In this document: in pieces, positions 1-64,000 of the stretch | Layout of the letters: every line of letters begins with the position of its first letter | Numbering within the stretch: position 1 is the first letter of the stretch | From: Streptomyces davaonensis JCM 4913 | GTDB taxonomy: Bacteria; Actinomycetota; Actinomycetes; Streptomycetales; Streptomycetaceae | Length of the DNA stretch: 64,000 bases | NCBI RefSeq assembly: GCF_000349325.1 | Contig: NC_020504.1 | Coordinates: 3,444,053 to 3,508,052 of the forward strand | Direction of reading: 5' to 3' | The notes under the pieces: model-generated | Database searches by the model: none | What the model was told of the DNA's origin: nothing | The model's input: only the letters and a program-made list of their open reading frames with translations | Translations under genes and position numbers: made by a program

Positions 1-184
1 AGACCGTGACGGCACCAGAAGAATGCGTACATGGACAAGTCCCTGTGGGAACACAATCGGCCAGTTCTGAACAGGGCTCTTCCAGATTAAAAAGGGCGGC
101 CCGCAGGGCCTCGGTTGAGGGTGGTGGCGGGAGACGGGCGGGCGAATCGCGTGCACACTGGCCCGTCGAGTAGCGTTGCCGACC

Positions 185-856
185 ATGCGTCTCGTCATTG
201 CCCGATGCTCCGTGGACTACGCGGGCCGGCTCACCGCCCACCTCCCGTCCGCCCCCCGTCTGATCCTTGTGAAGGCGGACGGCAGTGTCTCCATCCACGC
301 GGATGACCGGGCCTACAAGCCTCTGAACTGGATGTCCCCGCCGTGCTCGTTGAAAGAGGGAACAGGTGACGAGGACGGCGTGTGGACCGTCACCAACAAG
401 GGGGGAGAGAAGCTCATCATCACGATGGAGGAGATCCTCCATGACTCGTCGCACGAACTCGGCGTCGACCCGGGCCTGATCAAGGACGGCGTGGAAGCAC
501 ACCTTCAGGAGCTCCTCGCCGACCGCATCGAAACCCTGGGCGAGGGCTACACCTTGATCCGGCGCGAGTACATGACCGCGATCGGCCCGGTGGACATCCT
601 CTGCCGGGACGCCGAGGGGAAGACGGTCGCGGTGGAGATCAAGCGCCGCGGTGAGATCGACGGCGTGGAACAGCTCACGCGCTATCTGGAGCTCCTCAAC
701 CGCGACCCCCATCTGGCCCCGGTCCGCGGCATCTTCGCGGCCCAGGAGATCAAGCCCCAGGCCCGCGTCCTCGCCACGGACCGCGGCATCGGCTGCGCGG
801 TGCTCGACTACGACGGGCTCCGCGGCATCGAGGACGACAAGCTGCGGTTGTTCTGA
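185..856 (+). CDS. nucS: Mismatch-specific endonuclease NucS
   Basis: A 223-residue protein of the NucS/EndoMS family, which cuts mismatched DNA and provides the non-canonical mismatch repair of actinobacteria and archaea. The C-terminal RecB-like nuclease core is visible: an Asp in VDILCRD, the Glu-x-Lys pair in AVEIKRR and a following Gln in EQLTRYLE. The protein ends in DDKLRLF, which looks like the sliding-clamp-binding tail typical of bacterial NucS. I chose the ATG at 185; an in-frame TTG lies three codons upstream, but family members begin MRLVIARC. It is monocistronic, facing the next gene across a strong bidirectional terminator. The family call is secure; activity is inferred from homology. 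Confidence 0.95.
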
Positions 857-873
857 GCTTCGGCGCTACGACG

Positions 874-912
874 AAGAGGGCCGGGTCCTTGGCGTAAGGA
901 CCCGGCCCTCTT
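874..912. terminator. Bidirectional terminator between nucS and the P-loop membrane gene
   Basis: A perfect 17-bp inverted repeat, arms 874-890 and 896-912, with a 5-nt loop. It lies between two converging genes (nucS stop at 856, next stop at 929), so it can serve both. One arm starts with AAG and the other ends in CTT, giving a short U stretch. Confidence 0.85.
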
Positions 913-928
913 GCGTTGTCACGGCGCC

Positions 929-3457
929 TCAGATCACGTCGGCGGAGGTGTCGGGGCTCTCCGGTGCGCTCGCGGAACTGGTCGTCTCCGCCGGAGCACT
1001 GGAGGAGGCCGGGCCGCTTGCCGAGTCGGAGGTGGACGGAGTCGTGGACGGCTCGGGGTCCGTCTCGGTCGGCGTCGGAGACGGCTCGGTCTCGGTCGGC
1101 GTCGGGGACGGCTCGGTCTCGGTCGGCCTCGGTGAAGTCGGCGGCCTCGTGGACGAAGTCGGCTTGTCCGAGGGCTTCTTGGTCGGAGACGACGAATCGC
1201 TCGGTTCCTTGGTGCCGCTCGGGTCGTCCGAAGGCTCGCCCGTGTCCGTCGGCGTCGGGTCGTCGGAGGTGCCCAGCGTGCCGTCCGGGCCGGGATCCGT
1301 CGGCCTGCTGGTCGCCGTGCCCGTGTCGCCCGGGTCCTCCCCGTCGTCCGCCTTGTCCGCGCCGAGGCTGTCGTCGCCGATGCCCTGGCTGGCCGAGGGG
1401 TTCACGCCCACCTGGTCGGAGGGGCTGCCCGCCTCACCTTCGGAGGTGGCGCCGAGGGTCACCACCGTGCCGAGCACCGCCACCAGCATCGCGCCCGCGC
1501 CCGCCGCGACGAGGTTCCGCTTGGCGAGCCCCTTCAGGCCACCCCGGGCCTTGCGTGACGGCCCGGAAGCCGCGGTGCGGTGGATGACGAGGGCGGGATC
1601 GCTCGTGGTCGGCTGGAGCGGCGGGAACGGCGTCGGTATCCCGCCGGGCGGCGACTGGGACTCCTCGTGGCGCGCGTCCGGCACCTCCTCCCCCGCCATC
1701 GCCCCGGCCGGGAAGCCGACGCCGGGGGTGTCCCCGGTGCGGTCGGCGACCAGCGCGAGGGCGCGGCGGCCCGCGACGGTGCCCCGCTTGTCGGCGAGGG
1801 CGCCGCGCAGGCCGATGGAGGCCTCCAGCTCGGTACGGGCCCGGTCGAAGTGGCCGTCGCAGATCGCGAGGATGCCCAACTCGTGGTGGAAGTAGGCCTG
1901 TTCGCCCACGTCCCCGGCGAGCCTCGCGGCCTCCGCACCGGCCCTGAGCGCCCGCTCCCAGGCGCTCCAGTGCAGTCCGGAGGCGAAGGCGGGCGCGGCG
2001 GTCCGGGCGAGCTGGACGGTCGCGCTGTCCTCGTCCTCGGCGGGCGCGGTCGTGCGCGGCACCAGCACGGCGAGTGCGGCGAGCAGGGCTTCCGCCTGCG
2101 CGCACACCCGCTCCGGGGTGACCGAGGGGTGCGCGGCCCACCAGGCGTAGTGCCGGGCGGCGGCCAGGGCGTGGTCCTCGACGCCCTCGCCGTATCCGGC
2201 GGCGAGCAGCTGGGTGCGTACCCCGGCCGCGAGGCGGTAGCCGGTGCCGACCGGTGAGACCAGACCGCAGGCGGCCAGCTCGCCGAGGGCGGCGTCCGCG
2301 TGGGTGTCGTCGACGAGGGCCGGCAGATGGGCCTGGTCCGGCACCTCGCCGCCGAGCGCGACGGCGATGCGCAGGGTGGCACGGGCCGAGGCGCTGAGCC
2401 GGGAGGCGAGCAGTGGGGCGGGCGCGGCGGCCTCGCCGAGGGCCGGCAGCGGGATCTCCACGCCGTCCTCGGCGTCGAAGAGCGCGTCGGCGGGCGGGTC
2501 GGCGGGCAGTTCGTCCTCGAAGACGCCGTACTCGTCGACGGCACCGGCCCCGGCCCGCAACTGGTCGCGCTGGCGCAGCAGGGCGCCCGCCTGGACGAAG
2601 CGCAGCGGCAGGCCCTCGGACTCGAACCAGAGGTCGCCGGCCCAGTTGGCCTCGTCCTCGCTCAGCGCCCGGCCGACGGCCCGCTCCAGCAGCTCCAGGC
2701 CCGCGGCGCGCTCCAGGCCGCCGAGGAAGACCTCTTCCAGCGCGGAGCCGGCGGACGGCGCGGGCACCTCGGGCGTGGCCGCGATCAGGAACGCGCACTC
2801 TGGGGTGGCGTCGAGCAGCTCGTCGAGGGCGGCGCCGCCGATCTCGGCGTCGTCGAGGACGACGACCGCGCCGATCTCCCGGACGCAGGCGAGCAGTTCG
2901 TCCCGTTCCGGGCGGTGCAGGGGTGCGTCATGGACGGCGTAGAGCAGATCGTGGAGCAGATCGCCGACCGTGCGGTGGTAGCCGCTGAGGCGGACGACGC
3001 CGTCGGGGGCGAGGTCCGCGCAGTCCTCGGCGACGACGTCGAGGAGGCTGGTGCGGCCCGATCCGGCGGGGCCGGTCAGGCGCACGGAGCGGCCGCGGGC
3101 GAGCAGCCGGACGAGCCGTTCGCGCTCCTCCTGGCGTGCCAGCAGCGGCAGCTCCGGCTGCGGCGGACCGGGCAGCGGCTGCGGCCTGGTCGCGCGGTCG
3201 GCCTCGGCACGGGCGGCCGGGGTGCGCTTCGCGGGACGGGTCGGGCGCTCTCCGGGCGGACACGGCTCTATCTCGCTGCCGTCGACCGGATTGACGGTGA
3301 GCAGGAAGTCGCCCGAGACGAGCTGGACGGTACGGGCCAGTGCGGGCGTGTGCTGTCCGAAGTCGGGTGTGAGGGGGTCCCTGGGCGGGCGCTGACGGGG
3401 CGCACCGGCGCCGTCGTCATGGCCGTACTCCTCGGGTCCCCGGTTGTTCGGGTCCAT
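929..3457 (-). CDS. Large membrane-anchored P-loop NTPase-like protein with Ser/Thr/Pro-rich tail
   Basis: An 842-residue protein, starting at MDPNNRG. A low-complexity N-terminus is followed by an ATPase-like module: a P-loop GPAGSGRTS at about residues 129-137 and a Walker B-like VVVLDDAE near 200. The P-loop has Arg where the invariant Lys is expected. A helical, Ala-rich region of TPR or STAND type follows. One hydrophobic segment (MLVAVLGTVVTLGA, about residue 655) precedes a 170-residue tail rich in Ser, Thr, Pro and Asp with a repeated TETEPSPTP unit. The likely topology is a cytoplasmic ATPase domain with an extracytoplasmic linker-like tail. Upstream in-frame starts would extend it to 3559 but encode unlikely sequence. 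Function is unknown; a signalling role is only a guess. Confidence 0.8.
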   Translation of the reverse strand: MDPNNRGPEEYGHDDGAGAPRQRPPRDPLTPDFGQHTPALARTVQLVSGDFLLTVNPVDGSEIEPCPPGERPTRPAKRTPAARAEADRATRPQPLPGPPQPELPLLARQEERERLVRLLARGRSVRLTGPAGSGRTSLLDVVAEDCADLAPDGVVRLSGYHRTVGDLLHDLLYAVHDAPLHRPERDELLACVREIGAVVVLDDAEIGGAALDELLDATPECAFLIAATPEVPAPSAGSALEEVFLGGLERAAGLELLERAVGRALSEDEANWAGDLWFESEGLPLRFVQAGALLRQRDQLRAGAGAVDEYGVFEDELPADPPADALFDAEDGVEIPLPALGEAAAPAPLLASRLSASARATLRIAVALGGEVPDQAHLPALVDDTHADAALGELAACGLVSPVGTGYRLAAGVRTQLLAAGYGEGVEDHALAAARHYAWWAAHPSVTPERVCAQAEALLAALAVLVPRTTAPAEDEDSATVQLARTAAPAFASGLHWSAWERALRAGAEAARLAGDVGEQAYFHHELGILAICDGHFDRARTELEASIGLRGALADKRGTVAGRRALALVADRTGDTPGVGFPAGAMAGEEVPDARHEESQSPPGGIPTPFPPLQPTTSDPALVIHRTAASGPSRKARGGLKGLAKRNLVAAGAGAMLVAVLGTVVTLGATSEGEAGSPSDQVGVNPSASQGIGDDSLGADKADDGEDPGDTGTATSRPTDPGPDGTLGTSDDPTPTDTGEPSDDPSGTKEPSDSSSPTKKPSDKPTSSTRPPTSPRPTETEPSPTPTETEPSPTPTETDPEPSTTPSTSDSASGPASSSAPAETTSSASAPESPDTSADVI

Positions 3458-3711
3458 AGGTTTCAAGCCCCCCAAAAGCGTCGTGTGCCGAAGCCCCTCC
3501 CGGCCTTGCTGCACACCGCGCTGTCGCTTCTGGTCCGGGCCCGCTCGAAGGGTTGTCACGCAGCGGGCGACCGAACCCTAAACCTTCGCACAGTATCTCC
3601 GACAGGCCGGGGTACCGCGCCGTCCGAGACGTCACAGGTTCGTGAGGATTGCGCGCGTGATGGGCTTCGCAACCGGAACGTCCGGTCCCTTCACCCCACC
3701 CACGCCGGTCG

Positions 3712-4035
3712 TCACACGCGCGGCAGCGACTCCACGCCGATGCCGCCCTCGATGGCGAGGATCCGGTGCAGCCGGGTTGCCACCAGCAGGCGCTGCATCT
3801 GCGCCGGCACGGCACGCAGCACCAGGCGCCTGCCGCAGCGCCCGGCCCGGCGATGGGCCCCCATGATCACCCCGAGTCCGGTGGCGTCCCAGAACTCCAG
3901 CTCGGACAGGTCGAGCACCAGATCGCCGACTCCGTCGTCGACGGCCGAGTGCAGGACCGTACGGGCGTCCGCCGCGCTGCGGACGTCGAGGCGGCCCCCG
4001 ACGACCAGCTCGGCGTGGTCGCCCCTGATGTACAT
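3712..4035 (-). CDS. STAS-domain anti-sigma factor antagonist
   Basis: A 107-residue single-domain STAS protein of the SpoIIAA/RsbV family. These proteins free sigma factors by binding anti-sigma kinases and are switched off by phosphorylation. The core DLSELEFWDATGLGVIMG aligns with the phosphorylation-loop region of the family, in which a Ser normally follows the Asp. Here the loop reads Asp-Ala-Thr-Gly, so Thr is the only obvious acceptor. It begins with ATG. There is no anti-sigma kinase or sigma gene alongside, so its partner must be encoded elsewhere. A hairpin at 4098-4130 separates it from the upstream dehydrogenase gene. Confidence 0.9.
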   Translation of the reverse strand: MYIRGDHAELVVGGRLDVRSAADARTVLHSAVDDGVGDLVLDLSELEFWDATGLGVIMGAHRRAGRCGRRLVLRAVPAQMQRLLVATRLHRILAIEGGIGVESLPRV

Positions 4036-4097
4036 AGCGCTCCCCTAAGCGTGCGTCTCGTGCTCCGCGATGGCTCCGCGATGTGTGTCCGGTGATG

Positions 4098-4130
4098 CAA
4101 CCTCTGACGGCCCGAGGCGGTCAGAGGTTG
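4098..4130 (-). terminator. Hairpin downstream of the hydroxybutyryl-CoA dehydrogenase gene
   Basis: A perfect 11-bp inverted repeat (4098-4108 and 4120-4130) with an 11-nt loop. It sits 72 nt beyond the dehydrogenase stop and before the STAS gene, where it would end dehydrogenase transcripts. There is no U-run. Confidence 0.65.
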
Positions 4131-4202
4131 CCGTCTGTAAGCGAACCGATACCGAATTCACCCCGGGGAGTGATACTCCTGAGGCCTGTGCGGTTTCGGT
4201 GC

Positions 4203-5051
4203 TCAGTACTTGTAGAAGCCCTGCCCGCTCTTGCGCCCGATGTCACCGGCGTCAACCATCCGGCGCATCAGCTCCGGCGGAGCGAACTTCTCGTCCTGGG
4301 ACTCGGTGTAGATGTTGCCGGTGGCGTGCAGCAGGATGTCGACGCCGGTGAGGTCCGCCGTGGCCAGCGGGCCCATGGCGTGGCCGAAGCCCAGCCGGCA
4401 CGCGAGGTCGATGTCCTCGGCGGACGCGACGCCCGACTCGTAGAGCTTGGTCGCCTCGACCACGAGGGCGGAGATGAGGCGGGTGGTGACGAACCCCGCC
4501 ACGTCCCGGTTGACCACGATGCAGGTCTTGCCGACCGACTCGGCGAACTCCCGCGCGGTGGCGAGGGCTTCGTCGCTGGTCTTGTAGCCCCGCACGAGCT
4601 CGACGAGCTGCATCATCGGCACCGGCGAGAAGAAGTGGACGCCGACGACGCGCTCGGGATGCTCGGTGGCCGCCGCGATCTTGGTGATCGGGATGGCGGA
4701 GGTGTTGGAGGCGAGCACGGTCTCCGGGCGCACGATCTTGTCGAGCGCGCGGAAGATCTCGTGCTTGACCTCCAGCTTCTCGAAGACGGCCTCGACGACG
4801 ACGTCCGCGTCGGCGCAGGCGTCCAGATCGGTGGTGGTGGTGATGCGGCCGAGGGCGGCTTCGGCGTCGTCCGCCGCCAGCTTGCCCTTGCTCACGAACT
4901 TGTCGTACGAGGCCTTGATGCCGTCGGTGCCACGCTTGAGGGCCTCGTCGGTGACGTCGCGCAGAACGACGTCCCAGCCCGCCTGCGCGGAGACCTGGGC
5001 GATCCCGGAACCCATCAAGCCGGCGCCGATGACGGCAAGCTTCCGTGCCAC
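4203..5051 (-). CDS. 3-hydroxybutyryl-CoA dehydrogenase
   Basis: A 282-residue NAD(P)-dependent dehydrogenase that interconverts acetoacetyl-CoA and 3-hydroxybutyryl-CoA. In streptomycetes this feeds butyrate and ethylmalonyl-CoA metabolism. It has the N-terminal Rossmann motif GAGLMGSG, the TSAIPITKIA segment, GVHFFSPVPMMQL with the catalytic His, and DVAGFVTTRLISALVVEA, and it ends in GRKSGQGFYKY. The length matches the short single-domain HBDH family, not fused FadB proteins. The GTG at 5051 is preceded by GGGGAG with a 7-nt gap; an ATG at 5066 would add five residues but lies on top of that ribosome-binding site. Confidence 0.93.
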   Translation of the reverse strand: MARKLAVIGAGLMGSGIAQVSAQAGWDVVLRDVTDEALKRGTDGIKASYDKFVSKGKLAADDAEAALGRITTTTDLDACADADVVVEAVFEKLEVKHEIFRALDKIVRPETVLASNTSAIPITKIAAATEHPERVVGVHFFSPVPMMQLVELVRGYKTSDEALATAREFAESVGKTCIVVNRDVAGFVTTRLISALVVEATKLYESGVASAEDIDLACRLGFGHAMGPLATADLTGVDILLHATGNIYTESQDEKFAPPELMRRMVDAGDIGRKSGQGFYKY

Positions 5052-5229
5052 TGTGCGACTCCCCATTACACGCTGTTTACGTTGCCTCTCGGCCGGACCC
5101 TAGCGGCAGTGAGGCGCTGTGTGACCGGTTAGTAACGCGAGTCACGTCTCATCTGACGGACATCACACCGGCACGGCTCATTGGACGCCCCGGACGGCGT
5201 AGTTGGGCGGCGGTAACTACGCTGGCCCC

Positions 5230-5802
5230 ATGGTCAATCTGACGCGTATCTACACCAGGACCGGCGACAAGGGCACCACCGCGCTCGGGGACATGAGCCG
5301 GGTCGCCAAGACCGATCTGCGCATCTCGGCGTACGCGGACGCCAATGAGGCGAACGCCGTCATCGGTACGGCGATCGCGCTCGGCGGTCTGGACGAGGAG
5401 GTCGTCAAGGTCCTCACCCGCGTCCAGAACGACCTGTTCGACGTCGGCGCCGACCTGTCGACACCGGTGGTGGAGAACCCGGAGTTCCCGCCGCTGCGGG
5501 TCGAGCAGTTCTACATCGACAAGCTGGAGGCGGACTGCGACCGCTTCAACGAGCGGCTGGAGAAACTGCGCTCCTTCATCCTCCCCGGCGGCACCCCCGG
5601 CGCGGCCCTCCTCCACCAGGCCTGCACCGTCGTCCGCCGCGCCGAACGCCAGACATGGGCCGCGATGGAGGCCCACGGCAACACCATGAACCCCCTCACC
5701 GCGACCTACCTCAACCGCCTATCGGACCTGCTCTTCATCCTGGCGCGTACGGCCAACACCGGTGTCGGGGACGTGCTCTGGGTTCCGGGTGGGGAGCGGT
5801 GA
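5230..5802 (+). CDS. Cob(I)yrinic acid a,c-diamide adenosyltransferase, PduO type
   Basis: A 190-residue PduO-family ATP:cob(I)alamin adenosyltransferase, which transfers the 5'-deoxyadenosyl group of ATP to reduced cobalamin to make coenzyme B12. The N-terminal ATP-binding sequence RIYTRTGDKGTTAL, the middle LPGGTPGAALLHQACTVVRRAER and the closing YLNRLSDLLFILAR are all family signatures. The ATG at 5230 was chosen because the motif follows five codons later. It is divergent from the dehydrogenase gene. The 3' end overlaps the convergent membrane-protein gene by 84 bp. No cobalamin riboswitch was seen upstream. Confidence 0.93.
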   Translation: MVNLTRIYTRTGDKGTTALGDMSRVAKTDLRISAYADANEANAVIGTAIALGGLDEEVVKVLTRVQNDLFDVGADLSTPVVENPEFPPLRVEQFYIDKLEADCDRFNERLEKLRSFILPGGTPGAALLHQACTVVRRAERQTWAAMEAHGNTMNPLTATYLNRLSDLLFILARTANTGVGDVLWVPGGER

Positions 5803-6336
5803 AGCCGGTTCCTTGCGGGGCCAGATCGTGTAGGAGAGGGCGATCAGGCCGTAGATGCCTACCACGCGGAGCGCCACCCACTGGAAGGAACGCAGTGAGC
5901 TGACGTCGCCGTTGTCGCCGACGTACCAGACCGCGAGCTGGAGCAGGGTCAGGGCGACCGCGCCGGCGAGGACCGCCCGCAGCCACAGCTTGGCCTCGTG
6001 CAGGGCGCGGGGGCGGCCGTAGCGCGGGGGCTTCGGCGGGCGCGGGGCGCCGGCCAGGCGGTGGGCGGCGTGGCCGTCGAGCCAGCGGATCGTGTAGTGG
6101 CCGAAGCCGACGGTGTAGCCGATGTAGAGCGCCGCAAGGCCGTGCTCCCAGCTCGGTTCGGCACCGTTCCTCAGGTCGATCGCCGTGGCGACGAACAGGA
6201 CCAGCTCCAGCACCGGCTCGCACAGCAGCAGCACCACACTGGTCCGCCGCCACTTCAGCAGGTAACGAACGCCGAGGCCGAGGGCCAGCAACACCCAGAA
6301 GCCGACCTCACAGGCGATGATCAGTCCGACGATCAC
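5719..6336 (-). CDS. Polytopic membrane protein of unknown function
   Basis: A 205-residue protein with GTG start and about five hydrophobic segments: residues 2-24, 32-52, 65-85, 112-135 and 148-168. A conserved-looking GFGHYTIRWLDGHAAHRL lies between them, and the C-terminus is charged and Pro-rich. I do not recognise a named family. The last 84 bp overlap the cobalamin adenosyltransferase on the other strand. The coding pattern, with G or C at third positions and membrane spacing, supports a real gene, but the exact C-terminal limit may be artificial. It is separated from the divergent histidine kinase by about 150 bp. Confidence 0.72.
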   Translation of the reverse strand: MIVGLIIACEVGFWVLLALGLGVRYLLKWRRTSVVLLLCEPVLELVLFVATAIDLRNGAEPSWEHGLAALYIGYTVGFGHYTIRWLDGHAAHRLAGAPRPPKPPRYGRPRALHEAKLWLRAVLAGAVALTLLQLAVWYVGDNGDVSSLRSFQWVALRVVGIYGLIALSYTIWPRKEPASPLPTRNPEHVPDTGVGRTRQDEEQVR

Positions 6337-6488
6337 GGCACGCTCCTCTCGGTCACCGTTCCAGGCTCCCGGCCGACGCCGCCGTTTTCGTCGTCGTCGC
6401 CGACGAACCTCCGGTACATCGAAAGATGCAGTGCGGGACCCTTCCCGGGCATCAGGCGGCGCGGTCCGCTGCCGTGTTGGATGGAGTC

Positions 6489-7682
6489 ATGGCCAGAGCC
6501 CTCCCCCGTCCGCACCCGGACGATGTCCGCATCGCGCTCGCCGGGCTGCTCGGCGGACTGCTGATCTGGGGCGTCGGGCTGGGCACCCGCAAGAGCAACG
6601 ACCCGATCGTGCTGTGGGAGGGGCGCTGGGCCATCCTGCTGCCGCTGGCGGTCATGGCCGGCTGCGAACTGCTGCGGCGCACCCGCCCCCGCGTCGGCCT
6701 GCTGATCGGCATCGCGGCGCTGACCGCCGACGGCGTCACCCAGGGCAACCTGGTGACGGTCGTGATGTTCACGGACCTCATCTACGCGGCCGTGGTGTAC
6801 GGCCCGCCCGCCACCGCCCGCCGGATCCCCTGGATCACCGGCCTGATGACGGTGGCCGGCACAGTGGTGCCGTTCGCCGTCTGGCAGGTGCCCGAGGCGC
6901 TGCTGGTCGGTGTGGTCATCGGCCTGGCGGCGTTCACTCCCGCCGCCACCGGCTGGATCGTCCGCAACCACCGCGACGCCGCCGAGGCGGCCCGGCTGCA
7001 CGCCGAACAGACCGCGCTGCTGGCCGAGATGGACCGGGTCCAGGCGGTCACCGCCGAACGCGCCCGGATGGCAAGGGAACTGCACGACATGGTCGCCAAC
7101 CATCTCTCCGCGATCGCCATCCACTCCACCGCCGCGCTCTCCCTGGACGATCCGAAGACCTCCAAGGACGCCCTCGCGGTGATCCGGGAGAACAGCGTCG
7201 AGGGGCTCGCCGAGATGCGCCGCCTGATCGGCATCCTGCGCGACAGCAGCGGCGACCTGGAACCGGCGGCGGCCCCCACGCTCGACGGACTGGGCGCGCT
7301 GGTGGAGGGCGCCCGCACCAACGGCCTCGACGTCGGCCTCGACACCGAGCACGGCAAGCTGCCCGCGCCGGTCGAACTGGCCGCCTACCGCATCGTCCAG
7401 GAGTCCCTGACCAACGCCCTCAAGCACGCCTCCCCCGGCCGGGTCAGCGTCACCCTCGACCAGCGCGACGGCGTCCTCGACGTCGAGGTGACCAGCCCCT
7501 ACGGCGACCACGACGGCCCGCGCGCCCCCGGCTCCGGGGCGGGTCTGGTCGGGATGCGGGAGCGGGCCGCACTGCTGGGCGGCAGCTTCGAGGCGGCGCC
7601 CGAAAGCACGGCGGAGGGCAAGATCTGGGCCGTACGCGCCACACTTCCCGTCACCGACCAAGCTCAAGGAGACCACGCATGA
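6489..7682 (+). CDS. NarL-type two-component sensor histidine kinase
   Basis: A 397-residue membrane sensor kinase of the HisKA_3 class. The N-terminal half holds four to five membrane segments. The dimerisation/phosphoacceptor helix ERARMARELHDMVANHLS carries the His. The HATPase domain shows AYRIVQESLTNALKHA (N box) and a G box near GAGLVGMRERAALLGG. The start at ATG 6489 follows an untranslatable-looking leader. Its stop overlaps the response-regulator start in an ATGA junction, so the two are translationally coupled and form one signalling pair. The signal is unknown. Confidence 0.93.
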   Translation: MARALPRPHPDDVRIALAGLLGGLLIWGVGLGTRKSNDPIVLWEGRWAILLPLAVMAGCELLRRTRPRVGLLIGIAALTADGVTQGNLVTVVMFTDLIYAAVVYGPPATARRIPWITGLMTVAGTVVPFAVWQVPEALLVGVVIGLAAFTPAATGWIVRNHRDAAEAARLHAEQTALLAEMDRVQAVTAERARMARELHDMVANHLSAIAIHSTAALSLDDPKTSKDALAVIRENSVEGLAEMRRLIGILRDSSGDLEPAAAPTLDGLGALVEGARTNGLDVGLDTEHGKLPAPVELAAYRIVQESLTNALKHASPGRVSVTLDQRDGVLDVEVTSPYGDHDGPRAPGSGAGLVGMRERAALLGGSFEAAPESTAEGKIWAVRATLPVTDQAQGDHA

Positions 7683-8320
7683 TCCGCGTCCTCGTCGCCG
7701 AGGACCAGTCCGCCGTACGCGCCGGGCTCGTCCTCATCCTGCGCAGCGCGCCCGACATCGAGGTGGTCGGCGAGGCGGCGGACGGCGAGCAGGCGGTGGC
7801 GCTGGCCCGGAAGCTGCGTCCCGACCTGGTGCTGATGGACGTACAGATGCCGCGACTTGACGGGGTGTCGGCCACCCGGCAGGTGGTCGCGGAGCGGCTC
7901 GCGGATGTGCTCGTACTGACCACCTTCGACCTCGACGAGTACGTGTTCGGGGCGCTCAGGGCGGGCGCGTCCGGGTTTCTGCTGAAGAACACCGAGGCTC
8001 GCCAACTCCTCGACGCCGTACGGACGGTGGCGAGCGGCGAGGGGCTGATCGCCCCGGCGGTGACCCGGCGTCTGATCGCCGAGTTCGCCGCCGGTCCCGC
8101 GCGTGCCCCGAGGACCGATCCAGCCGTGCTCGAATCGCTGACCCGGCGGGAGCGCGAGGTGCTGTCCTGTCTGGGAGAGGGGCTGTCCAACTCGGACATC
8201 GCGCGCCGTCTCGACATGGCGGAGGCGACGGTGAAGACGCACGTCAGCCGGTTGCTGGGGAAGCTGGAGCTGCGCAGCCGGGTCCAAGCAGCGGTGCTGG
8301 CGCAGGAATTGGGGATCTAG
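7679..8320 (+). CDS. NarL/LuxR-family response regulator
   Basis: A 213-residue regulator. The receiver domain spans residues 1-120, with acidic residues near the N-terminus (VAEDQSAV), the phospho-acceptor Asp in LVLMDVQMPRLDG, the Thr in VLTTFD and the Lys in FLLKNTE. The LuxR-type helix-turn-helix is at 147-208 (LTRREREVLSCLGEGLSNSDIARRL). It starts inside the kinase stop codon, so both are one transcription unit. The downstream chitinase has its own DasR-type promoter, so direct control of it is possible but not shown. Confidence 0.94.
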   Translation: MIRVLVAEDQSAVRAGLVLILRSAPDIEVVGEAADGEQAVALARKLRPDLVLMDVQMPRLDGVSATRQVVAERLADVLVLTTFDLDEYVFGALRAGASGFLLKNTEARQLLDAVRTVASGEGLIAPAVTRRLIAEFAAGPARAPRTDPAVLESLTRREREVLSCLGEGLSNSDIARRLDMAEATVKTHVSRLLGKLELRSRVQAAVLAQELGI

Positions 8321-8349
8321 GAGAGGTTTCAACAAACCTTCCGCCGCAG

Positions 8350-8391
8350 TGGTCTGGACCTATTGACCTATGGTCCAGACCTTTCTATTCT
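8350..8391 (+). promoter_or_regulatory. Chitinase promoter with two DasR-type direct repeats
   Basis: Two 12-bp near-identical direct repeats, TGGTCTGGACCT (8350-8361) and TGGTCCAGACCT (8371-8382), match the element known in Streptomyces chitinase promoters, where the GntR regulator DasR binds. A good vegetative promoter overlaps them: TTGACC at 8363-8368, a 17-nt spacer, and TATTCT at 8386-8391. Repeat 2 lies inside the spacer and repeat 1 abuts the -35, which fits repression by occlusion. Confidence 0.88.
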
Positions 8392-8459
8392 CGCGGCACC
8401 GTGGGCGTGAAGGCTCAGCACGCCCTATCACCCCTCTTACCCAGACAGGGAGGCGCAGT

Positions 8460-10286
<1,827 letters not shown>

Positions 10287-10302
10287 CCACTATCGGCAAG
10301 AC

Positions 10303-10749
10303 CTAGGCGACATTGACGCGCTGACCGGGCGGGGCTGCCTCAAGCCACGCGAGAAAACCGGTCAGCGCGTCTTCGCTCATGGCGAGCTCAAGCCGCGTGC
10401 CCCGGTGCAGACAGGCCAGCACGATGTGGTCGGAGAGCAGCGCCAGCTCCTCCTCGCCCTCGGGCAGCCGGCGTCCGGCGACCTCGATCGCGGCGCGCTC
10501 CAGGACGCGGCGCGGGCGGTAGGCGTAGGAGAAGACGCGGTACCACTCGATGCGGTCGCCGTTGTAGCGGGCGACACCGTAGGACCAGCCCTTGCCGCTG
10601 GTGTCGGTCTTCTCCGGGGTGTCCCAGCGGAGCGAGCAGTCGAAAGTGCCGCCGGAGCGCTGGATGAGTCTGCGGCGCAGCCCGAAGACGAACAGCCCCA
10701 GCACCACCAGGGCCACGACGATTCCGCACACAGTCAGAGCGAGGACCAT
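10303..10749 (-). CDS. DUF2550 membrane-anchored protein
   Basis: A 148-residue protein with one N-terminal membrane helix (residues 2-24) and a soluble domain containing GGTFDCSLRW, GWSYGVARYNGDRIEWYRVFSY and a C-terminal SEDALTGFLAWLEAAPPGQ. This is the DUF2550 family, conserved next to the ATP synthase operon in actinobacteria; the function is unknown. A GTG two codons upstream (10755) is an equal alternative start. It lies downstream of atpC but beyond that operon's terminator, and converges on the chitinase gene with a 16-bp gap. Confidence 0.9.
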   Translation of the reverse strand: MVLALTVCGIVVALVVLGLFVFGLRRRLIQRSGGTFDCSLRWDTPEKTDTSGKGWSYGVARYNGDRIEWYRVFSYAYRPRRVLERAAIEVAGRRLPEGEEELALLSDHIVLACLHRGTRLELAMSEDALTGFLAWLEAAPPGQRVNVA

Positions 10750-10820
10750 CGACACCGACCTCCTCGTCTCCTAGGTACCTGCGGATCAGGTAACGGAACG
10801 TAAAAAACATCCATATCTGC

Positions 10821-10868
10821 CTCAGCCGCGGCCGGCACCGGATCGCTCCGGTCCCAGCCGCGGCTGAG
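10821..10868 (-). terminator. Rho-independent terminator of the atp operon
   Basis: A perfect 12-bp outer stem (10821-10832 with 10857-10868) encloses a second 6-bp stem (10837-10842 with 10847-10852). On the minus strand it is followed within 15 nt by a run of six T residues, unusual in this GC-rich genome. It begins 31 nt beyond the atpC stop. Confidence 0.9.
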
Positions 10869-10899
10869 TGACATCATCGCGTGGGCGCGACCCGCAGTG

Positions 10900-11274
10900 T
10901 CAGCGGGCAGCCGCCGCACGCAGGCGGACATCGGCGCGACGCTCGGCGGAGGCGTCGGCCTCCGACTTCGCGCGCTCCAGCGCCCGCTCCGCGCGCTGGA
11001 CATCGATCTCGTCCGACAGCTCGGCGATCTCGGCCAGCAGCGACAGCTTGTTGTCGGCGAACGAGATGAAACCGCCGTGCACCGCGGCGACGACCGTTGC
11101 ACCTTCACTCGTACGGATGGTCACCGGGCCCGACTCCAGCACACCGAGCAGCGGCTGGTGACCGGGCATGACGCCGATGTCGCCGGACGTGGTGCGCGCG
11201 ACGACCAGGGTGGCCTGCCCGGACCAGACCTCTCGGTCGGCCGCGACCAGCGCGACGTGCAGCTCAGCAGCCAA
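10900..11274 (-). CDS. atpC: F-type ATP synthase epsilon subunit
   Basis: A 124-residue F1 epsilon subunit, part of the rotor stalk, which couples gamma rotation to catalysis and can inhibit ATP hydrolysis. The N-terminal beta-sandwich is recognisable: AAELHVALVAADREVWSGQA, GDIGVMPGHQPLLG and VVAAVHGGFISFADNKLSLL. A helical C-terminus rich in Ala, Glu and Arg follows. It is the last gene of the operon. Unlike the other junctions, a strong hairpin lies between atpD and this gene. Confidence 0.96.
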   Translation of the reverse strand: MAAELHVALVAADREVWSGQATLVVARTTSGDIGVMPGHQPLLGVLESGPVTIRTSEGATVVAAVHGGFISFADNKLSLLAEIAELSDEIDVQRAERALERAKSEADASAERRADVRLRAAAAR

Positions 11275-11340
11275 GGGTGGCTCCTCGGGTCACCACCCGG
11301 CGGTTGTGCCGGGTGTTGGTTACAAGTCTAGTAGGCGTGA

Positions 11341-11371
11341 AAGAGGGGGCGGGACGTACCCGCCCCCTCTT
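11341..11371 (-). promoter_or_regulatory. Strong intercistronic hairpin between atpD and atpC
   Basis: A perfect 13-bp inverted repeat (11341-11353 and 11359-11371) with a 5-nt loop in the 111-bp gap between atpD and atpC. No T-run follows. It could attenuate transcription into atpC or protect the 3' end of upstream mRNA. Confidence 0.75.
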
Positions 11372-11385
11372 CAAGAGCGCGAGGC

Positions 11386-12822
<1,437 letters not shown>

Positions 12823-13740
12823 TTACCTGTCACTCCCCGCGCTCGCGTCGGCCAGGGCTGCGGAGCCACCGACGATCTCGCTGATTTCCTGGGTGATTTC
12901 GGCCTGGCGGGCCGCGTTCGCAAGCCGGGAGAGGCTCTCGATGAGCTCTCCGGCGTTGTCGGTGGCCGACTTCATCGCGCGCCGCGTGGCGGCGTGCTTG
13001 GAGGCGGCCGACTGGAGCAGCGCGTTGTAGATACGGCTCTCCACGTAGCGCGGCAGAAGGGCGTCGAGGACGTCCTCCGCCGACGGCTCGAAGTCGAACA
13101 GCGGAAGGATCTCGCCCTTCGGCGCCGCCTCCTTCGCCACGTCTTCGAGGCTGAGCGGCAGCAGACGGTCGTCGAGCGCCGTCTGCGTCATCATCGAGAC
13201 GAACTCGGTGAAGACGATGTGGAGTTCGTCCACGCCGCCGTCGGCCGTGTCCTTCTCGATGGCCTCGATGAGCGGTGCCGCGACCTGCTTGGCGTCCGCG
13301 TACGTCGGCTCGTCCGTGAACCCGGTCCACGACTCCGAGACCTTGCGCTCACGGAAGTTGTAGTGCGCAAGGCCACGCCGGCCGACGATGTACGTGTCGA
13401 CCTGCTTGCCCTCGCGCTCCAGGCGCTCGGTCAGCAGCTCCGCCGCCTTGATGGCGTTGGAGTTGAAGGCACCGGCGAGACCACGGTCGCTCGTCAGGAG
13501 CAGCACCGCGGACCGCGTGACCGTCTCGGCCTGGGTGGTCAGCGGGTGCTTGGTGTTCGAGCCGGTACCGACCGCCGTGACCGCGCGGGTCAGTTCCTTC
13601 GCGTACGGCGTGGAGGCCGCCACCTTGCGCTGCGCCTTGACGACGCGCGAGGCGGCGATCATCTCCATCGCCTTCGTGATCTTCTTGGTCGCGGTGACGG
13701 ATCGGATGCGACGCTTGTAGACCCGGAGCTGGGCTCCCAT
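12823..13740 (-). CDS. atpG: F-type ATP synthase gamma subunit
   Basis: A 305-residue central-stalk subunit. The characteristic N-terminal helix [20 protein letters not shown] and the C-terminal [28 protein letters not shown] are intact. The protein is about 20 residues longer than E. coli gamma, with a short acidic insertion (KDTADGGVD region), as is usual in actinobacteria. It lies between atpA (21-bp gap) and atpD (0 bp). Confidence 0.97.
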
Positions 13741-13761
13741 GAGTCAGGTCCCTTCCTTACG

Positions 13762-15369
13762 TCACTTGGAGGCGCTGGTCGCCTTCGGGGCGACCGGGGC
13801 GTCCTCGCCGAGCAGCTTGCCGTCCGACGTCTCGAACTGCTTCTTGAAGTCCGCGATGGCGTCGGCGACAGCGGTGAGGGTGTCGTCCGAGAGCTTGCCG
13901 CCCTCCTTGATGGAGGTCATGAGGCCCTGCTCCTTGCGGTGCAGGTACTCCAGCAGCTCCTTCTCGAAGCGGCGGATGTCGGCGACCGGCACCTCGTCCA
14001 TCTTGCCGGTGGTGCCGGCCCAGACGGAGACGACCTGGTCCTCGGTGGACATCGGCTGGTACTGAGCCTGCTTCAGCAGCTCGACCATCCGCTGACCGCG
14101 CTCCAGCTGCGACTTCGACGCGGCGTCCAGGTCGGAACCGAAGGCGGCGAACGCCTCCAGCTCACGGAACTGGGCGAGGTCCACGCGGAGGCGACCGGAG
14201 ACCTGCTTCATCGCCTTGTGCTGCGCGGAACCACCGACTCGGGAGACGGAGATACCGACGTTCAGCGCGGGGCGCTGACCGGCGTTGAACAGGTCCGACT
14301 CCAGGAAGCACTGGCCGTCGGTGATGGAGATGACGTTGGTCGGGATGAACGCCGAGACGTCGTTGGCCTTCGTCTCGACGATCGGCAGACCGGTCATCGA
14401 GCCGGCGCCCATGTCGTCGGAGAGCTTCGCGCAGCGCTCCAGCAGACGGGAGTGCAGGTAGAAGACGTCACCCGGGTAGGCCTCACGGCCCGGCGGACGG
14501 CGCAGCAGAAGCGACACGGCGCGGTAGGCGTCGGCCTGCTTGGACAGGTCGTCGAAGATGATGAGGACGTGCTTGCCCTCGTACATCCACTGCTGACCGA
14601 TGGCCGAACCGGTGTACGGCGCCAGGTACTTGAAGCCGGCCGGGTCGGACGCCGGGGCGGCGACGATGGTCGTGTACTCCAGCGCGCCGTTCTCCTCCAG
14701 CGCGCGGCGGACCGACGCGATCGTCGAGCCCTTCTGGCCGATGGCGACGTAGATGCAGCGGACCTGCTTGTTCGGGTCGCCGGTGCGCCAGTTGTCGCGC
14801 TGGTTGATGATCGTGTCGACGGCCAGGGCGGTCTTGCCGGTCTGACGGTCACCGATGATCAGCTGACGCTGGCCACGGCCGATCGGGGTCATCGCGTCGA
14901 CGGCCTTGTAGCCGGTCTCCATCGGCTCGTGCACCGACTTGCGCTGCATGACCGTGGGGGCCTGCAGCTCAAGGGCACGACGACCGCTGGTCTCGATCTC
15001 GCCGAGGCCGTCGATCGGGTTGCCGAGCGGGTCGACGACGCGGCCGAGGTAGCCCTCGCCGACGGCCACGGAGAGCACCTCACCGGTGCGCTGCACCGGC
15101 TGGCCCTCCTCGATGCCGCTGAACTCACCGAGGACGATGGCACCGATCTCGCGCTCTTCGAGGTTGAGCGCGAGGCCGAGGGTGCCGTCCTCGAACTTCA
15201 GCAGTTCGTTGGCCATGGCCGAGGGCAGACCCTCGACCTTCGCGATGCCGTCGCCGGCAAGGGTGACCGTACCGACCTCCTCGCGCGAGGCCGCGTCCGG
15301 CTTGTACGACTGGACGAAGGTCTCCAGTGCGTCCCGGATCTCCTCCGGCCGGATCGTGAGCTCCGCCAT
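13762..15369 (-). CDS. atpA: F-type ATP synthase alpha subunit
   Basis: A 535-residue non-catalytic nucleotide-binding subunit of F1. It shows the P-loop [15 protein letters not shown], the signature [20 protein letters not shown] and the Gln-rich N-terminal alpha domain. The C-terminus has a Lys/Ala/Ser tail ([10 protein letters not shown]) usual for the genus. The ATG at 15369 (MAELTIRP) was chosen over an upstream in-frame start at 15408. The 126-bp gap before it contains a 7-bp GC hairpin at 15418-15434. Confidence 0.97.
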
Positions 15370-15495
15370 CTGGGTTCCCTGCTCTCCTTGTTGGGCCCGA
15401 AGTTTCACTTTGGGGGTCTGGGGGCGACCCCCAGGATTCTTCTGTACGGCCCAACCAGGGCCGTCGAAAGTACGTACTGCGTATTGAGTTACTGC

Positions 15496-16311
15496 TCAGC
15501 CCGCCAGGCGGCGGCCGGCGTCCTCGATGCGGTCGGCGAGGGAGCCGTTGATGACCTCGTCACCGACCTGCACCCGGATCCCGCCGAGGACCTCGGGGTC
15601 CACGTCGAGGTTGAGGTGCATCCGACGCCCGTAGAGCTTCGCCAGCGAGGCGCCGAGGCGCTGCTTCTGGCCGTCGCTCAGCGGAACCGCGGAGGTGACC
15701 ACGGCGACCATGCGGTCCCGGCGCTCGGCGGCGAGCTTGGACAGGGACTCCAGTCCCGACTCCAGGCTACGTCCACGCGGCGCGGTCACAAGGCGCGTCA
15801 CCAGACGCTCGGTGGTCGCGGCCGCCCGGCTGCCGAGCAGGCTGCGCAGCAGCTCGCTCTTGGCCGAGGTGCTCGCCGAGCGGTTGGTCAGCGCGGCCCG
15901 CAGCTCGGTGTTGGAGGAGACGATCCGGCCGAACCGGAACAGCTCGTCCTCGACGCTGTCGAGCGTGCCCGCACGCTGGGCGGCGGTGAGGTCGGCGATG
16001 TCCGCCAGCTGCTCCAGGGCGTCGACCAGGTCGCGCGACTGCGACCAGCGGGAGCGCACCAGACCGGCCAGCAGGTCCGCGGTCTCGCCGCCGACCTGGC
16101 CGCCGAGCAGCCGCTGGGCCAGCTCGGCCTTGGCCTCACCGGCCTGCGCCGGGTCGGTGAGGACCCGACGCAGCGACACCTCGCGGTCGAGCAGCGCGGT
16201 GACGGCCGCCAGCTCGTCGGCGAGCTGCGCCGCGTCCACGGACGTGTTGTCCGTCAGCGCGTCGAGACGCTCACGTCCGGCTGCCAGGGCCTCGCGGCTC
16301 GCTCCGTTCAT
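15496..16311 (-). CDS. atpH: F-type ATP synthase delta subunit
   Basis: A 271-residue peripheral-stalk subunit (OSCP). The C-terminal core is recognisable: VTSAVPLSDGQKQRLGASLAKLYGR and LDVDPEVLGGIRVQVGDEVINGSL. At 271 residues it is longer than the roughly 180-residue E. coli delta because of an N-terminal extension, a normal feature of streptomycetes; it is not the b-delta fusion of mycobacteria. The start overlaps the atpF stop by 4 bp (ATGA). Confidence 0.96.
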   Translation of the reverse strand: MNGASREALAAGRERLDALTDNTSVDAAQLADELAAVTALLDREVSLRRVLTDPAQAGEAKAELAQRLLGGQVGGETADLLAGLVRSRWSQSRDLVDALEQLADIADLTAAQRAGTLDSVEDELFRFGRIVSSNTELRAALTNRSASTSAKSELLRSLLGSRAAATTERLVTRLVTAPRGRSLESGLESLSKLAAERRDRMVAVVTSAVPLSDGQKQRLGASLAKLYGRRMHLNLDVDPEVLGGIRVQVGDEVINGSLADRIEDAGRRLAG

Positions 16312-16856
16312 CGCGTGGCCTCGGCCTTCTCCTCGAGCTCGTCGAGGAAGCGGTCGATGACACGGCTCTGGCGGGCGTGGTCCTCGAGGGACTCGCCGAC
16401 GAGCTTGCCGGCCAGGTCGGTGGCGAGCTTGCCCACGTCCTGACGCAGCGCGGAGGACGCGGCCTTGCGGTCGGCGTCGATCTGGGCGTGGCCCGCGGCG
16501 ACGATCTCCTCGCGCTGGCGCTGGCCCTCCGCACGCATCTCGGCGATGAGCGCGGCACCCTGCTCCTGCGCCTCCTGGCGCAGACGCGCGGCCTCGTGCC
16601 GGGCCTCGGCGAGCTGTGCCTTGTACTGCTCAAGGACGCTCTGGGCCTCGACCTTCATGGCCTCGGCCTCTTCGATACCGCCTTCGATCGCCGCGCGGCG
16701 CTCCTCCAGAACCTTGTTGATGTTCGGGAGCAGCTTCTTCCAGAAGAAGAAGAACACGATGGCGAAGGCGATGGTGCCGACGAGCAGCTCGGGGCCCGGA
16801 GGAACGAGCGGGTTCTGCTCTTCCTCGGACGCCAGCTGTACCAGGTTGGCGATCAC
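16308..16856 (-). CDS. atpF: F-type ATP synthase b subunit
   Basis: A 182-residue peripheral-stalk subunit. One membrane helix (about residues 25-45, LLVGTIAFAIVFFFFWKKLLP) precedes a long charged coiled coil rich in Glu, Arg, Gln and Ala that reaches up to F1. It overlaps atpH by 4 bp and follows atpE after 38 bp. Confidence 0.97.
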   Translation of the reverse strand: MIANLVQLASEEEQNPLVPPGPELLVGTIAFAIVFFFFWKKLLPNINKVLEERRAAIEGGIEEAEAMKVEAQSVLEQYKAQLAEARHEAARLRQEAQEQGAALIAEMRAEGQRQREEIVAAGHAQIDADRKAASSALRQDVGKLATDLAGKLVGESLEDHARQSRVIDRFLDELEEKAEATR

Positions 16857-16894
16857 ATCAGTGCCTTTCGTCGATTCGTGTCAGTAAGGGTTGA

Positions 16895-17149
<255 letters not shown>

Positions 17150-17202
17150 TTACGGACCGGTGGGGGTTGATCACCGGACGATCAGGGGTGGTGGTGCTGG
17201 GC

Positions 17203-18021
17203 TCAGTGGTGCTCGGCGAGAGCGCCCTGAATGTACGAGCAGGCGAGGAGCACGAAGACGTACGCCTGGACCGCCTGCACGAAAAGCTCGAAGAGGATCA
17301 TGATGATCGTCATCACGAAGGAGACACCGGCCGCCGGGATCATCCAGCTGTTCAGCAGGTACCAGGAGGCGACGGTGAACATCACCAGCATCAGGTGACC
17401 GGCGAACATGTTCGCGAAGAGTCGCACGGCGTGCGTGAACGGGCGGACCAGGACGTTCGAGAAGAACTCGATGACCACGACGAGCGGCAGGACCGCGCCG
17501 AGCGACTTGTCGTAGCCGGTGAGGTTCTTGAAGCCACCGACGAAGCCGTGCTTCTTGAACGTCAGCGACATCCACACGATGTAGACGACGGCCGCGAGGA
17601 CGATCGGGTACGCGATGATCGACGACACCGGGAACTGTGCCAGCGGAATCACGGACCAGATGTTCATGATCCAGATGAAGAAGAACAGCGAGACCATCAG
17701 GGGGACGTACTTCTCGCCCTCCTTCTTGCCGAGGGTCTCGTAGACGATGCCGCGGCGCACGAAGTCGTAACCGGCCTCGCCGACCATCTGCAGCTTGCCC
17801 GGGACCACCTTGGCCTTGCCGAACGCAGCCCAGAAGAAGCTGGTGACAAGGAGAGTGGTGACGAGCGCGAGCAGCATCACCTTGTTGAACTCGAACCCGC
17901 CAACCGTGGCGATCGGCTCGAAGAGGAACGAGTGCAGGCCCGGAGCCGGAAAACCACACCCGTTGTCGGACATGATCCGACAGCTCCAGTCAAAGGCGAG
18001 CTGGGTCTGGTCAGCACTCAC
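17203..18021 (-). CDS. atpB: F-type ATP synthase a subunit
   Basis: A 272-residue integral membrane stator subunit that forms the proton half-channels. Conserved segments include PFTHAVRLFANMFAGHLML, with the essential Arg, and the C-terminal FVQAVQAYVFVLLACSYIQGAL. The start is GTG at 18021, preceded by AAGGAG at a 7-nt spacing; an upstream in-frame ATG at 18057 has no such site and would insert an atypical leader. Confidence 0.95.
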   Translation of the reverse strand: MSADQTQLAFDWSCRIMSDNGCGFPAPGLHSFLFEPIATVGGFEFNKVMLLALVTTLLVTSFFWAAFGKAKVVPGKLQMVGEAGYDFVRRGIVYETLGKKEGEKYVPLMVSLFFFIWIMNIWSVIPLAQFPVSSIIAYPIVLAAVVYIVWMSLTFKKHGFVGGFKNLTGYDKSLGAVLPLVVVIEFFSNVLVRPFTHAVRLFANMFAGHLMLVMFTVASWYLLNSWMIPAAGVSFVMTIIMILFELFVQAVQAYVFVLLACSYIQGALAEHH

Positions 18022-18246
18022 CGCGGGCTCCTTCGGCGTGACGCATAGGTACGGCAACCTCGTTGTGTCGGCGCGGCGCGCAGCCGCGGGTCGGCACCGG
18101 ACTGGTGTTACGGATGTGAGGGCGGCTCTGGGGCATCAAGCCTCGCGATCGAGCAGGCGTCAGCTTGGATGCCCGCGCCCGCGATGCCGCAGTTGGCACC
18201 GGACGATAGCAGGAGTTCCCCCAGGCCTTTATCCCGCCCCTACCCC

Positions 18247-18684
18247 TCACGACGACGGCCCTGTCTTCTCGGTCTTCTCGCTCTTCGTGGAGTCCGGGTC
18301 GATGTAGAAGAGCTTGGCCTTCATATGCGCACGAGCCTGCGCGGCCATCCACACGACGGTGGCGACGACGAGCGAAATCGCGAACGCCTTCGCGTTGAAG
18401 AGAGAGGTGTCCTTGAAGAGGGCGACGAAGATCAGGAGAAGCAGGAGCTGGGCGACGTAGAGCATCAACCCCATGGCCTGGAACAACTGCGGGAGCGTTT
18501 TTGCCGTCCACTGCAGAACGTACAGGCCGATTCCCATGAACAGGATGGCGAGCAGTGTGCCGACCGCCGCACCGATCGCCCCCTTGCCGCCGGCTACCGC
18601 AGCGCTGACGGCGACGACAATCGCGCCGGCAGCCGCTGTGGGCACAGCGCATTGAAGGAGGTTCCGGGCGTCATTGGACGGCAT
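18247..18684 (-). CDS. atpI: ATP synthase accessory protein I
   Basis: A 145-residue small membrane protein with four hydrophobic helices (about residues 13-33, 36-56, 70-92 and 97-117) and a charged Lys/Glu/Ser tail. Its position as first gene of the atp operon, 225 bp before atpB, and its membrane profile match AtpI, thought to help c-ring assembly. Sequence similarity between AtpI proteins is weak, so context carries much of the call. Confidence 0.82.
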   Translation of the reverse strand: MPSNDARNLLQCAVPTAAAGAIVVAVSAAVAGGKGAIGAAVGTLLAILFMGIGLYVLQWTAKTLPQLFQAMGLMLYVAQLLLLLIFVALFKDTSLFNAKAFAISLVVATVVWMAAQARAHMKAKLFYIDPDSTKSEKTEKTGPSS

Positions 18685-18860
18685 GGCGGCAACTCCGCTT
18701 TCACAGGGGGCAGGGGTGTCGTCATGGACGAGCGTAGTCCCGGGCCGAGCGGGAAACTCACTCCGATGGACCGTCGCACTACGGTCCTTCGGCTCTATCC
18801 CGGGTTCTCGTGAACCGTATCACAAACTATTTGATGAGGTCTTTACCTGGCGAGTGTGCT

Positions 18861-18886
18861 CGCTGTCACACATGAGAGTGACAGCG
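18861..18886 (-). terminator. Inverted repeat after the wecA-like gene
   Basis: A 9-bp perfect inverted repeat (18861-18869 and 18878-18886) with an 8-nt loop. It lies in the 297-bp gap between the wecA-like stop and atpI, in comparatively AT-rich sequence. It may end the upstream unit; the atp promoter should lie between it and 18685, but I could not assign -10 and -35 boxes convincingly. Confidence 0.45.
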
Positions 18887-18981
18887 CGCGTATGTGCAGG
18901 AACGGTGCCTCTTTGTCTGATATTGCACCGCTTCGTTCCCCCACGATTTGGCAATGCTCTAGTCAGATTCTTACCTTGCCG

Positions 18982-20295
18982 TCAGCGCGACGTTCCGGCT
19001 TTACGCCGGTCCAGGTGGCGCGAACGAGCACCGAGAGCGGTGGCACCGTTGACCCCGGCAGGCACCGGAGTGCGGGGTTCCTCCAGCGCGGTCTGCGGAG
19101 TGGCCGCCGCCGGTTCCGCAACGGGCGCACGGCGCCGGTAGCGCGGCGGCACGAAGGCCTGGGCCCAGCGCGGGGCGCGCGGGGTGAAGCGCGGGAGCAG
19201 CAGCAGGACAAGACCGATGGCGCTGAGGAACACCACGCCCAGCACGATCCACATGGACGCCGAGTTCACCGAGTAGGCCAGGGCGCCGAAGGCGATCAGC
19301 GCGGACCAGAAGTACATGATGAGGACGGCCCGGCTGTGCGAGTGGCCGATCTCCAGCAGCCGGTGGTGCAGATGGCCCCGGTCCGCCGCGAACGGGGACT
19401 GGCCGCGCCAGGTGCGCCGCACGATCGCCAGCACCAGGTCCGCGGCCGGGATCGCGATGATGGTCAGCGGCAGCAGCAGCGGGATGTACACCGGCACCGT
19501 CTGGTGCACGGCCGCCTTCTCCGAGCCCGCGAACAGCTTCAGCGCGTCCGGGTCGACCTGACCCGTGATGGAGATCGCACCCGCCGCCAGCACCAGGCCG
19601 ATCAGCATCGAGCCGGAGTCGCCCATGAAAATCCGCGCCGGGTGCATGTTGTGCGGCAGGAAGCCCAGGCACATGCCCATCAGGATCGCCGAGAACAGCG
19701 TGGCCGGGGCGGCGGCCTCGATGCCGTACGACACCCAGACGCGGTAGGCGTAGAGGAAGAACGCGGCCGAGGCGATGCACACCATGCCGGCCGCGAGGCC
19801 GTCGAGGCCGTCGACGAAGTTGACCGCGTTGATGGTGATGACGACCAGCGCCACCGTCAGCAGGGTGCCCTGCCACTGGGTCAGCGCCACCGAACCGAAG
19901 CCGGGGATGGGCAGCCACAGGATGGTCAGACCCTGCATGACCATGACGCCGGCGGCGATCATCTGGCCGCCCAGCTTGATCAGGGCGTCGATCTCGAACT
20001 TGTCGTCCAGGACACCGATCAGCCAGATCAGCGCGGCGCCCGAGAGCAGGGCGCGCGGTTCGTTGGAGTTCTCGAAGACGGTGCTGAGGTTCGCCAGATG
20101 GTCGGCGACGAGCAGACCCGCGCACAGCCCGAAGAACATGGCGATACCGCCGAGGCGCGGAGTGGGTTCCCGGTGCACGTCACGTGCCCGGATCTCCGGC
20201 ATCGCCCCGGCCACGATCGCGAACTTCCGCACCGGCCCCGTGAGCAGGTACGTCACCGCGGCCGTGATGCAGAGCGTCAGCAGGTATTCACGCAC
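18982..20295 (-). CDS. Undecaprenyl/decaprenyl-phosphate GlcNAc-1-phosphate transferase (MraY/WecA family)
   Basis: A 437-residue polytopic enzyme that transfers a sugar-1-phosphate from a UDP-sugar to a polyprenyl phosphate, the first step in building cell-wall linkage units or glycans. Visible family motifs are TPRLGGIAMF, the Asp-rich VLDDKFEID and INAVNFVDGLDGLAAG. About eleven membrane helices occupy the first 340 residues; the C-terminal 70 residues are a soluble Arg/Pro-rich tail. The GTG at 20295 (VREYLLTLC) is preferred to 20334. It closely resembles the mycobacterial Rv1302-type enzyme. It is located between glyA and atpI. Confidence 0.9.
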   Translation of the reverse strand: MREYLLTLCITAAVTYLLTGPVRKFAIVAGAMPEIRARDVHREPTPRLGGIAMFFGLCAGLLVADHLANLSTVFENSNEPRALLSGAALIWLIGVLDDKFEIDALIKLGGQMIAAGVMVMQGLTILWLPIPGFGSVALTQWQGTLLTVALVVITINAVNFVDGLDGLAAGMVCIASAAFFLYAYRVWVSYGIEAAAPATLFSAILMGMCLGFLPHNMHPARIFMGDSGSMLIGLVLAAGAISITGQVDPDALKLFAGSEKAAVHQTVPVYIPLLLPLTIIAIPAADLVLAIVRRTWRGQSPFAADRGHLHHRLLEIGHSHSRAVLIMYFWSALIAFGALAYSVNSASMWIVLGVVFLSAIGLVLLLLPRFTPRAPRWAQAFVPPRYRRRAPVAEPAAATPQTALEEPRTPVPAGVNGATALGARSRHLDRRKAGTSR

Positions 20296-20424
20296 GGGCT
20301 TCCCCACAGGTCTCGCTGGCCATCTCAGCCCCACACCCTAGCGATGCGCGCATATGGTTGGGGACTTCCGGGTAGCGACGATGGTTGCACGTGAGCCTGT
20401 GCACACGGGTGCGTCTACCCAGGC

Positions 20425-21663
20425 TCAGCCGGGATAGGGCGGAAATCCCCCGGCAAGATCCCGCACTTCTTCACGTGCCGCGACCGCCTCGGCCTCGCCC
20501 CGCAGCACCCCCGCGATCAGCGCACTGACCTGGGCCATCTCCCGCTCCCCCATGCCCTGAGTGGTCAGCGCGGCGGTGCCCAGGCGCAGGCCGCGGGCGT
20601 CACCGTGGGGAAGAGCACAGCAGTCCAGGACGATTCCGGCGGCGGCGAGCAGTCCGCGGCCGGTGCGGCCGTCGACGCCGAGGGGTGCCGGGTCGGCGGT
20701 GATGAGATGGGTGTCGGTGCCACCCGTGGTGACGACGAGCCCCTCGGCGGCAAGCCCTGCGGCGAGCACGCGCGCATTGGCGACCACCTGATGGGCGTAC
20801 GCGGTGAACGCCGGTGTTGCCGCCTCGCCGAACGCGACGGCCTTCGCGGCGATGGTGTGCATCTGCGCGCCGCCCTGGGTGAAGGGGAACACGGCCCGGT
20901 CGACCCGTTCGGCGAGCTCGGCGCCGCACAGGATCATCCCGCCGCGCGGCCCGCGCAGCACCTTGTGGGTGGTGGCGCACACGATGTCGGCGTACGGCAG
21001 CGGGCTGGGCGCCGCTCCCCCGGCGACCAGGCCGATGGGATGGGCGGCGTCGGCGATGAGATAGGCGCCCACCTCGTCGGCGACCTCGCGGAAGAAGGCG
21101 TAGTCGATGTGGCGGGGGTAGCTGATGGACCCGCACACGATGGCCTTGGGCCGATGGTTGCGGGCCAGCGTCCGCACCTGCTCGTAGTCGAGGAGCCCGG
21201 TCTCCCCGTCGACGCCGTAGGGGACGAAGTCGAACCAGCGGCCGGAGAAGTTGGCGGGCGAACCGTGGGTGAGATGGCCGCCGTAGGGCAGGCCGAGGGC
21301 GAGGACGGTGTCGCCGGGGCGCAGCAGGGCCGCGTAGGCGGCGAGCACGGCCGAAGAGCCCGAGTGGGCCTGGACGTTGGCGTGTTCGGCGCCGAACAGG
21401 GCCTTGGCGCGGTCCACGGCGATCCGCTCGGCGACGTCGACGATCTCGCAGCCGCCGTGGTACCGGGAGCCGGGATAGCCCTCGGCGTACTTGTTGGCGA
21501 GCGGTGAGCCGAGCGCGGCCAGCACGGCCGGCGAGGTGAAGTTCTCGGCGGCGATCAGCTGGAGGGTGCTCGCCTGCCGCTCCCGTTCCCCGAGCAGGAT
21601 CTCCGCCAGCTCGGGATCCTGCCGACGCAGGACATCGGCCTCTAGGACAGGGATGACCGACAT
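20425..21663 (-). CDS. glyA: Serine hydroxymethyltransferase
   Basis: A 412-residue PLP enzyme that interconverts serine and glycine while charging tetrahydrofolate with a one-carbon unit. It has the substrate-binding TLQLIAAENFTSPAVL, KYAEGYPGSRYHGG, YGGHLTHG and the PLP-lysine motif CATTHKVLRGPRGGMILC. All are intact. It is somewhat divergent from housekeeping GlyA (for example FPFTQGGAQMHTI), so the genome may also contain another copy. It lies in the run prfA-prmC-sua5-phosphatase-glyA-wecA with short gaps. Confidence 0.93.
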   Translation of the reverse strand: MSVIPVLEADVLRRQDPELAEILLGERERQASTLQLIAAENFTSPAVLAALGSPLANKYAEGYPGSRYHGGCEIVDVAERIAVDRAKALFGAEHANVQAHSGSSAVLAAYAALLRPGDTVLALGLPYGGHLTHGSPANFSGRWFDFVPYGVDGETGLLDYEQVRTLARNHRPKAIVCGSISYPRHIDYAFFREVADEVGAYLIADAAHPIGLVAGGAAPSPLPYADIVCATTHKVLRGPRGGMILCGAELAERVDRAVFPFTQGGAQMHTIAAKAVAFGEAATPAFTAYAHQVVANARVLAAGLAAEGLVVTTGGTDTHLITADPAPLGVDGRTGRGLLAAAGIVLDCCALPHGDARGLRLGTAALTTQGMGEREMAQVSALIAGVLRGEAEAVAAREEVRDLAGGFPPYPG

Positions 21664-21729
21664 GATGGGCTCCGGGGCGTCGACGGTGACGTAGCACCAA
21701 TGTAGGCCCGCCCCCCGCGCCCCGCTCGG

Positions 21730-22410
21730 CTACGTGCGCGTCGCTACGCCCGTCAGTGCCGTCACCACCGGGTCGAGCGCCTGGTGTATCTCGTCGCCGA
21801 TGGACCGGAAGAAGGTCAGCGGGGCGCCGTACGGGTCGAACACCTCGTCCGCCTCCGCCGTGGGCGCCAGCAGCCAGCCGCGCAGGGCCGCGGCCGCCCG
21901 TACCAGGGCGCGGGCGCGCTCGACGATGCCGTCCTCCAGCGGGGGCAGCGTCGCCGGGTCGATGGCCCTCACCAGGCGGGTGAACTCCTTCAGGGTGAAG
22001 GTGCGCAGGCCCGCCGAGTGGCCCATCGAGATGACCTGCGCGCGGTGGTCCCGGGTCGCGGTCAGAACCAGGTCGGCGCGGATCACATGCTCGTCCAGCA
22101 GTTCCCGGCCCACGAAGCCGGAGGCGTCCGCGCCGAAGTCGGCGAGGACGGTCTCCGCGTTGGCCTCCATGGGCGCGCCCTCATGGCCCCAGGTGCCCGC
22201 GCTCTCCACGATCAGCGCCCCGCCGAGGACGCCGAGCCGCTGCGACACATGGTGCCGGGTCAGCCGCTCGGTGATCGGCGAGCGGCAGACGTTGCCGGTG
22301 CTGACGTGGAGGATGCGGAAGGTGTCGCGCGGGAGCCCGACGAAGGTGGTCGTGATCTCCGCTGCTCGTTCCCCGTTGCCTATGCCACGCCCCGCGTCAG
22401 GGGCTGTCAA
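21730..22410 (-). CDS. Low-molecular-weight protein-tyrosine-phosphatase-like protein lacking the nucleophilic Cys
   Basis: A 226-residue protein of the LMW-PTP fold. The P-loop reads HVSTGNVCRSPITERL: the family pattern is V-C-x-G-N-x-C-R-S, so the first, nucleophilic Cys is Ser here; the codon is AGC at about 22310. The second Cys, the Arg and the C-terminal acid loop (VFDPYGAP) are kept. It may therefore be a binding protein or have altered chemistry. It starts with TTG that overlaps the sua5 stop (TTGA), so the two are coupled. Family assignment is good; phosphatase activity is doubtful. Confidence 0.85.
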   Translation of the reverse strand: MTAPDAGRGIGNGERAAEITTTFVGLPRDTFRILHVSTGNVCRSPITERLTRHHVSQRLGVLGGALIVESAGTWGHEGAPMEANAETVLADFGADASGFVGRELLDEHVIRADLVLTATRDHRAQVISMGHSAGLRTFTLKEFTRLVRAIDPATLPPLEDGIVERARALVRAAAALRGWLLAPTAEADEVFDPYGAPLTFFRSIGDEIHQALDPVVTALTGVATRT

Positions 22411-23054
22411 TTCGCCACCTCGAGGTCGGGTACCACCTTGCGGAGCTCCTCCGCCGTGATCGCGCCCTCGCGCAGCAGCACCGGGATCTCGCCCGTCACG
22501 TCGACGATCGACGACGGGACGATGCCGGGCGTGGGACCACCGTCGAGGTAGACGGAGACGGAGTCGCCGAGCATGCCCTGAGCGGCGTCGCAGTCCTCCG
22601 GCGCCGGGTGCCCGGTCAGATTGGCCGAGGACACCGCCATCGGGCCGACCTCGGTCAGCAGCTCGATCGCCACCGGGTGCAGCGGCATCCGCACCGCGAC
22701 GGTGCCACGGGTGTCCCCCAGGTCCCACTGGAGGGACGGCTGGTGCCTGGCGACCAGCGTCAGGGCGCCCGGCCAGAACGCGTCGACCAGTTCCCAGGCC
22801 AGCTCGGAGAAGTCGGTGACCAGGCCGTGCAGCGTGTTCGGGGAGCCGATGAGGACGGGCGTGGGCATGGTGCGGCCACGGCCCTTGGCCTCCAGCAGAT
22901 CGCCCACCGCCTCCTTGGAGAAGGCGTCGGCGCCGATGCCGTACACGGTGTCCGTCGGCAGCACCACGAGCTCGCCCCGGCGGACGGCGGACGCGGCCTC
23001 ACGCAGACCGGTCGTGCGGTCGGTCGCGTCATTGGTGTCGTATCGCCGAGCCAT
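22407..23054 (-). CDS. L-threonylcarbamoyladenylate synthase (Sua5/YciO/YrdC)
   Basis: A 215-residue enzyme that makes threonylcarbamoyl-AMP from threonine, bicarbonate and ATP for the t6A37 modification of tRNAs. The YrdC core is clear: LPTDTVYGIGADAF, KGRGRTMPTPVLIG, FWPGALTLV, GTVAVRMPLHP and MAVSSANLTGHPAP. The length is that of a YrdC domain with a short extension, without the full Sua5 C-terminal domain. The ATG at 23054 lies 49 bp after the prmC stop; its stop overlaps the next gene. Confidence 0.93.
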   Translation of the reverse strand: MARRYDTNDATDRTTGLREAASAVRRGELVVLPTDTVYGIGADAFSKEAVGDLLEAKGRGRTMPTPVLIGSPNTLHGLVTDFSELAWELVDAFWPGALTLVARHQPSLQWDLGDTRGTVAVRMPLHPVAIELLTEVGPMAVSSANLTGHPAPEDCDAAQGMLGDSVSVYLDGGPTPGIVPSSIVDVTGEIPVLLREGAITAEELRKVVPDLEVAN

Positions 23055-23103
23055 GTCTAGCGGGCCTCCTCGTACACGTGCAGCTGAAAGGACTTGGGGG
23101 TGC

Positions 23104-23949
23104 TCACGGCAGGGCCTTGCGGGCCGTGGCGAACCGGGGGCGGTTGTTGAGGTCCGGGTGGTCGGCCGCGTCGGCCCAGCCCCGCTCCTCGGTGAAGATC
23201 CACGGCACCTGGCCGCCCTGGGTGTCGGCGTGCTCGATGACGACGACACCGCCGGGGCGCAGCAGCCGGTGCGCGGTGCGCTCGATCCCACGGATGAGAT
23301 CGAGGCCGTCCTCGCCGGAGAACAGGGCGAGTTCGGGATCGTAGTCGCGGGCCTCGGGCGCCACGTACTCCCACTCGGTGAGCGGAATGTACGGCGGGTT
23401 GGAGATGACCAGGTCGACCTGGCCGTCGAGGTCGGGGAAGGCGTCGAGGGCGTTGCCCTGGCGCAGGTCGACCCTGGACCCCTCCATGTTCTTGCGGGTC
23501 CAGCGCAGCGCGTCCTCGGACAGCTCCACGGCGTGCACGCGCGAGCGCGGGACCTCCTGGGCGAGGGCGAGCGCGATGGCGCCCGAGCCCGTGCACAGGT
23601 CGACGATGAGCGGCTCCACGACATCCATCGCGCGTACGGCGTCTATGGCCCAGCCCACCACCGACTCGGTCTCGGGGCGGGGCACGAAGACGCCGGGGCC
23701 GACCTGGAGCTCCAGGTACCGGAAGAAGGCGCGGCCGGTGATGTGCTGGAGCGGCTCACGCTGCTCACGGCGGGCGATGACCTCCCAGTACCGGGCATCG
23801 AAGTCGGCGTCCCGCACGGAGTGCAGTTCGCCTCGCTTCACACCGTGGACGAACGCGGCGAGCTCCTCCGCGTCATTACGCGGCGAGGGCACGCCGGCGT
23901 CGGCCAGCCGCTGGGTGGCCTGCGCCACCTCCGCGAGCAGCAGGTTCAC
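23104..23949 (-). CDS. prmC: Peptide chain release factor N5-glutamine methyltransferase
   Basis: A 281-residue SAM-dependent enzyme that methylates the Gln of the GGQ motif in release factors. It has an N-terminal helical substrate-recognition domain, the SAM-binding IVDLCTGSGAIALALAQ and the catalytic NPPY in VISNPPYIPLTEWE. It sits 31 bp downstream of prfA, its substrate gene, and is surely co-transcribed. Confidence 0.96.
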   Translation of the reverse strand: MNLLLAEVAQATQRLADAGVPSPRNDAEELAAFVHGVKRGELHSVRDADFDARYWEVIARREQREPLQHITGRAFFRYLELQVGPGVFVPRPETESVVGWAIDAVRAMDVVEPLIVDLCTGSGAIALALAQEVPRSRVHAVELSEDALRWTRKNMEGSRVDLRQGNALDAFPDLDGQVDLVISNPPYIPLTEWEYVAPEARDYDPELALFSGEDGLDLIRGIERTAHRLLRPGGVVVIEHADTQGGQVPWIFTEERGWADAADHPDLNNRPRFATARKALP

Positions 23950-23980
23950 GCTCGTCCTCCGGTACTTCCGTCTCCGTGCC

Positions 23981-25057
23981 TTACGCGGCTGCGAGCTTGG
24001 CGGCCGAGTCCGCGTCGACGCAGGCCTGGATCACCGCGTCGAGTTCGCCGTCCAGGACCTGGTCCAGGTTGTACGCCTTGAAGCCGACGCGGTGGTCCGA
24101 AATGCGATTCTCCGGGAAGTTGTACGTACGGATCTTCTCGGAGCGGTCGACGGTGCGGACCTGGCTGCGGCGGGCGTCGGCGGCTTCCTTCTCCGCTTCC
24201 TCCTGAGCCGCGGCGAGCAGCCTGGAGCGCAGGATACGCAGTGCCTGCTCCTTGTTCTGAAGCTGGCTCTTCTCGTTCTGGCAGGAAGCGACCACTCCGG
24301 TGGGGATGTGCGTGATGCGCACGGCGGAGTCCGTGGTGTTGACGGACTGTCCGCCGGGACCGGAGGAGCGGTAGACATCGATGCGGAGGTCGTTGGGGTT
24401 GATCTCGACCTCGACCTCCTCGGCCTCCGGCGTGACCAGCACACCGGCCGCCGAGGTGTGGATGCGGCCCTGGGACTCGGTGGCCGGGACGCGCTGCACC
24501 CGGTGCACCCCGCCCTCGTACTTCAGCCGCGCCCACACGCCCTGCCCGGGCTCCGTGGCGCCCTGGCCGCCCTTGGTCTTCACGGCGACCTGGACGTCCT
24601 TGTAGCCGCCGAGCTCGGACTCGGTGGCGTCGATGATCTCGGTCTTCCAGCCGACGCGCTCGGCGTAGCGCAGGTACATGCGCAGCAGATCTCCGGCGAA
24701 CAGGGCGGACTCGTCGCCGCCGGCGCCCGCCTTGATCTCCAGGATGACGTCCTTGTCGTCGCTGGGGTCACGCGGGACCAGCAGCAGGCGCAGCTTCTCG
24801 GTCAGCGCCTCGCGCTGCTTGTCCAGCTCCTTGACCTCGGCGGCGAAGTCCGGGTCGTCGGCGGCCAGTTCACGAGCGGTCTCGATGTCGTCGCCCGTCT
24901 GCTTCCAGGAGCGGTACGTGGCGACGATCGGGGTGAGCTCGGCGTAGCGCTTGTTCAGCCTGCGCGCGTTCGCCTGGTCGGCGAAGACCGACGGGTCGGC
25001 GAGCTGCTTCTCCAGATCGGCGTGCTCGGCGACGAGTTCCTCGACGGCCTCGAACAT
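23981..25057 (-). CDS. prfA: Peptide chain release factor 1
   Basis: A 358-residue RF1 that recognises UAA and UAG stop codons and triggers peptide release. The GGQ motif is in [18 protein letters not shown]. The N-terminal coiled coil and ribosome-binding domain 1 are intact. The ATG at 25057 ([19 protein letters not shown]) is the canonical start; longer readings upstream are nonsense sequence. It is followed by prmC and preceded by rpmE after 109 bp. Confidence 0.97.
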
Positions 25058-25106
25058 CTTGGGGCTCCTGAAATACGTACGAAGGGAAGTGGCGGGCGAC
25101 CAAAAA

Positions 25107-25154
25107 CGCCGGTCCCGGACACGCCCGGGTGAGGGGCGCGGCCGTGGACCGGCG
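25107..25154 (-). terminator. Long hairpin between rpmE and prfA
   Basis: Nine-bp arms (25107-25115 and 25146-25154) flank a GC-rich 30-nt loop with further pairing potential. It begins just past the rpmE stop (25167), so it probably ends or attenuates rpmE transcripts before prfA. Confidence 0.5.
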
Positions 25155-25166
25155 AAATGGGGCTCG

Positions 25167-25388
25167 CTACTTCTTGGAGCCGGCAGCCTTGCCGAAGCGG
25201 GCCTCGAAGCGGGCCACACGGCCACCGGTGTCGAGGATCTTCTGCTTACCCGTGTAGAACGGGTGGCACTCGGAGCAGACCTCGGCGCGGATGGTGCCGC
25301 TCTCGATCGTGCTACGGGTGGTGAACGACGCGCCACAGGTGCAGCTGACCTGCGTCTCGACGTACTCGGGGTGGATGTCGCGCTTCAA
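25167..25388 (-). CDS. rpmE: 50S ribosomal protein L31, zinc-binding type
   Basis: A 73-residue L31. Four cysteines (C16, C18, C38, C41 in VSCTCGAS and [10 protein letters not shown]) identify the zinc-binding C+ form. The C-terminus [21 protein letters not shown] is typical. It starts with TTG at 25388 (family MKRDIHPEY), with a GGAG ribosome-binding site seven nt upstream. It is not the Zur-regulated Cys-less paralogue. Gene order rpmE-prfA-prmC is conserved. Confidence 0.95.
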
Positions 25389-25460
25389 GGTGTCTCCTAG
25401 TTTCGGGAGGGCACCGGGTCGCCATCGCGGGGTGCGGGGGCGTGAACCGGGGCCGACGTA

Positions 25461-25500
25461 CCAGTCTGCCAGGACTGGGGCCATCCCCCAAAACGGGGGG
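25461..25500 (-). terminator. Two small hairpins downstream of the LCP gene
   Basis: A 6-bp stem (25461-25466 with 25473-25478) and a neighbouring C-run/G-run stem (about 25485-25500, loop AAAAC) lie in the gap between the LCP stop and rpmE start. They probably form a weak terminator or the edge of the rpmE promoter region. Confidence 0.4.
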
Positions 25501-25526
25501 TGCGGGTGAGGTATTCCCGGGTACCC

Positions 25527-26666
25527 CTAACCGGCGCTCACGACGTCCTTCGCCTGCCCCGTGGCCGTTCCCTCGGTCGCCGACTTCGGGATCGCCCGGT
25601 CGTTCTTCAGGGCCTTCCAGACCTGCTCGGCCTTGGCCTCCTCGACCAGGACCCGGTTGGCGTTGGCGGGGTCGTACTGGACCGGCATCGTCACCATGGT
25701 CATGTTGCTCGGGCTGATGCCTCGCAGGCCGCCCGCGAAGGACATGAGCTTGTTGACCGAGCCGAGGTCGGAGTCGGTGGTGATCGTCTTGGTCGCGGTG
25801 TCCGCGAGGTCGTAGAGCTTCTTCGGGTTGGTGAACAGGCCGACGTCCTTGACCTGGGCGATCAGCGCCTTGATGAAGGCCTGCTGGAGCTGGATGCGGC
25901 CGAGGTCGGAGCCGTCGCCGACGCCGTGCCGGGTGCGGACCAGGCCGAGGGCCTGCTCGCCGTTCAGGGTGTGGGTGCCGGCCTTGAGGTTCAGATGGCT
26001 GTCGGGGTCGCTGATGTCCTCGGTGGTGGTGAGCTCCACGCCGCCGAGGTCGTCGACCAGCTTCTGGAAGCCGCTGAAGTCGACCTCCAGATAGTGGTCC
26101 ATGCGCAGATCGGTGATCGACTCGACGGTCTTCACCGCGCAGGCCGCACCGCCGGTGGTGTAGGCCGAGTTGAACATCACGCCGCTCGCGGCGTCGTGGG
26201 TGTTGCCGTCGGTGTCGGTGCACTCGGGGCGGTCGATGAGGGTGTCGCGCGGGATGGAGACCACGCTGGCCTTCTTGTGGCCCTTGTAGATGTGCACGAT
26301 CATCGCCGTGTCCGAGCGGGCGCTGCCGTCGTCGGCGCCGCCACCGAGGTCCTGGTTGGAGCCGGAGCGGGTGTCGGAGCCGAGGACGAGGATGTTCTCC
26401 GAGCCGTTGTCGACCTTCTCCGGGCGGTCGGTGCCGAGGGCCTGGTCGATGTCGACGCTGTCGATGTTGCCGTTGAGCTTGAAGTACACATAGCCGGCCC
26501 CGGTCCCGCCGAGGACGACGATCCCCACGGCGGTCCAGGCCGCGATCCTCAGGCCCTTGCCGCGCTTCTCGCGGGGCTTGCGACGGTGGCCCTTCGCGCG
26601 GTGGCGCGAGCCGTTGGTGCCGGCGTCATCCGGTATGCCGGACTCCGGCGTGCTCTCGGCGGACAT
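25527..26666 (-). CDS. LytR-CpsA-Psr (LCP) family cell-wall glycopolymer ligase
   Basis: A 379-residue membrane protein. The cytoplasmic N-terminus is basic (KGHRRKPREKRGKG), followed by one transmembrane helix (about 37-57) and an extracellular LCP domain. The LCP features are VLGSDTRSG, SVVSIPRDTLID (catalytic Arg), FQKLVDDLGGVEL and GEQALGLVRTRHG. LCP enzymes transfer polyprenyl-linked polymers onto peptidoglycan, which fits the wecA-like gene nearby. Start ATG at 26666; terminators flank the gene on both sides, so it is probably monocistronic. Confidence 0.93.
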   Translation of the reverse strand: MSAESTPESGIPDDAGTNGSRHRAKGHRRKPREKRGKGLRIAAWTAVGIVVLGGTGAGYVYFKLNGNIDSVDIDQALGTDRPEKVDNGSENILVLGSDTRSGSNQDLGGGADDGSARSDTAMIVHIYKGHKKASVVSIPRDTLIDRPECTDTDGNTHDAASGVMFNSAYTTGGAACAVKTVESITDLRMDHYLEVDFSGFQKLVDDLGGVELTTTEDISDPDSHLNLKAGTHTLNGEQALGLVRTRHGVGDGSDLGRIQLQQAFIKALIAQVKDVGLFTNPKKLYDLADTATKTITTDSDLGSVNKLMSFAGGLRGISPSNMTMVTMPVQYDPANANRVLVEEAKAEQVWKALKNDRAIPKSATEGTATGQAKDVVSAG

Positions 26667-26793
26667 GTGCTCCTCGGTTCTCGTCCGGTCGGTTACCCCC
26701 TGCTTTCAGGGCCAGGCGTGGTCAAGAAGACCCGTACCGCACCATCGTCACTCCGCCTGGTCAGACGGCGAAACTCGGCAAAGGGTTGCACAA

Positions 26794-26832
26794 CGCGCTG
26801 TGGCCACCCTGTGAATGAGTGGCCACAGCGCG
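26794..26832. terminator. Terminator downstream of the secreted protease
   Basis: A perfect 13-bp inverted repeat (26794-26806 and 26820-26832) with a 13-nt loop, starting 40 nt beyond the protease stop codon. Confidence 0.8.
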
Positions 26833-26871
26833 CACGGGATCGATCCGGGCAAACGCCCGTCACCTGCGATT

Positions 26872-28647
26872 TCAGCCGAAGATGTCGTACTGCTTGTAAT
26901 CGGTGCCGACCGAGATTCTTGTGGCGAAGATCTCGCTGGTGGCCTTCCCGGTGCCCTTGTACAGGTAGAGCGTGCCGCCCGGGGTGCGGGCCAGGACGTC
27001 GGCCTTGCCGTCACCGCTGACGTCACCGACCACGGCGACCTTGTTGTACGTCGAGCTGCTCCAGGTGCGCACCTTCACGCGGGACGAGAAGGGGGCGGAG
27101 GACTTGCCGGTGCCCTTGTAGAGGTACAGGTAGCCGTTGCTGCCCGTGCGGGCGAGCAGGTCGGCCTTGCCGTCACCGGAGAAGTCACCGTGTCCGACCA
27201 GGACGTTGTACTGGTTCCAGCCGGTGCCGGTACCGATCTGCACACGGCTCGCGAAGGTGCCGTTGCCCTGGCCCGGGTACAGCCACGCCTTCCCGGCGGA
27301 GTCCACGGACACCAGGTCGGGCAGGTAGTCGCCGGTGAGATCGCCAGGGATGACGATGCGGGTGCGGGTCCCCCAGTTGTCGGCAACCTTCGTGGTGGCC
27401 CAGGAGCCGCTCGCGGGCACCCAGTGCTTCCAGAAGACATCGCCGTCGGAGCTGCGGCGGACCAGCAGGTCCTGGTAGCCGTCGCGGTTGAGGTCGTTCT
27501 GGAGGACGAAGTTGAAGGCGCTCCAGTTGCCCCAGGACTCACGGGCGCCGAAGGAGGTGCCGGTGGAGTCCTTCTCGTAGCCGGTCTTGGTGGAGGCGTT
27601 GCGCACCCACAGGTCGGCCTTGTGGTCGAGGCTCAGGTTGGTGTCGTCGATGCGCGGGTAGGCAGCGCCGACGTACGTCCTGACCTTGGCGAAGACGCTG
27701 TAGGCACCCTTGGCGACACAGTCCTGCACGCCCCAGGAGACCACGCCCACGACGCGGTTGTTGACGACGAGCGGGCCGCCGGAGTCGCCGTTGCAGGCGG
27801 AGGTGGTGCCGCTGTCGCTGCCGCTGGCGGGGTTGCCCGCGCAGACCATGTGGCCCTTGACGAAGTCGGCGCCGTAGAAGCCGGAGCAGGTGGTGTCGGA
27901 CTGCATCGGCAGGGTGGCCGTCTTCAGCGTCTCGGAGACGTCCTGGGTGGTGGAGCTGGTGCGGCCCCAGCCGTAGACCTTGGCGCTGGTGCCGGCCGCG
28001 TAGGCGGCGGTCTCGGTGGACGTCGCCATCTTGATCGGGGTGGCCTTGATGGGGTTGGCCAGGGTGAGCACCGCGATGTCGTTGTCGATCGTCCGCGAGC
28101 TGTAGGAGGGGTGGTTCCACTGCCGGTGGACCGCGGTGACGGTGCCGCCGTTCAGGTCCCCGTCGGGCAGCTGCGAGGTGCCGGTGACGATGGCCCCGTA
28201 CGCCTTCCAGTTGTAGCCCTGGACGCAGTGCGCGGCGGTGAGGATCTTCGTCGGCGAGACGACGGAGCCGCCGCAGAAGAAGTAGACGCCGTTCGTCTCG
28301 TCCTGGTACCAGAGCTGGGCCATCCACGGCGCGGTGGTGATGGTCGTCGTGGTACCACCGATGATCTTCGCGTCCACCGTCGAGGAGCTGCTGTACGACG
28401 ACTTCGCGGACGAGACTCCGGCGGTGTCGTCATGAGCGGCGGCCCCCAGGACGCGCTGCTCCAGCTCGGCAAGCGTGGGCGAGTCGGAGCTCGGCACGGC
28501 CGGCGGGTTCGGCGACGCGGAGGCGGCCCCCGCGGAAGAGGTCAGCAGCGCGGCACCGATGGCCGCGGCGATGCCTGCGGCAGCGACAGGCAGCGCAATC
28601 CGCATCCGACGTCTGTGCCGTCCGCCCCCGGACATGGCTGTACCCAC
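26872..28647 (-). CDS. Secreted trypsin-like serine protease with FG-GAP repeats
   Basis: A 591-residue exported S1-family protease. A signal peptide (about 1-45, RMRIALPVAAAGIAAAIGAA) is followed by a propeptide, a trypsin domain (about 95-325) and a C-terminal region of FG-GAP/VCBS repeats (about 330-591). Catalytic elements are TAAHC (His), DNDIAVLTL (Asp) and NGDSGGPLV (Ser). The repeats contain calcium-binding-like GDLTGDYLPDL, GDFSGDGKADLL and GDVSGDGKADVL and probably form part of a beta-propeller that binds substrate or cell surface. The GTG at 28647 has a GAGGGGGG site upstream; ATG at 28635 is the alternative. Confidence 0.92.
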   Translation of the reverse strand: MGTAMSGGGRHRRRMRIALPVAAAGIAAAIGAALLTSSAGAASASPNPPAVPSSDSPTLAELEQRVLGAAAHDDTAGVSSAKSSYSSSSTVDAKIIGGTTTTITTAPWMAQLWYQDETNGVYFFCGGSVVSPTKILTAAHCVQGYNWKAYGAIVTGTSQLPDGDLNGGTVTAVHRQWNHPSYSSRTIDNDIAVLTLANPIKATPIKMATSTETAAYAAGTSAKVYGWGRTSSTTQDVSETLKTATLPMQSDTTCSGFYGADFVKGHMVCAGNPASGSDSGTTSACNGDSGGPLVVNNRVVGVVSWGVQDCVAKGAYSVFAKVRTYVGAAYPRIDDTNLSLDHKADLWVRNASTKTGYEKDSTGTSFGARESWGNWSAFNFVLQNDLNRDGYQDLLVRRSSDGDVFWKHWVPASGSWATTKVADNWGTRTRIVIPGDLTGDYLPDLVSVDSAGKAWLYPGQGNGTFASRVQIGTGTGWNQYNVLVGHGDFSGDGKADLLARTGSNGYLYLYKGTGKSSAPFSSRVKVRTWSSSTYNKVAVVGDVSGDGKADVLARTPGGTLYLYKGTGKATSEIFATRISVGTDYKQYDIFG

Positions 28648-28711
28648 GAATGTCCCCCCTCGGGATCACAAGTTCGAAGAGCGAGATCGTACCCCGGCCG
28701 GAAACACCAAA

Positions 28712-28743
28712 AGGGCCGCCCCCTTTGAACAGGGGGCGGCCCT
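28712..28743 (-). terminator. Terminator of rho
   Basis: A perfect 13-bp GC-rich stem (28712-28724 and 28731-28743) with a 6-nt loop, about 95 nt past the rho stop and before the protease gene. Confidence 0.82.
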
Positions 28744-28748
28744 AACGC

Positions 28749-28772
28749 CCTAGGGGCGCGGGGAACTGCGCG
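28749..28772. repeat. Dispersed 24-bp intergenic repeat, copy 1
   Basis: This 24-mer, beginning CCTAGGGGCGCGGGG and ending CTGCGCG, recurs exactly and inverted at 51481-51504. Both copies are intergenic at gene ends. I recognise the GCGCGGGGAACTGCGCG core as a frequent extragenic element of Streptomyces genomes. Confidence 0.8.
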
Positions 28773-28837
28773 ACCAGCCACGGACGGCCCGCAGCCGCCC
28801 TACAACCGGTGTTCCGTCGGCTCTCTCAGCGGAGCGC

Positions 28838-30865
28838 TCAGTCGCCGTTGCCAGGCGTCGGCGTCGTCTTCTGGATCTGCATCAGGAACTCGACGTTCGA
28901 CTTCGTCTGCTTCATCTTGTCGAGCAGCAGCTCGATCGCCTGCTGCTGGTCGAGCGCGTGCAGCACCCGACGCAGCTTCCAGACAACCGCCAGCTCCTCG
29001 TTGCCGAGCAGGATCTCTTCCTTACGGGTACCGGACGCGTCGACGTCCACCGCCGGGAAGATGCGCTTGTCGGCGAGCTTCCGGTCGAGCTTGAGCTCCA
29101 TGTTGCCGGTGCCCTTGAACTCCTCGAAGATCACCTCGTCCATGCGGGACCCGGTGTCGACAAGAGCCGTGGCCAGGATGGTGAGCGAGCCACCGTCCTC
29201 GATGTTCCGCGCCGCACCGAAGAACCGCTTCGGCGGGTACAGCGCGGTCGAGTCGACACCACCGGACAGGATGCGGCCGGAGGCGGGCGCCGCCAGGTTG
29301 TAGGCACGGCCCAGACGCGTGATGGAGTCGAGCAGCACGACGACGTCGTGACCCAGCTCCACCAGCCGCTTCGCACGCTCGATCGCGAGCTCCGCGACCG
29401 TCGTGTGGTCCTCGGCCGGGCGGTCGAAGGTCGAGGAGATGACCTCGCCCTTGACCGACCGCTGCATGTCGGTGACCTCTTCCGGACGCTCGTCGACCAG
29501 GACGACCATCAGGTGGCACTCGGGGTTGTTGTGCGTGATCGCGTTGGCGATGGCCTGCATGATCATGGTCTTGCCGGTCTTCGGCGGAGCCACGATCAGA
29601 CCGCGCTGCCCCTTACCGATCGGCGACACCAGGTCGATGATGCGGGTCGTCAGCACACCCGGGTCCGTCTCCAGGCGGAGGCGGTCCTGCGGGTACAGCG
29701 GGGTCAGCTTGTTGAACTCCGGGCGGCCACGGCCGTGTTCGGGCGCCATGCCGTTGACGGAGTCCAGGCGGACCAGCGCGTTGAACTTCTCGCGGCGCTC
29801 GCCCTCCTTGGGCTGCCGCACGGCACCGGTGACGTGGTCACCCTTGCGCAGGCCGTTCTTGCGGACCTGGGCGAGGGAGACGTACACGTCGTTGGGGCCG
29901 GGCAGGTAGCCCGACGTACGGATGAAGGCGTAGTTGTCGAGGATGTCCAGGATGCCCGCGACGGGGATCAGGACGTCGTCCTCGGCGATCTGCGGCTCCT
30001 GGCCCATCTCGTCGCGGCCACGACGGCCACGGCGGTCGCGGTAGCGCCCGCGACGGCCCCGACGGCCGCCCTCGAAGTCGTCGTCGTCCTGCGGACCGGC
30101 GTTACGGTCCTGACGACCGCCGCCCTGCTGCTGGCCCTGCTGCTGACCGCGCTGGCCGCCCTGCTGGTCGTCGCCCTTACGACGGTCACCGCGGTCGCCG
30201 CGGTCACCACGGTCGCCGCGGTCACGGTCGCGGCCGCGCTCACGGCGGTCCCGGCGGCGGCCCTCGCCGTCACCGGCGTCACCCTTGGCGTCGCCCTGCG
30301 CCTGCGCGGGCGTCTCGGCCTTGGGCTCGCTCTTGGCCTCGGCGACGATGGTCTCCGGCGCGGCGGCCGCGGGGGCACCGGCCTCGGCGGTCGCACGACG
30401 GCGACGGCGCTCCGCGGGAGCCTCGTCGTTGTTCTCGCCCGCACGGGCGGTGCCGCCGGCCGGCTGGCCGGGGATCTCGATCTGCTGCTGCGCCACGGCC
30501 TTCTCGGCGGGCGCCTCGGCCTTCGCCGTCTTCTTGGCGGGCGCGTCCTCGCCGGTGCGGGCCTTGGAGGTGGCCCGGCGCTTCGGCTTGGTCTCGGTCG
30601 CGGCGTCCGCCTTGGGGGCCGCGGGGGCACCCCCAGCCTGCGCTTCCTTGATGACCTCGATCAGCTGGCTCTTGCGCATGCGCGCCGTGCCCCTGATGCC
30701 GAGGCCGGATGCGACCTGCTGAAGCTCGGCCAGCACCATGCCCTCGAGGCCGGTACCGCGGCGCCGCCGGGAGCCGGCACCGGTGGCAGGCGCGGAGGCG
30801 TCCGTGGCGGGCGCGGCAGCGGTCTCCTCGACACGTGCGCCCATCAGATCGGTGGTGTCGCTCAC
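28838..30865 (-). CDS. rho: Transcription termination factor Rho with long actinobacterial insert
   Basis: A 675-residue Rho helicase. The Rho_N segment ([20 protein letters not shown]) is at about residues 40-80. A low-complexity insert of some 220 residues, rich in Arg, Asp, Gly and Gln (blocks of [10 protein letters not shown] and QQGQQQGG), follows. The cold-shock-like RNA-binding domain ([20 protein letters not shown]) and the RecA-type motor, with P-loop APPKTGKT and Walker B DVVVLLDS, are intact. The GTG at 30865 is preceded by AAGGA at 7 nt. A 405-bp non-coding leader suggests autoregulation. Confidence 0.96.
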
Positions 30866-31270
30866 GAAGGGTCCTTCCCTGGAGCGGACGTCGGCCTGTC
30901 TGGCTCGGCGACCGGTTGTGCTGTCCGGCTTCGGTCCTTGTCGTGGACCGGCCGGGGCGGTGGTCCGCCAAAGCGGCGGAAGAAAATATCGGTGATGGCG
31001 CTTCTCCAAGCCGTGGCACCGAGTGTCCGTGTCAATCGGCTTGGTCGCACCGGTTCCGGAGCGTGCCCGGCGAGTCGCTCAGTGCTCGTGTACGAGGTAC
31101 TGCCCGCGTACGTCGTACGGAACACAGTGCGGCTTGGGAGGCTCCCGGAAGAATGTCTGTCCCGGACGGGGACACAAAGCACCTCGCCATGGTGGGGTCG
31201 GGTGCAGACCTGAGGTTAACACTACCGGATCCAACAAATATTCCCCCTCTCAAAATCCGGCAACCGTGTG
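30866..31270 (-). promoter_or_regulatory. 405-bp leader and promoter region of rho
   Basis: There is no convincing gene between thrB and rho. A minus-strand open frame (30862-31182) has no family resemblance and I do not call it. Sequence at 31205-31265 is notably AT-rich for this genome and is the likeliest promoter zone. That leaves a transcribed leader of roughly 300 nt, a length at which Rho autoregulation by premature termination is plausible. Confidence 0.4.
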
Positions 31271-32188
31271 TCAGGGAGCAAGCGGCAGCACGCTCGCTCC
31301 CTGGGCGTCGAGCTCGAGCCGGTTCGCGGCCCAGCCCGCACCTGCCAGATCGGCGACCTTGTCGGCGCTGTCGTCATCGGCCAGCGCCAGCACGGTGGGT
31401 CCTGCTCCGGAGATCACCGCGGGGATCCCGTCCGCCCGCAGCCGCTCCACCAGCGCGGCGCTCTCCGGCATGGCCGGGGCGCGGTACTCCTGGTGGAGCC
31501 GGTCCTCGGTGGCGGGCAGCAGCAGCTCGGGGCGCCGGGTGAGGGCCTCGACGAGCAGGGCGGCACGGCCCGCGTTGGTGGCGGCGTCGACATGCGGCAC
31601 GGAGCGCGGGAGCAGGCCGCGCGCGGTCTCGGTGAGGACCGGCTTTCCGGGCACGAAAACCACCGGAACGATGGAATCGGCAGGATCCATCCTGATCGCG
31701 CGGGCGGCGCCGGCCTCCATCCAGGAGAGCGTGAATCCGCCGAGCAGACAGGCCGCGACATTGTCGGGGTGGCCCTCGATCTCGGTGGCCAGCTCCAGCA
31801 GGGCGGCGTCGTCGAGGCGGGACTCACCGCCTATGGTCACGGCACGCGCGGCGACGATTCCGGCGCAGATGGCGGCGGAGGAGGAGCCGAGGCCACGGCC
31901 GTGCGGGATGCGGTTGGCGCAGACGATCTCCAGACCGCGCGGCTGGCCGCCCAGGAGGTCGAAGGCGGTGCGCAGGGAACGTACGAGCAGATGACTCTCG
32001 TCGCGCGGCAGCGTCTCGCTGCCCTCACCGGCGATGTCGATGTGCAGCCCGGAGTCGGCCACCCGGACGACGACGTCGTCGTAGAGCCCCAGCGACAGGC
32101 CGAGGGCGTCGAAGCCCGGACCGAGATTGGCGCTGGTGGCGGGGACGCGCACCCGGACGGCGGCGGCGCGGAAGGCTGGACCGGCCAT
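31271..32188 (-). CDS. thrB: Homoserine kinase
   Basis: A 305-residue GHMP-family kinase that phosphorylates homoserine in threonine synthesis. It shows VRVPATSANLGPGFDALG, the ATP-binding IPHGRGLGSSSAAICAG, HPDNVAACLLGGFTL and the C-terminal ISGAGPTVLAL. The ATG at 32188 (MAGPAFRAAAVRVRVP) was preferred to far-upstream starts. It is the last gene of the hom-thrC-thrB set, but a 226-bp gap separates it from thrC, so it may have its own promoter. Confidence 0.96.
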   Translation of the reverse strand: MAGPAFRAAAVRVRVPATSANLGPGFDALGLSLGLYDDVVVRVADSGLHIDIAGEGSETLPRDESHLLVRSLRTAFDLLGGQPRGLEIVCANRIPHGRGLGSSSAAICAGIVAARAVTIGGESRLDDAALLELATEIEGHPDNVAACLLGGFTLSWMEAGAARAIRMDPADSIVPVVFVPGKPVLTETARGLLPRSVPHVDAATNAGRAALLVEALTRRPELLLPATEDRLHQEYRAPAMPESAALVERLRADGIPAVISGAGPTVLALADDDSADKVADLAGAGWAANRLELDAQGASVLPLAP

Positions 32189-32414
32189 CGCTCGATGACT
32201 CTCCTTGAGCTGCGTGATTGTCGAAGACATTCGATACGTACGTTGATGACCCCTGGGCCGTGGAAACGGCGCGGCGCCCCACCGGATGCTCGGGCATATG
32301 CGGCGGGCGGGTTCAGTACAGCCTATCGAAGGAAGGTTCTGTGGCGACATAGGGCGCACAGGAGGCGCACGATGCGTGTCGTAAGCCCCCCGTGCACCCC
32401 CCGTGCCGCGCTGA

Positions 32415-33473
32415 TCAGGCCAGACCCAGCCGCTCGGCCGCGGTGGCCGCGTCGACGGGGACGGTGACGGGCTGCGGGGCGCCCGCGACGGCCCAGTCGG
32501 GGTCCTTCAGGCCGTTGCCGGTGACGGTGCACACGATCTTCTGGCCCGGGTCGACCTTGCCCTGCTCGGCGGCCTTCAGCAGACCGGCGACGGACGCGGC
32601 GGACGCCGGCTCCACGAAAACACCCTCCTGAGCGGCCAACAGCCGGTAGGCGCGCAGGATCTCACGGTCCGTCACCTCGTCGATGAGGCCGCCGGACTCG
32701 TCCCGGGCCGCGAGTGCGAACTGCCACGAGGCGGGGTTGCCGATCCGGATCGCGGTGGCGATCGTCGAGGGGTCCTTGACGACCTCCCCGCGCACGATGG
32801 GCGCGGACCCGGACGCCTGGAAGCCCCACATGCGCGGGGTCTTCGCGGCGATGCCGTCGGCGGCGTACTCGCGGTACCCCTTCCAGTACGCGGTGATGTT
32901 GCCCGCGTTGCCGACCGGCAGGACGTGGATGTCGGGGGCGTCCCCGAGCATGTCCACGATCTCGAACGCGGCCGTCTTCTGGCCCTCGATACGTACCGGG
33001 TTGACCGAATTGACCAGCGCCACGGGGTAGTTGTCGCTGAGCGCGCGGGCGAGGTCGAGGCAGTCGTCGAAGTTGCCGTCGACCTGGAGGATCTTCGCGC
33101 CGTGCACCAGGGCCTGGCCCATCTTGCCGAGCGCGATCTTGCCCTGCGGGACCAGGACGGCCGACACCATGCCCGCGCGTACGGCATAAGCGGCCGCGGA
33201 GGCCGAGGTGTTGCCGGTGGAGGCGCAGATGACCGCCTTCGCGCCCTCCTCCTTGGCCTTGGTGATGGCCATGGTCATTCCGCGGTCCTTGAAGGAACCG
33301 GTCGGGTTCGCGCCTTCCACCTTCAGGTGGACCTCGCAGCCCGTGCGCTCGGAGAGCACCTGCGCGGGCACGAGGGGCGTGCCGCCCTCGCGCAGCGTCA
33401 CGACCGGCGTGGTGTCGGATACCGGCAGCCGGTCCCGGTATTCCTCGATGATTCCGCGCCACTGGTGGGTCAT
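32415..33473 (-). CDS. thrC: Threonine synthase
   Basis: A 352-residue PLP enzyme that converts O-phosphohomoserine to threonine. The PLP Lys is in [15 protein letters not shown], and [17 protein letters not shown] plus the phosphate-cup [15 protein letters not shown] are present. The length matches the short type-I bacterial enzyme. It begins 6 bp after the hom stop, so the two are co-transcribed. Confidence 0.97.
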
Positions 33474-33479
33474 TGCTGG

Positions 33480-34772
33480 TTACTCTCCTTCAACCCGCAT
33501 GATGCTGGCGACACCGCGCACGGTGTCGAGCTTGCGCAGCGCCTCGACGGTGCCGCCGAGGGCCGCGTCGGACGCACGGTGGGTCACGACGACGAGGGAC
33601 GCCTCGCCGTCCTTGCCCTGCTGCCGAACCGTATCGATCGAGACTCCGTGCTCGGCGAACACGGTCGCCACCTGGGCGAGAACACCCGGTTTGTCGGCGA
33701 CGTCGAGGCTGATGTGATAGCGCGTGACGACGTCACCCATGCCGGACACGGGCAGCGCCGCATACGCGGACTCGCCGGGTCCGGTGGTGCCGCTGAGCCG
33801 GTTGCGGCAGACGGCGACGAGGTCGCCGAGGACGGCGGAGGCGGTCGGGGAGCCGCCCGCGCCGGGGCCGTAGAACATGAGCTGGCCGGAGGCGTCGGAC
33901 TCGACGAAGACGGCGTTGTACGCGCCGCGCACGGAGGCGAGCGGGTGGGTCAGCGGAATCATCGCGGGGTGCACGCGCGCGGTGACCGACTGGCCGTCCT
34001 CGGCCCGCTCGCAGATGGCGAGGAGCTTGATGGTGCAGCCCATCTCCTTGGCGGAGGCGAAGTCGGCGGCGGTGACCTCGGTCATGCCCTCGCGGTAGAC
34101 GTCATCGAGACGCACACGCGTGTGGAAGGCGATCCCGGCGAGGATGGCGGCCTTGGCGGCTGCGTCGAAGCCCTCGACGTCGGCGGTCGGGTCGGCCTCG
34201 GCGTACCCCAGGGCGGTGGCCTCGTCGAGGGCTTCCTGATACCCGGCCCCGGTCGAATCCATCTTGTCGAGGATGAAATTGGTGGTGCCGTTGACGATGC
34301 CGAGCACGCGGTTGACCTTGTCGCCGGCGAGGGACTCGCGCAGCGGGCGGATCAGCGGGATGGCACCGGCGACGGCGGCCTCGTAATAGAGGTCCTTGTT
34401 GTTGGCCTCGGCGGCGGCGTGCAGATCGGTGCCGTCCTGGGCGAGGAGGGCCTTGTTGGCGGAGACGACGGACGCGCCGTGCTCGAAGGCGGTGGTGATG
34501 AGCGAGCGGGCGGGCTCGATACCGCCGATGACCTCGACGACCACGTCGATGTCGCCGCGTTTGACGAGGGCGGTGGCGTCGGTGGTGATCAGCTCGCGCG
34601 GGATGCCCTCCCGCACCTTGTCGGGCCGCCGCACGGCCACGCCGGCGAGCTCGATGGGGGCACCGATACGGGCGGCGAGGTCGTCGGCGTGCGTCGTCAT
34701 GATGCGCGCCACCTCTGAGCCGACCACTCCACAGCCCAGCAGCGCCACCTTCAGCGGACGCGTACGCATCAT
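33480..34772 (-). CDS. hom: Homoserine dehydrogenase
   Basis: A 430-residue NAD(P)-dependent enzyme that reduces aspartate semialdehyde to homoserine, at the branch to threonine and methionine. Motifs: LKVALLGCGVVGSEV (dinucleotide), VNGTTNFILDKM, GYAEADPTADVEGFDAAAKAAIL and a C-terminal ACT-type regulatory domain (HISLDVADKPGVLAQVATVFAEHG), suggesting threonine feedback inhibition. It starts with tandem ATGATG preceded by an AAAGGAAA ribosome-binding site. A 156-bp gap to lysA leaves room for a promoter. Confidence 0.97.
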   Translation of the reverse strand: MMRTRPLKVALLGCGVVGSEVARIMTTHADDLAARIGAPIELAGVAVRRPDKVREGIPRELITTDATALVKRGDIDVVVEVIGGIEPARSLITTAFEHGASVVSANKALLAQDGTDLHAAAEANNKDLYYEAAVAGAIPLIRPLRESLAGDKVNRVLGIVNGTTNFILDKMDSTGAGYQEALDEATALGYAEADPTADVEGFDAAAKAAILAGIAFHTRVRLDDVYREGMTEVTAADFASAKEMGCTIKLLAICERAEDGQSVTARVHPAMIPLTHPLASVRGAYNAVFVESDASGQLMFYGPGAGGSPTASAVLGDLVAVCRNRLSGTTGPGESAYAALPVSGMGDVVTRYHISLDVADKPGVLAQVATVFAEHGVSIDTVRQQGKDGEASLVVVTHRASDAALGGTVEALRKLDTVRGVASIMRVEGE

Positions 34773-34928
34773 CCGACCTCGTTTCCTTTACCTTCTACGG
34801 TTGGTCCAGTCTCACTCACCGGACCGGAGTTTCTATCCATAGTCCGGATCGTGAGACGTCTATTTCATTATGTTGGCGGGTGGAGACGGGAAGATCTTCC
34901 GCCGCCCTCTGTGGGCTGTGGACATTGC

Positions 34929-36320
34929 TCAGCCGACGTCGAGACGCAGGAGGTCCTCCTCGGTCTCCCGGCGGACGATCACCCGGGCCTCGCCCTCATG
35001 CACGGCGACGACGGGCGGCCGGAGCACATGGTTGTAGTTGCTGGCCATGGACCGGCAGTAGGCGCCGGTCGCCGGTACGGCGATCAGGTCACCCGGCGCC
35101 AGGTCCGCGGGCAGGAACGCGTCCTTCACCACGATGTCCCCACTCTCGCAGTGCTTGCCGACGACGCGGGCGAGCATCGGCTCGGCGTCGGAGGTGCGGG
35201 AGACGAGGGCGACGCTGTACTCGGCGTCGTAGAGCGCGGTGCGGATGTTGTCGGACATGCCGCCGTCGACGGAGACGTAGGTTCGGATGTGGTCGAGCGG
35301 CTTGATGGTGCCGACCTCGTAGAGCGTGAAGGCGGTGGGCCCGACGATGGCGCGCCCCGGCTCGACGGAGATCCGCGGGGTCCGCAGCTTGGCGGCCTCG
35401 CACTCACGGGTGACGATCTCGGTGAGCGCCTTGGCGATCTCGTGGGGCTCACGGGGATCGTCGTCGCTGGTGTAAGCGATGCCAAGCCCACCCCCAAGGT
35501 CGATCTCGGGAAGCTCGACCCCGTGCTCATCACGAATGTCCTTGAGCAACCCGACGACCCGATGCGCGGCGACCTCGAACCCACTCATGTCGAAGATCTG
35601 CGAGCCGATGTGGGAGTGGATGCCGATCAGCTCGAGCCCGTCGAGCTGAAGCGCCCTCCGTACGGCCTCCGCGGCCTGCCCCCCGGCCAGCGGAATACCG
35701 AACTTCTGGTCCTCGTGGGCGGTGGCGATGAACTCGTGCGTATGGGCCTCGACGCCGACGGTGATGCGGATCTGCACGCGCTGCCGCTTGCCGAGTTCGC
35801 GCGCGATGTGGGCGACGCGGACGATCTCCTGGAAGGAGTCGAGAACGATCCGCCCGACGCCGTTCTCGATCGCCCGGGTGATCTCCGCCTCGGACTTGTT
35901 GTTGCCGTGGAAGGCGATGCGGTCGGCGGGCATCCCGGCGGAGAGGGCGGTGGCGAGCTCACCGCCGGAGCACACGTCGAGGTTGAGCCCCTCCTCGTGC
36001 AGCCACCGCACGACGGCGCGGGAGAGGAAGGCCTTGCCCGCGTAGAAGACATCGGCGTCGGTACCGAAGGCGGTGCGCCAGGCGCGGGCACGGGAGCGGA
36101 AGTCGGCCTCGTCGATGACGTAGGCGGGGGTGCCGTACTCCTCGGCGAGCCGGTTCACGTCGATGCCGCCGACGGTGACTGTTCCTTCGGCGTCACGGCC
36201 GACGGTCTGGGCCCACACCTTGGGGTCGAGGGCGTTCAGGTCCGCCGGCGGGGCGGAGTAGTGCCCCTCGGGCAGAACATCGGCGTGGCGGGGCCCGGCG
36301 GGGTGTGCGGAACGGCTCAT
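34929..36320 (-). CDS. lysA: Diaminopimelate decarboxylase
   Basis: A 463-residue fold-III PLP enzyme that makes lysine from meso-diaminopimelate. The PLP Lys is in [33 protein letters not shown], the glycine loop [10 protein letters not shown], and [10 protein letters not shown] at the C-terminus are all present. ATG at 36320. It follows nrtL after 16 bp, mirroring the argS-lysA pair known in corynebacteria and mycobacteria. Confidence 0.96.
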
Positions 36321-36336
36321 GACTCTTGTGGCTTCC

Positions 36337-37494
36337 TCAGAGGTGTTCGGGTGCGTCGATGCCGAGCAGGGACAGGCCACCGGCCAGCACCGCCCCGGCG
36401 GCTTCGGCGAGCGCGAGCCGGGCACGGTGGGCGGCCAAGGGTTTCTCCGCGCCACGCGGCAGCACGGCAGGCAGGAACGCGAGGGCGGCATCGGCGACGG
36501 TGACGAGGTGCCGGGCGAGGCGGTCGGGGGCGCGGTGCTCGGCGGAGGCGGCGAGGATGCGGGGGTGGTCGGCGAGGGCGGAGGTCAGGGCCTGGGCCTG
36601 GGCCTGGGCCTCGGGAGTGGGTCCCGGGTCGCCCGGGTCGCCCGGGTCGGAGGTGAAGCCGAGGGCGGAGGTGCCCGGTTGGGCCGCTGGGGGACGGGCG
36701 TCGCGAGTGGACCCCGGGTCGCCCGGTTCGGAGGTGAAGCCGAGGGCGGTGGCGTTGCGGGTGAGGGCGCGGGTGCGGGCGTGGGCGTAACGGACCCGGA
36801 AGAGGGGGTTGGCCTCGCGCTGGACGAGGTGTTCGCCGTCGATGCGGGGCCGGTCGTGGGCGGCGGGGTGGAGCAGCGCCCAGCGGGCGGCGTCGCGTCC
36901 GAGCGGCAGCGGATCGGAGGGTGCCGGAACGGGTCGTACGTTGACGTCGAGCGGCGCGGGGGCGCCGGGCCGCCCGGAGGCGTCGACGCGCACACCGAGC
37001 ACGCCCACCCACCCCTCCTCGGGCGAAGCCACGCAACTGGTCCGGACTCGGGCCGCCTGCGACCGCAGCAGCCGAGCGACGACGTCCATGACGACCACGG
37101 CGCGCACCTCGTGCGGACAGTGCAGCTGCACGACCTGCCCACTCAGCCGGTCCGAGAACCCGTACCGCGCCCCGAGCCGCAGGATCTCCTCGACAAGCGC
37201 AGCGGTCCCGGCGCCCCGCAGACTGAAGTTGATGAATCCGGGCCCCGTGACGACGACGTCGGCGACCCCGTCCTCCCCCACGAGATGCGGCCGCAGGATC
37301 TCGGCGACGCGCAGAGGTGTCTGCCCCGCCGGGCGGGCGAGCTGGAGGGCGACGTTGGTGGCGTAGTCCCCACAGCCACCGGGCCCGGGAACGGTCACCA
37401 GCACCCGCTCCGGCACGGCCACGCGCAGTTCCCCCTGATCGACAGCACGACGCACCGCGCGCAGCACGGTACGGGAGAGCTCGACGGGGGTCAC
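36337..37494 (-). CDS. nrtL: ArgRS-related protein without catalytic core (NrtL type)
   Basis: A 385-residue relative of arginyl-tRNA synthetase. The N-terminal additional domain is recognisable ([19 protein letters not shown] and [11 protein letters not shown]), and the C-terminal DALR anticodon-binding helices are present ([21 protein letters not shown] onward to the end). The Rossmann catalytic core with HIGH and KMSKS motifs is missing, so it cannot aminoacylate. An internal repeat ([22 protein letters not shown]) forms a Pro/Gly linker. It occupies the argS position upstream of lysA and lies 700 bp from a tRNA-Arg gene. Function unknown; tRNA binding is an inference. Confidence 0.88.
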
Positions 37495-37580
37495 GGGACC
37501 AGCGTATGGGAGAAGGGGGGTGGGTAAGCGAGCGGGTTTGGACGATCGTCCGGGATATGGACGATCACCGGAGCCGCATG

Positions 37581-38039
37581 TCAGCCCACACCACCGTCCC
37601 TGCCGCCGGCACCGGCACTGGCACCGGTCGGAGGCTGCGCACCGAGGGCACCCCCGAGCTTGCCCTTCCGCTCCATCAACTTCCGCACCAGGCTGACGAG
37701 TTCGGAGGGCTCGAAGGGCTTGGCGAGGAAGGCGTCGACGCCGACATCGAGGCCGCTGTCCACCTCGTACTGCGTACAGGCGCTGACGATGGCGAGAGGC
37801 AGGTCACGGGTCCGGGGATCGGCACGCAGGCGCGCGGCGGTGCGGAGGCCGTCCAGCCGGGGCATGACGACGTCCAGGGTGACGACGTCCGGACGGACCT
37901 GATGAACCACATCCAGACACTCGGCACCATCGGCCGCGGTCACGACCTCGATGCCCTCCAGCTCGAGGTTGACCCTGATCAGCTGCCGGATGACCTTGTT
38001 GTCGTCCACAACAAGCACCCGGCCCGACGCGCCTGGCAC
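37581..38039 (-). CDS. Single-domain response regulator
   Basis: A 152-residue protein that is only a CheY-like receiver plus a Gly/Ala tail. Receiver residues: DDN acidic pair in VLVVDDNKV, phospho-acceptor in VTLDVVMPRLDG, Ser in AIVSAC and Lys in AKPFEP. There is no output domain, so it likely acts by protein contact or in a phosphorelay. GTG at 38039 is the best start because VPGASGRVLVVDDN matches the family; there is no clear ribosome-binding site, so the mRNA may be leaderless. No histidine kinase is adjacent. Confidence 0.88.
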   Translation of the reverse strand: MPGASGRVLVVDDNKVIRQLIRVNLELEGIEVVTAADGAECLDVVHQVRPDVVTLDVVMPRLDGLRTAARLRADPRTRDLPLAIVSACTQYEVDSGLDVGVDAFLAKPFEPSELVSLVRKLMERKGKLGGALGAQPPTGASAGAGGRDGGVG

Positions 38040-38192
38040 AAGTCGAGAGTAGGTCCGGACCGGCCACCGCGTCCGGGTTTTGCCCACTTCCACCCCCTGC
38101 GGACGACCCCATCCCCGGAAAACGCGTTCATGAACACCCCACCGATGCTGGTAGGGTTCTACCCGTCGCCGCCAAGCAAGGCGCCCGACAAA

Positions 38193-38264
38193 GCCCCCGT
38201 AGCTCAGGGGATAGAGCAACGGCCTCCGGAGCCGTGTGCGCAGGTTCGAATCCTGCCGGGGGCA
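38193..38264 (+). tRNA. tRNA-Arg (anticodon CCG)
   Basis: A complete cloverleaf: acceptor GCCCCCG/CGGGGGC with A discriminator, D arm GCTC/GAGC, anticodon stem ACGGC/GCCGT with loop CTCCGGA (anticodon CCG), and T arm GCAGG-TTCGAAT-CCTGC. No CCA is encoded. Its 3' half is the probable attachment site of the decayed integrative element that follows. Confidence 0.97.
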
Positions 38265-38318
38265 CTCGCCAGATCACCTACGAAGTTTCGTACCTGGCCT
38301 GTGCGGATGCCGACAGAA

Positions 38319-38353
38319 GAGGGCGGGAGCCAGTCTCACTGACTCCCGTCCTC
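38319..38353. terminator. Terminator downstream of tRNA-Arg
   Basis: A 16-bp stem (38319-38334 and 38338-38353) with one mismatch, one G-U pair and a 3-nt loop, 55 nt past the tRNA. The interval 38354-38559 holds nothing else I can support. Confidence 0.75.
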
Positions 38354-38559
38354 TCTCGTTGTCGCGCACAGTTCGCGTGTGAGGAGCGTGAGGGCCAGCA
38401 GCCGATGCCTGCCCGCTGCGTGCGCGCGGAACCACAGCCGCCGGGATCTCCGTGGCGGCGAGCCGAGCCAGCAACCGGTCGCGCTGGCGGTCAGATCCAA
38501 ACCACCGGCGGTAAGAGGGTCGTACGAGCGCGTACCACCACTGCCGCCAGCCGGGGCCT

Positions 38560-39234
38560 TCAGTCTGTCTCTCTGACGTAGCAGTGGGAGTATTTACCGG
38601 AGGACGTGAACTTGGGCAGGTCATTTCGGAAGAAGTAGATTCCCCGATCGTCTCCCGCACTCATTTCATCGACTGCCTTCTTTGACACAATCAGGCAGAA
38701 ATTCTCAGCCAACGGCTTGCGGCTCCCGGACCGACCCAACTGAATGTACCCCTCATATCGGCCCGGCTGGAGCGCCCAGCTGTCGTCTCGGAATTGAAAC
38801 ATTGGCTGCTGCGGTTTGTCCTGACTGACGAGGAATGGCGCTGGGTCGCCAGACCATTCGATCCTGATCTCGTCGGACTCAAAATCAAAATACGGCGTAC
38901 CATTGCTCTGCCAGTAGAAATTTGGCCTCTTTGACGAAGAACTCGCGCCGACAGGTTTAATTCGCAAACGCGCGTCACTGATCACCTCGACATCTTGCGA
39001 CTTAAACCTGGTGGACACTGTCGGCTGAAAGTAGATCAAGGTTCCTTGGCCTGCTGGCCCAATTCGCATGAGATGCGGAAGCGTCACATCAAGTCTCGGC
39101 TTCTGTTGAAGCTCAGCCCAGTTGTAGAGCGAAAGAGCCAGGGCGGCGAGAGCGGCAGCTGTAGCTGCCCACTTGTGGATAGCGTCGTACCAGACTCTTC
39201 GGCGCGCCGATGCCACCTCGCCACCATCTGCCAT
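38560..39234 (-). CDS. Membrane-anchored hypothetical protein, low-GC cargo gene
   Basis: A 224-residue protein of no family I know. One transmembrane helix (about residues 22-42, AATAAALAALALSLYNWAEL) is followed by an extracytoplasmic domain with mixed, polar sequence such as TLIYFQPTVSTRFKSQDVEV and NFYWQSNGTPYFDFES. Base composition is clearly poorer in GC than all neighbours, with many A/T-ending codons, which points to horizontal gain. It lies between tRNA-Arg and the broken integrase and is probably surviving cargo of that element. A role in element maintenance or phage defence is only speculation. Confidence 0.75.
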   Translation of the reverse strand: MADGGEVASARRRVWYDAIHKWAATAAALAALALSLYNWAELQQKPRLDVTLPHLMRIGPAGQGTLIYFQPTVSTRFKSQDVEVISDARLRIKPVGASSSSKRPNFYWQSNGTPYFDFESDEIRIEWSGDPAPFLVSQDKPQQPMFQFRDDSWALQPGRYEGYIQLGRSGSRKPLAENFCLIVSKKAVDEMSAGDDRGIYFFRNDLPKFTSSGKYSHCYVRETD

Positions 39235-39442
39235 GTTCTTAGCCTGACCCTGAACCGAAGGTCTCAGCCCGTAGTGCTACTCCATATGGCCAACGGAACG
39301 AACACTTGGCCAGCGCGCCGATGCCAGCGCGTCGCATCGAGGCGAACCGAGTTGCCCCGCCTGTCCACAACGGGCGGGGCAACGAAAGCGTCACAGAACA
39401 ACCTGCGCCATCGCTTATCGGCGCTGCCGCTCGTCCAGGGGG

Positions 39443-39944
39443 TCAGGGCACCCAGCCCATGGCCATCTCGATCCTCCCGTTGTTCTCTGCCTCGCTGTCG
39501 TCGACTACTCCCGCATAGCGGCGGTGGATCACCTCTGGGGAGTTGCCCGCAGGCCGGGCTGCTTCAGCCACAGGGAGTCCCGCGCGGAGCCAGTTCGTAA
39601 TGCACGTGGCTCGCAGGTCGTACGGCTTCCGAGCGAGGGGCGAAGCAACCTTGTCCGGCGGGAGCGCAAACGGTCGGGCTTCCTGCCACACCCTCCAGTA
39701 GCTCGAGGTCCCGAGCAAGCCGCCACGCTCGTCGGGAAGAGCCGCCCACCCTTGGCCGTCCCGAATTCCGTCCGATGTGCCCGGAGCATCGCCACGAGTA
39801 CGGGGGGAATCGGTACGGGCCAGTCGCTGCCAGGCTCCCGTGACTTCAGCCCCCGCGTGTCGGTCCAATTCTTTCCCGCGACAGGACGCGTCTCGCGAAG
39901 AGTGAGAGTTCCCCACTCTTTCTCGGGAAGGTGGCAGACCGCTA
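39443..39944 (-). pseudogene. Tyrosine-recombinase integrase, 3' fragment (frameshifted, split by IS)
   Basis: This encodes the C-terminal catalytic half of a phage/ICE-type integrase. Read from the IS edge the frame gives HLPEKEWGTLTLRETRPVAG, then GLKSREPGS, PVPIPPVLVAMLRAH and GRLFP. A one-base deletion near 39731-39740 then shifts the frame, and the downstream part continues as DERGGLLGTSSYWRVWQEA, ARKPYDLRATCITNWLRAG and AGNSPEVIHRRYAGVVDDSE, with the catalytic Tyr in RRYAG. The gene is thus inactivated twice: by the IS insertion and by the frameshift. The 5' part resumes at 41074. Confidence 0.88.
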
Positions 39945-39965
39945 GTGTCCTGAGTCGTTAGTTCG
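39945..39965 (+). repeat. Left terminal inverted repeat of the IS630 element
   Basis: It matches the complement of 41053-41073 in 20 of 21 positions (G/A difference at position 17). It is preceded by the TA duplication at 39943-39944. Confidence 0.92.
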
Positions 39966-39987
39966 CTTGCGGTTGTAGGGTGGGGCG

Positions 39988-41076
39988 GTGCCTGGTCCGA
40001 AGCCGTTGCCGCTGGAACTGTCCGATCACGAACGCCGGGTGCTGCGGGGTTGGTTGCGCAAACAGACCGCCTCGCAGGCGCTGGTGTTGCGGTCGAGGGT
40101 CGTGCTGGCGTGCGCGGAGGGCATGTCGAACGCGCGGGTCGCGGATGACCTGGGTGTCTCGCGGGAGACGGTGCGCAAGTGGCGGTCCCGGTTCGCCGCG
40201 GACCGGCTGGAGGGTCTGGTGGACCGGCCGCGTCCGGGGCCGCCGCGGAAGATCACGGACGAGCAGGTCGAAGCTCTGGTCGCCAGGACGCTCGGCCAGG
40301 CGCCGCCGACGGGTGATTCGCACTGGTCGACGCGTTCGATGGCCGATGCCGCGGGCATGTCGCAGTCGGCTGTCTCGCGGATCTGGCGGGCGTTCGGCCT
40401 CAAACCGCACATCGTGGAGACCTGGAAACTGTCGACCGACCCGCAGTTCGTGACCAAGGTCCGCGACGTGGTGGGCATTTACCTGTCCCCGCCGGAGAAC
40501 GCCCTGGTTCTGGCGGTCGACGAGAAGTCGCAGATACAGGCCTTGGACCGGACCCAGCCAGTGCTGCCGATGGCGCCGACCACGCCGGCGAGGATGACGC
40601 ACGACTACGTCCGGCATGGCACAACCAGCTTGTTCGCCGCCCTGGACATCGCCTCTGGCTCGGTCATCGCCCAGCACTACCGCCGCCACCGCCACCAGGA
40701 GTTCCTTCGCTTCCTGAAGGTCATCGACGCGGCCGTTCCCAAGCACCTCGAACTCCACCTGATCCTGGACAACTACGCCACCCACAAGACCGAGCCGGTC
40801 AAGAAGTGGCTGCTTCGGCATCCCCGCTTCCATCTGCACTTCACTCCCACCTCGGCGTCCTGGCTCAACCTCGTCGAGCGCTGGTTCGCGGAGCTGACCT
40901 GCCGCAAACTCCGCCGCTCGGCCCACCGCAGCGTCGTCGAACTGGAACGGGACATCCGCGGCTGGATCAACGAGTGGAACAAGAGCCCCAAGCCGTTCGT
41001 CTGGACGAAGACCGCCGACGACATCCTCGACACTCTTGCCGCGTACTGCACACGAATTAACGACTCAGGACACTAG
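39988..41076 (+). CDS. IS630-family transposase
   Basis: A 362-residue DDE transposase. The N-terminus has two helix-turn-helix segments (NARVADDLGVSRETVRKW and SMADAAGMSQSAVSRIWRAF). The catalytic triad is D178 (LAVDEKS), D261 (LILDNYATHK) and E297 (LNLVERWF), with 35 residues between D261 and E297 as expected for IS630. It starts with GTG at 39988. The stop TAG is made from the duplicated target TA plus the first flanking G, so the element supplies no stop of its own. No frameshift is seen, so it may be active. Confidence 0.95.
   Translation: MPGPKPLPLELSDHERRVLRGWLRKQTASQALVLRSRVVLACAEGMSNARVADDLGVSRETVRKWRSRFAADRLEGLVDRPRPGPPRKITDEQVEALVARTLGQAPPTGDSHWSTRSMADAAGMSQSAVSRIWRAFGLKPHIVETWKLSTDPQFVTKVRDVVGIYLSPPENALVLAVDEKSQIQALDRTQPVLPMAPTTPARMTHDYVRHGTTSLFAALDIASGSVIAQHYRRHRHQEFLRFLKVIDAAVPKHLELHLILDNYATHKTEPVKKWLLRHPRFHLHFTPTSASWLNLVERWFAELTCRKLRRSAHRSVVELERDIRGWINEWNKSPKPFVWTKTADDILDTLAAYCTRINDSGH
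41053..41073 (-). repeat. Right terminal inverted repeat of the IS630 element
   Basis: It overlaps the 3' end of the transposase gene and encodes its last residues. The target TA follows at 41074-41075. Confidence 0.92.
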
Positions 41077-41484
41077 TTGGAGCCCGACCACTTCCGTCGG
41101 TCGCATTGCGGCATAGAGGACGCTCCCAAAGAACGCGACAAGGCGTCTGCCACGGTTTCGATGCACCGATCCGACGTAGGAGACGGCGGTGAGGAGTTGC
41201 CACCCCTGTATTTCATTGACCAGGACTCGCGGGTACACGCCACCCGCTGGCCTTCTCCAGTTACCGGAGGCCATAAGGACGGGCAGCCAGCGGCGACGCC
41301 ACCACGGCCAGCACCCGCGCTTGTGCCACAGCGGCTTCCGCAGCATCTCCCGTTGAATGTACGGGCGAGGGTGCGGCGCCAGCGCGGCGCCGGGGTGGTC
41401 AGGCGGCAAGCCTCCATGACCGAGGCGTAGCACCAGCCCGACCACGACCGAGGCGGTAGAGGTGTCGACGGGGATCTGACGCAT
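41074..41484 (-). pseudogene. Tyrosine-recombinase integrase, 5' fragment (cut by IS)
   Basis: The last 60 codons before the IS read QGWQLLTAVSYVG, GRRLVAFFG and YAAMRPTEVVGLQL, the start of an integrase catalytic domain with the first active-site Arg (MRPTE). Joining across one TA gives VGLQLAVCHLPEKEWGTLT in frame with the 3' fragment. Upstream of about 41280 the reading frame no longer resembles an integrase N-terminus (Trp/Arg-rich), so the 5' half is decayed or deleted. The remaining interval to 41574 holds nothing else recognisable. Confidence 0.8.
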
Positions 41485-41574
41485 GTGCTGAAGTTCGCGC
41501 GGGCGTTGCAGCGCTCAACTGATGCGCACCAGATGCTCAACACCTCGCTCGCACAGTATTCGGGCCCGAGTCGT

Positions 41575-42474
41575 TCACTGTGTGATCGCCCTCGCCGAGA
41601 GAGCCCCTCGGAGGCACTCCGTGAAGCGGGTGGTGATCGTGCCTGTGGGGTCCAGGTGGGGGTTGAAGATCGTGACGTCCAGGCCCCGGCAGCGGTCGTC
41701 GGTGAGGGCCGCGGTCAGTACGTGGTCGAGCTCCGGCCAGGTCAGGCCGTCGGGTTGGCGGTAGTCGACGGCCGGCATGACGTTGTCGTGCAGGACGTCG
41801 GCGTCCAGGTGGGTCCAGTAGGCGGCGGGGAGGGCGGTTAGGGCCTGGTGCGTTGCCGCTTCGATGCCCAGTTCGCGGATTGTCGACAGGTTCAGTGTGT
41901 GCATGGCCTCGGGCAGGGGCTGCATGCCTGCCCGGGAGGATTCCGCCTCGTCCCGGAACGCGAAAGCCACCACGTCCTCGTCCCGCACCAACGGGGCGCG
42001 GCCTTCCAGGTCCGTGAGGGTGGCGGGGCCTCTGCCCGTGGCGAGGGCCAGTTCCATCGAGGCTGCCTCGCCCCTCGGCTCGGCTGACGGCTGGTAGAAG
42101 TCGGTGTGGCCGTCCAGGAACAGGAGTCCGGGGCGGCCTCGGCGGCGCAGGGCGAGGAGGTTGCCCAGCAGGATGGTGCAGTCCCCGCCGAGGACGAGCG
42201 GGAAGAGGTCCTGGTCCAGGGCGGATTCCACGGCGTCCGCGAGGGTGAGTGAGTAGCGCGCGATGGCTGTCGGGTTGAGTACGGCCGTATCCGGGTCGCG
42301 TGCCTCGTCGTATTCCGGAGGGTCCAGCCTCTCTTCGCTCGCCACCCTGAAGCCGTCCAGCAGGCCCGCTCCGCGCAGTGCCCTCGGCAGGTCCGACACG
42401 CCGCCCGGCCGTAGGCCGAGTACCGACGGTGCCTCGATGATCGCCAAGCTCTGCGGGTTCGGCGGATTCTGCAT
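41575..42474 (-). CDS. Arginase/agmatinase-family ureohydrolase
   Basis: A 299-residue protein of the arginase fold. Metal-site motifs are FLDGHTDF (equivalent to DAHxD) and THLDADVLHD (DxD). The first metal ligand, normally His in GGDHS, is Cys here (LGGDCTILLG), a variant I believe is common among uncharacterised actinobacterial members. The substrate could be arginine, agmatine, guanidinobutyrate or another guanidino compound. The ATG at 42474 (MQNPPNPQSLAIIEAP) was chosen; longer readings to 42567 are possible. Divergent from the ketosynthase gene across 260 bp with no assignable promoter. Confidence 0.85.
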   Translation of the reverse strand: MQNPPNPQSLAIIEAPSVLGLRPGGVSDLPRALRGAGLLDGFRVASEERLDPPEYDEARDPDTAVLNPTAIARYSLTLADAVESALDQDLFPLVLGGDCTILLGNLLALRRRGRPGLLFLDGHTDFYQPSAEPRGEAASMELALATGRGPATLTDLEGRAPLVRDEDVVAFAFRDEAESSRAGMQPLPEAMHTLNLSTIRELGIEAATHQALTALPAAYWTHLDADVLHDNVMPAVDYRQPDGLTWPELDHVLTAALTDDRCRGLDVTIFNPHLDPTGTITTRFTECLRGALSARAITQ

Positions 42475-42734
42475 GGGCCGGTGTCCTCTCCGACTACGTG
42501 TGACGTGACAGTTCGTCATGTGCTGCCGTGACGTTTCCCACATCGCCTTCGAGGGCCGTTCGGACAACTCGGGCCGGATCAGGGGATGTTGGGGTGCCGG
42601 GACTTCTCGTATTCGTTTGCAGAAGGCAAAGGGAAGGGAAGGTTATTCATTCAACTATGGCCTCCGGCGGCCGTATCCAGTTCACTCGGACAAGTCCGGC
42701 AAAAGAACTCGGGTCACAGGAAGCCTGTACAGAC

Positions 42735-44492
42735 ATGCACCAAGTTCCCATACGTCCGCACTCCGTCAGCGTCGCCGAGGTGATTCCCGGCGATCTGGTC
42801 GCCCTGTCGGGCGAAGACGTCGTCCAGCAGCGGTGGTTCGTCGTGATGCACACGCTGCCCGAGTCCCCCGAGTCGATCCGGGTCGTCCTGCGGCCGCCGC
42901 TCGGCGGCCTGGACCGGGAGGAACTCCTCGCCCGGGAGCGGGAGGTGACGGTCGGGTGTCGGCGGCTGGATGTGACCGAGGTGCCGCTGGTGTCGTCGGT
43001 GCCGCTGGACGGCGTCGAGTTCCGGGACGGCGACCGGGTCACCTCACTGCGGGCTGTCGATCCGCTCGCCGATGAGGTGACGTACGTGCGGCGGTGGGGG
43101 GTGTGGCACCGGGATCTCGACACGGACGGGGGCGAGGCGGTCGCGGACGACGACGTGCGGCTGTGGGCCCGTGACGCCGGTCGGGACGGGTTCGTCGTAC
43201 GGCATCACGCGCGGCCGGAGTCGTCGGCCGCGGTGGGGTTCCGGGGGCGGCGGGTCGTCGTGACCGGGCTCGGGGCCGTGTCGCCGCTCGGTGTCGGGGT
43301 CGGGGAGTTGTGGCAGGGGCTGCTCGAAGGGCGGCACGGGATACGGGAGTTGGACGGGAGGGAGTTCGCGGAGCTGCCCGTGCGGGTGGCGGGGGTGGTG
43401 CCCGTGGACCCCGCTGAGCTGTTGCCGCGGGCTGCCGCTCGGCGGATGAACCGGGCCGCGCAGTTCGCCGTACTCGCCGCTCGGGAGGCGTGGGCGGACG
43501 CCGGATTCGTGGCGGGCGGGACCCTGGAGAGCGGGGTCGATCCGGAGCGGGTCGGGGTGAGCCTGGGGGCGATTCTCGGGGACGCGTCCGTACTGGTCGG
43601 CGGGGACCGGAAGTTGCGGGAGAAGGGGCCGCGGGGGGTGTCACCGCTCACCACGCCGATGACGGTGCCGTCGCAGGCCGCCTCGCAGGTCTCGCTCGAT
43701 CTGCACATCACCGGTGAGGCGCGGACCGTCACCAGCGCGTGTGCCTCCGGCACCGAGGCGATCGGGGAGGCCATCGACCGCATTCGGTACGGCCGTGTCG
43801 ACGTCGCCCTGGCGGGCGGTGCGGAGGCTGTTGTGACGCCGGCCATCATGGCGTCCTTCGCGTCCATGCGGGCCTTGGCCTCCGGTGGAGTCGACGACGG
43901 GTCGCCTTCTCGGCCCTTCGGCAAGGGGCGGGACGGGTTCGTGAACGGGGAGGGGGCGGGGGTGCTCCTCCTTGAGGCCGAGGAGCATGCGCTGGCCCGG
44001 GGTGCGCGAATCTACTGCGAGGCCGCGGGATGGGGACTGTCCGCCGACGCGCATCACATGGCCGCGCCCGATCCCTCCGGGACCGGGGTCGCACTCGCCC
44101 TGCGGCGGGCCGTGCGGGACGCCGGGGGGCACATGGTGGACGTCGTGCACATCAACGCGCACGCCACGGCCACGGTGGAGGGCGATCTCGCGGAGGCCGA
44201 GGCGGTGCGGGCGGTGTTCGGGGAGCGCCCTGTTCCGGTCACCGGGCTGAAGGGGCACCTCGGGCATCTCCAGGGCGCCGCGGGCGGGGTGGAGGCCGTC
44301 GCCGCCGCGCTGACGCTGCATCACGGGGTGGTGCCGCCGACCGTGGGAAGTGGCGAGGTCGACGGGGCGATGGGGCTGGACGTGGTGGTGGGGGCGCCGC
44401 GGGAGCTGCCTTCTCGTGGGGATCTGGTGCTGAGCAACTCGTTCGGGTTCGGTGGGCACAACGCGGTGCTGGCGCTGCGGAGGGCGGGCTGA
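42735..44492 (+). CDS. Beta-ketoacyl synthase with a 170-residue N-terminal extension
   Basis: A 585-residue protein. Residues from about 172 onward form a full FabF-like ketosynthase: RRVVVTGLGAVSPLG, the nucleophile Cys336 in VTSACASGTEA, and the two His in INAHATATVEGD and GLKGHLGHLQGAAGG, closing with SNSFGFGGHNAVLAL. The first 170 residues (IPGDLVALSGEDVVQQRWFV, RVVLRPPLGGLDREELL, WGVWHRDLDTDGG) match nothing I know. No acyl carrier protein, reductase or acyltransferase is adjacent. It may act in a dedicated small pathway or a polyene/aryl-type chain. The ATG at 42735 is the start that best fits coding bias. Confidence 0.85.
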   Translation: MHQVPIRPHSVSVAEVIPGDLVALSGEDVVQQRWFVVMHTLPESPESIRVVLRPPLGGLDREELLAREREVTVGCRRLDVTEVPLVSSVPLDGVEFRDGDRVTSLRAVDPLADEVTYVRRWGVWHRDLDTDGGEAVADDDVRLWARDAGRDGFVVRHHARPESSAAVGFRGRRVVVTGLGAVSPLGVGVGELWQGLLEGRHGIRELDGREFAELPVRVAGVVPVDPAELLPRAAARRMNRAAQFAVLAAREAWADAGFVAGGTLESGVDPERVGVSLGAILGDASVLVGGDRKLREKGPRGVSPLTTPMTVPSQAASQVSLDLHITGEARTVTSACASGTEAIGEAIDRIRYGRVDVALAGGAEAVVTPAIMASFASMRALASGGVDDGSPSRPFGKGRDGFVNGEGAGVLLLEAEEHALARGARIYCEAAGWGLSADAHHMAAPDPSGTGVALALRRAVRDAGGHMVDVVHINAHATATVEGDLAEAEAVRAVFGERPVPVTGLKGHLGHLQGAAGGVEAVAAALTLHHGVVPPTVGSGEVDGAMGLDVVVGAPRELPSRGDLVLSNSFGFGGHNAVLALRRAG

Positions 44493-44513
44493 GACCGGAG
44501 CACGGCAGGGGAG

Positions 44514-45542
44514 TCACGCCGTACGTTTGCGAGACGTCGTCTTCTTCGCGGGTGTCTTCTTTGCCGTGCTCTTCGCCGACGACGCCGACTTCGAGGTGGC
44601 CGACTTCGAGGAAGCCGCCTTCTTGGCGGTCCCCGTCGACTTCTTCGCGGAAGCCGTCGTCTTCTTCGCCGCCGTCTTCTTCGCGGTCGACTTCTTCCCC
44701 GTCGTCTGCTTCGGAGTCGCCCGGGAGGTCTTGCGGGGCAGTTCGGTGACCTCCGCCGGTTCCTCGCCCCGGGACTCCTTGGCCGCCCGGACGCTCTTCT
44801 CCAGCGCCGCCATCAGATCCAGGACCTTGCCGCCCTCGGCCGGTTCCGGGGACACGGGTGGGGTCTCGCCGGCCGCCTTCGCCGCGATGACCTCCTCCAC
44901 CGCTTCCCGGTACTCGTCATGGAGGTCTTCGAGGTCCACCTCGCCCAGCGTGTCCATCAGGGCGTCCGCGAGGTCCAGTTCCTTGTCGCGGACGGTCACG
45001 TCCACGTCGGGCGCCACGCCCTCGGGGGCCCGGACCTCGTCCGGCCAGAGCAGGCCGTGCATCGCGATCGCCTCCCCCACCACCCGGAGCATGCCGAGGC
45101 GTTCCCGGCCCCGCAGCGCGAACTTGGCGATGGCCACCTTGTTGCTGCGCTTCAGGGCCTCGCGCAGCAGGGTGTACGGCTTCGCCGCCGGGGCGCCGCT
45201 CGCGGCCAGGTAGTACGCCGCGTCCATCTGGAGCGGGTCGATGCTGTCCGCCGGGACGAAGGCCACGATCTCGATCGTCTTCGCGGTCGGGAGGGGCAGC
45301 TGGGCCAGGTCCTCGTCCGTGATCGGGACGATCGTGCCGTCCGCGTCCTCGTACCCCTTGCCGATCTCCGACTGGGTGACCTCCCGGTCCTCCAGCTCGC
45401 AGAACTTCCGGTACCGGATGCGCCCGCCGTCCTCCGTATGGATCTGCCGGAAGGAGATCGAATGGCTCTCGGTCGCGTTCACCACCTTGATCGGGATGCT
45501 GACCAGACCGAACGAGATGGCGCCGTTCCATATGGATCGCAC
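44514..45542 (-). CDS. ku: Non-homologous end joining protein Ku
   Basis: A 342-residue bacterial Ku that binds DNA double-strand ends as a homodimer. The core (RSIWNGAISFGLVSIPIKVV, FRQIHTEDGGRIRYRKFCE, YYLAASGAPAAKPYTLLREAL, RERLGMLR) covers residues 1-250. The C-terminal 90 residues are a Lys/Ala/Ser/Thr tail with PAKK- and AKKTA-like repeats, as in extended Ku proteins that bind DNA away from ends. GTG at 45542 is preceded by GAAGG. It is divergent from the ligD polymerase gene with only 71 bp between starts. Confidence 0.95.
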   Translation of the reverse strand: MRSIWNGAISFGLVSIPIKVVNATESHSISFRQIHTEDGGRIRYRKFCELEDREVTQSEIGKGYEDADGTIVPITDEDLAQLPLPTAKTIEIVAFVPADSIDPLQMDAAYYLAASGAPAAKPYTLLREALKRSNKVAIAKFALRGRERLGMLRVVGEAIAMHGLLWPDEVRAPEGVAPDVDVTVRDKELDLADALMDTLGEVDLEDLHDEYREAVEEVIAAKAAGETPPVSPEPAEGGKVLDLMAALEKSVRAAKESRGEEPAEVTELPRKTSRATPKQTTGKKSTAKKTAAKKTTASAKKSTGTAKKAASSKSATSKSASSAKSTAKKTPAKKTTSRKRTA

Positions 45543-45586
45543 GTGCAGCACCCTTCATCCGGTTTGGACTAGTTCGCGGCAGCTTC

Positions 45587-45604
45587 ATCCCATTTCCATG
45601 GGAT
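45587..45604. promoter_or_regulatory. Palindrome in the ku/ligD divergent promoter region
   Basis: A perfect inverted repeat ATCCCAT-TTCC-ATGGGAT lies 9 bp before the ligD start and about 45 bp before ku. Its position in the 71-bp divergent region makes it a candidate operator, though it could also fold in the mRNA leader of ligD. Confidence 0.4.
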
Positions 45605-45613
45605 TCTCATCGT

Positions 45614-46501
45614 ATGACGCCGATCACAGAGGTGGAGGGGCGACGGCTCGCGCTCAGCAACCTGGAGAAGGTGCTGTACCCGGCGACCGGCTTCACCAAG
45701 GGCGAGGTGCTGCACTACTACGCCACCGCCGCCGACGTACTGCTGCCCCATCTGCGTGACCGGCCGGTCTCCTTCCTGCGCTACCCGGACGGGCCGGACG
45801 GACAGGTCTTCTTCACCAAGAACGTGCCGCCCGGTACACCCGACTGGGTCACCACCGCCGAGGTCCCCCGTTCGGAGGGGCCCGCCCGGATGGTGCTCGT
45901 CCAGGACCTCCCGAGCCTGATGTGGGCGGCGAACCTGGTCGCCGAGTTCCACACCCACCAGTGGGTCGCCCAGGCGCCCGGCGCCGCCGACCGGCTCGTC
46001 TTCGACCTCGACCCGGGTTCCCCGGCGACCGTCGTGGAGTGCTGCGAGGTCGCCCTGTGGCTGCGCGAGCGGCTCGCCGCGGACGGGATCGAGGCGTACG
46101 CCAAGACGTCCGGGTCCAAGGGGCTGCATCTGCTCGCAGCGGTCCGGGGTTCCCCCTCCGACGAGGTGTCCGAGTACGCCAAGGGGCTCGCCGTGGAGGC
46201 CGAGAAGGCCATGCCGCGGCTGGTGCTGCACCGGATGACGCGCAGCCTGCGGCCGGGGAAGGTCTTCGTCGACTGGAGCCAGAACGCCGCCCGGAAGACG
46301 ACGGCCACGCCCTACACCCTCCGCGCCCGCCCCGAGCCCTGGGTCTCCGCGCCCGTCACCTGGGCCGAGGTCGAGGAGTGCCGCTCCCCCACCCAGCTGG
46401 CCTTCACCGCACCGGACGTGGCCCCGCGCATCCAGGACTACGGCGATCTGCTGGCGCCGCTCTTCGCCCAGGACCGGGCGGGGACGCTGCCGCGAAGCTG
46501 A
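45614..46501 (+). CDS. LigD-type polymerase/primase (non-homologous end joining)
   Basis: A 295-residue stand-alone PolDom of the LigD family, an archaeo-eukaryotic primase fold that fills gaps during end joining. Catalytic Asp131 and Asp133 are in FDLDPG. Conserved segments include NLEKVLYPATGFTKGEVLHYY, FFTKNVPPGTPDW, YAKTSGSKGLHLL and KVFVDWSQNAARKTT. There are no ligase or phosphoesterase domains, so the ligase must be encoded elsewhere, as is usual in streptomycetes. Divergent pairing with ku indicates one repair module. Confidence 0.95.
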   Translation: MTPITEVEGRRLALSNLEKVLYPATGFTKGEVLHYYATAADVLLPHLRDRPVSFLRYPDGPDGQVFFTKNVPPGTPDWVTTAEVPRSEGPARMVLVQDLPSLMWAANLVAEFHTHQWVAQAPGAADRLVFDLDPGSPATVVECCEVALWLRERLAADGIEAYAKTSGSKGLHLLAAVRGSPSDEVSEYAKGLAVEAEKAMPRLVLHRMTRSLRPGKVFVDWSQNAARKTTATPYTLRARPEPWVSAPVTWAEVEECRSPTQLAFTAPDVAPRIQDYGDLLAPLFAQDRAGTLPRS

Positions 46502-46510
46502 CCGCCCTTC

Positions 46511-46670
46511 GTCAACCAGGCAACGCCCCTACCCGGCCGCTGACCACCCCGCCAACCGGGCAGGAACCCTGCCCGGCCGCTGACCACCCCGCCAACCGGG
46601 CAGGAACCCTGCCCGGCCGCCAACCACCTCCGCCAACCGGGCGGGGTCGCGCCCCAGAGCTGACCGCCCC
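46511..46670. repeat. Four tandem 40-bp repeats, each with a hairpin
   Basis: Units at 46511-46550, 46551-46590, 46591-46631 and 46632-46670. Units 2 and 3 are nearly identical; 1 and 4 are diverged. Each central unit contains a 9-bp stem CCGGGCAGG / CCTGCCCGG with a 3-nt loop. The array lies between the ligD stop and the next gene on the same strand and could be a multiplied terminator. Confidence 0.88.
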
Positions 46671-46698
46671 ACCCGAACCGCCGAACCCAAGGAGACGC

Positions 46699-47973
46699 AT
46701 GCCCACCCCCCGCACCCTCCTCGTAGCCCTCTCCACCCTCGCCCTCGGCGCCGTACTCCCCCTGGCCCCGCCCTCCCAGGCCACCGAGCGGACCCCGGAC
46801 TCCGAGGTGATCACCGACTGGAACCGGACCGCCGTCGAGGTGGTCAGCGTCGACGCCCGCAAGCCCACCGCCGAGCCGTTCATCTGGTACGGCTTCGTCT
46901 CCGCCGCCGTCTACAACGCGGTCGTCGGCATCGAGGGCCGCTACACGCCGTACAAGTGGGACGTACGGGGACCTCGGCACGCTTCCTCGGAGGCGGCCGC
47001 CGCCGCTGCCGCGCGCCGGGTGCTGCTGACGTACTTCCCGGCCTCCGAGGGCCGGATCAACGCCGCCTACAGCGCCTCGCTGGCGAAGATCCCCGAAGGC
47101 CGGGCCAGGGACGCGGGGGTCGCCTTCGGGGAGCGGGCCGCCGAGCACCTCGTGGAGCTGCGCGAGGGGGACGGGCGGGACGCGACGGTGCCGTTCGAGC
47201 GAGCACCGGAGCCCGGGGTCTGGCGGCCCGAACTGCCCGGCTACCGGCCCTTCGCCAACCCCTGGCTGGGGAAGCTGCGGCCGATGCTGCTGGACTCGCC
47301 GGAGCAGTACCTGCCGGGGCCGCCGCCCGAGCTGACCTCGGAGCGCTACACGCGCGACTTCGCCGAGGTGAGGGCGATGGGCGCGCGGGACAGTGCCGAG
47401 CGGACGCCGGAGCAGACCGAGACGGCGCTGTTCTTCACGGATCCGCTGCCGCAGCAGCTTCAGGCCGCCTACCGGGAGCGGGTCACCCGGCGCGGCGCGG
47501 ACATCGTCGAGGCGGCCCGGCTCTTCGCGGCGGCGAACACCGCGTCGGCGGACGCGACGATCACCACCTGGAACGCCAAGCAGACCTACGCGCTGTGGCG
47601 GCCGATCACCGCGATCCGGCAGGCGCACACGGACGGCAATCCCTCGACCGGGGGCGATCCGACCTGGCTGCCCCTGACGAACACTCCCCCGTACCCCGAG
47701 TACATCGGGGGGCACTGCGCCAACGACGGGGCCGTGATGGCCGTACTGGACCGGCTGACCGGCGGTGACATCGATCTGCGGGTGCACTCGGCCGTCACGG
47801 GTACGACGCGGACGTACAGGGACTCGGCGGACTTCAACCGGGACGTCATCGACGCGCGGGTGTGGGAGGGCATCCACTTCCGGACCGCGGACGTGGTGGG
47901 CAACCGGGTCGGGCGGAAGATCGGCCGATTCGCGGTCGCGCACTACTTCAAGCCGGTCCGTCAACCACTTTGA
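46699..47973 (+). CDS. Secreted vanadium-dependent haloperoxidase/PAP2-family protein
   Basis: A 424-residue exported protein with a signal peptide (residues 1-28, cleaved near SQA-TE). Vanadate-pocket residues of the haloperoxidase/acid-phosphatase superfamily are visible: Lys and Arg in NAKQTYALWRPITAIR, and Arg and His in ARVWEGIHFRTAD. The usual Ser-Gly-His triad is Gly-Gly-His here (PEYIGGHCANDGA). It could be a phosphatase rather than a halogenating enzyme. ATG at 46699 with AAGGAG seven nt upstream. Convergent with the NERD gene, 4 bp apart. Confidence 0.87.
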   Translation: MPTPRTLLVALSTLALGAVLPLAPPSQATERTPDSEVITDWNRTAVEVVSVDARKPTAEPFIWYGFVSAAVYNAVVGIEGRYTPYKWDVRGPRHASSEAAAAAAARRVLLTYFPASEGRINAAYSASLAKIPEGRARDAGVAFGERAAEHLVELREGDGRDATVPFERAPEPGVWRPELPGYRPFANPWLGKLRPMLLDSPEQYLPGPPPELTSERYTRDFAEVRAMGARDSAERTPEQTETALFFTDPLPQQLQAAYRERVTRRGADIVEAARLFAAANTASADATITTWNAKQTYALWRPITAIRQAHTDGNPSTGGDPTWLPLTNTPPYPEYIGGHCANDGAVMAVLDRLTGGDIDLRVHSAVTGTTRTYRDSADFNRDVIDARVWEGIHFRTADVVGNRVGRKIGRFAVAHYFKPVRQPL

Positions 47974-47977
47974 CCCC

Positions 47978-48781
47978 TCACACCCGCGTCCACGTGTTCC
48001 GGTCCCGCGCCATCGCGTGCAGGGCCTCCACGTCCGCCGGTTTGAGGACCCCGCCCTGCCGGGCCAGCTCCCCGAGGTCCGTGTCCTGGAGGACGCGGAC
48101 CTCGCGGAGGCGGGCGGTGACCGAGACGTCCGCCGCGCCGACCAGGGCCAGCACGGGGTGGACCTCGGCGGTCAGGGCGTACGAGGCGCGGTCGGCGTCG
48201 GCGCGAACGCGGCGCAGCAGCGGCTGCGGTTCGCGGCGGCCCACCGTGACCAGGGGATCCGCGACCCTGATCCGCTGCTTGCGGGCGTACAGGGTGTGGA
48301 TCGAGAACAGTCCCGCCGGGCCGATGGCCAGGTGGTGGATCCGGGAACCGCCGGGCAGCGGGATCGAGTGCAGGGTGTGCCAGCCCGCGCCGTCCAGCCG
48401 GTCCAGGGCCTCCCCCACCGTCTGTTCCGCGGTGAGCGCGTGCTGCCTGGGGTCCGCGCGGAGCCGGCGGGGCGGCCCCGGGTCCCGGTCCAGGGCGATC
48501 AGCAGCGCCTCGCCCGGGCGGTTGGGCGCCAGATCGTCGTCCGGGTGCAGGGTCAGCCGGGCCAGTTCCGCAGGCGTGGGGACCGGCGGCGGGCCCACAG
48601 CCACCGGGCCGGTCAGGAAGGGTCCCAGGGCTTCCAGGACGTCCTCTCTGCGCTCGTCGCTGAGCAGGTTGACCCTGGCTGCCTCACGGTCGTACCAGGC
48701 GATGTTCCTGCCGTCCGTGAGGCAGACGTACAGCCGTTCCTGGCCGTGGCGCCAGGTCGGCACGACACGCAGTCCGCTCAT
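47978..48781 (-). CDS. NERD-domain protein
   Basis: A 267-residue soluble protein with a nuclease-related (NERD) domain at about residues 115-235: EQTVGEALDRLDGAGWHTLHSIPL, RIHHLAIGPAGLFSIHTLYARKQRI and the region VHPVLALVGAADVSV. The N-terminal 110 residues (GRNIAWYDREAARVNLLSDE) are unassigned. NERD domains resemble restriction-type nucleases but many lack tested activity. The ATG at 48781 is adequate. It is divergent from the phosphatase gene. Confidence 0.82.
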   Translation of the reverse strand: MSGLRVVPTWRHGQERLYVCLTDGRNIAWYDREAARVNLLSDERREDVLEALGPFLTGPVAVGPPPVPTPAELARLTLHPDDDLAPNRPGEALLIALDRDPGPPRRLRADPRQHALTAEQTVGEALDRLDGAGWHTLHSIPLPGGSRIHHLAIGPAGLFSIHTLYARKQRIRVADPLVTVGRREPQPLLRRVRADADRASYALTAEVHPVLALVGAADVSVTARLREVRVLQDTDLGELARQGGVLKPADVEALHAMARDRNTWTRV

Positions 48782-48884
48782 GCACCATCACCCCTTTGAC
48801 CATGGGAACAGGCGGGGTGCTCCAGGGGCAAGAACCTGGTTACCTTTGAGAGGAGTTGGGTGGGGAAGTTGGGGGAGGCGCCAA

Positions 48885-49391
48885 TTGCGTACCCGCGGAA
48901 ATCAACCCGAAGTTCCGGCCCCGGACACTCCCTGGGACGAGATCGTGCCCGGCCTGTGGATGGGCGGTCACGAGGTCCGGGCGAGGTCGGGGCAGCTGGA
49001 GTTCGTCGTCGTCAGGGACGAGTTCGATCTGGTGCAGACACTGCTGCGGCTGCCCGGGCACGGGCCCGACCGCGGGGTGGAGCACCAGGTGTGGCCCATC
49101 CCGGACGGGCCGCTGGACGGGACGCAGCTCGCGGGCGTGATCCGGCTGGCGCAGGCCGCCGCCGAGGCGCTGGACGCGGGCCGCTCGGTCCTGGTGCGCT
49201 GCTATCACGGCTACAACCGATCGGGTCTTGTCGTCGCGCAGACACTGGTCCGGCGGGGCCACTCGACGGAGGAGGCGATCCGGCTGATACGGTCCCGGCG
49301 CTCCCCCTGGGCCCTGCACAATGACCTCTTCGTCGAGTACCTGCGTGCGGGCCTGTCCACCGCCCGGCTGCTGGAGGAGCTCACGGAGTGA
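48885..49391 (+). CDS. Dual-specificity-type protein phosphatase
   Basis: A 168-residue phosphatase of the DSP/PTP superfamily. The CX5R signature is intact in VLVRCYHGYNRSGLVVAQ. An N-terminal PWDEIVPGLWMGGH and the C-terminal LIRSRRSPWALHNDLFVEYL are family-like. The start is TTG at 48885, seven nt after GGGAGG; no ATG or GTG in frame fits better. Substrates are unknown; small protein phosphatases of this kind counter Ser/Thr/Tyr kinases in actinobacteria. Confidence 0.83.
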   Translation: MRTRGNQPEVPAPDTPWDEIVPGLWMGGHEVRARSGQLEFVVVRDEFDLVQTLLRLPGHGPDRGVEHQVWPIPDGPLDGTQLAGVIRLAQAAAEALDAGRSVLVRCYHGYNRSGLVVAQTLVRRGHSTEEAIRLIRSRRSPWALHNDLFVEYLRAGLSTARLLEELTE

Positions 49392-49399
49392 TCGCTCCG

Positions 49400-49416
49400 G
49401 CCCGCCTCGGGCGGGC
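49400..49416 (+). terminator. Terminator of the phosphatase gene
   Basis: A 7-bp GC stem (49400-49406 and 49410-49416) with a TCG loop, starting 9 nt past the stop. Confidence 0.6.
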
Positions 49417-49431
49417 AAAAGGGACTTCCTT

Positions 49432-49477
49432 ATGAATAAGGTGTCCGGGCCACCATGAACAAGGTGTCGGGGCCACC
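49432..49477. repeat. Adjacent 23-bp direct duplication upstream of the lipoprotein gene
   Basis: Two abutting 23-bp copies (49432-49454 and 49455-49477) begin ATGAA(T/C)AAGGTGTC and end GGGCCACC, with two mismatches. They lie 27 bp before the lipoprotein start and may carry promoter or regulator-binding sequence. Confidence 0.8.
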
Positions 49478-49503
49478 GCTCACCTCGGAACCACAGGAGC
49501 ACC

Positions 49504-50235
49504 GTGCCCCTCAGCCGTGTCCGTACGACCGCAGCCGTCGCCCTGGTGGTGGCGGCCGCCGCGGGCTGCGGTGACGCCGGCGGGCTCAAGGGCGCGGGCG
49601 CCACGCCCACCGCGGTGAGCCCGGCCCGGCTGTGGCCGGAGCTGACGCCCGCCTCCAGCCCCGCCTTCGAGATCGGCGAGGTGACCACCGAGGTCGTCAA
49701 GGGCGTCGAGGTGCCCGGTGACGACATCCGCCGGGTGGACCTGGTCGCGGTGGTCCGCGCGGAGATCGAGTCGAACCCCGACGACTACGAGGGCGCGAAG
49801 GCGCCGTACCGCGAGACGGCCCGCCGGATGGCGGACTGCGGGCCGAGCGGCGGCGACGCGTCCCGCTGCCCGGTCCTCACCCCGTACTTCCGGGACCTGA
49901 GCGGCGACGGCCACGAGGACCTGACCCTCGGCTTCCAGCTGCTGCCCGACAAGCTCACCGCCATCCGCGTCTACACCGTCCAGAAGCACCGCCTGGTCCG
50001 CGTCATGTCCTACGACGACGCCGTCAGCGGCGTCGAGCTGGCTGGGCGGTCCGTGATCATCCGCGCGCCCTCGGAGGTCGCGGGGTACGAGTACCGGCTC
50101 CAGTGGACCTGGGACGCGCAGGCCAACGCGATGCTGCTGACGCATGACGAGATGCTGCGCACCGGCTCGCGCCAGCACTCCCCCAAGCCGTCGGCGACCT
50201 CCTCCGCGAACGCTTCCTCCGCGAGCGGTCGATGA
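49504..50235 (+). CDS. Lipoprotein of unknown function paired with a sensor kinase
   Basis: A 243-residue secreted lipoprotein. The lipobox is VAAAAGCGD, with lipidated Cys at residue 22. The mature part has an acidic, mixed sequence with YFRDLSGDGHEDLTLGFQLLP and a Ser/Ala/Asn-rich C-terminal tail. Start GTG at 49504. Its stop overlaps the histidine-kinase start (ATGA), so the two are made together. By analogy with the CseA lipoprotein of the Streptomyces CseBC system it may modulate the kinase, but sequence similarity is not claimed. Confidence 0.82.
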   Translation: MPLSRVRTTAAVALVVAAAAGCGDAGGLKGAGATPTAVSPARLWPELTPASSPAFEIGEVTTEVVKGVEVPGDDIRRVDLVAVVRAEIESNPDDYEGAKAPYRETARRMADCGPSGGDASRCPVLTPYFRDLSGDGHEDLTLGFQLLPDKLTAIRVYTVQKHRLVRVMSYDDAVSGVELAGRSVIIRAPSEVAGYEYRLQWTWDAQANAMLLTHDEMLRTGSRQHSPKPSATSSANASSASGR

Positions 50236-51479
50236 GGCTCGCGCTGCCCCGCTGGGCCGGGACGCTCGCCACCAAGGCCGCCGTGTTCATCACCGTGATG
50301 TGCTGCGCGCTCACGGCGCTGCTCGGGGTGCTCGTGCATGTCTCGGTGACCAACCAGACCGTCGGGCGGGCCCGCAGCGAGGCGCTGTCCCGGCTGACCG
50401 ACGCGACGGCCGCGTACGAGGCCGGGGACCGGCCGGCGCCGGGCGCGGGCGTCGATCCGCCGGGGCTGCCCGGGGCGCTGCGGAAGCTGGCGGTCGCCGG
50501 GGACCGGGGCACGATGGTCGCCGACCACCAGGGCCGTCCGACGATGTGGGCGGCGGGGCCGGCCGACGGTTCGCGGGCGCTGGCGGTGCAGGTCGACTAC
50601 TCGCAGCAGGCCCGCACGATCGACGGCCTCGACCGGGCGATCCTGTGGTCCTCGGCGCTGGCCATCGGGATCACGCTGCTGGTCGGCGCGCTCGCGGTGA
50701 CGCGCGTGACCCGGCGGCTGCACACCACGGCGCAGGTGGCCCGCCGGATCAGCGGCGGCGACCTGGACGCCCGCGTCGACGATCCCCGTACGAAGGATCC
50801 GACGCGCCCTCAGGACGAGGTCGCCGCGGTGGCCGCCGCGCTGGACTCCATGGCGGCGTCGCTCCAGGGCAAGCTCCAGGCCGAGCAGCGGTTCACCGCG
50901 GATGTGGCGCATGAGCTGCGGACGCCGCTGACGGGGCTGCACGCGGCGGCTGAGCTGTTGCCTCCGGGGCGGCCGACGGAGCTGGTGCGGGACCGGGTCG
51001 CCGCGCTGCGGACGCTGACGGAGGATCTGCTGGAGATCTCGCGGCTGGACACCGGGCGGGAACGGCTCGATGTGGACACCGAGCAACTGGGGGCGGTGGC
51101 CGAGCGGGTGGTGCGGGGCGCGGGGGAACCCACCGAGGTCGTCGTGGTTCGGGATGTCGCGGTGGAGACGGATCGGCGGCGGCTGGAGCGGGTGCTGGGG
51201 AATTTGGTGGCCAATGCGCATCGGCATGGGCGGGGGCCGGTGTCTCTGACGGTGGATGGGGCGCAGGTCGTTGTGCGGGATCACGGGGATGGGTATCCGG
51301 TGTATTTGCTTGAGCATGGGCCGCAGCGGTTTCGGACTGAAGGGGGTGCGAAGGGGCATGGGCTGGGGCTGACTATCGCGTTGGGGCAGGCGGAGGTTTT
51401 GGGGGCGCGGTTGTCCTTTGCCAATGCGGAGGATGGTGGGGCCTTGGCGACACTGTCTCTGCCGGTCGGTGGGGGTTGA
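50232..51479 (+). CDS. Sensor histidine kinase without adjacent response regulator
   Basis: A 415-residue OmpR-class kinase. Transmembrane helices at about 13-36 and 135-157 enclose a roughly 100-residue extracytoplasmic sensor. HAMP follows (RRISGGDLDARVDDP). The HisKA box is FTADVAHELRTPLTGLHAAAEL, and the ATPase domain has VLGNLVANAHRHG (N box) and GHGLGLTIALGQAEV (G2). Codon use drifts to G/T-rich at the 3' end without a frameshift. No regulator gene lies on either side, so the partner is encoded elsewhere. The upstream lipoprotein is translationally coupled. Confidence 0.92.
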   Translation: MRLALPRWAGTLATKAAVFITVMCCALTALLGVLVHVSVTNQTVGRARSEALSRLTDATAAYEAGDRPAPGAGVDPPGLPGALRKLAVAGDRGTMVADHQGRPTMWAAGPADGSRALAVQVDYSQQARTIDGLDRAILWSSALAIGITLLVGALAVTRVTRRLHTTAQVARRISGGDLDARVDDPRTKDPTRPQDEVAAVAAALDSMAASLQGKLQAEQRFTADVAHELRTPLTGLHAAAELLPPGRPTELVRDRVAALRTLTEDLLEISRLDTGRERLDVDTEQLGAVAERVVRGAGEPTEVVVVRDVAVETDRRRLERVLGNLVANAHRHGRGPVSLTVDGAQVVVRDHGDGYPVYLLEHGPQRFRTEGGAKGHGLGLTIALGQAEVLGARLSFANAEDGGALATLSLPVGGG

Positions 51480-51480
51480 G

Positions 51481-51504
51481 CGCGCAGTTCCCCGCGCCCC
51501 TAGG
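51481..51504. repeat. Dispersed 24-bp intergenic repeat, copy 2 (inverted)
   Basis: An exact reverse complement of 28749-28772. It directly follows the kinase stop codon. Confidence 0.8.
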
Positions 51505-51599
51505 TTCTTCCGGATGGCCCATGTTGAGAGGCGGCCGGAGTCTTGCGCTCATAGCGTGGCGGATAGTCAGGTTTCGCCCCCTTCATGGAGGTACACCCC

Positions 51600-51953
51600 A
51601 TGTCGCTTCGCTCCCGTCTCTCCATATCCCTCGTCGCCGGCGCACTCGTCGCCGCGGCTGCCGCCGCTCCCGCCGTCGCCGGCGAGGACTGGGGCGGGCA
51701 TCACCAGAACCACCACCCCCGGCTCTACAAGGGCGTCGTGACCGCCAACACCCTGCTGTTGCGCAGCGCACCCAATCGAGGGAGCCAGGTCATCCGGACC
51801 GCGCACCGCGGGCAGATCGTGAAGATCTTCTGCAAGACGGTCGGCCAGAACATCCAGGGCAACCCGCTCTGGTACCTCCTGCCCGACGGCACCTGGGCCT
51901 GGGGCGCCGCCCGCTACATCAACAACATCGGGCCCGCGCCACGCTGGTGCTGA
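51600..51953 (+). CDS. Small secreted SH3-like domain protein
   Basis: A 117-residue exported protein. The signal peptide (1-27) ends at AVA-GED, a short His-rich stretch follows (HHQNHH), then a bacterial SH3-like domain from residue 43 (VVTANTLLLRSAPNRGSQVIRTAHRGQIVKIFCKT... TWAWGAARYINN). SH3b modules bind peptidoglycan or act as adhesion modules. Two Cys (KIFCKT and the C-terminal Cys) may form a disulfide. ATG at 51600 with TGGAGG upstream. Confidence 0.85.
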   Translation: MSLRSRLSISLVAGALVAAAAAAPAVAGEDWGGHHQNHHPRLYKGVVTANTLLLRSAPNRGSQVIRTAHRGQIVKIFCKTVGQNIQGNPLWYLLPDGTWAWGAARYINNIGPAPRWC

Positions 51954-51996
51954 GCCGCAAGGCACACAAGACGCCCTATTTGGGTAAGTTCCGGAC

Positions 51997-53364
51997 ATGA
52001 GCAAGGCCGGAACCACCGAGGCGCAGGCGGACGCACCCGCTCCCGCCGTACGCCTCCCCCGGCGCCGTGGCATCGAACTGGCCCTCATCGTCGTGGCCGT
52101 CCTGCTCTCCGTGTACGGCTACTGCGCTGTCGGTCTCGCCCGCGCCGGCACCGTCCCGCCCGGCGCCGCCGGTTACGGCGCCGGGCTCGGTGTGCTGGCG
52201 CTCGTCGCCCATCTGGCGGTGCGACTGCGGGCGCCGTGCGCGGACCCGCTGCTGCTGCCGATCGGCGTGCTGCTCAACGGTCTCGGACTGGTCCTGATCT
52301 ACCGGCTCGACCTGGAGACCCCGGGCGACCGGGCGGCGCCCGCCCAACTCGTGTGGTCCACGCTGGGGGTGGGCTTCTTCATCGTGACCGTGGTGCTGTT
52401 GCGCGACCACCGTGTCCTTCAGCGTTATGCGTACGTCAGTGTGGTCGGCGCCCTCGGTCTGCTGATTCTGCCGATCCTGTTCCCCTCGGTGAACGGGGCC
52501 CGGATCTGGATCCGGATCGCCGGATTCTCCATCCAGCCGGGCGAGTTCGCGAAGGTCCTGCTGGCGGTGTTCTTCGCCGCGTATCTGGCCGCGAACCGGG
52601 GGGCGCTTGCCTATGCGGGCCGCCGGGTGTGGCGGCTGCAACTGCCGACCGGGCGGGTGCTCGGGCCGATCGTCGCGATCTGGCTGCTGAGCGTCGGCGT
52701 ACTGATCCTGGAACGGGACCTCGGCACCTCGCTGCTGTTCTTCGGCCTGTTCGTGGTCCTGCTGTACGTCGCGACCGGGCGCACCGGATGGATCGCCGTG
52801 GGGCTGCTGCTGGCGGCCCTCGGCGCGGTCGCCGTCGGCTGGCTGGAACCGCATGTGCACAGCAGGGTCGACGACTGGCTGCATCCGCTCGCCTCGATCG
52901 AGGCGGGCCAGGGCCCCAACCAGCTCTCCCAGTCGCTGTTCTCCTTCGCGTCGGGCGGCATGCTCGGCACCGGCCTGGGGCTCGGCCACTCCGTGCTGAT
53001 CGGGTTCGCCGTGAAGTCGGACTTCATCCTGGCCACCGCGGGCGAGGAACTGGGCCTGGCCGGACTGTCCGCGATCTTCCTGCTCTACGGCCTGCTGGTG
53101 GAGCGCGGCTACCGGGCGGGCCTCGCGCTGCGCGACCCCTTCGGACAACTGCTCGCGGTGGGGCTCGCCTCGATCGTCGCGCTCCAAGTCTTCGTGATCG
53201 CGGGCGGTGTGACCGGGCTGATCCCGCTCACCGGCATGGCGATGCCGTTCCTGGCGCAGGGCGGTTCGTCGGTGGTCACCAACTGGGCGATCGTGGCGCT
53301 GCTGGTCCGGGTGAGCGACTCGGCGCGCAGGCGGTACGAGACGGACGGGACGGAGACCGAGTGA
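51997..53364 (+). CDS. FtsW/RodA/SpoVE-family lipid II polymerase (SEDS)
   Basis: A 455-residue SEDS glycosyltransferase with about twelve membrane helices, predicted to polymerise lipid II into glycan strands. Conserved segments are GARIWIRIAGFSIQPGEFAKVLL, the active loop before helix 8 (NQLSQSLFSFASGGMLGTGLG), IGFAVKSDFILATAGEELGL and TGMAMPFLAQGGSSVVTNW. The stop overlaps the following transpeptidase start (GTGA), a classic SEDS-PBP pair. This is not the division ftsW locus; it resembles the accessory RodA-type pair used in growth or spore wall synthesis. Confidence 0.95.
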   Translation: MSKAGTTEAQADAPAPAVRLPRRRGIELALIVVAVLLSVYGYCAVGLARAGTVPPGAAGYGAGLGVLALVAHLAVRLRAPCADPLLLPIGVLLNGLGLVLIYRLDLETPGDRAAPAQLVWSTLGVGFFIVTVVLLRDHRVLQRYAYVSVVGALGLLILPILFPSVNGARIWIRIAGFSIQPGEFAKVLLAVFFAAYLAANRGALAYAGRRVWRLQLPTGRVLGPIVAIWLLSVGVLILERDLGTSLLFFGLFVVLLYVATGRTGWIAVGLLLAALGAVAVGWLEPHVHSRVDDWLHPLASIEAGQGPNQLSQSLFSFASGGMLGTGLGLGHSVLIGFAVKSDFILATAGEELGLAGLSAIFLLYGLLVERGYRAGLALRDPFGQLLAVGLASIVALQVFVIAGGVTGLIPLTGMAMPFLAQGGSSVVTNWAIVALLVRVSDSARRRYETDGTETE

Positions 53365-54818
53365 CCCGGCACATCCGGCTCGCGGCCGTCTTCTGCGCCT
53401 TGTTGCTGGCCGCGCTGCTGGTGAACGCCACCCGCATCCAGGTCTTCGAGGCGGGCGGGTACGACGAGAACCCGGCCAACCGGCGGCAGACCATCGCCCG
53501 GTACGGGCAGCCGCGCGGCGACATCCTGGTCGGCGGCCGGCCGGTCACCGGGTCGAAGGACACCGGCGAGCAGCTCCGCTACGAACGCACGTATCTGGAC
53601 GGCCCGTTGTACGCGCCGGTGACCGGCTTCGCCTCGCAGGTGTACGGAACGAGCCTGCTGGAGCACGCCGAGGACGGGGTGCTGTCCGGCGCGGATCCGA
53701 TGCTGGCGCCGTTCCCGCTGCTGGGCGAGCTGACCCGGGCGCGGAATCCGGGCGGCGATGTGGTGACGACGCTGCACGCGGGCGCACAGCGGGCGGCCTA
53801 CGACGGGCTCGGCGGGCGCAAGGGCGCGGTGGCGGCGGTGGAACCGTCGACGGGGCGGATCCTGGCGCTGGTGTCGACGCCGTCGTACAACCCGGAGGCG
53901 CTGTCGGGGAACGGGCCGACGGTGGCGCGGTCCTGGATCGGGCTGAACGAGGACCCGGACAAGCCGATGCTCAACCGGGCGGTGCGGCAGACGTATCCGC
54001 CGGGGTCGACCTTCAAGGTGGTGACCGCGGCGGCGGCGCTGGACGCGGGGGTCGTCGGGGATGTCGACGAACCGACGGTCTCCCCCGACCCGTACACGCT
54101 GCCGGGTACCTCGACGAGCCTGACGAACGAGGCGACGGGGTGCGCGGACGTGTCGTTGCGGGCCGCGTTCATGTGGTCGTGCAACACGGTGTTCGCGAAG
54201 CTGGGGGTGCGGGTGGGGGTGGGCGATCTGGCGGCCACCGCACAGGCGTTCGGGTTCAACGACGCGGGGGTGCGGATCCCGTACTCGGTGGCCCCGAGCA
54301 CCTTCGACACGACGGTCGACCGGGCGCAGCTCGCGCTGTCGGCGATCGGGCAGTACAACACGCGGGCGACGCCCCTTCAGATGGCGATGGTGGCGGCTGC
54401 GGTGGCGAGCGGGGGGCAGGTGCGCGAGCCGTATCTGGTGGAGCGGACGGTGCGTTCGGGGGGCGCGACGCTGACCACGGCCGGGTCCCGGCCGGTCCGG
54501 CAGGCGATGCATCCGGCGACCGCGCTGCGGCTGCGGGAACTGATGACGGACGTGGTGCGGGAGGGCACCGGTACGAACGCGGCGATCCCAGGGGTGACCG
54601 TCGGCGGCAAGACCGGTACCGCACAGCACGGCATCGGCAACTCCGGGACGCCGTATGCCTGGTTCGTGTCGTGGGCGGAGGGTGAGCGGGACGTGGTGCC
54701 GAAGGTGGCGGTCGCGGTGGTGGTGGAGGACGCGGAGGCGGACCGCGGGGAGATCAGCGGGGGCGGGGACGCGGCGCCGATCGCGCGGGCGGTGATGGAG
54801 GCGGTGCTCGGTGGGTGA
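53361..54818 (+). CDS. Penicillin-binding transpeptidase (class B), partner of the SEDS protein
   Basis: A 485-residue membrane-anchored class B PBP. One N-terminal helix (about 4-24) is followed by a short pedestal domain and the transpeptidase domain (about 145-485). Active-site motifs are intact: Ser216 in PPGSTFKVV (SxxK), WSCNTVF (SxN) and VGGKTGTAQ (KTG). The length is shorter than typical PBP2, like the Streptomyces PbpA-type proteins. Start GTG overlaps the SEDS stop. Confidence 0.95.
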   Translation: MTRHIRLAAVFCALLLAALLVNATRIQVFEAGGYDENPANRRQTIARYGQPRGDILVGGRPVTGSKDTGEQLRYERTYLDGPLYAPVTGFASQVYGTSLLEHAEDGVLSGADPMLAPFPLLGELTRARNPGGDVVTTLHAGAQRAAYDGLGGRKGAVAAVEPSTGRILALVSTPSYNPEALSGNGPTVARSWIGLNEDPDKPMLNRAVRQTYPPGSTFKVVTAAAALDAGVVGDVDEPTVSPDPYTLPGTSTSLTNEATGCADVSLRAAFMWSCNTVFAKLGVRVGVGDLAATAQAFGFNDAGVRIPYSVAPSTFDTTVDRAQLALSAIGQYNTRATPLQMAMVAAAVASGGQVREPYLVERTVRSGGATLTTAGSRPVRQAMHPATALRLRELMTDVVREGTGTNAAIPGVTVGGKTGTAQHGIGNSGTPYAWFVSWAEGERDVVPKVAVAVVVEDAEADRGEISGGGDAAPIARAVMEAVLGG

Positions 54819-54863
54819 GACGGGGGTTCCCGCGCCCGGTGTGCCCGACCTAACGTTCGGTCT

Positions 54864-55364
54864 ATGACTCCCGCATTCGAGCTTGCCGAAGTCAACATAG
54901 CCCGCCTCAAATTCCCGCTGGACTCACCACAGTTGAAGGACTTCGTCGACGCACTCGATCCGGTGAACGCCGACGCCGACTCCGCCGACGGATTCGTCTG
55001 GCGCCTCCAGAGCGAGGGCGGCGACGCGACGGACATCCCCGTCCTCGGGGACGAGTGGCTGATCATCAACATGTCGGTGTGGCGCGACACCAACTCCCTC
55101 ACGGCCTACATGTACCAGGGCCGCCACCGCGAAATGCTGGCCCGCCGCCGCGAATGGTTCGAGAAGGTCCAGGAGGCCATGCTGGCCATGTGGTGGGTCC
55201 CGGCCGGCCACCGCCCGACGGTCGCCGAGGCGGAGGCACGCCTGCTGCACCTGCGTACGAACGGCCCGACCCCGTACGCCTTCACCCTGCGCACCTCGTT
55301 CCCGCCGGGCGCGTCCCAGCCGGTCCTCGGCGAGGTGCCGGAGGGGCTCGGCTGCTCGGTCTAG
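54864..55364 (+). CDS. DUF3291-family protein
   Basis: A 166-residue soluble protein. It matches DUF3291, a dimeric alpha/beta-barrel-like family with FELAEVNIARLKFPLDSPQ, the acidic SADGFVWRLQSE, NMSVWRDTNSLTAYMYQ and WWVPAGHRPTVAEAEARL. The fold resembles heme or small-molecule-binding dimers, but no function is established. Its TAG and the TAG of the convergent diiron gene share the same CTAG (55361-55364). Confidence 0.88.
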   Translation: MTPAFELAEVNIARLKFPLDSPQLKDFVDALDPVNADADSADGFVWRLQSEGGDATDIPVLGDEWLIINMSVWRDTNSLTAYMYQGRHREMLARRREWFEKVQEAMLAMWWVPAGHRPTVAEAEARLLHLRTNGPTPYAFTLRTSFPPGASQPVLGEVPEGLGCSV

Positions 55365-56461
55365 CGACCGTTCTCGATGGCTTCCCGCACCTCCGCGACC
55401 CGCTCCCGCTCCTCCACCGCGAAGCGCTCCGCGTCCAGTTTCTCGGCGATCTCCTCGTCCTCGGTCATCAGCAGGTCGAGGTTGGAGTTGCCCAGGTCGA
55501 AGACGCCCATGTCGACGTAGGCCTGTTGGAGGCGCTTGCCCCACAGGCCTATGTCCTTGACGCAGGGGACTATGCGGGAGAAGAGCAACTGGCGGAACAG
55601 GGCCAGGAATTCGGACTGTTCGCTGTACTGCTCGGCCTCGGGGGTGGGGATGCCGAAGTTCTCCAGGACTTCGACGCCTCGCAGGCGGTCCCGCATCAGG
55701 TAGCAGCCCTCGATGACGAACTCCTCGCGTTCGCGGAGTTCGGCGTCGGTGAGCTGCTTGTAGTAGTCCCTGAGCGCCATCCGGCCGAAGGCCACATGGC
55801 GGGCCTCGTCCTGCATGACGTAGGCGAGGATCTGCTGCGGCAGGGGCTTGTCCGTGGTGTCGCGGATCATGCCGAAGGCGGCGAGGGCGAGGCCCTCGAT
55901 GAGGACCTGCATGCCGAGGTAGGGCATGTCCCAGCGGCTGTCGCGCAGGGTGTCGCCGAGCAGGGACCGGAGGTTGTCGTTGACCGGGTAGAGCATCCCG
56001 ATCTTCTCGTGCAGGAAGCGGCCGTAGATCTCGGCGTGCCGGGCCTCGTCCATCGTCTGGGTCGCCGAGTAGAACTTGGCGTCCAGGTCCGGGACCGACT
56101 CCACGATGCGCGCGGCGCAGACCATCGCGCCCTGTTCGCCGTGGAGGAACTGGCTGAACTGCCAGGAGGCGTAGTGGCGGCGTAACTCGCCCTTGTCGGC
56201 TTCGGTCAGCTTCGCCCAGTGCCGGGTGCCGTAGAGGGACATCGCCTCGTCGGGGGTGCCGAGCGGGTCGTAGGGGTCGACCTCCAGGGTCCAGTCGATG
56301 CGTTTCTGTCCGTCCCACTGCTTGTCCTTGCCCTTCTGGTACAGGGCGAGCAGACGGTCGCGGCCGTCGTCGTACTCCCAGGCGAAGCGGGCCGCGCCGG
56401 TCGCCGGCACCTGCCAGTGAGGGTCTCCCGGGTCGGTGGCGTACAGGTCGTAGGTCGGCAT
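55361..56461 (-). CDS. Ferritin-like diiron carboxylate protein
   Basis: A 366-residue helical protein with a complete diiron site of the R2/monooxygenase type: Glu in FLHGEQGA, Glu/His in TMDEARHAEIYG, Glu in LIEGLALAAFG and Glu/His in VMQDEARHVAFGR. The N-terminal 90 residues (WEYDDGRDRLLALYQKGKDKQWD) are specific to this protein group. It is probably an oxygenase or oxidase; the substrate is unknown. ATG at 56461. Divergent from the AurF-like gene over 127 bp, suggesting joint control. Confidence 0.87.
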   Translation of the reverse strand: MPTYDLYATDPGDPHWQVPATGAARFAWEYDDGRDRLLALYQKGKDKQWDGQKRIDWTLEVDPYDPLGTPDEAMSLYGTRHWAKLTEADKGELRRHYASWQFSQFLHGEQGAMVCAARIVESVPDLDAKFYSATQTMDEARHAEIYGRFLHEKIGMLYPVNDNLRSLLGDTLRDSRWDMPYLGMQVLIEGLALAAFGMIRDTTDKPLPQQILAYVMQDEARHVAFGRMALRDYYKQLTDAELREREEFVIEGCYLMRDRLRGVEVLENFGIPTPEAEQYSEQSEFLALFRQLLFSRIVPCVKDIGLWGKRLQQAYVDMGVFDLGNSNLDLLMTEDEEIAEKLDAERFAVEERERVAEVREAIENGR

Positions 56462-56515
56462 GTCCCGCAGGCTCCCGCGCGGTAGACGCGGGGTCAACAA
56501 GTGCCGCGCGAGGGA

Positions 56516-56546
56516 TTGACGAGCTTGCTGACGCGCAGTCTCATAA
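56516..56546 (+). promoter_or_regulatory. Candidate promoter of the AurF-like gene
   Basis: TTGACG (56516-56521) and CATAAG (56541-56546), with a 19-nt spacer, lie 43 bp before the start. The spacing is long and the -10 imperfect. Confidence 0.35.
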
Positions 56547-56588
56547 GGGGACGGAGGATGTGACCGCGGGTAACGAGTGGGGAGAACC

Positions 56589-57527
56589 ATGACGCCGTTC
56601 ACGGACGCCGACGCGGTGGAGGGGCTGCGCGACGCGCTGGGTCTGCTGAAGGACCGGGAGCAGGTGGCCGAGCGGCTGCTCGACTCCTCCGCGAAGCACT
56701 CCTTCGACCCCGACAAGGAGCTGGACTGGGACGCGCCCTTCGAGGAGGGCAAGTGGTTCTGGCCGCCGGAGCTGGTGTCGCTGTACGACACCCCGATCTG
56801 GAAGCGGATGAGCGAGGAGCAGCGGATCCTGCTCTCGCAGCACGAGGCGGCGGCGCTGGCCTCGCTGGGGATCTGGTTCGAGCTGATCCTGATGCAGTTG
56901 CTGGTGCGGCACGTCTACGACAAGGCGGCGACGAGCGCGCATGTGCGGTACGCGCTGACCGAGATCGAGGACGAGTGCCGGCACTCGAAGATGTTCGCGC
57001 GGCTAATCTCCCGTGGGGAGACGCCGTGGTACCCGGTGAGCCGGGTGCATCAGAACCTGGGGCGGCTGTTCAAGACGATCTCCACGACTCCGGGGTCCTT
57101 CACGGCGACGCTGCTCGGTGAGGAGGTCCTGGACTGGATGCAGCGGCTGACGTTCCCGGACGAGCGGGTGCAGCCGCTGATCCGGGGCGTGACGCGGATC
57201 CATGTGGTGGAGGAGGCTCGGCATGTCCGCTACGCCCGTGAGGAGCTGCGGCGGCAGATGGTGACGGCGCCGAAGTGGTCCCAGGAGTTCACCCGGGTCA
57301 CCTCCGGGGAGTTCGCCCGGATCTTCTCGGTGGCCTTCGTGAACCCCGAGGTCTACACGAATCTGGGGCTCGACCAGCGCGAGGCCGTGGCGCAGGTGCA
57401 GGCCAGCGGGCACCGGCGGGAGGTCATGCAGACGGGGGCCAAGCGGCTGACGGACTTTCTGGACGACATCGGGGTGCTGCGGGGGGTGGGGCGGCGGCTG
57501 TGGAAGTCGTCGGGGCTGCTGGCGTAG
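56589..57527 (+). CDS. AurF-family diiron oxygenase
   Basis: A 312-residue protein resembling p-aminobenzoate N-oxygenase AurF. Paired metal-binding helices carry EIEDECRHSKMFARL and HVVEEARHVRYAREEL, with further Glu in ISRGE and LLGEEVLDWM. AurF enzymes oxidise aromatic amines to nitro groups; this member's substrate is unknown and the family also includes unrelated oxygenases. ATG at 56589 with GGGGAGAA upstream. A TetR gene follows 65 bp downstream on the same strand. Confidence 0.87.
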   Translation: MTPFTDADAVEGLRDALGLLKDREQVAERLLDSSAKHSFDPDKELDWDAPFEEGKWFWPPELVSLYDTPIWKRMSEEQRILLSQHEAAALASLGIWFELILMQLLVRHVYDKAATSAHVRYALTEIEDECRHSKMFARLISRGETPWYPVSRVHQNLGRLFKTISTTPGSFTATLLGEEVLDWMQRLTFPDERVQPLIRGVTRIHVVEEARHVRYAREELRRQMVTAPKWSQEFTRVTSGEFARIFSVAFVNPEVYTNLGLDQREAVAQVQASGHRREVMQTGAKRLTDFLDDIGVLRGVGRRLWKSSGLLA

Positions 57528-57569
57528 GAAGCGGCTCGAACAGGCTGGTACGAGGCGGCTCGGGTACTG

Positions 57570-57589
57570 GTGCAGCGGTTAGTCTGCAC
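57570..57589. promoter_or_regulatory. Inverted repeat before the TetR gene
   Basis: Arms GTGCAG (57570-57575) and CTGCAC (57584-57589) with an 8-nt centre end 3 bp before the TetR start: a plausible autoregulatory operator. Confidence 0.35.
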
Positions 57590-57592
57590 GTC

Positions 57593-58246
57593 ATGAGCCC
57601 CTCGGCACCCACCCCCGCCTATCGACGCCTCAGTGTCGAGGAGCGGCGCAGTCAGCTGCTCGCGGCCGCCTTGTCGCTGTTCGCCCACCGGGCGCCCGAG
57701 GAGGTGTCGCTCGACGACGTGGCGGAGGCGGCCGGGGTGTCGCGGCCGCTGGTGTACCGGTACTTCCCCGGCGGCAAGCAGCAGCTCTACGAGGCTGCCC
57801 TGCGGTCCGCCGCCGAGGAGCTGGAGCAGTGCTTCGACGAGCCTCGGGAAGGGGCGCTGATCGAGCGGCTCGGGCGGGCGCTCGACCGGTATCTCGCCTT
57901 TGTCGACGAGCATGACGCCGGGTTCAGTGCCCTGCTTCAGGGCGGGAGTGTCGTCGAGACCTCTCGGACCACCTCCATCGTCGACGGGGTGCGACGGGCC
58001 GCCGCCGAGCACATCCTCAGTCATCTGGACGTCAGCGAGCCGGGCCTCAGGCTGCGGATGACCGTCAAGCTGTGGATCACCTCGTGCGAGGCGGCCTCCC
58101 TGCTCTGGCTCGACGAGGGCAAGCAGCCGCCCGTGGACGAACTGCGCGACTGGCTCGTCGACCAGTTCATCGCCGTGCTCTCGGTCACCGGCGCCCGCGA
58201 CCCGCAGACCGCCGCCCTGGTCAAGGCCCTGGGCGGGGATGACTGA
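57593..58246 (+). CDS. TetR-family transcriptional regulator
   Basis: A 217-residue regulator. The N-terminal helix-turn-helix (RRSQLLAAALSLFAHRAPEEVSLDDVAEAAGVSRPLVYRYFPGGKQQLY) is canonical. The helical ligand domain shows AFVDEHDAGFSALLQGGSVV and VKLWITSCEAASLLWLDEG. It follows the AurF-like gene and so probably controls the two diiron genes. Its stop overlaps the start of the next small gene by 8 bp. Confidence 0.92.
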   Translation: MSPSAPTPAYRRLSVEERRSQLLAAALSLFAHRAPEEVSLDDVAEAAGVSRPLVYRYFPGGKQQLYEAALRSAAEELEQCFDEPREGALIERLGRALDRYLAFVDEHDAGFSALLQGGSVVETSRTTSIVDGVRRAAAEHILSHLDVSEPGLRLRMTVKLWITSCEAASLLWLDEGKQPPVDELRDWLVDQFIAVLSVTGARDPQTAALVKALGGDD

Positions 58247-58559
58247 CACTGGTCCCGTGAAGAGCGAAGACACCCCCTTCGAGGGCGGGCCCCTGGACGG
58301 GCGCGTGCTGCCCGTGCTGCTCGGGGTCACCGGGCACCCGCCCAAGACGTACCGCGTCCCCGTCCCGGACCCCGACGGCGGCCCGCCCACCGTGCTGCTC
58401 TACAGCCGCGTCCCCCGCGTCGAGGGCCGCCAGATCGGGCTCACCCGGCGCTGGAAGTACCTCTACGACCCCGAGGGGCGGCACACGCACAAGCTGAAGT
58501 GGCCGTGGACGAAGCCAGGCGCCACGCCGGGCGGCAAGCCGGACGACGCGGACGGGTGA
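58239..58559 (+). CDS. Small conserved-looking hypothetical protein
   Basis: A 106-residue soluble protein of unknown family. It contains FEGGPLDGRVLPVLLGV, KTYRVPVPDPDGGPPTVLLYSR and RWKYLYDPEGRHTHK. It overlaps the TetR stop by 8 bp, which favours co-translation. A GTG seven codons in (58257) is an alternative start. It may belong to the diiron/TetR unit. Confidence 0.72.
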   Translation: MTDTGPVKSEDTPFEGGPLDGRVLPVLLGVTGHPPKTYRVPVPDPDGGPPTVLLYSRVPRVEGRQIGLTRRWKYLYDPEGRHTHKLKWPWTKPGATPGGKPDDADG

Positions 58560-58661
58560 TCCCGTTGCGCCGAACCGCGCACACCCGGCGCGCGGACCCG
58601 GCGCCCCCGTTCGATGCTCGCGGTGCGGAGCAGAGGGGCTGCCCGCACCGGAGGTGATGAC

Positions 58662-59717
58662 GTGTCAGGAAGGCTTCCGCGTCTGGTGTGTACGGCGGCG
58701 ATGGCGGCCGGCACGGTCCTCGCGCCGCTCCCCGCCGCGGCCGTACCGGAGCCCGGCGAGCCGTCGGTGTCCCGTCTTCTGACGGACCTTCAGCGTCTGT
58801 ACCGGGAGGCGGAACGCGCCACCGAGACGTACAACGCCACCGAGGAGCGGCTCAAGGAACAGCGCGCCGAGGTCAGGCGGCTGGACGGGGAACTCTCCCG
58901 GGTGCGGCTCTCCCTGCACGACAGCCGGGGCGCGGCGGGGCGGCTGGCCCGGCAGCAGTACCAGGGCAGCACCGAGATCTCCTCGTACGTACGGCTGCTG
59001 CTCGCCCGTTCTCCGCAGCACGCGCTCGAACAGGGGCATGTGATCGGGCAGTTGGCGCGGGAGCGGGCCGAGACGGTGGGGCGGCTGACCGGCAGCGAGA
59101 AGAAGGCCGACGAGCTGGCGCGCAAGGCCCGTACCGCCCTGGACAAGCAGCTTGCGCTCGCCGAGCGGCAGAAGAAGGACCGGGACGAGGTGCGCGGGCG
59201 GCTGTCGGACGTCGAGGAGATGCTCTCCTCGCTCACCGCCGAACAGCTGGGGGAGATCGCCGAGTTGGAGGAGAAGGGCGTCCAGGACGCCCAGCGGGAC
59301 CTCGTCACCTCCGGGGCGCTGGGCGCCGGGCCCGCCGAGGCGTCGAGCGCGGGCGAGAAGGCGGTGCGGTACGCCATGCGGCAGCTCGGGAAGCCGTACG
59401 AATGGGGTGCCGAGGGGCCGCGGACGTACGACTGCTCCGGGCTCACCTCGGAAGCCTGGGACCACGCCGGTACGTCCATCCCCCGCACCAGCCAGGAGCA
59501 GTGGGCGCGGCTCCCCAGGGTGGAGCTGGACGGACTCCGGCCGGGCGACCTGGTCGTCTATCACCGGGACGCCACGCATGTGGCCATGTATCTGGGTGCG
59601 GGCGAGGTGGTCGAGGCGCCCAGGACGGGTGAGCGGATCAAGGTGTCCCCGATCGCTGCCCACCCGATCCTGGGGGCGGTGCGTCCCGACGGGGATCAGG
59701 CCAGCGAGGCGAGGTAG
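58662..59717 (+). CDS. Secreted NlpC/P60 peptidoglycan endopeptidase with coiled coil
   Basis: A 351-residue exported hydrolase. A signal peptide (1-27, APLPAAA) is followed by a long coiled coil (about 38-205, rich in Glu, Arg, Leu) and a C-terminal NlpC/P60 domain (about 225-345). Catalytic Cys is in RTYDCSGLTSEAW and His in YHRDATHVAMYLG. It resembles RipA-like or CwlO-like enzymes that cut peptide stems; the coiled coil may hold the enzyme inactive until partnered. Start GTG at 58662 after GGAGGTGA. The 3' end overlaps the convergent flavoenzyme by 22 bp. Confidence 0.92.
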   Translation: MSGRLPRLVCTAAMAAGTVLAPLPAAAVPEPGEPSVSRLLTDLQRLYREAERATETYNATEERLKEQRAEVRRLDGELSRVRLSLHDSRGAAGRLARQQYQGSTEISSYVRLLLARSPQHALEQGHVIGQLARERAETVGRLTGSEKKADELARKARTALDKQLALAERQKKDRDEVRGRLSDVEEMLSSLTAEQLGEIAELEEKGVQDAQRDLVTSGALGAGPAEASSAGEKAVRYAMRQLGKPYEWGAEGPRTYDCSGLTSEAWDHAGTSIPRTSQEQWARLPRVELDGLRPGDLVVYHRDATHVAMYLGAGEVVEAPRTGERIKVSPIAAHPILGAVRPDGDQASEAR

Positions 59718-60943
59718 GCCTCGGTCTTCTCCGGCTCGTAGAAGAAGTTCTCGAAGTCCGCGGGGTCGTTGAAGGCGTTGGCGAAACGGTCCGCCGCGGG
59801 CTGGATCTGGCCGGCCGCGCCGATGAGGTTCAGGATGTGCTCCGGCGGCGGGGCGAGCATGGCGTTGGTCCACTTGGTGACGTGCTGAGCCGTCTCCCAG
59901 TAGCGGTCGAACGTCGCCTGCATCCACTCCTCGTCGAACGGCTTGTCACCGTGTTCGAGGATGGACGCGAGGTAGGCCGCGGCGCACTTGGACGCGGAGT
60001 TGGAGCCCTGACCGGTGATCGGGTCGTTCGCGACGACGACATCGGCGACACCGAGGACAAGCCCGCCGCCGGGCAGCCGGCCGATCGGGTTGCGGACCGT
60101 GGGCGCGTAGCGGCCCGCCAACGTGCCACCGGCGTCGGTCAGTTCGACCTTCGTCGCCCGCGCGTACTCCCACGGCGTGAACTTCTCCATGAGTTCCAGG
60201 GTCAGGGAGAGGTGTTCCGCCGGGTCCTTGACGCCGTTGAAGACATCCAGCGGGCCGCCGGGTATGCCCTCCCAGAACAGGATGTCGGCGCGGCCGGAGG
60301 TGGTCAGCGTCGGCATGATGAACAGCTCGCCGACACCGGGCACCAGGCTGCACCGGACCGCCTCGAACTCGGGGTGCTCGGGGCGCGGGCCGAGGCCGTG
60401 GACGTAGGCCACCGCGAGGGCGCGCTGCGGCTCGGTGTACGGGGAGCGCTCCGGGTCCCGGGCGAACATGGACACCAGCTCGCCCTTACCCGCCGACACC
60501 AGCACCAGGTCGTACGTACGGGAGAAGTAGTCGAGGTCCCCGACCGCCGCGCCGTGGATGACCAGTTGGCCGCCGCGCTGGGCGAAGGTCTCCATCCAGC
60601 CGGCCATCTTCACCCGCTGGTCCACGGACTGGGCGTACCCGTCGAGGTGCCCCACCCAGTCGATCGCGCGGGCCGCCGGGCCCTCGGCCCAGGAGCCCGG
60701 GGCCGCCACCGAGATGCCGAGTCCTTCGATCTTCGGGGCCTGGGACTCCCAGAAGTTCAGCTGGAGATCGCGCTCGTGCTGGAGGGCGGTGTCGAACATG
60801 CACTGCGTCGACATGACCCGGCCGGTGCGGATCTCGTCCGCGGTCCGGTTGGACATGAGGGTGACCTCGTACCCGTTCGACTGGAGTCCGAGGGCGAGCT
60901 GGAGGCCGGACTGGCCGGCCCCGACGACGAGTATCTTCCGCAT
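59696..60943 (-). CDS. Styrene-monooxygenase-like FAD-dependent oxygenase
   Basis: A 415-residue single-component-reductase-dependent flavoprotein of the StyA/IacA-like group. The FAD-binding motif is ILVVGAGQSGLQLALGLQ, and the internal DPITGQGSNSASKCAAAY binds flavin ribityl in this family. The expected StyA insertion (FWEGIPGGPLDVF) is present. These enzymes epoxidise or hydroxylate alkenes or indole using FADH2 from a separate reductase, which is not in the window. It begins 14 bp after cvnD, on the same strand, so it is probably expressed with the conservon. Confidence 0.87.
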   Translation of the reverse strand: MRKILVVGAGQSGLQLALGLQSNGYEVTLMSNRTADEIRTGRVMSTQCMFDTALQHERDLQLNFWESQAPKIEGLGISVAAPGSWAEGPAARAIDWVGHLDGYAQSVDQRVKMAGWMETFAQRGGQLVIHGAAVGDLDYFSRTYDLVLVSAGKGELVSMFARDPERSPYTEPQRALAVAYVHGLGPRPEHPEFEAVRCSLVPGVGELFIMPTLTTSGRADILFWEGIPGGPLDVFNGVKDPAEHLSLTLELMEKFTPWEYARATKVELTDAGGTLAGRYAPTVRNPIGRLPGGGLVLGVADVVVANDPITGQGSNSASKCAAAYLASILEHGDKPFDEEWMQATFDRYWETAQHVTKWTNAMLAPPPEHILNLIGAAGQIQPAADRFANAFNDPADFENFFYEPEKTEAYLASLA

Positions 60944-60957
60944 GCGGGGCAGTTCTC

Positions 60958-61596
60958 CTACTCGGGGGTTTCGTCCAGCGCGTGGCCCACCAGGGCCAGC
61001 AGGGTCTCGATCGCCGAGATCCGGCGCCGCGCATCCATGATCATGACAGGTATGTGTGCCGGGATCGTGAGCGCCTCCCGCACGTCCTCCGGCTCGAACC
61101 GCTCACTGCCGTCGAAGTGGTTGACCGCGACGACGTACGGCAGCCCGCAGCTCTCGAAGTAGTCCAGCGCCGGGAAGCAGTCCTTCAGCCGCCGGGTGTC
61201 GGCCAGCACGACCGCGCCTATCGCGCCGCGCACCAGGTCGTCCCACATGAACCAGAACCGCTGCTGGCCCGGGGTGCCGAAGAGGTAGAGCACCAGGTCG
61301 TCGTCGAGCGTGATGCGGCCGAAGTCCATGGCCACGGTGGTGGTCAGCTTCTGCGGCGTGGCGGTGAGGTCGTCGGTCTCCTCGCTCGCCTCGGTCATCA
61401 GCGCCTCGGTCTGGAGCGGCGTGATCTCCGAGACGGCGGTGACCAGGGTGGTCTTGCCGACGCCGAACCCGCCCGCGACGACGATCTTCGTGGCGATGGG
61501 GGCGCGGGTGCGGTCCGTCTGCCAGGACTTGACGTCCTCGTCGGTGGCTTCGGCGATTGCGGTGACGTCGGTGACTTCAGAGACGACGGAGTCCAC
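60958..61596 (-). CDS. Conservon GTPase (CvnD type)
   Basis: A 212-residue small Ras-like GTPase. The P-loop GGFGVGKTT is at 42-50; a TEA-type switch, DFGRITLDDDLVLYLFGTPGQ (G3 with GTPGQ) and NHFDG (G4-like) follow. In streptomycete conservons it assembles at the membrane with the CvnA kinase-like, CvnB Roadblock and CvnC proteins. GTG at 61596 overlaps the cvnC 3' end by 20 bp. Confidence 0.93.
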   Translation of the reverse strand: MDSVVSEVTDVTAIAEATDEDVKSWQTDRTRAPIATKIVVAGGFGVGKTTLVTAVSEITPLQTEALMTEASEETDDLTATPQKLTTTVAMDFGRITLDDDLVLYLFGTPGQQRFWFMWDDLVRGAIGAVVLADTRRLKDCFPALDYFESCGLPYVVAVNHFDGSERFEPEDVREALTIPAHIPVMIMDARRRISAIETLLALVGHALDETPE

Positions 61597-61990
61597 TCAG
61601 CACCCTTTCGAGCAGAGCGCGGTCCGGGCGGCCGGTGCCGTGACCGGTGCCGGTGCCGTACACACGGATCTTTCCCTGGTCCGCGAGGTCGCTGAGGAGC
61701 ACACGGACCACGCCGAGCGGCATCTTCAGCAGCGCGGCGATCTCGGCCACCGTGCGCATACGGCGGCACAGTTCGACGATGGCCCGCAGCTCCGGCATGA
61801 CCCGGGTGTTGAGGGAACCATTCGTCAGCTCCTTGCGCTCCTCCGGGGCCTCCAGCGCGGCCACGAACGTCTCCACGAGCAGGACGTGGCCGAAGCGGGT
61901 ACGGCCGCCGGTGAGCGAGTAGGGGCGCACGCGGGCGGGCTTGCGGTCGCCGCCTCGGACGGGGAGCTTCTTGGGTGTGCCGCTGCTCAT
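61577..61990 (-). CDS. Conservon DUF742 protein (CvnC type)
   Basis: A 137-residue protein. It has the DUF742 features VRPYSLTGGRTR near the N-terminus, ELRAIVELCRRMRTVAEIAALLKMPLGVVRVLLSDLADQGKI, a winged-helix-like module, and a hydrophobic basic end. The ATG overlaps the CvnB stop (ATGA). It bridges the other conservon partners; direct DNA binding is not shown. Confidence 0.93.
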   Translation of the reverse strand: MSSGTPKKLPVRGGDRKPARVRPYSLTGGRTRFGHVLLVETFVAALEAPEERKELTNGSLNTRVMPELRAIVELCRRMRTVAEIAALLKMPLGVVRVLLSDLADQGKIRVYGTGTGHGTGRPDRALLERVLSGLRRL

Positions 61991-62484
61991 CGGGGGCTCC
62001 CGGTCGACTCGGCTGCCAGGGATTTTCGTAGCTCGCTGCGGAGTTCGGGGGTCAGGACGTGGCCGGCGCGGCCGACGAAGAGGGCCATGTGGTAGGCGAT
62101 CACGCTCATGTCGCAGTCGGCGGAGCCGTGGACGCCGAGCAGGGAGCCGTCACTGATGGACATCACGAACAGGCTGCCCTCGTCCATCGCGACCATGGTG
62201 TGCTTCACACCGCCGTACTCCATGAGGCGGGCGGCGCCGATGGTGAGGCTGCCGATGCCGGAGACGATGGTGGCGAGGTCGGCGGCGGAGCCGCGGGGGC
62301 CCTTTCGCGGGCGCTGTGCCTTGGCCGCCTCGTTTCTGTGCGGGTCAGAGGAGAGCAGGAGAAGGCCGTCGGAGGAGACCACGGCGACGGACTCGATGCC
62401 GGGGACTTCCTCCACCAGGTTGGTCAGTAGCCAGTGCAGGTTGCGGGCTTCACTGCTCAGTCCGAAGGTACTGGGCGCGGTCAA
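61987..62484 (-). CDS. Conservon Roadblock/LC7 protein (CvnB type)
   Basis: A 165-residue Roadblock/LC7-domain protein, the likely regulator of the GTPase (MglB-like). The family core is NLHWLLTNLVEEVPGIESVAVVSSDGLLL and the C-terminal GSADCDMSVIAYHMALFVGRAG. A Lys/Arg-rich loop (AKAQRPRKGPRG) is inserted. It overlaps both neighbours by 4 bp. Confidence 0.94.
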   Translation of the reverse strand: MTAPSTFGLSSEARNLHWLLTNLVEEVPGIESVAVVSSDGLLLLSSDPHRNEAAKAQRPRKGPRGSAADLATIVSGIGSLTIGAARLMEYGGVKHTMVAMDEGSLFVMSISDGSLLGVHGSADCDMSVIAYHMALFVGRAGHVLTPELRSELRKSLAAESTGSPR

Positions 62485-64000
62485 CTGCTTGCCTCCTCGA
62501 CTGTGCCCCCCGTGGCTGCTTCGGATTGCGGTGCCGTTGTCTGGCCCGTCTGTTCTGCGATCTCTGCTTCTACGTCGCGGTAGCCGGCCTCTGCCCCCCG
62601 GCGGAAGCCGCCCAGTCTGCGGCGCAGGGCGTCGGCGTCGACGCTTGCCGTTCGCTGACGCGGTGTGTGGGTGGGTGTGCTGATCTTCGGGGTGCGCTTG
62701 GGGAGGCCCTTGGCGGTGAGCTCGTCCTCGGTGGCGCGCTCGTGTTCCGTCTCGGCTTCGCCATCGCCGTCGGCGGCTGCGGGGTGGGTGGGGGCAGGGG
62801 GTGCGGGCTTCTCCGCATCCGGTGCCTGGTCCGTGCCCGTCGTCGTGGTCTCGGGTTCTGTTGCCTCCGGCAGGAGGAGCTCCATCGTGGTTTCCGCTGG
62901 AGTTTCAGGTGCCGGGGTGGCCGCGGTCTTGTGTAGGGCCTCCTCTGCCAGCGCCACCAGGCGGTCGCCCCGGGTGCCGTGCAGGACGTTGGAGTTGGCC
63001 TCTGCGTCTGCGCCGGGGAGGGAGACCGTGTGGGTGGACGAGGACACGGGGTCCGTGGCCGGTACCGCGGTGGGCTGGGCCGGGGCCAGGAGGGACGCCG
63101 GGAGGACCGCTACCGCTGCCACTCCGCCCTGCTTCTGTTCCCTGAGCTGGACTCGGACGCCGTGACGGTGGGCCAGGCGGGCCACGACGTAGAGGCCGAG
63201 GCCCAGGCCCTCCTCGCCTTCCTGGTCGTAGGTCGCCTCGGGGTCGAAGTCGGACAGGCGGGAGTTCAGGCGGGTCAGGCGGTCGTCGGTCATGCCGATG
63301 CCCTCGTCCTGGACGGAGAGCATGACCTCGCCGCTCTCCAGGAGCCAGCCGGAGATCTCGACGGGCAGGTCCGGCGGGGAGAACGAGGTGGCGTTCTCCA
63401 TCAGTTCGGCCAGCAGGTGTGAGAGGTCGTCCGCCGCGAAGCCCGCGATGTGGGCGTGAGGAGGCAGCGAGGCGATGCGGACTCGCTCGTACCGCTCGAT
63501 CTCGCTGACCGCGGCCCGGACCACGTCCACCAGCGGCACCGGACCCGCGCTGTGCTGCACATGCTCCGTGCCCGCCAGCACCAGCAGGTTCTCGCTGTGG
63601 CGGCGCATCACCGTCGCGAAGTGGTCCAGTTTGAAGAGGGTGGCGAGGCGGTCGGGGTCCTGTTCGCGCTCCTCCAGGCCCTCGATCACCGCCAGTTGGC
63701 GTTCCACCAGGCCCAGCGTGCGCAGGGCGAGGTTGACGAAAGTGGAGCCGATGCTGGTGCGCAGGCGCTCCAACTGGGCGGCGGAGTCGGCCAGTTCGGC
63801 GCGCAGCTCCTCGCGGGCGTCGGCCATCTTCTGGCGCTGGCCCACGAGATGCTTGCGGTCGGACTCCAGCGTCGCGATGCGCTCGTGGAGGGCGACCGCC
63901 TGCGCGTGCAGGGCGTTGACGGAGTCGACGACCTTCGCGAACTCGTCCTTGCGGCCGGTGAACCGGACCGGCTCCTCCGTTCCCGGGTCTCCGGCGCCCG
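62481..64000 (-). CDS. Conservon sensor kinase-like protein (CvnA type), partial at window end
   Basis: At least 505 codons are present; the frame stays open to the window edge, so the N-terminal sensor and membrane segments are missing. The visible part has a coiled coil (VDSVNALHAQAVALHERIATLES and following), a HATPase domain with N box LLAELMENATSFS and G box SVQDEGIGM, plus GLGLYVVARLAHRHG. The last 200 residues are a Pro/Ala/Thr/Glu-rich disordered tail (TPAPETPAETTMELLLPEATE) ending in an Arg-rich segment. Many CvnA proteins bear a nitrate/nitrite-type sensor. It overlaps CvnB by 4 bp. Confidence 0.92.
   Translation of the reverse strand, partial: GAGDPGTEEPVRFTGRKDEFAKVVDSVNALHAQAVALHERIATLESDRKHLVGQRQKMADAREELRAELADSAAQLERLRTSIGSTFVNLALRTLGLVERQLAVIEGLEEREQDPDRLATLFKLDHFATVMRRHSENLLVLAGTEHVQHSAGPVPLVDVVRAAVSEIERYERVRIASLPPHAHIAGFAADDLSHLLAELMENATSFSPPDLPVEISGWLLESGEVMLSVQDEGIGMTDDRLTRLNSRLSDFDPEATYDQEGEEGLGLGLYVVARLAHRHGVRVQLREQKQGGVAAVAVLPASLLAPAQPTAVPATDPVSSSTHTVSLPGADAEANSNVLHGTRGDRLVALAEEALHKTAATPAPETPAETTMELLLPEATEPETTTTGTDQAPDAEKPAPPAPTHPAAADGDGEAETEHERATEDELTAKGLPKRTPKISTPTHTPRQRTASVDADALRRRLGGFRRGAEAGYRDVEAEIAEQTGQTTAPQSEAATGGTVEEASS

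Follow-up and report, generated by a model that had tools for sequence, protein, structure and literature searches.

The window analyzed here, a 64-kb stretch of DNA, lies on the main contig of the 9.56-Mb Streptomyces davaonensis JCM 4913 genome. Beside a tRNA-Arg (CCG) gene it holds an integrase gene in pieces, scraps of transfer genes, and an insertion sequence (IS) lodged between two of the integrase pieces, with the broken integrase 1.2 kb from the tRNA. The features are listed below in window coordinates.

38193–38265, plus strand: tRNA-Arg (CCG), called by ARAGORN; related elements use its 3′ part as their attachment site
38294–38397, plus strand: tail adjoining the tRNA, conserved in related elements by sequence comparison
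38560–39234, minus strand: 224-aa ORF between the tRNA and the integrase gene, probable cargo; DNA relatives at 69–70% in genomes G039 and G182
39443–39944, minus strand: 3′ piece of the integrase (tyrosine-recombinase) gene, 85% DNA identity to genome G153
39731–39735, minus strand: 1-nt deletion (frameshift) in the alignment with G153; the frame changes at 39733
39858–39859, minus strand: position at which 18 nt present in G153 are missing in frame, by alignment; a CGAC repeat bounds the segment in G153
39943–39944, no strand: left TA of the duplicated target, within CTAG 39942–39945
39945–41073, plus strand: insertion sequence of the IS630 family, 1129 bp long assuming a TA duplication; three identical genomic copies
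39988–41076, plus strand: transposase, 362 aa, with DDE_3 and HTH domains; its stop TAG (41074–41076) is the target TA plus the flanking G
41074–41075, no strand: right-hand copy of the duplicated TA target, which also forms positions 1 and 2 of the transposase stop codon
41076–41232, minus strand: middle piece of the integrase gene, 81% DNA identity to G153 over 41079–41232
41236–41270, minus strand: weak integrase scrap from further upstream, corresponding to nt 520–553 of the G153 gene
41352–41436, minus strand: what is left of the N-terminal coding region of an FtsK/SpoIIIE-type transfer gene from an actinomycete integrative and conjugative element (AICE); 83% DNA identity over 75 nt and 69% protein identity over 26 aa
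41437–41485, minus strand: what remains of the beginning of a small gene (MRQIPV...) that precedes the FtsK gene; 69% protein identity over 16 aa, 85–88% at the DNA level

A broken integrase and its relatives

The integrase family is best read from its sequence as a divergent group of tyrosine recombinases. The middle piece carries RPTEVVGL (41080–41103), and the 3′ piece carries YDLRATC (39602–39622) and HRRYAG (39509–39526), so that all three tyrosine-recombinase motifs are present in the window. We compared the pieces with 20 relatives, taken from the 22 best-scoring among 67 other genomes with a match (G163 and G139 were left out). RP.E.VGL and SPEVI.R.Y occur in 19 of these relatives and [YH].LR..C in 15, with GRATC in its place in four others; the three are presumably, in that order, the catalytic Arg, Tyr, and [HY]xxR motifs. 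One branch (L072, L073, L075, and L081) combines GRATC with GTSPEVI where others have LR[AH]xC and GNSPEVI. Against the PF00589 (Phage_integrase) cut-off of 27.1, four full-length relatives scored 28.9 (L082), 25.3 (L088), 16.2 (G153), and nothing (L250); the window pieces had no PF00589 match, and the domain appears in the records of 2 of 38 protein relatives. NCBIfam Xer models and PDB XerD gave weak scores, or scores far below cut-off. Wherever an organism name was given for a protein relative of the integrase piece, it was Streptomyces.

The nearest relative found, G153, has a continuous gene of 489 aa and matches the 3′ piece at 85%. Measured against it, the surviving gene carries two small lesions. 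The 1-bp deletion that the earlier note placed near 39735 recurs in the G153 alignment as a 1-nt frameshift at about 39731–39735. The 18-nt in-frame deletion, by contrast, had been overlooked, as had the upstream FtsK-gene sequence and the stop-less transposase; the residues matching the deleted segment are present in all 20 relatives read. Upstream, integrase homology stops at 41232 relative to G153 and extends up to 41244 relative to other genomes, setting aside the weak scrap at 41236–41270 (83% over 35 nt, E between 5e-5 and 1e-3 depending on search size).

The 5′ half of the gene, which the earlier note called decayed, is better described as deleted, given that integrase sequence yields to scraps of an FtsK gene. 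An origin of 41362–41485 as decayed integrase 5′ sequence was ruled out, since the matches there are to an FtsK-type gene and to the small gene upstream of it. A full-length relative of the FtsK remnant (L049) has PF01580. In other genomes, the small-gene and FtsK pieces lie about 0.4–0.5 kb apart; sequence has therefore been lost between them in the window as well. The 81 bases between the integrase scrap and the FtsK remnant (41271–41351) gave no convincing match. Elsewhere in the same genome, about 165 kb away, a 44-nt stretch (C1:3651101–3651144) matches the FtsK-side scrap at 86% and perhaps marks another AICE.

A probable AICE relic at tRNA-Arg

Related elements at the same tRNA indicate what the locus may once have been. 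In L250, L252, and L253 the integrase gene adjoins the tRNA, and a stretch of 42–47 nt that runs to the tRNA 3′ end or slightly beyond it forms a direct repeat with a second copy at the far end, 13.4–18.6 kb away. The tail at 38294–38397 is 75–81% identical to the tRNA-side stretch in L249, L250, L252, and L253 (shorter in L252) and shares 83% identity with the sequence adjoining the far repeat of L253. Among the ORFs scanned, those of L250 include DUF3631, those of L252 both DUF3987 and Prim-Pol, and those of L253 FtsK/SpoIIIE (28.6 bits, cut-off 24); no domain was detected in two large L250 ORFs or in one from L249. The AICE modules are thus seen across the relatives together and in no single one of them, some of their ORFs having been scanned. 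DUF3631, Prim-Pol, and FtsK/SpoIIIE are given as AICE marks in PMC3218068, where fragments with no more than two components are regarded as probably representing AICE remnants or islands of another kind. A phage origin of the integrase was set aside given the AICE-type genes in these related elements.

In the window, the FtsK/SpoIIIE protein is reduced to N-terminal scraps, and no AICE replication gene was found between the integrase and those scraps, where the 81 unassigned bases lie. The genome has no second copy of the tRNA 3′ end bordering the relic; it holds two partial matches only (31 and 25 nt), more than 2 Mb off. Nor was a second copy of the integrase 3′ piece found in it at the DNA level. 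To judge from these sequences, the locus would be classed as a relic and not as an AICE, because transfer and replication genes are lost and no attachment copy borders it, and as a dead one, because the integrase is broken and neither a second integrase 3′ copy (at the DNA level) nor a second bordering attachment copy was found in the genome. The 224-aa ORF at 38560–39234, which has no match in Pfam or NCBIfam, is probably cargo.

Our reading of the locus, held with high confidence, is that an AICE entered at tRNA-Arg (CCG), decayed by deletion, and had its integrase gene hit by an IS630 element at a CTAG site, leaving the present dead relic. An AICE-type element would have integrated at the tRNA, as the relatives there suggest. 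Deletion would have removed the replication genes, the bulk of the transfer genes, and the 5′ half of the integrase gene, all now absent, in a number of steps that can only be conjectured, and the remaining integrase also carries, in its alignment with G153, the 18-nt deletion and the frameshift. The IS, which sits at two other CTAG sites in the genome, would have inserted at a CTAG in the integrase gene, presumably moving by cut and paste and duplicating TA as its family does.

Such a history is routine. For Streptomyces rhizosphere strains, accretion of AICEs at a tRNA-Arg has been described, along with an ancient trace at that tRNA and an AICE integrase interrupted by a transposon (PMC9513070); those are other strains and other elements than the window relic. 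As one more AICE remnant at a tRNA hot spot, its integrase interrupted by an IS, the locus would itself be ordinary, a transposon-interrupted AICE integrase having already been published.

Three observations concern the surroundings. After the far attachment repeat, L250 has a second integrase-like ORF (14760–16148) with 67% identity over 206 bases to the window integrase, which suggests elements in tandem at tRNA-Arg. An arginyl-tRNA synthetase-like ORF near the tRNA in the window (36337–37494) has only N-terminal and anticodon-binding (DALR) domains detected. The neighboring arginase gene was considered as part of the locus and rejected: in the seven genomes that matched strongly in both listings (G004, G006, G007, G009, G022, G030, and G034), arginase was always either on a different contig from the tRNA-Arg locus or over 1.6 Mb away from it, although separate contigs in draft genomes do not fully exclude nearness.

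Insertion seam, order of events, and target site

That the IS splits a minus-strand integrase gene, and that excising it with one TA restores the frame, had been proposed from the sequence alone and holds up. When 60 nt of each flank were joined by script over one TA, a single frame resulted, FFGSVLYAAMRPTEVVGLQLAVCHLPEKEWGTLTLRETR, with no stop and no base missing; across the one-TA join the minus-strand integrase reads VGLQLAVCHLPEKEWGTLT. With the IS and one TA copy set aside, the window has 10 nt between two stretches matching G153, as does G153 itself. A search for IS-less relatives, which the earlier note had recommended, gave the same picture: the gene is open across the junction in 19 of the 20 relatives, the exception being L076, and tRNA-Arg (CCG) lies within the fetched stretch in 17, being absent from the stretches fetched for L073, L078, and L079. 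L076 and L079 have no DNA match on the upstream side, with the junction motif still present in L079. The observation thus withstands the refuting condition that the earlier note had set, IS-less relatives lacking a continuous integrase at this point. A chance in-frame match at the seam was ruled out, since the same protein runs across this point in 19 of 20 relatives. The same relic without the IS was found in none of 392 genomes (one per species, E up to 1e-60).

The note had further concluded from the intact seam that the insertion is recent relative to the other damage. This argument fails, since every TA insertion, old or new, leaves a perfect seam and the seam therefore dates nothing. The evidence found gives no order between the IS on one side and the frameshift, the 18-nt deletion, and the 5′ loss on the other. 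Substitutions bear on the death of the gene more generally. Along the window branch, the ratio of nonsynonymous to synonymous changes is 22:32 over 216 codons, far below the neutral expectation of about 2.6:1 (p 2e-6), so most of the divergence on this branch accrued with the gene still under constraint. The G153 branch, at 6:17, does not differ significantly (Fisher p 0.30). This pattern fits a late gene death and no particular order of events.

Between the two possible sequences we lean toward one in which the IS arrived last, in an integrase gene already dead. The integrase fragments hold two indels and a large deletion, and the IS copies point the same way: two further copies in the genome, at other CTAG sites, are identical to the window copy over 1129 bp, which implies recent movement or recent homogenization and suggests that the IS has been active recently. 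Gene conversion or re-amplification could nevertheless keep copies identical, and no genome in an intermediate state was found among the 392. The reverse, in which a functional integrase gene was first destroyed by the IS and later suffered the deletions and frameshift, strikes us as possible but rather unlikely. With its junction separating the RPTE motif from the remaining catalytic motifs, the insertion would by itself inactivate the gene, and the substitution ratio indicates constraint until late; loss of the 5′ half would kill the gene equally, however, the likeness of the two branches removes any dating signal for either event, and three identical IS copies favor a late insertion.

The target site admits a finer question. 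Both ends of the IS were said to be fixed to the base; TA within CTAG is indeed found at both ends, but their exact position depends on whether TA or CTAG is taken as duplicated, because with CTAG on both sides a TA duplication around a 1129-bp IS and a CTAG duplication around a 1127-bp IS are the same sequence. TA would be picked here by family precedent only: for ISY100, duplication of TA has been shown in vitro (PMC2170065). A 4-bp CTAG duplication around a 1127-bp IS with ends TGT...ACA is highly improbable. In its favor, CTAG flanks both ends of the three copies in this genome, the sequence is the same under either reading, and the IS481-family TnRErm46 is described with a CTAG-containing direct repeat (PMC6794481); against it, IS630/Tc1-mariner elements duplicate TA, as the in vitro work on ISY100 illustrates. 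None of the 19 relatives with the junction read has CTAG at this site (G153 has CTGG), and the pre-insertion allele was thus not seen among them.

A transposase gene completed by its target

The transposase scores 277 bits against the NCBI IS630 model NF033545 (cut-off 100), which bears out the earlier family assignment, and its DDE_3 and HTH_32/HTH_29 domains exceed their gathering scores. By position it has D178, D261, and E297, with 35 residues separating the last two, presumably the DDE triad. Imperfect inverted repeats of 32 nt (88%) occupy 39942–39973 and 41045–41076. The element thus combines the transposase model, the D/D/E residues, terminal inverted repeats, and TA on both sides that define the IS630 family; an IS630-model transposase and TA at both ends are shared with IS630 and ISY100 (PMC2170065). 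It also uses a rare site, since CTAG occurs 16 times in the 64-kb window, two of these being the IS ends, against about 38 expected from trinucleotides.

The transposase frame stays open to the final base of the IS, and the TAG that follows consists of the target TA and the next G, where translation would presumably end. To see how general this arrangement is, we collected IS ends from 83 sources, namely the window, the two other copies in the genome, and 80 loci drawn from at least 120 stretches. TAG followed the IS at all 89 ends sampled, with 87 distinct 12-nt flanks; the search pattern required TA and left the G free, and of the TA contexts in the window, 27% are TAG. With the TA requirement lifted, TAG followed at 31 of 32 distinct ends, found in the 30 loci returned for 43 matches; the exception reads TGG and belongs to a degenerate copy with stops inside the transposase frame. 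This second set repeats the copies of this genome and probably some of the same genomes, so 89 and 32 are not additive. Among 54 ends judged by a motif filter to be transposase 3′ ends, 50 are open up to the TAG in the stretch examined.

More distant copies, 18 in number, show where the arrangement weakens. Eight, at 59–67% protein identity, have the TAG end at CTAG. The other ten comprise seven with TAG (L295–L301) and three with a TGA of their own (L292–L294, 57–58%). Among the seven, the target origin of the TAG is clear in L296 and L297 and likely in L298 and L299, which share a C-terminus and have different flanks. Of those with their own stop, L292 has no TAG at its right end; L293 and L294, both in the S. 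davaonensis genome (C1:44800–46450 and C1:9395500–9397150), have their own TGA and yet lie at CTAG, as judged at the right end only. Because these last two copies are still at CTAG, strict targeting may have come first and loss of the stop codon second, a ratchet tying the element to its target for the end of its gene. On balance we think it probable, with considerable room for doubt, that a mostly actinobacterial IS630 clade lost its own stop because strict CTAG insertion always supplies TAG.

Parts of this arrangement have precedent. A preference of IS630 for CTAG stands in the title of a paper cited in PMC2170065; beyond that preference, CTAG stands at every one of the 89 ends sampled for the window IS and its relatives, and the window IS has no internal stop codon. 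Target-supplied stops have been published for IS481- and IS5-family elements (PMC6794481, PMC4133298). In TnRErm46/ISRe46 of Rhodococcus equi, the TAG of the CTAG target is the transposase stop, as in the window IS, but the element is described as belonging to the IS481 family and as compound (PMC6794481). ISPsp10 is likewise reported as a stop-less element for which the target supplies the stop and TA is duplicated; it differs in appearing among IS3 and IS5 (IS427 group) elements, with one captured insertion (TAA) analyzed (PMC4133298). Among the titles and abstracts covered, a scope that excludes most subscription papers, we recognized no published IS630 case. The target-supplied stop is therefore a further case in another family and not a new kind.

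A common IS whose gene is completed by its landing site would offer a natural test of how strict target choice can relax coding constraints. For annotators, the consequence is that transposase genes of such elements carry no stop within the element. A search of plasmid records gave 585 with a match, and viral contigs contained a single weak relative of the transposase.
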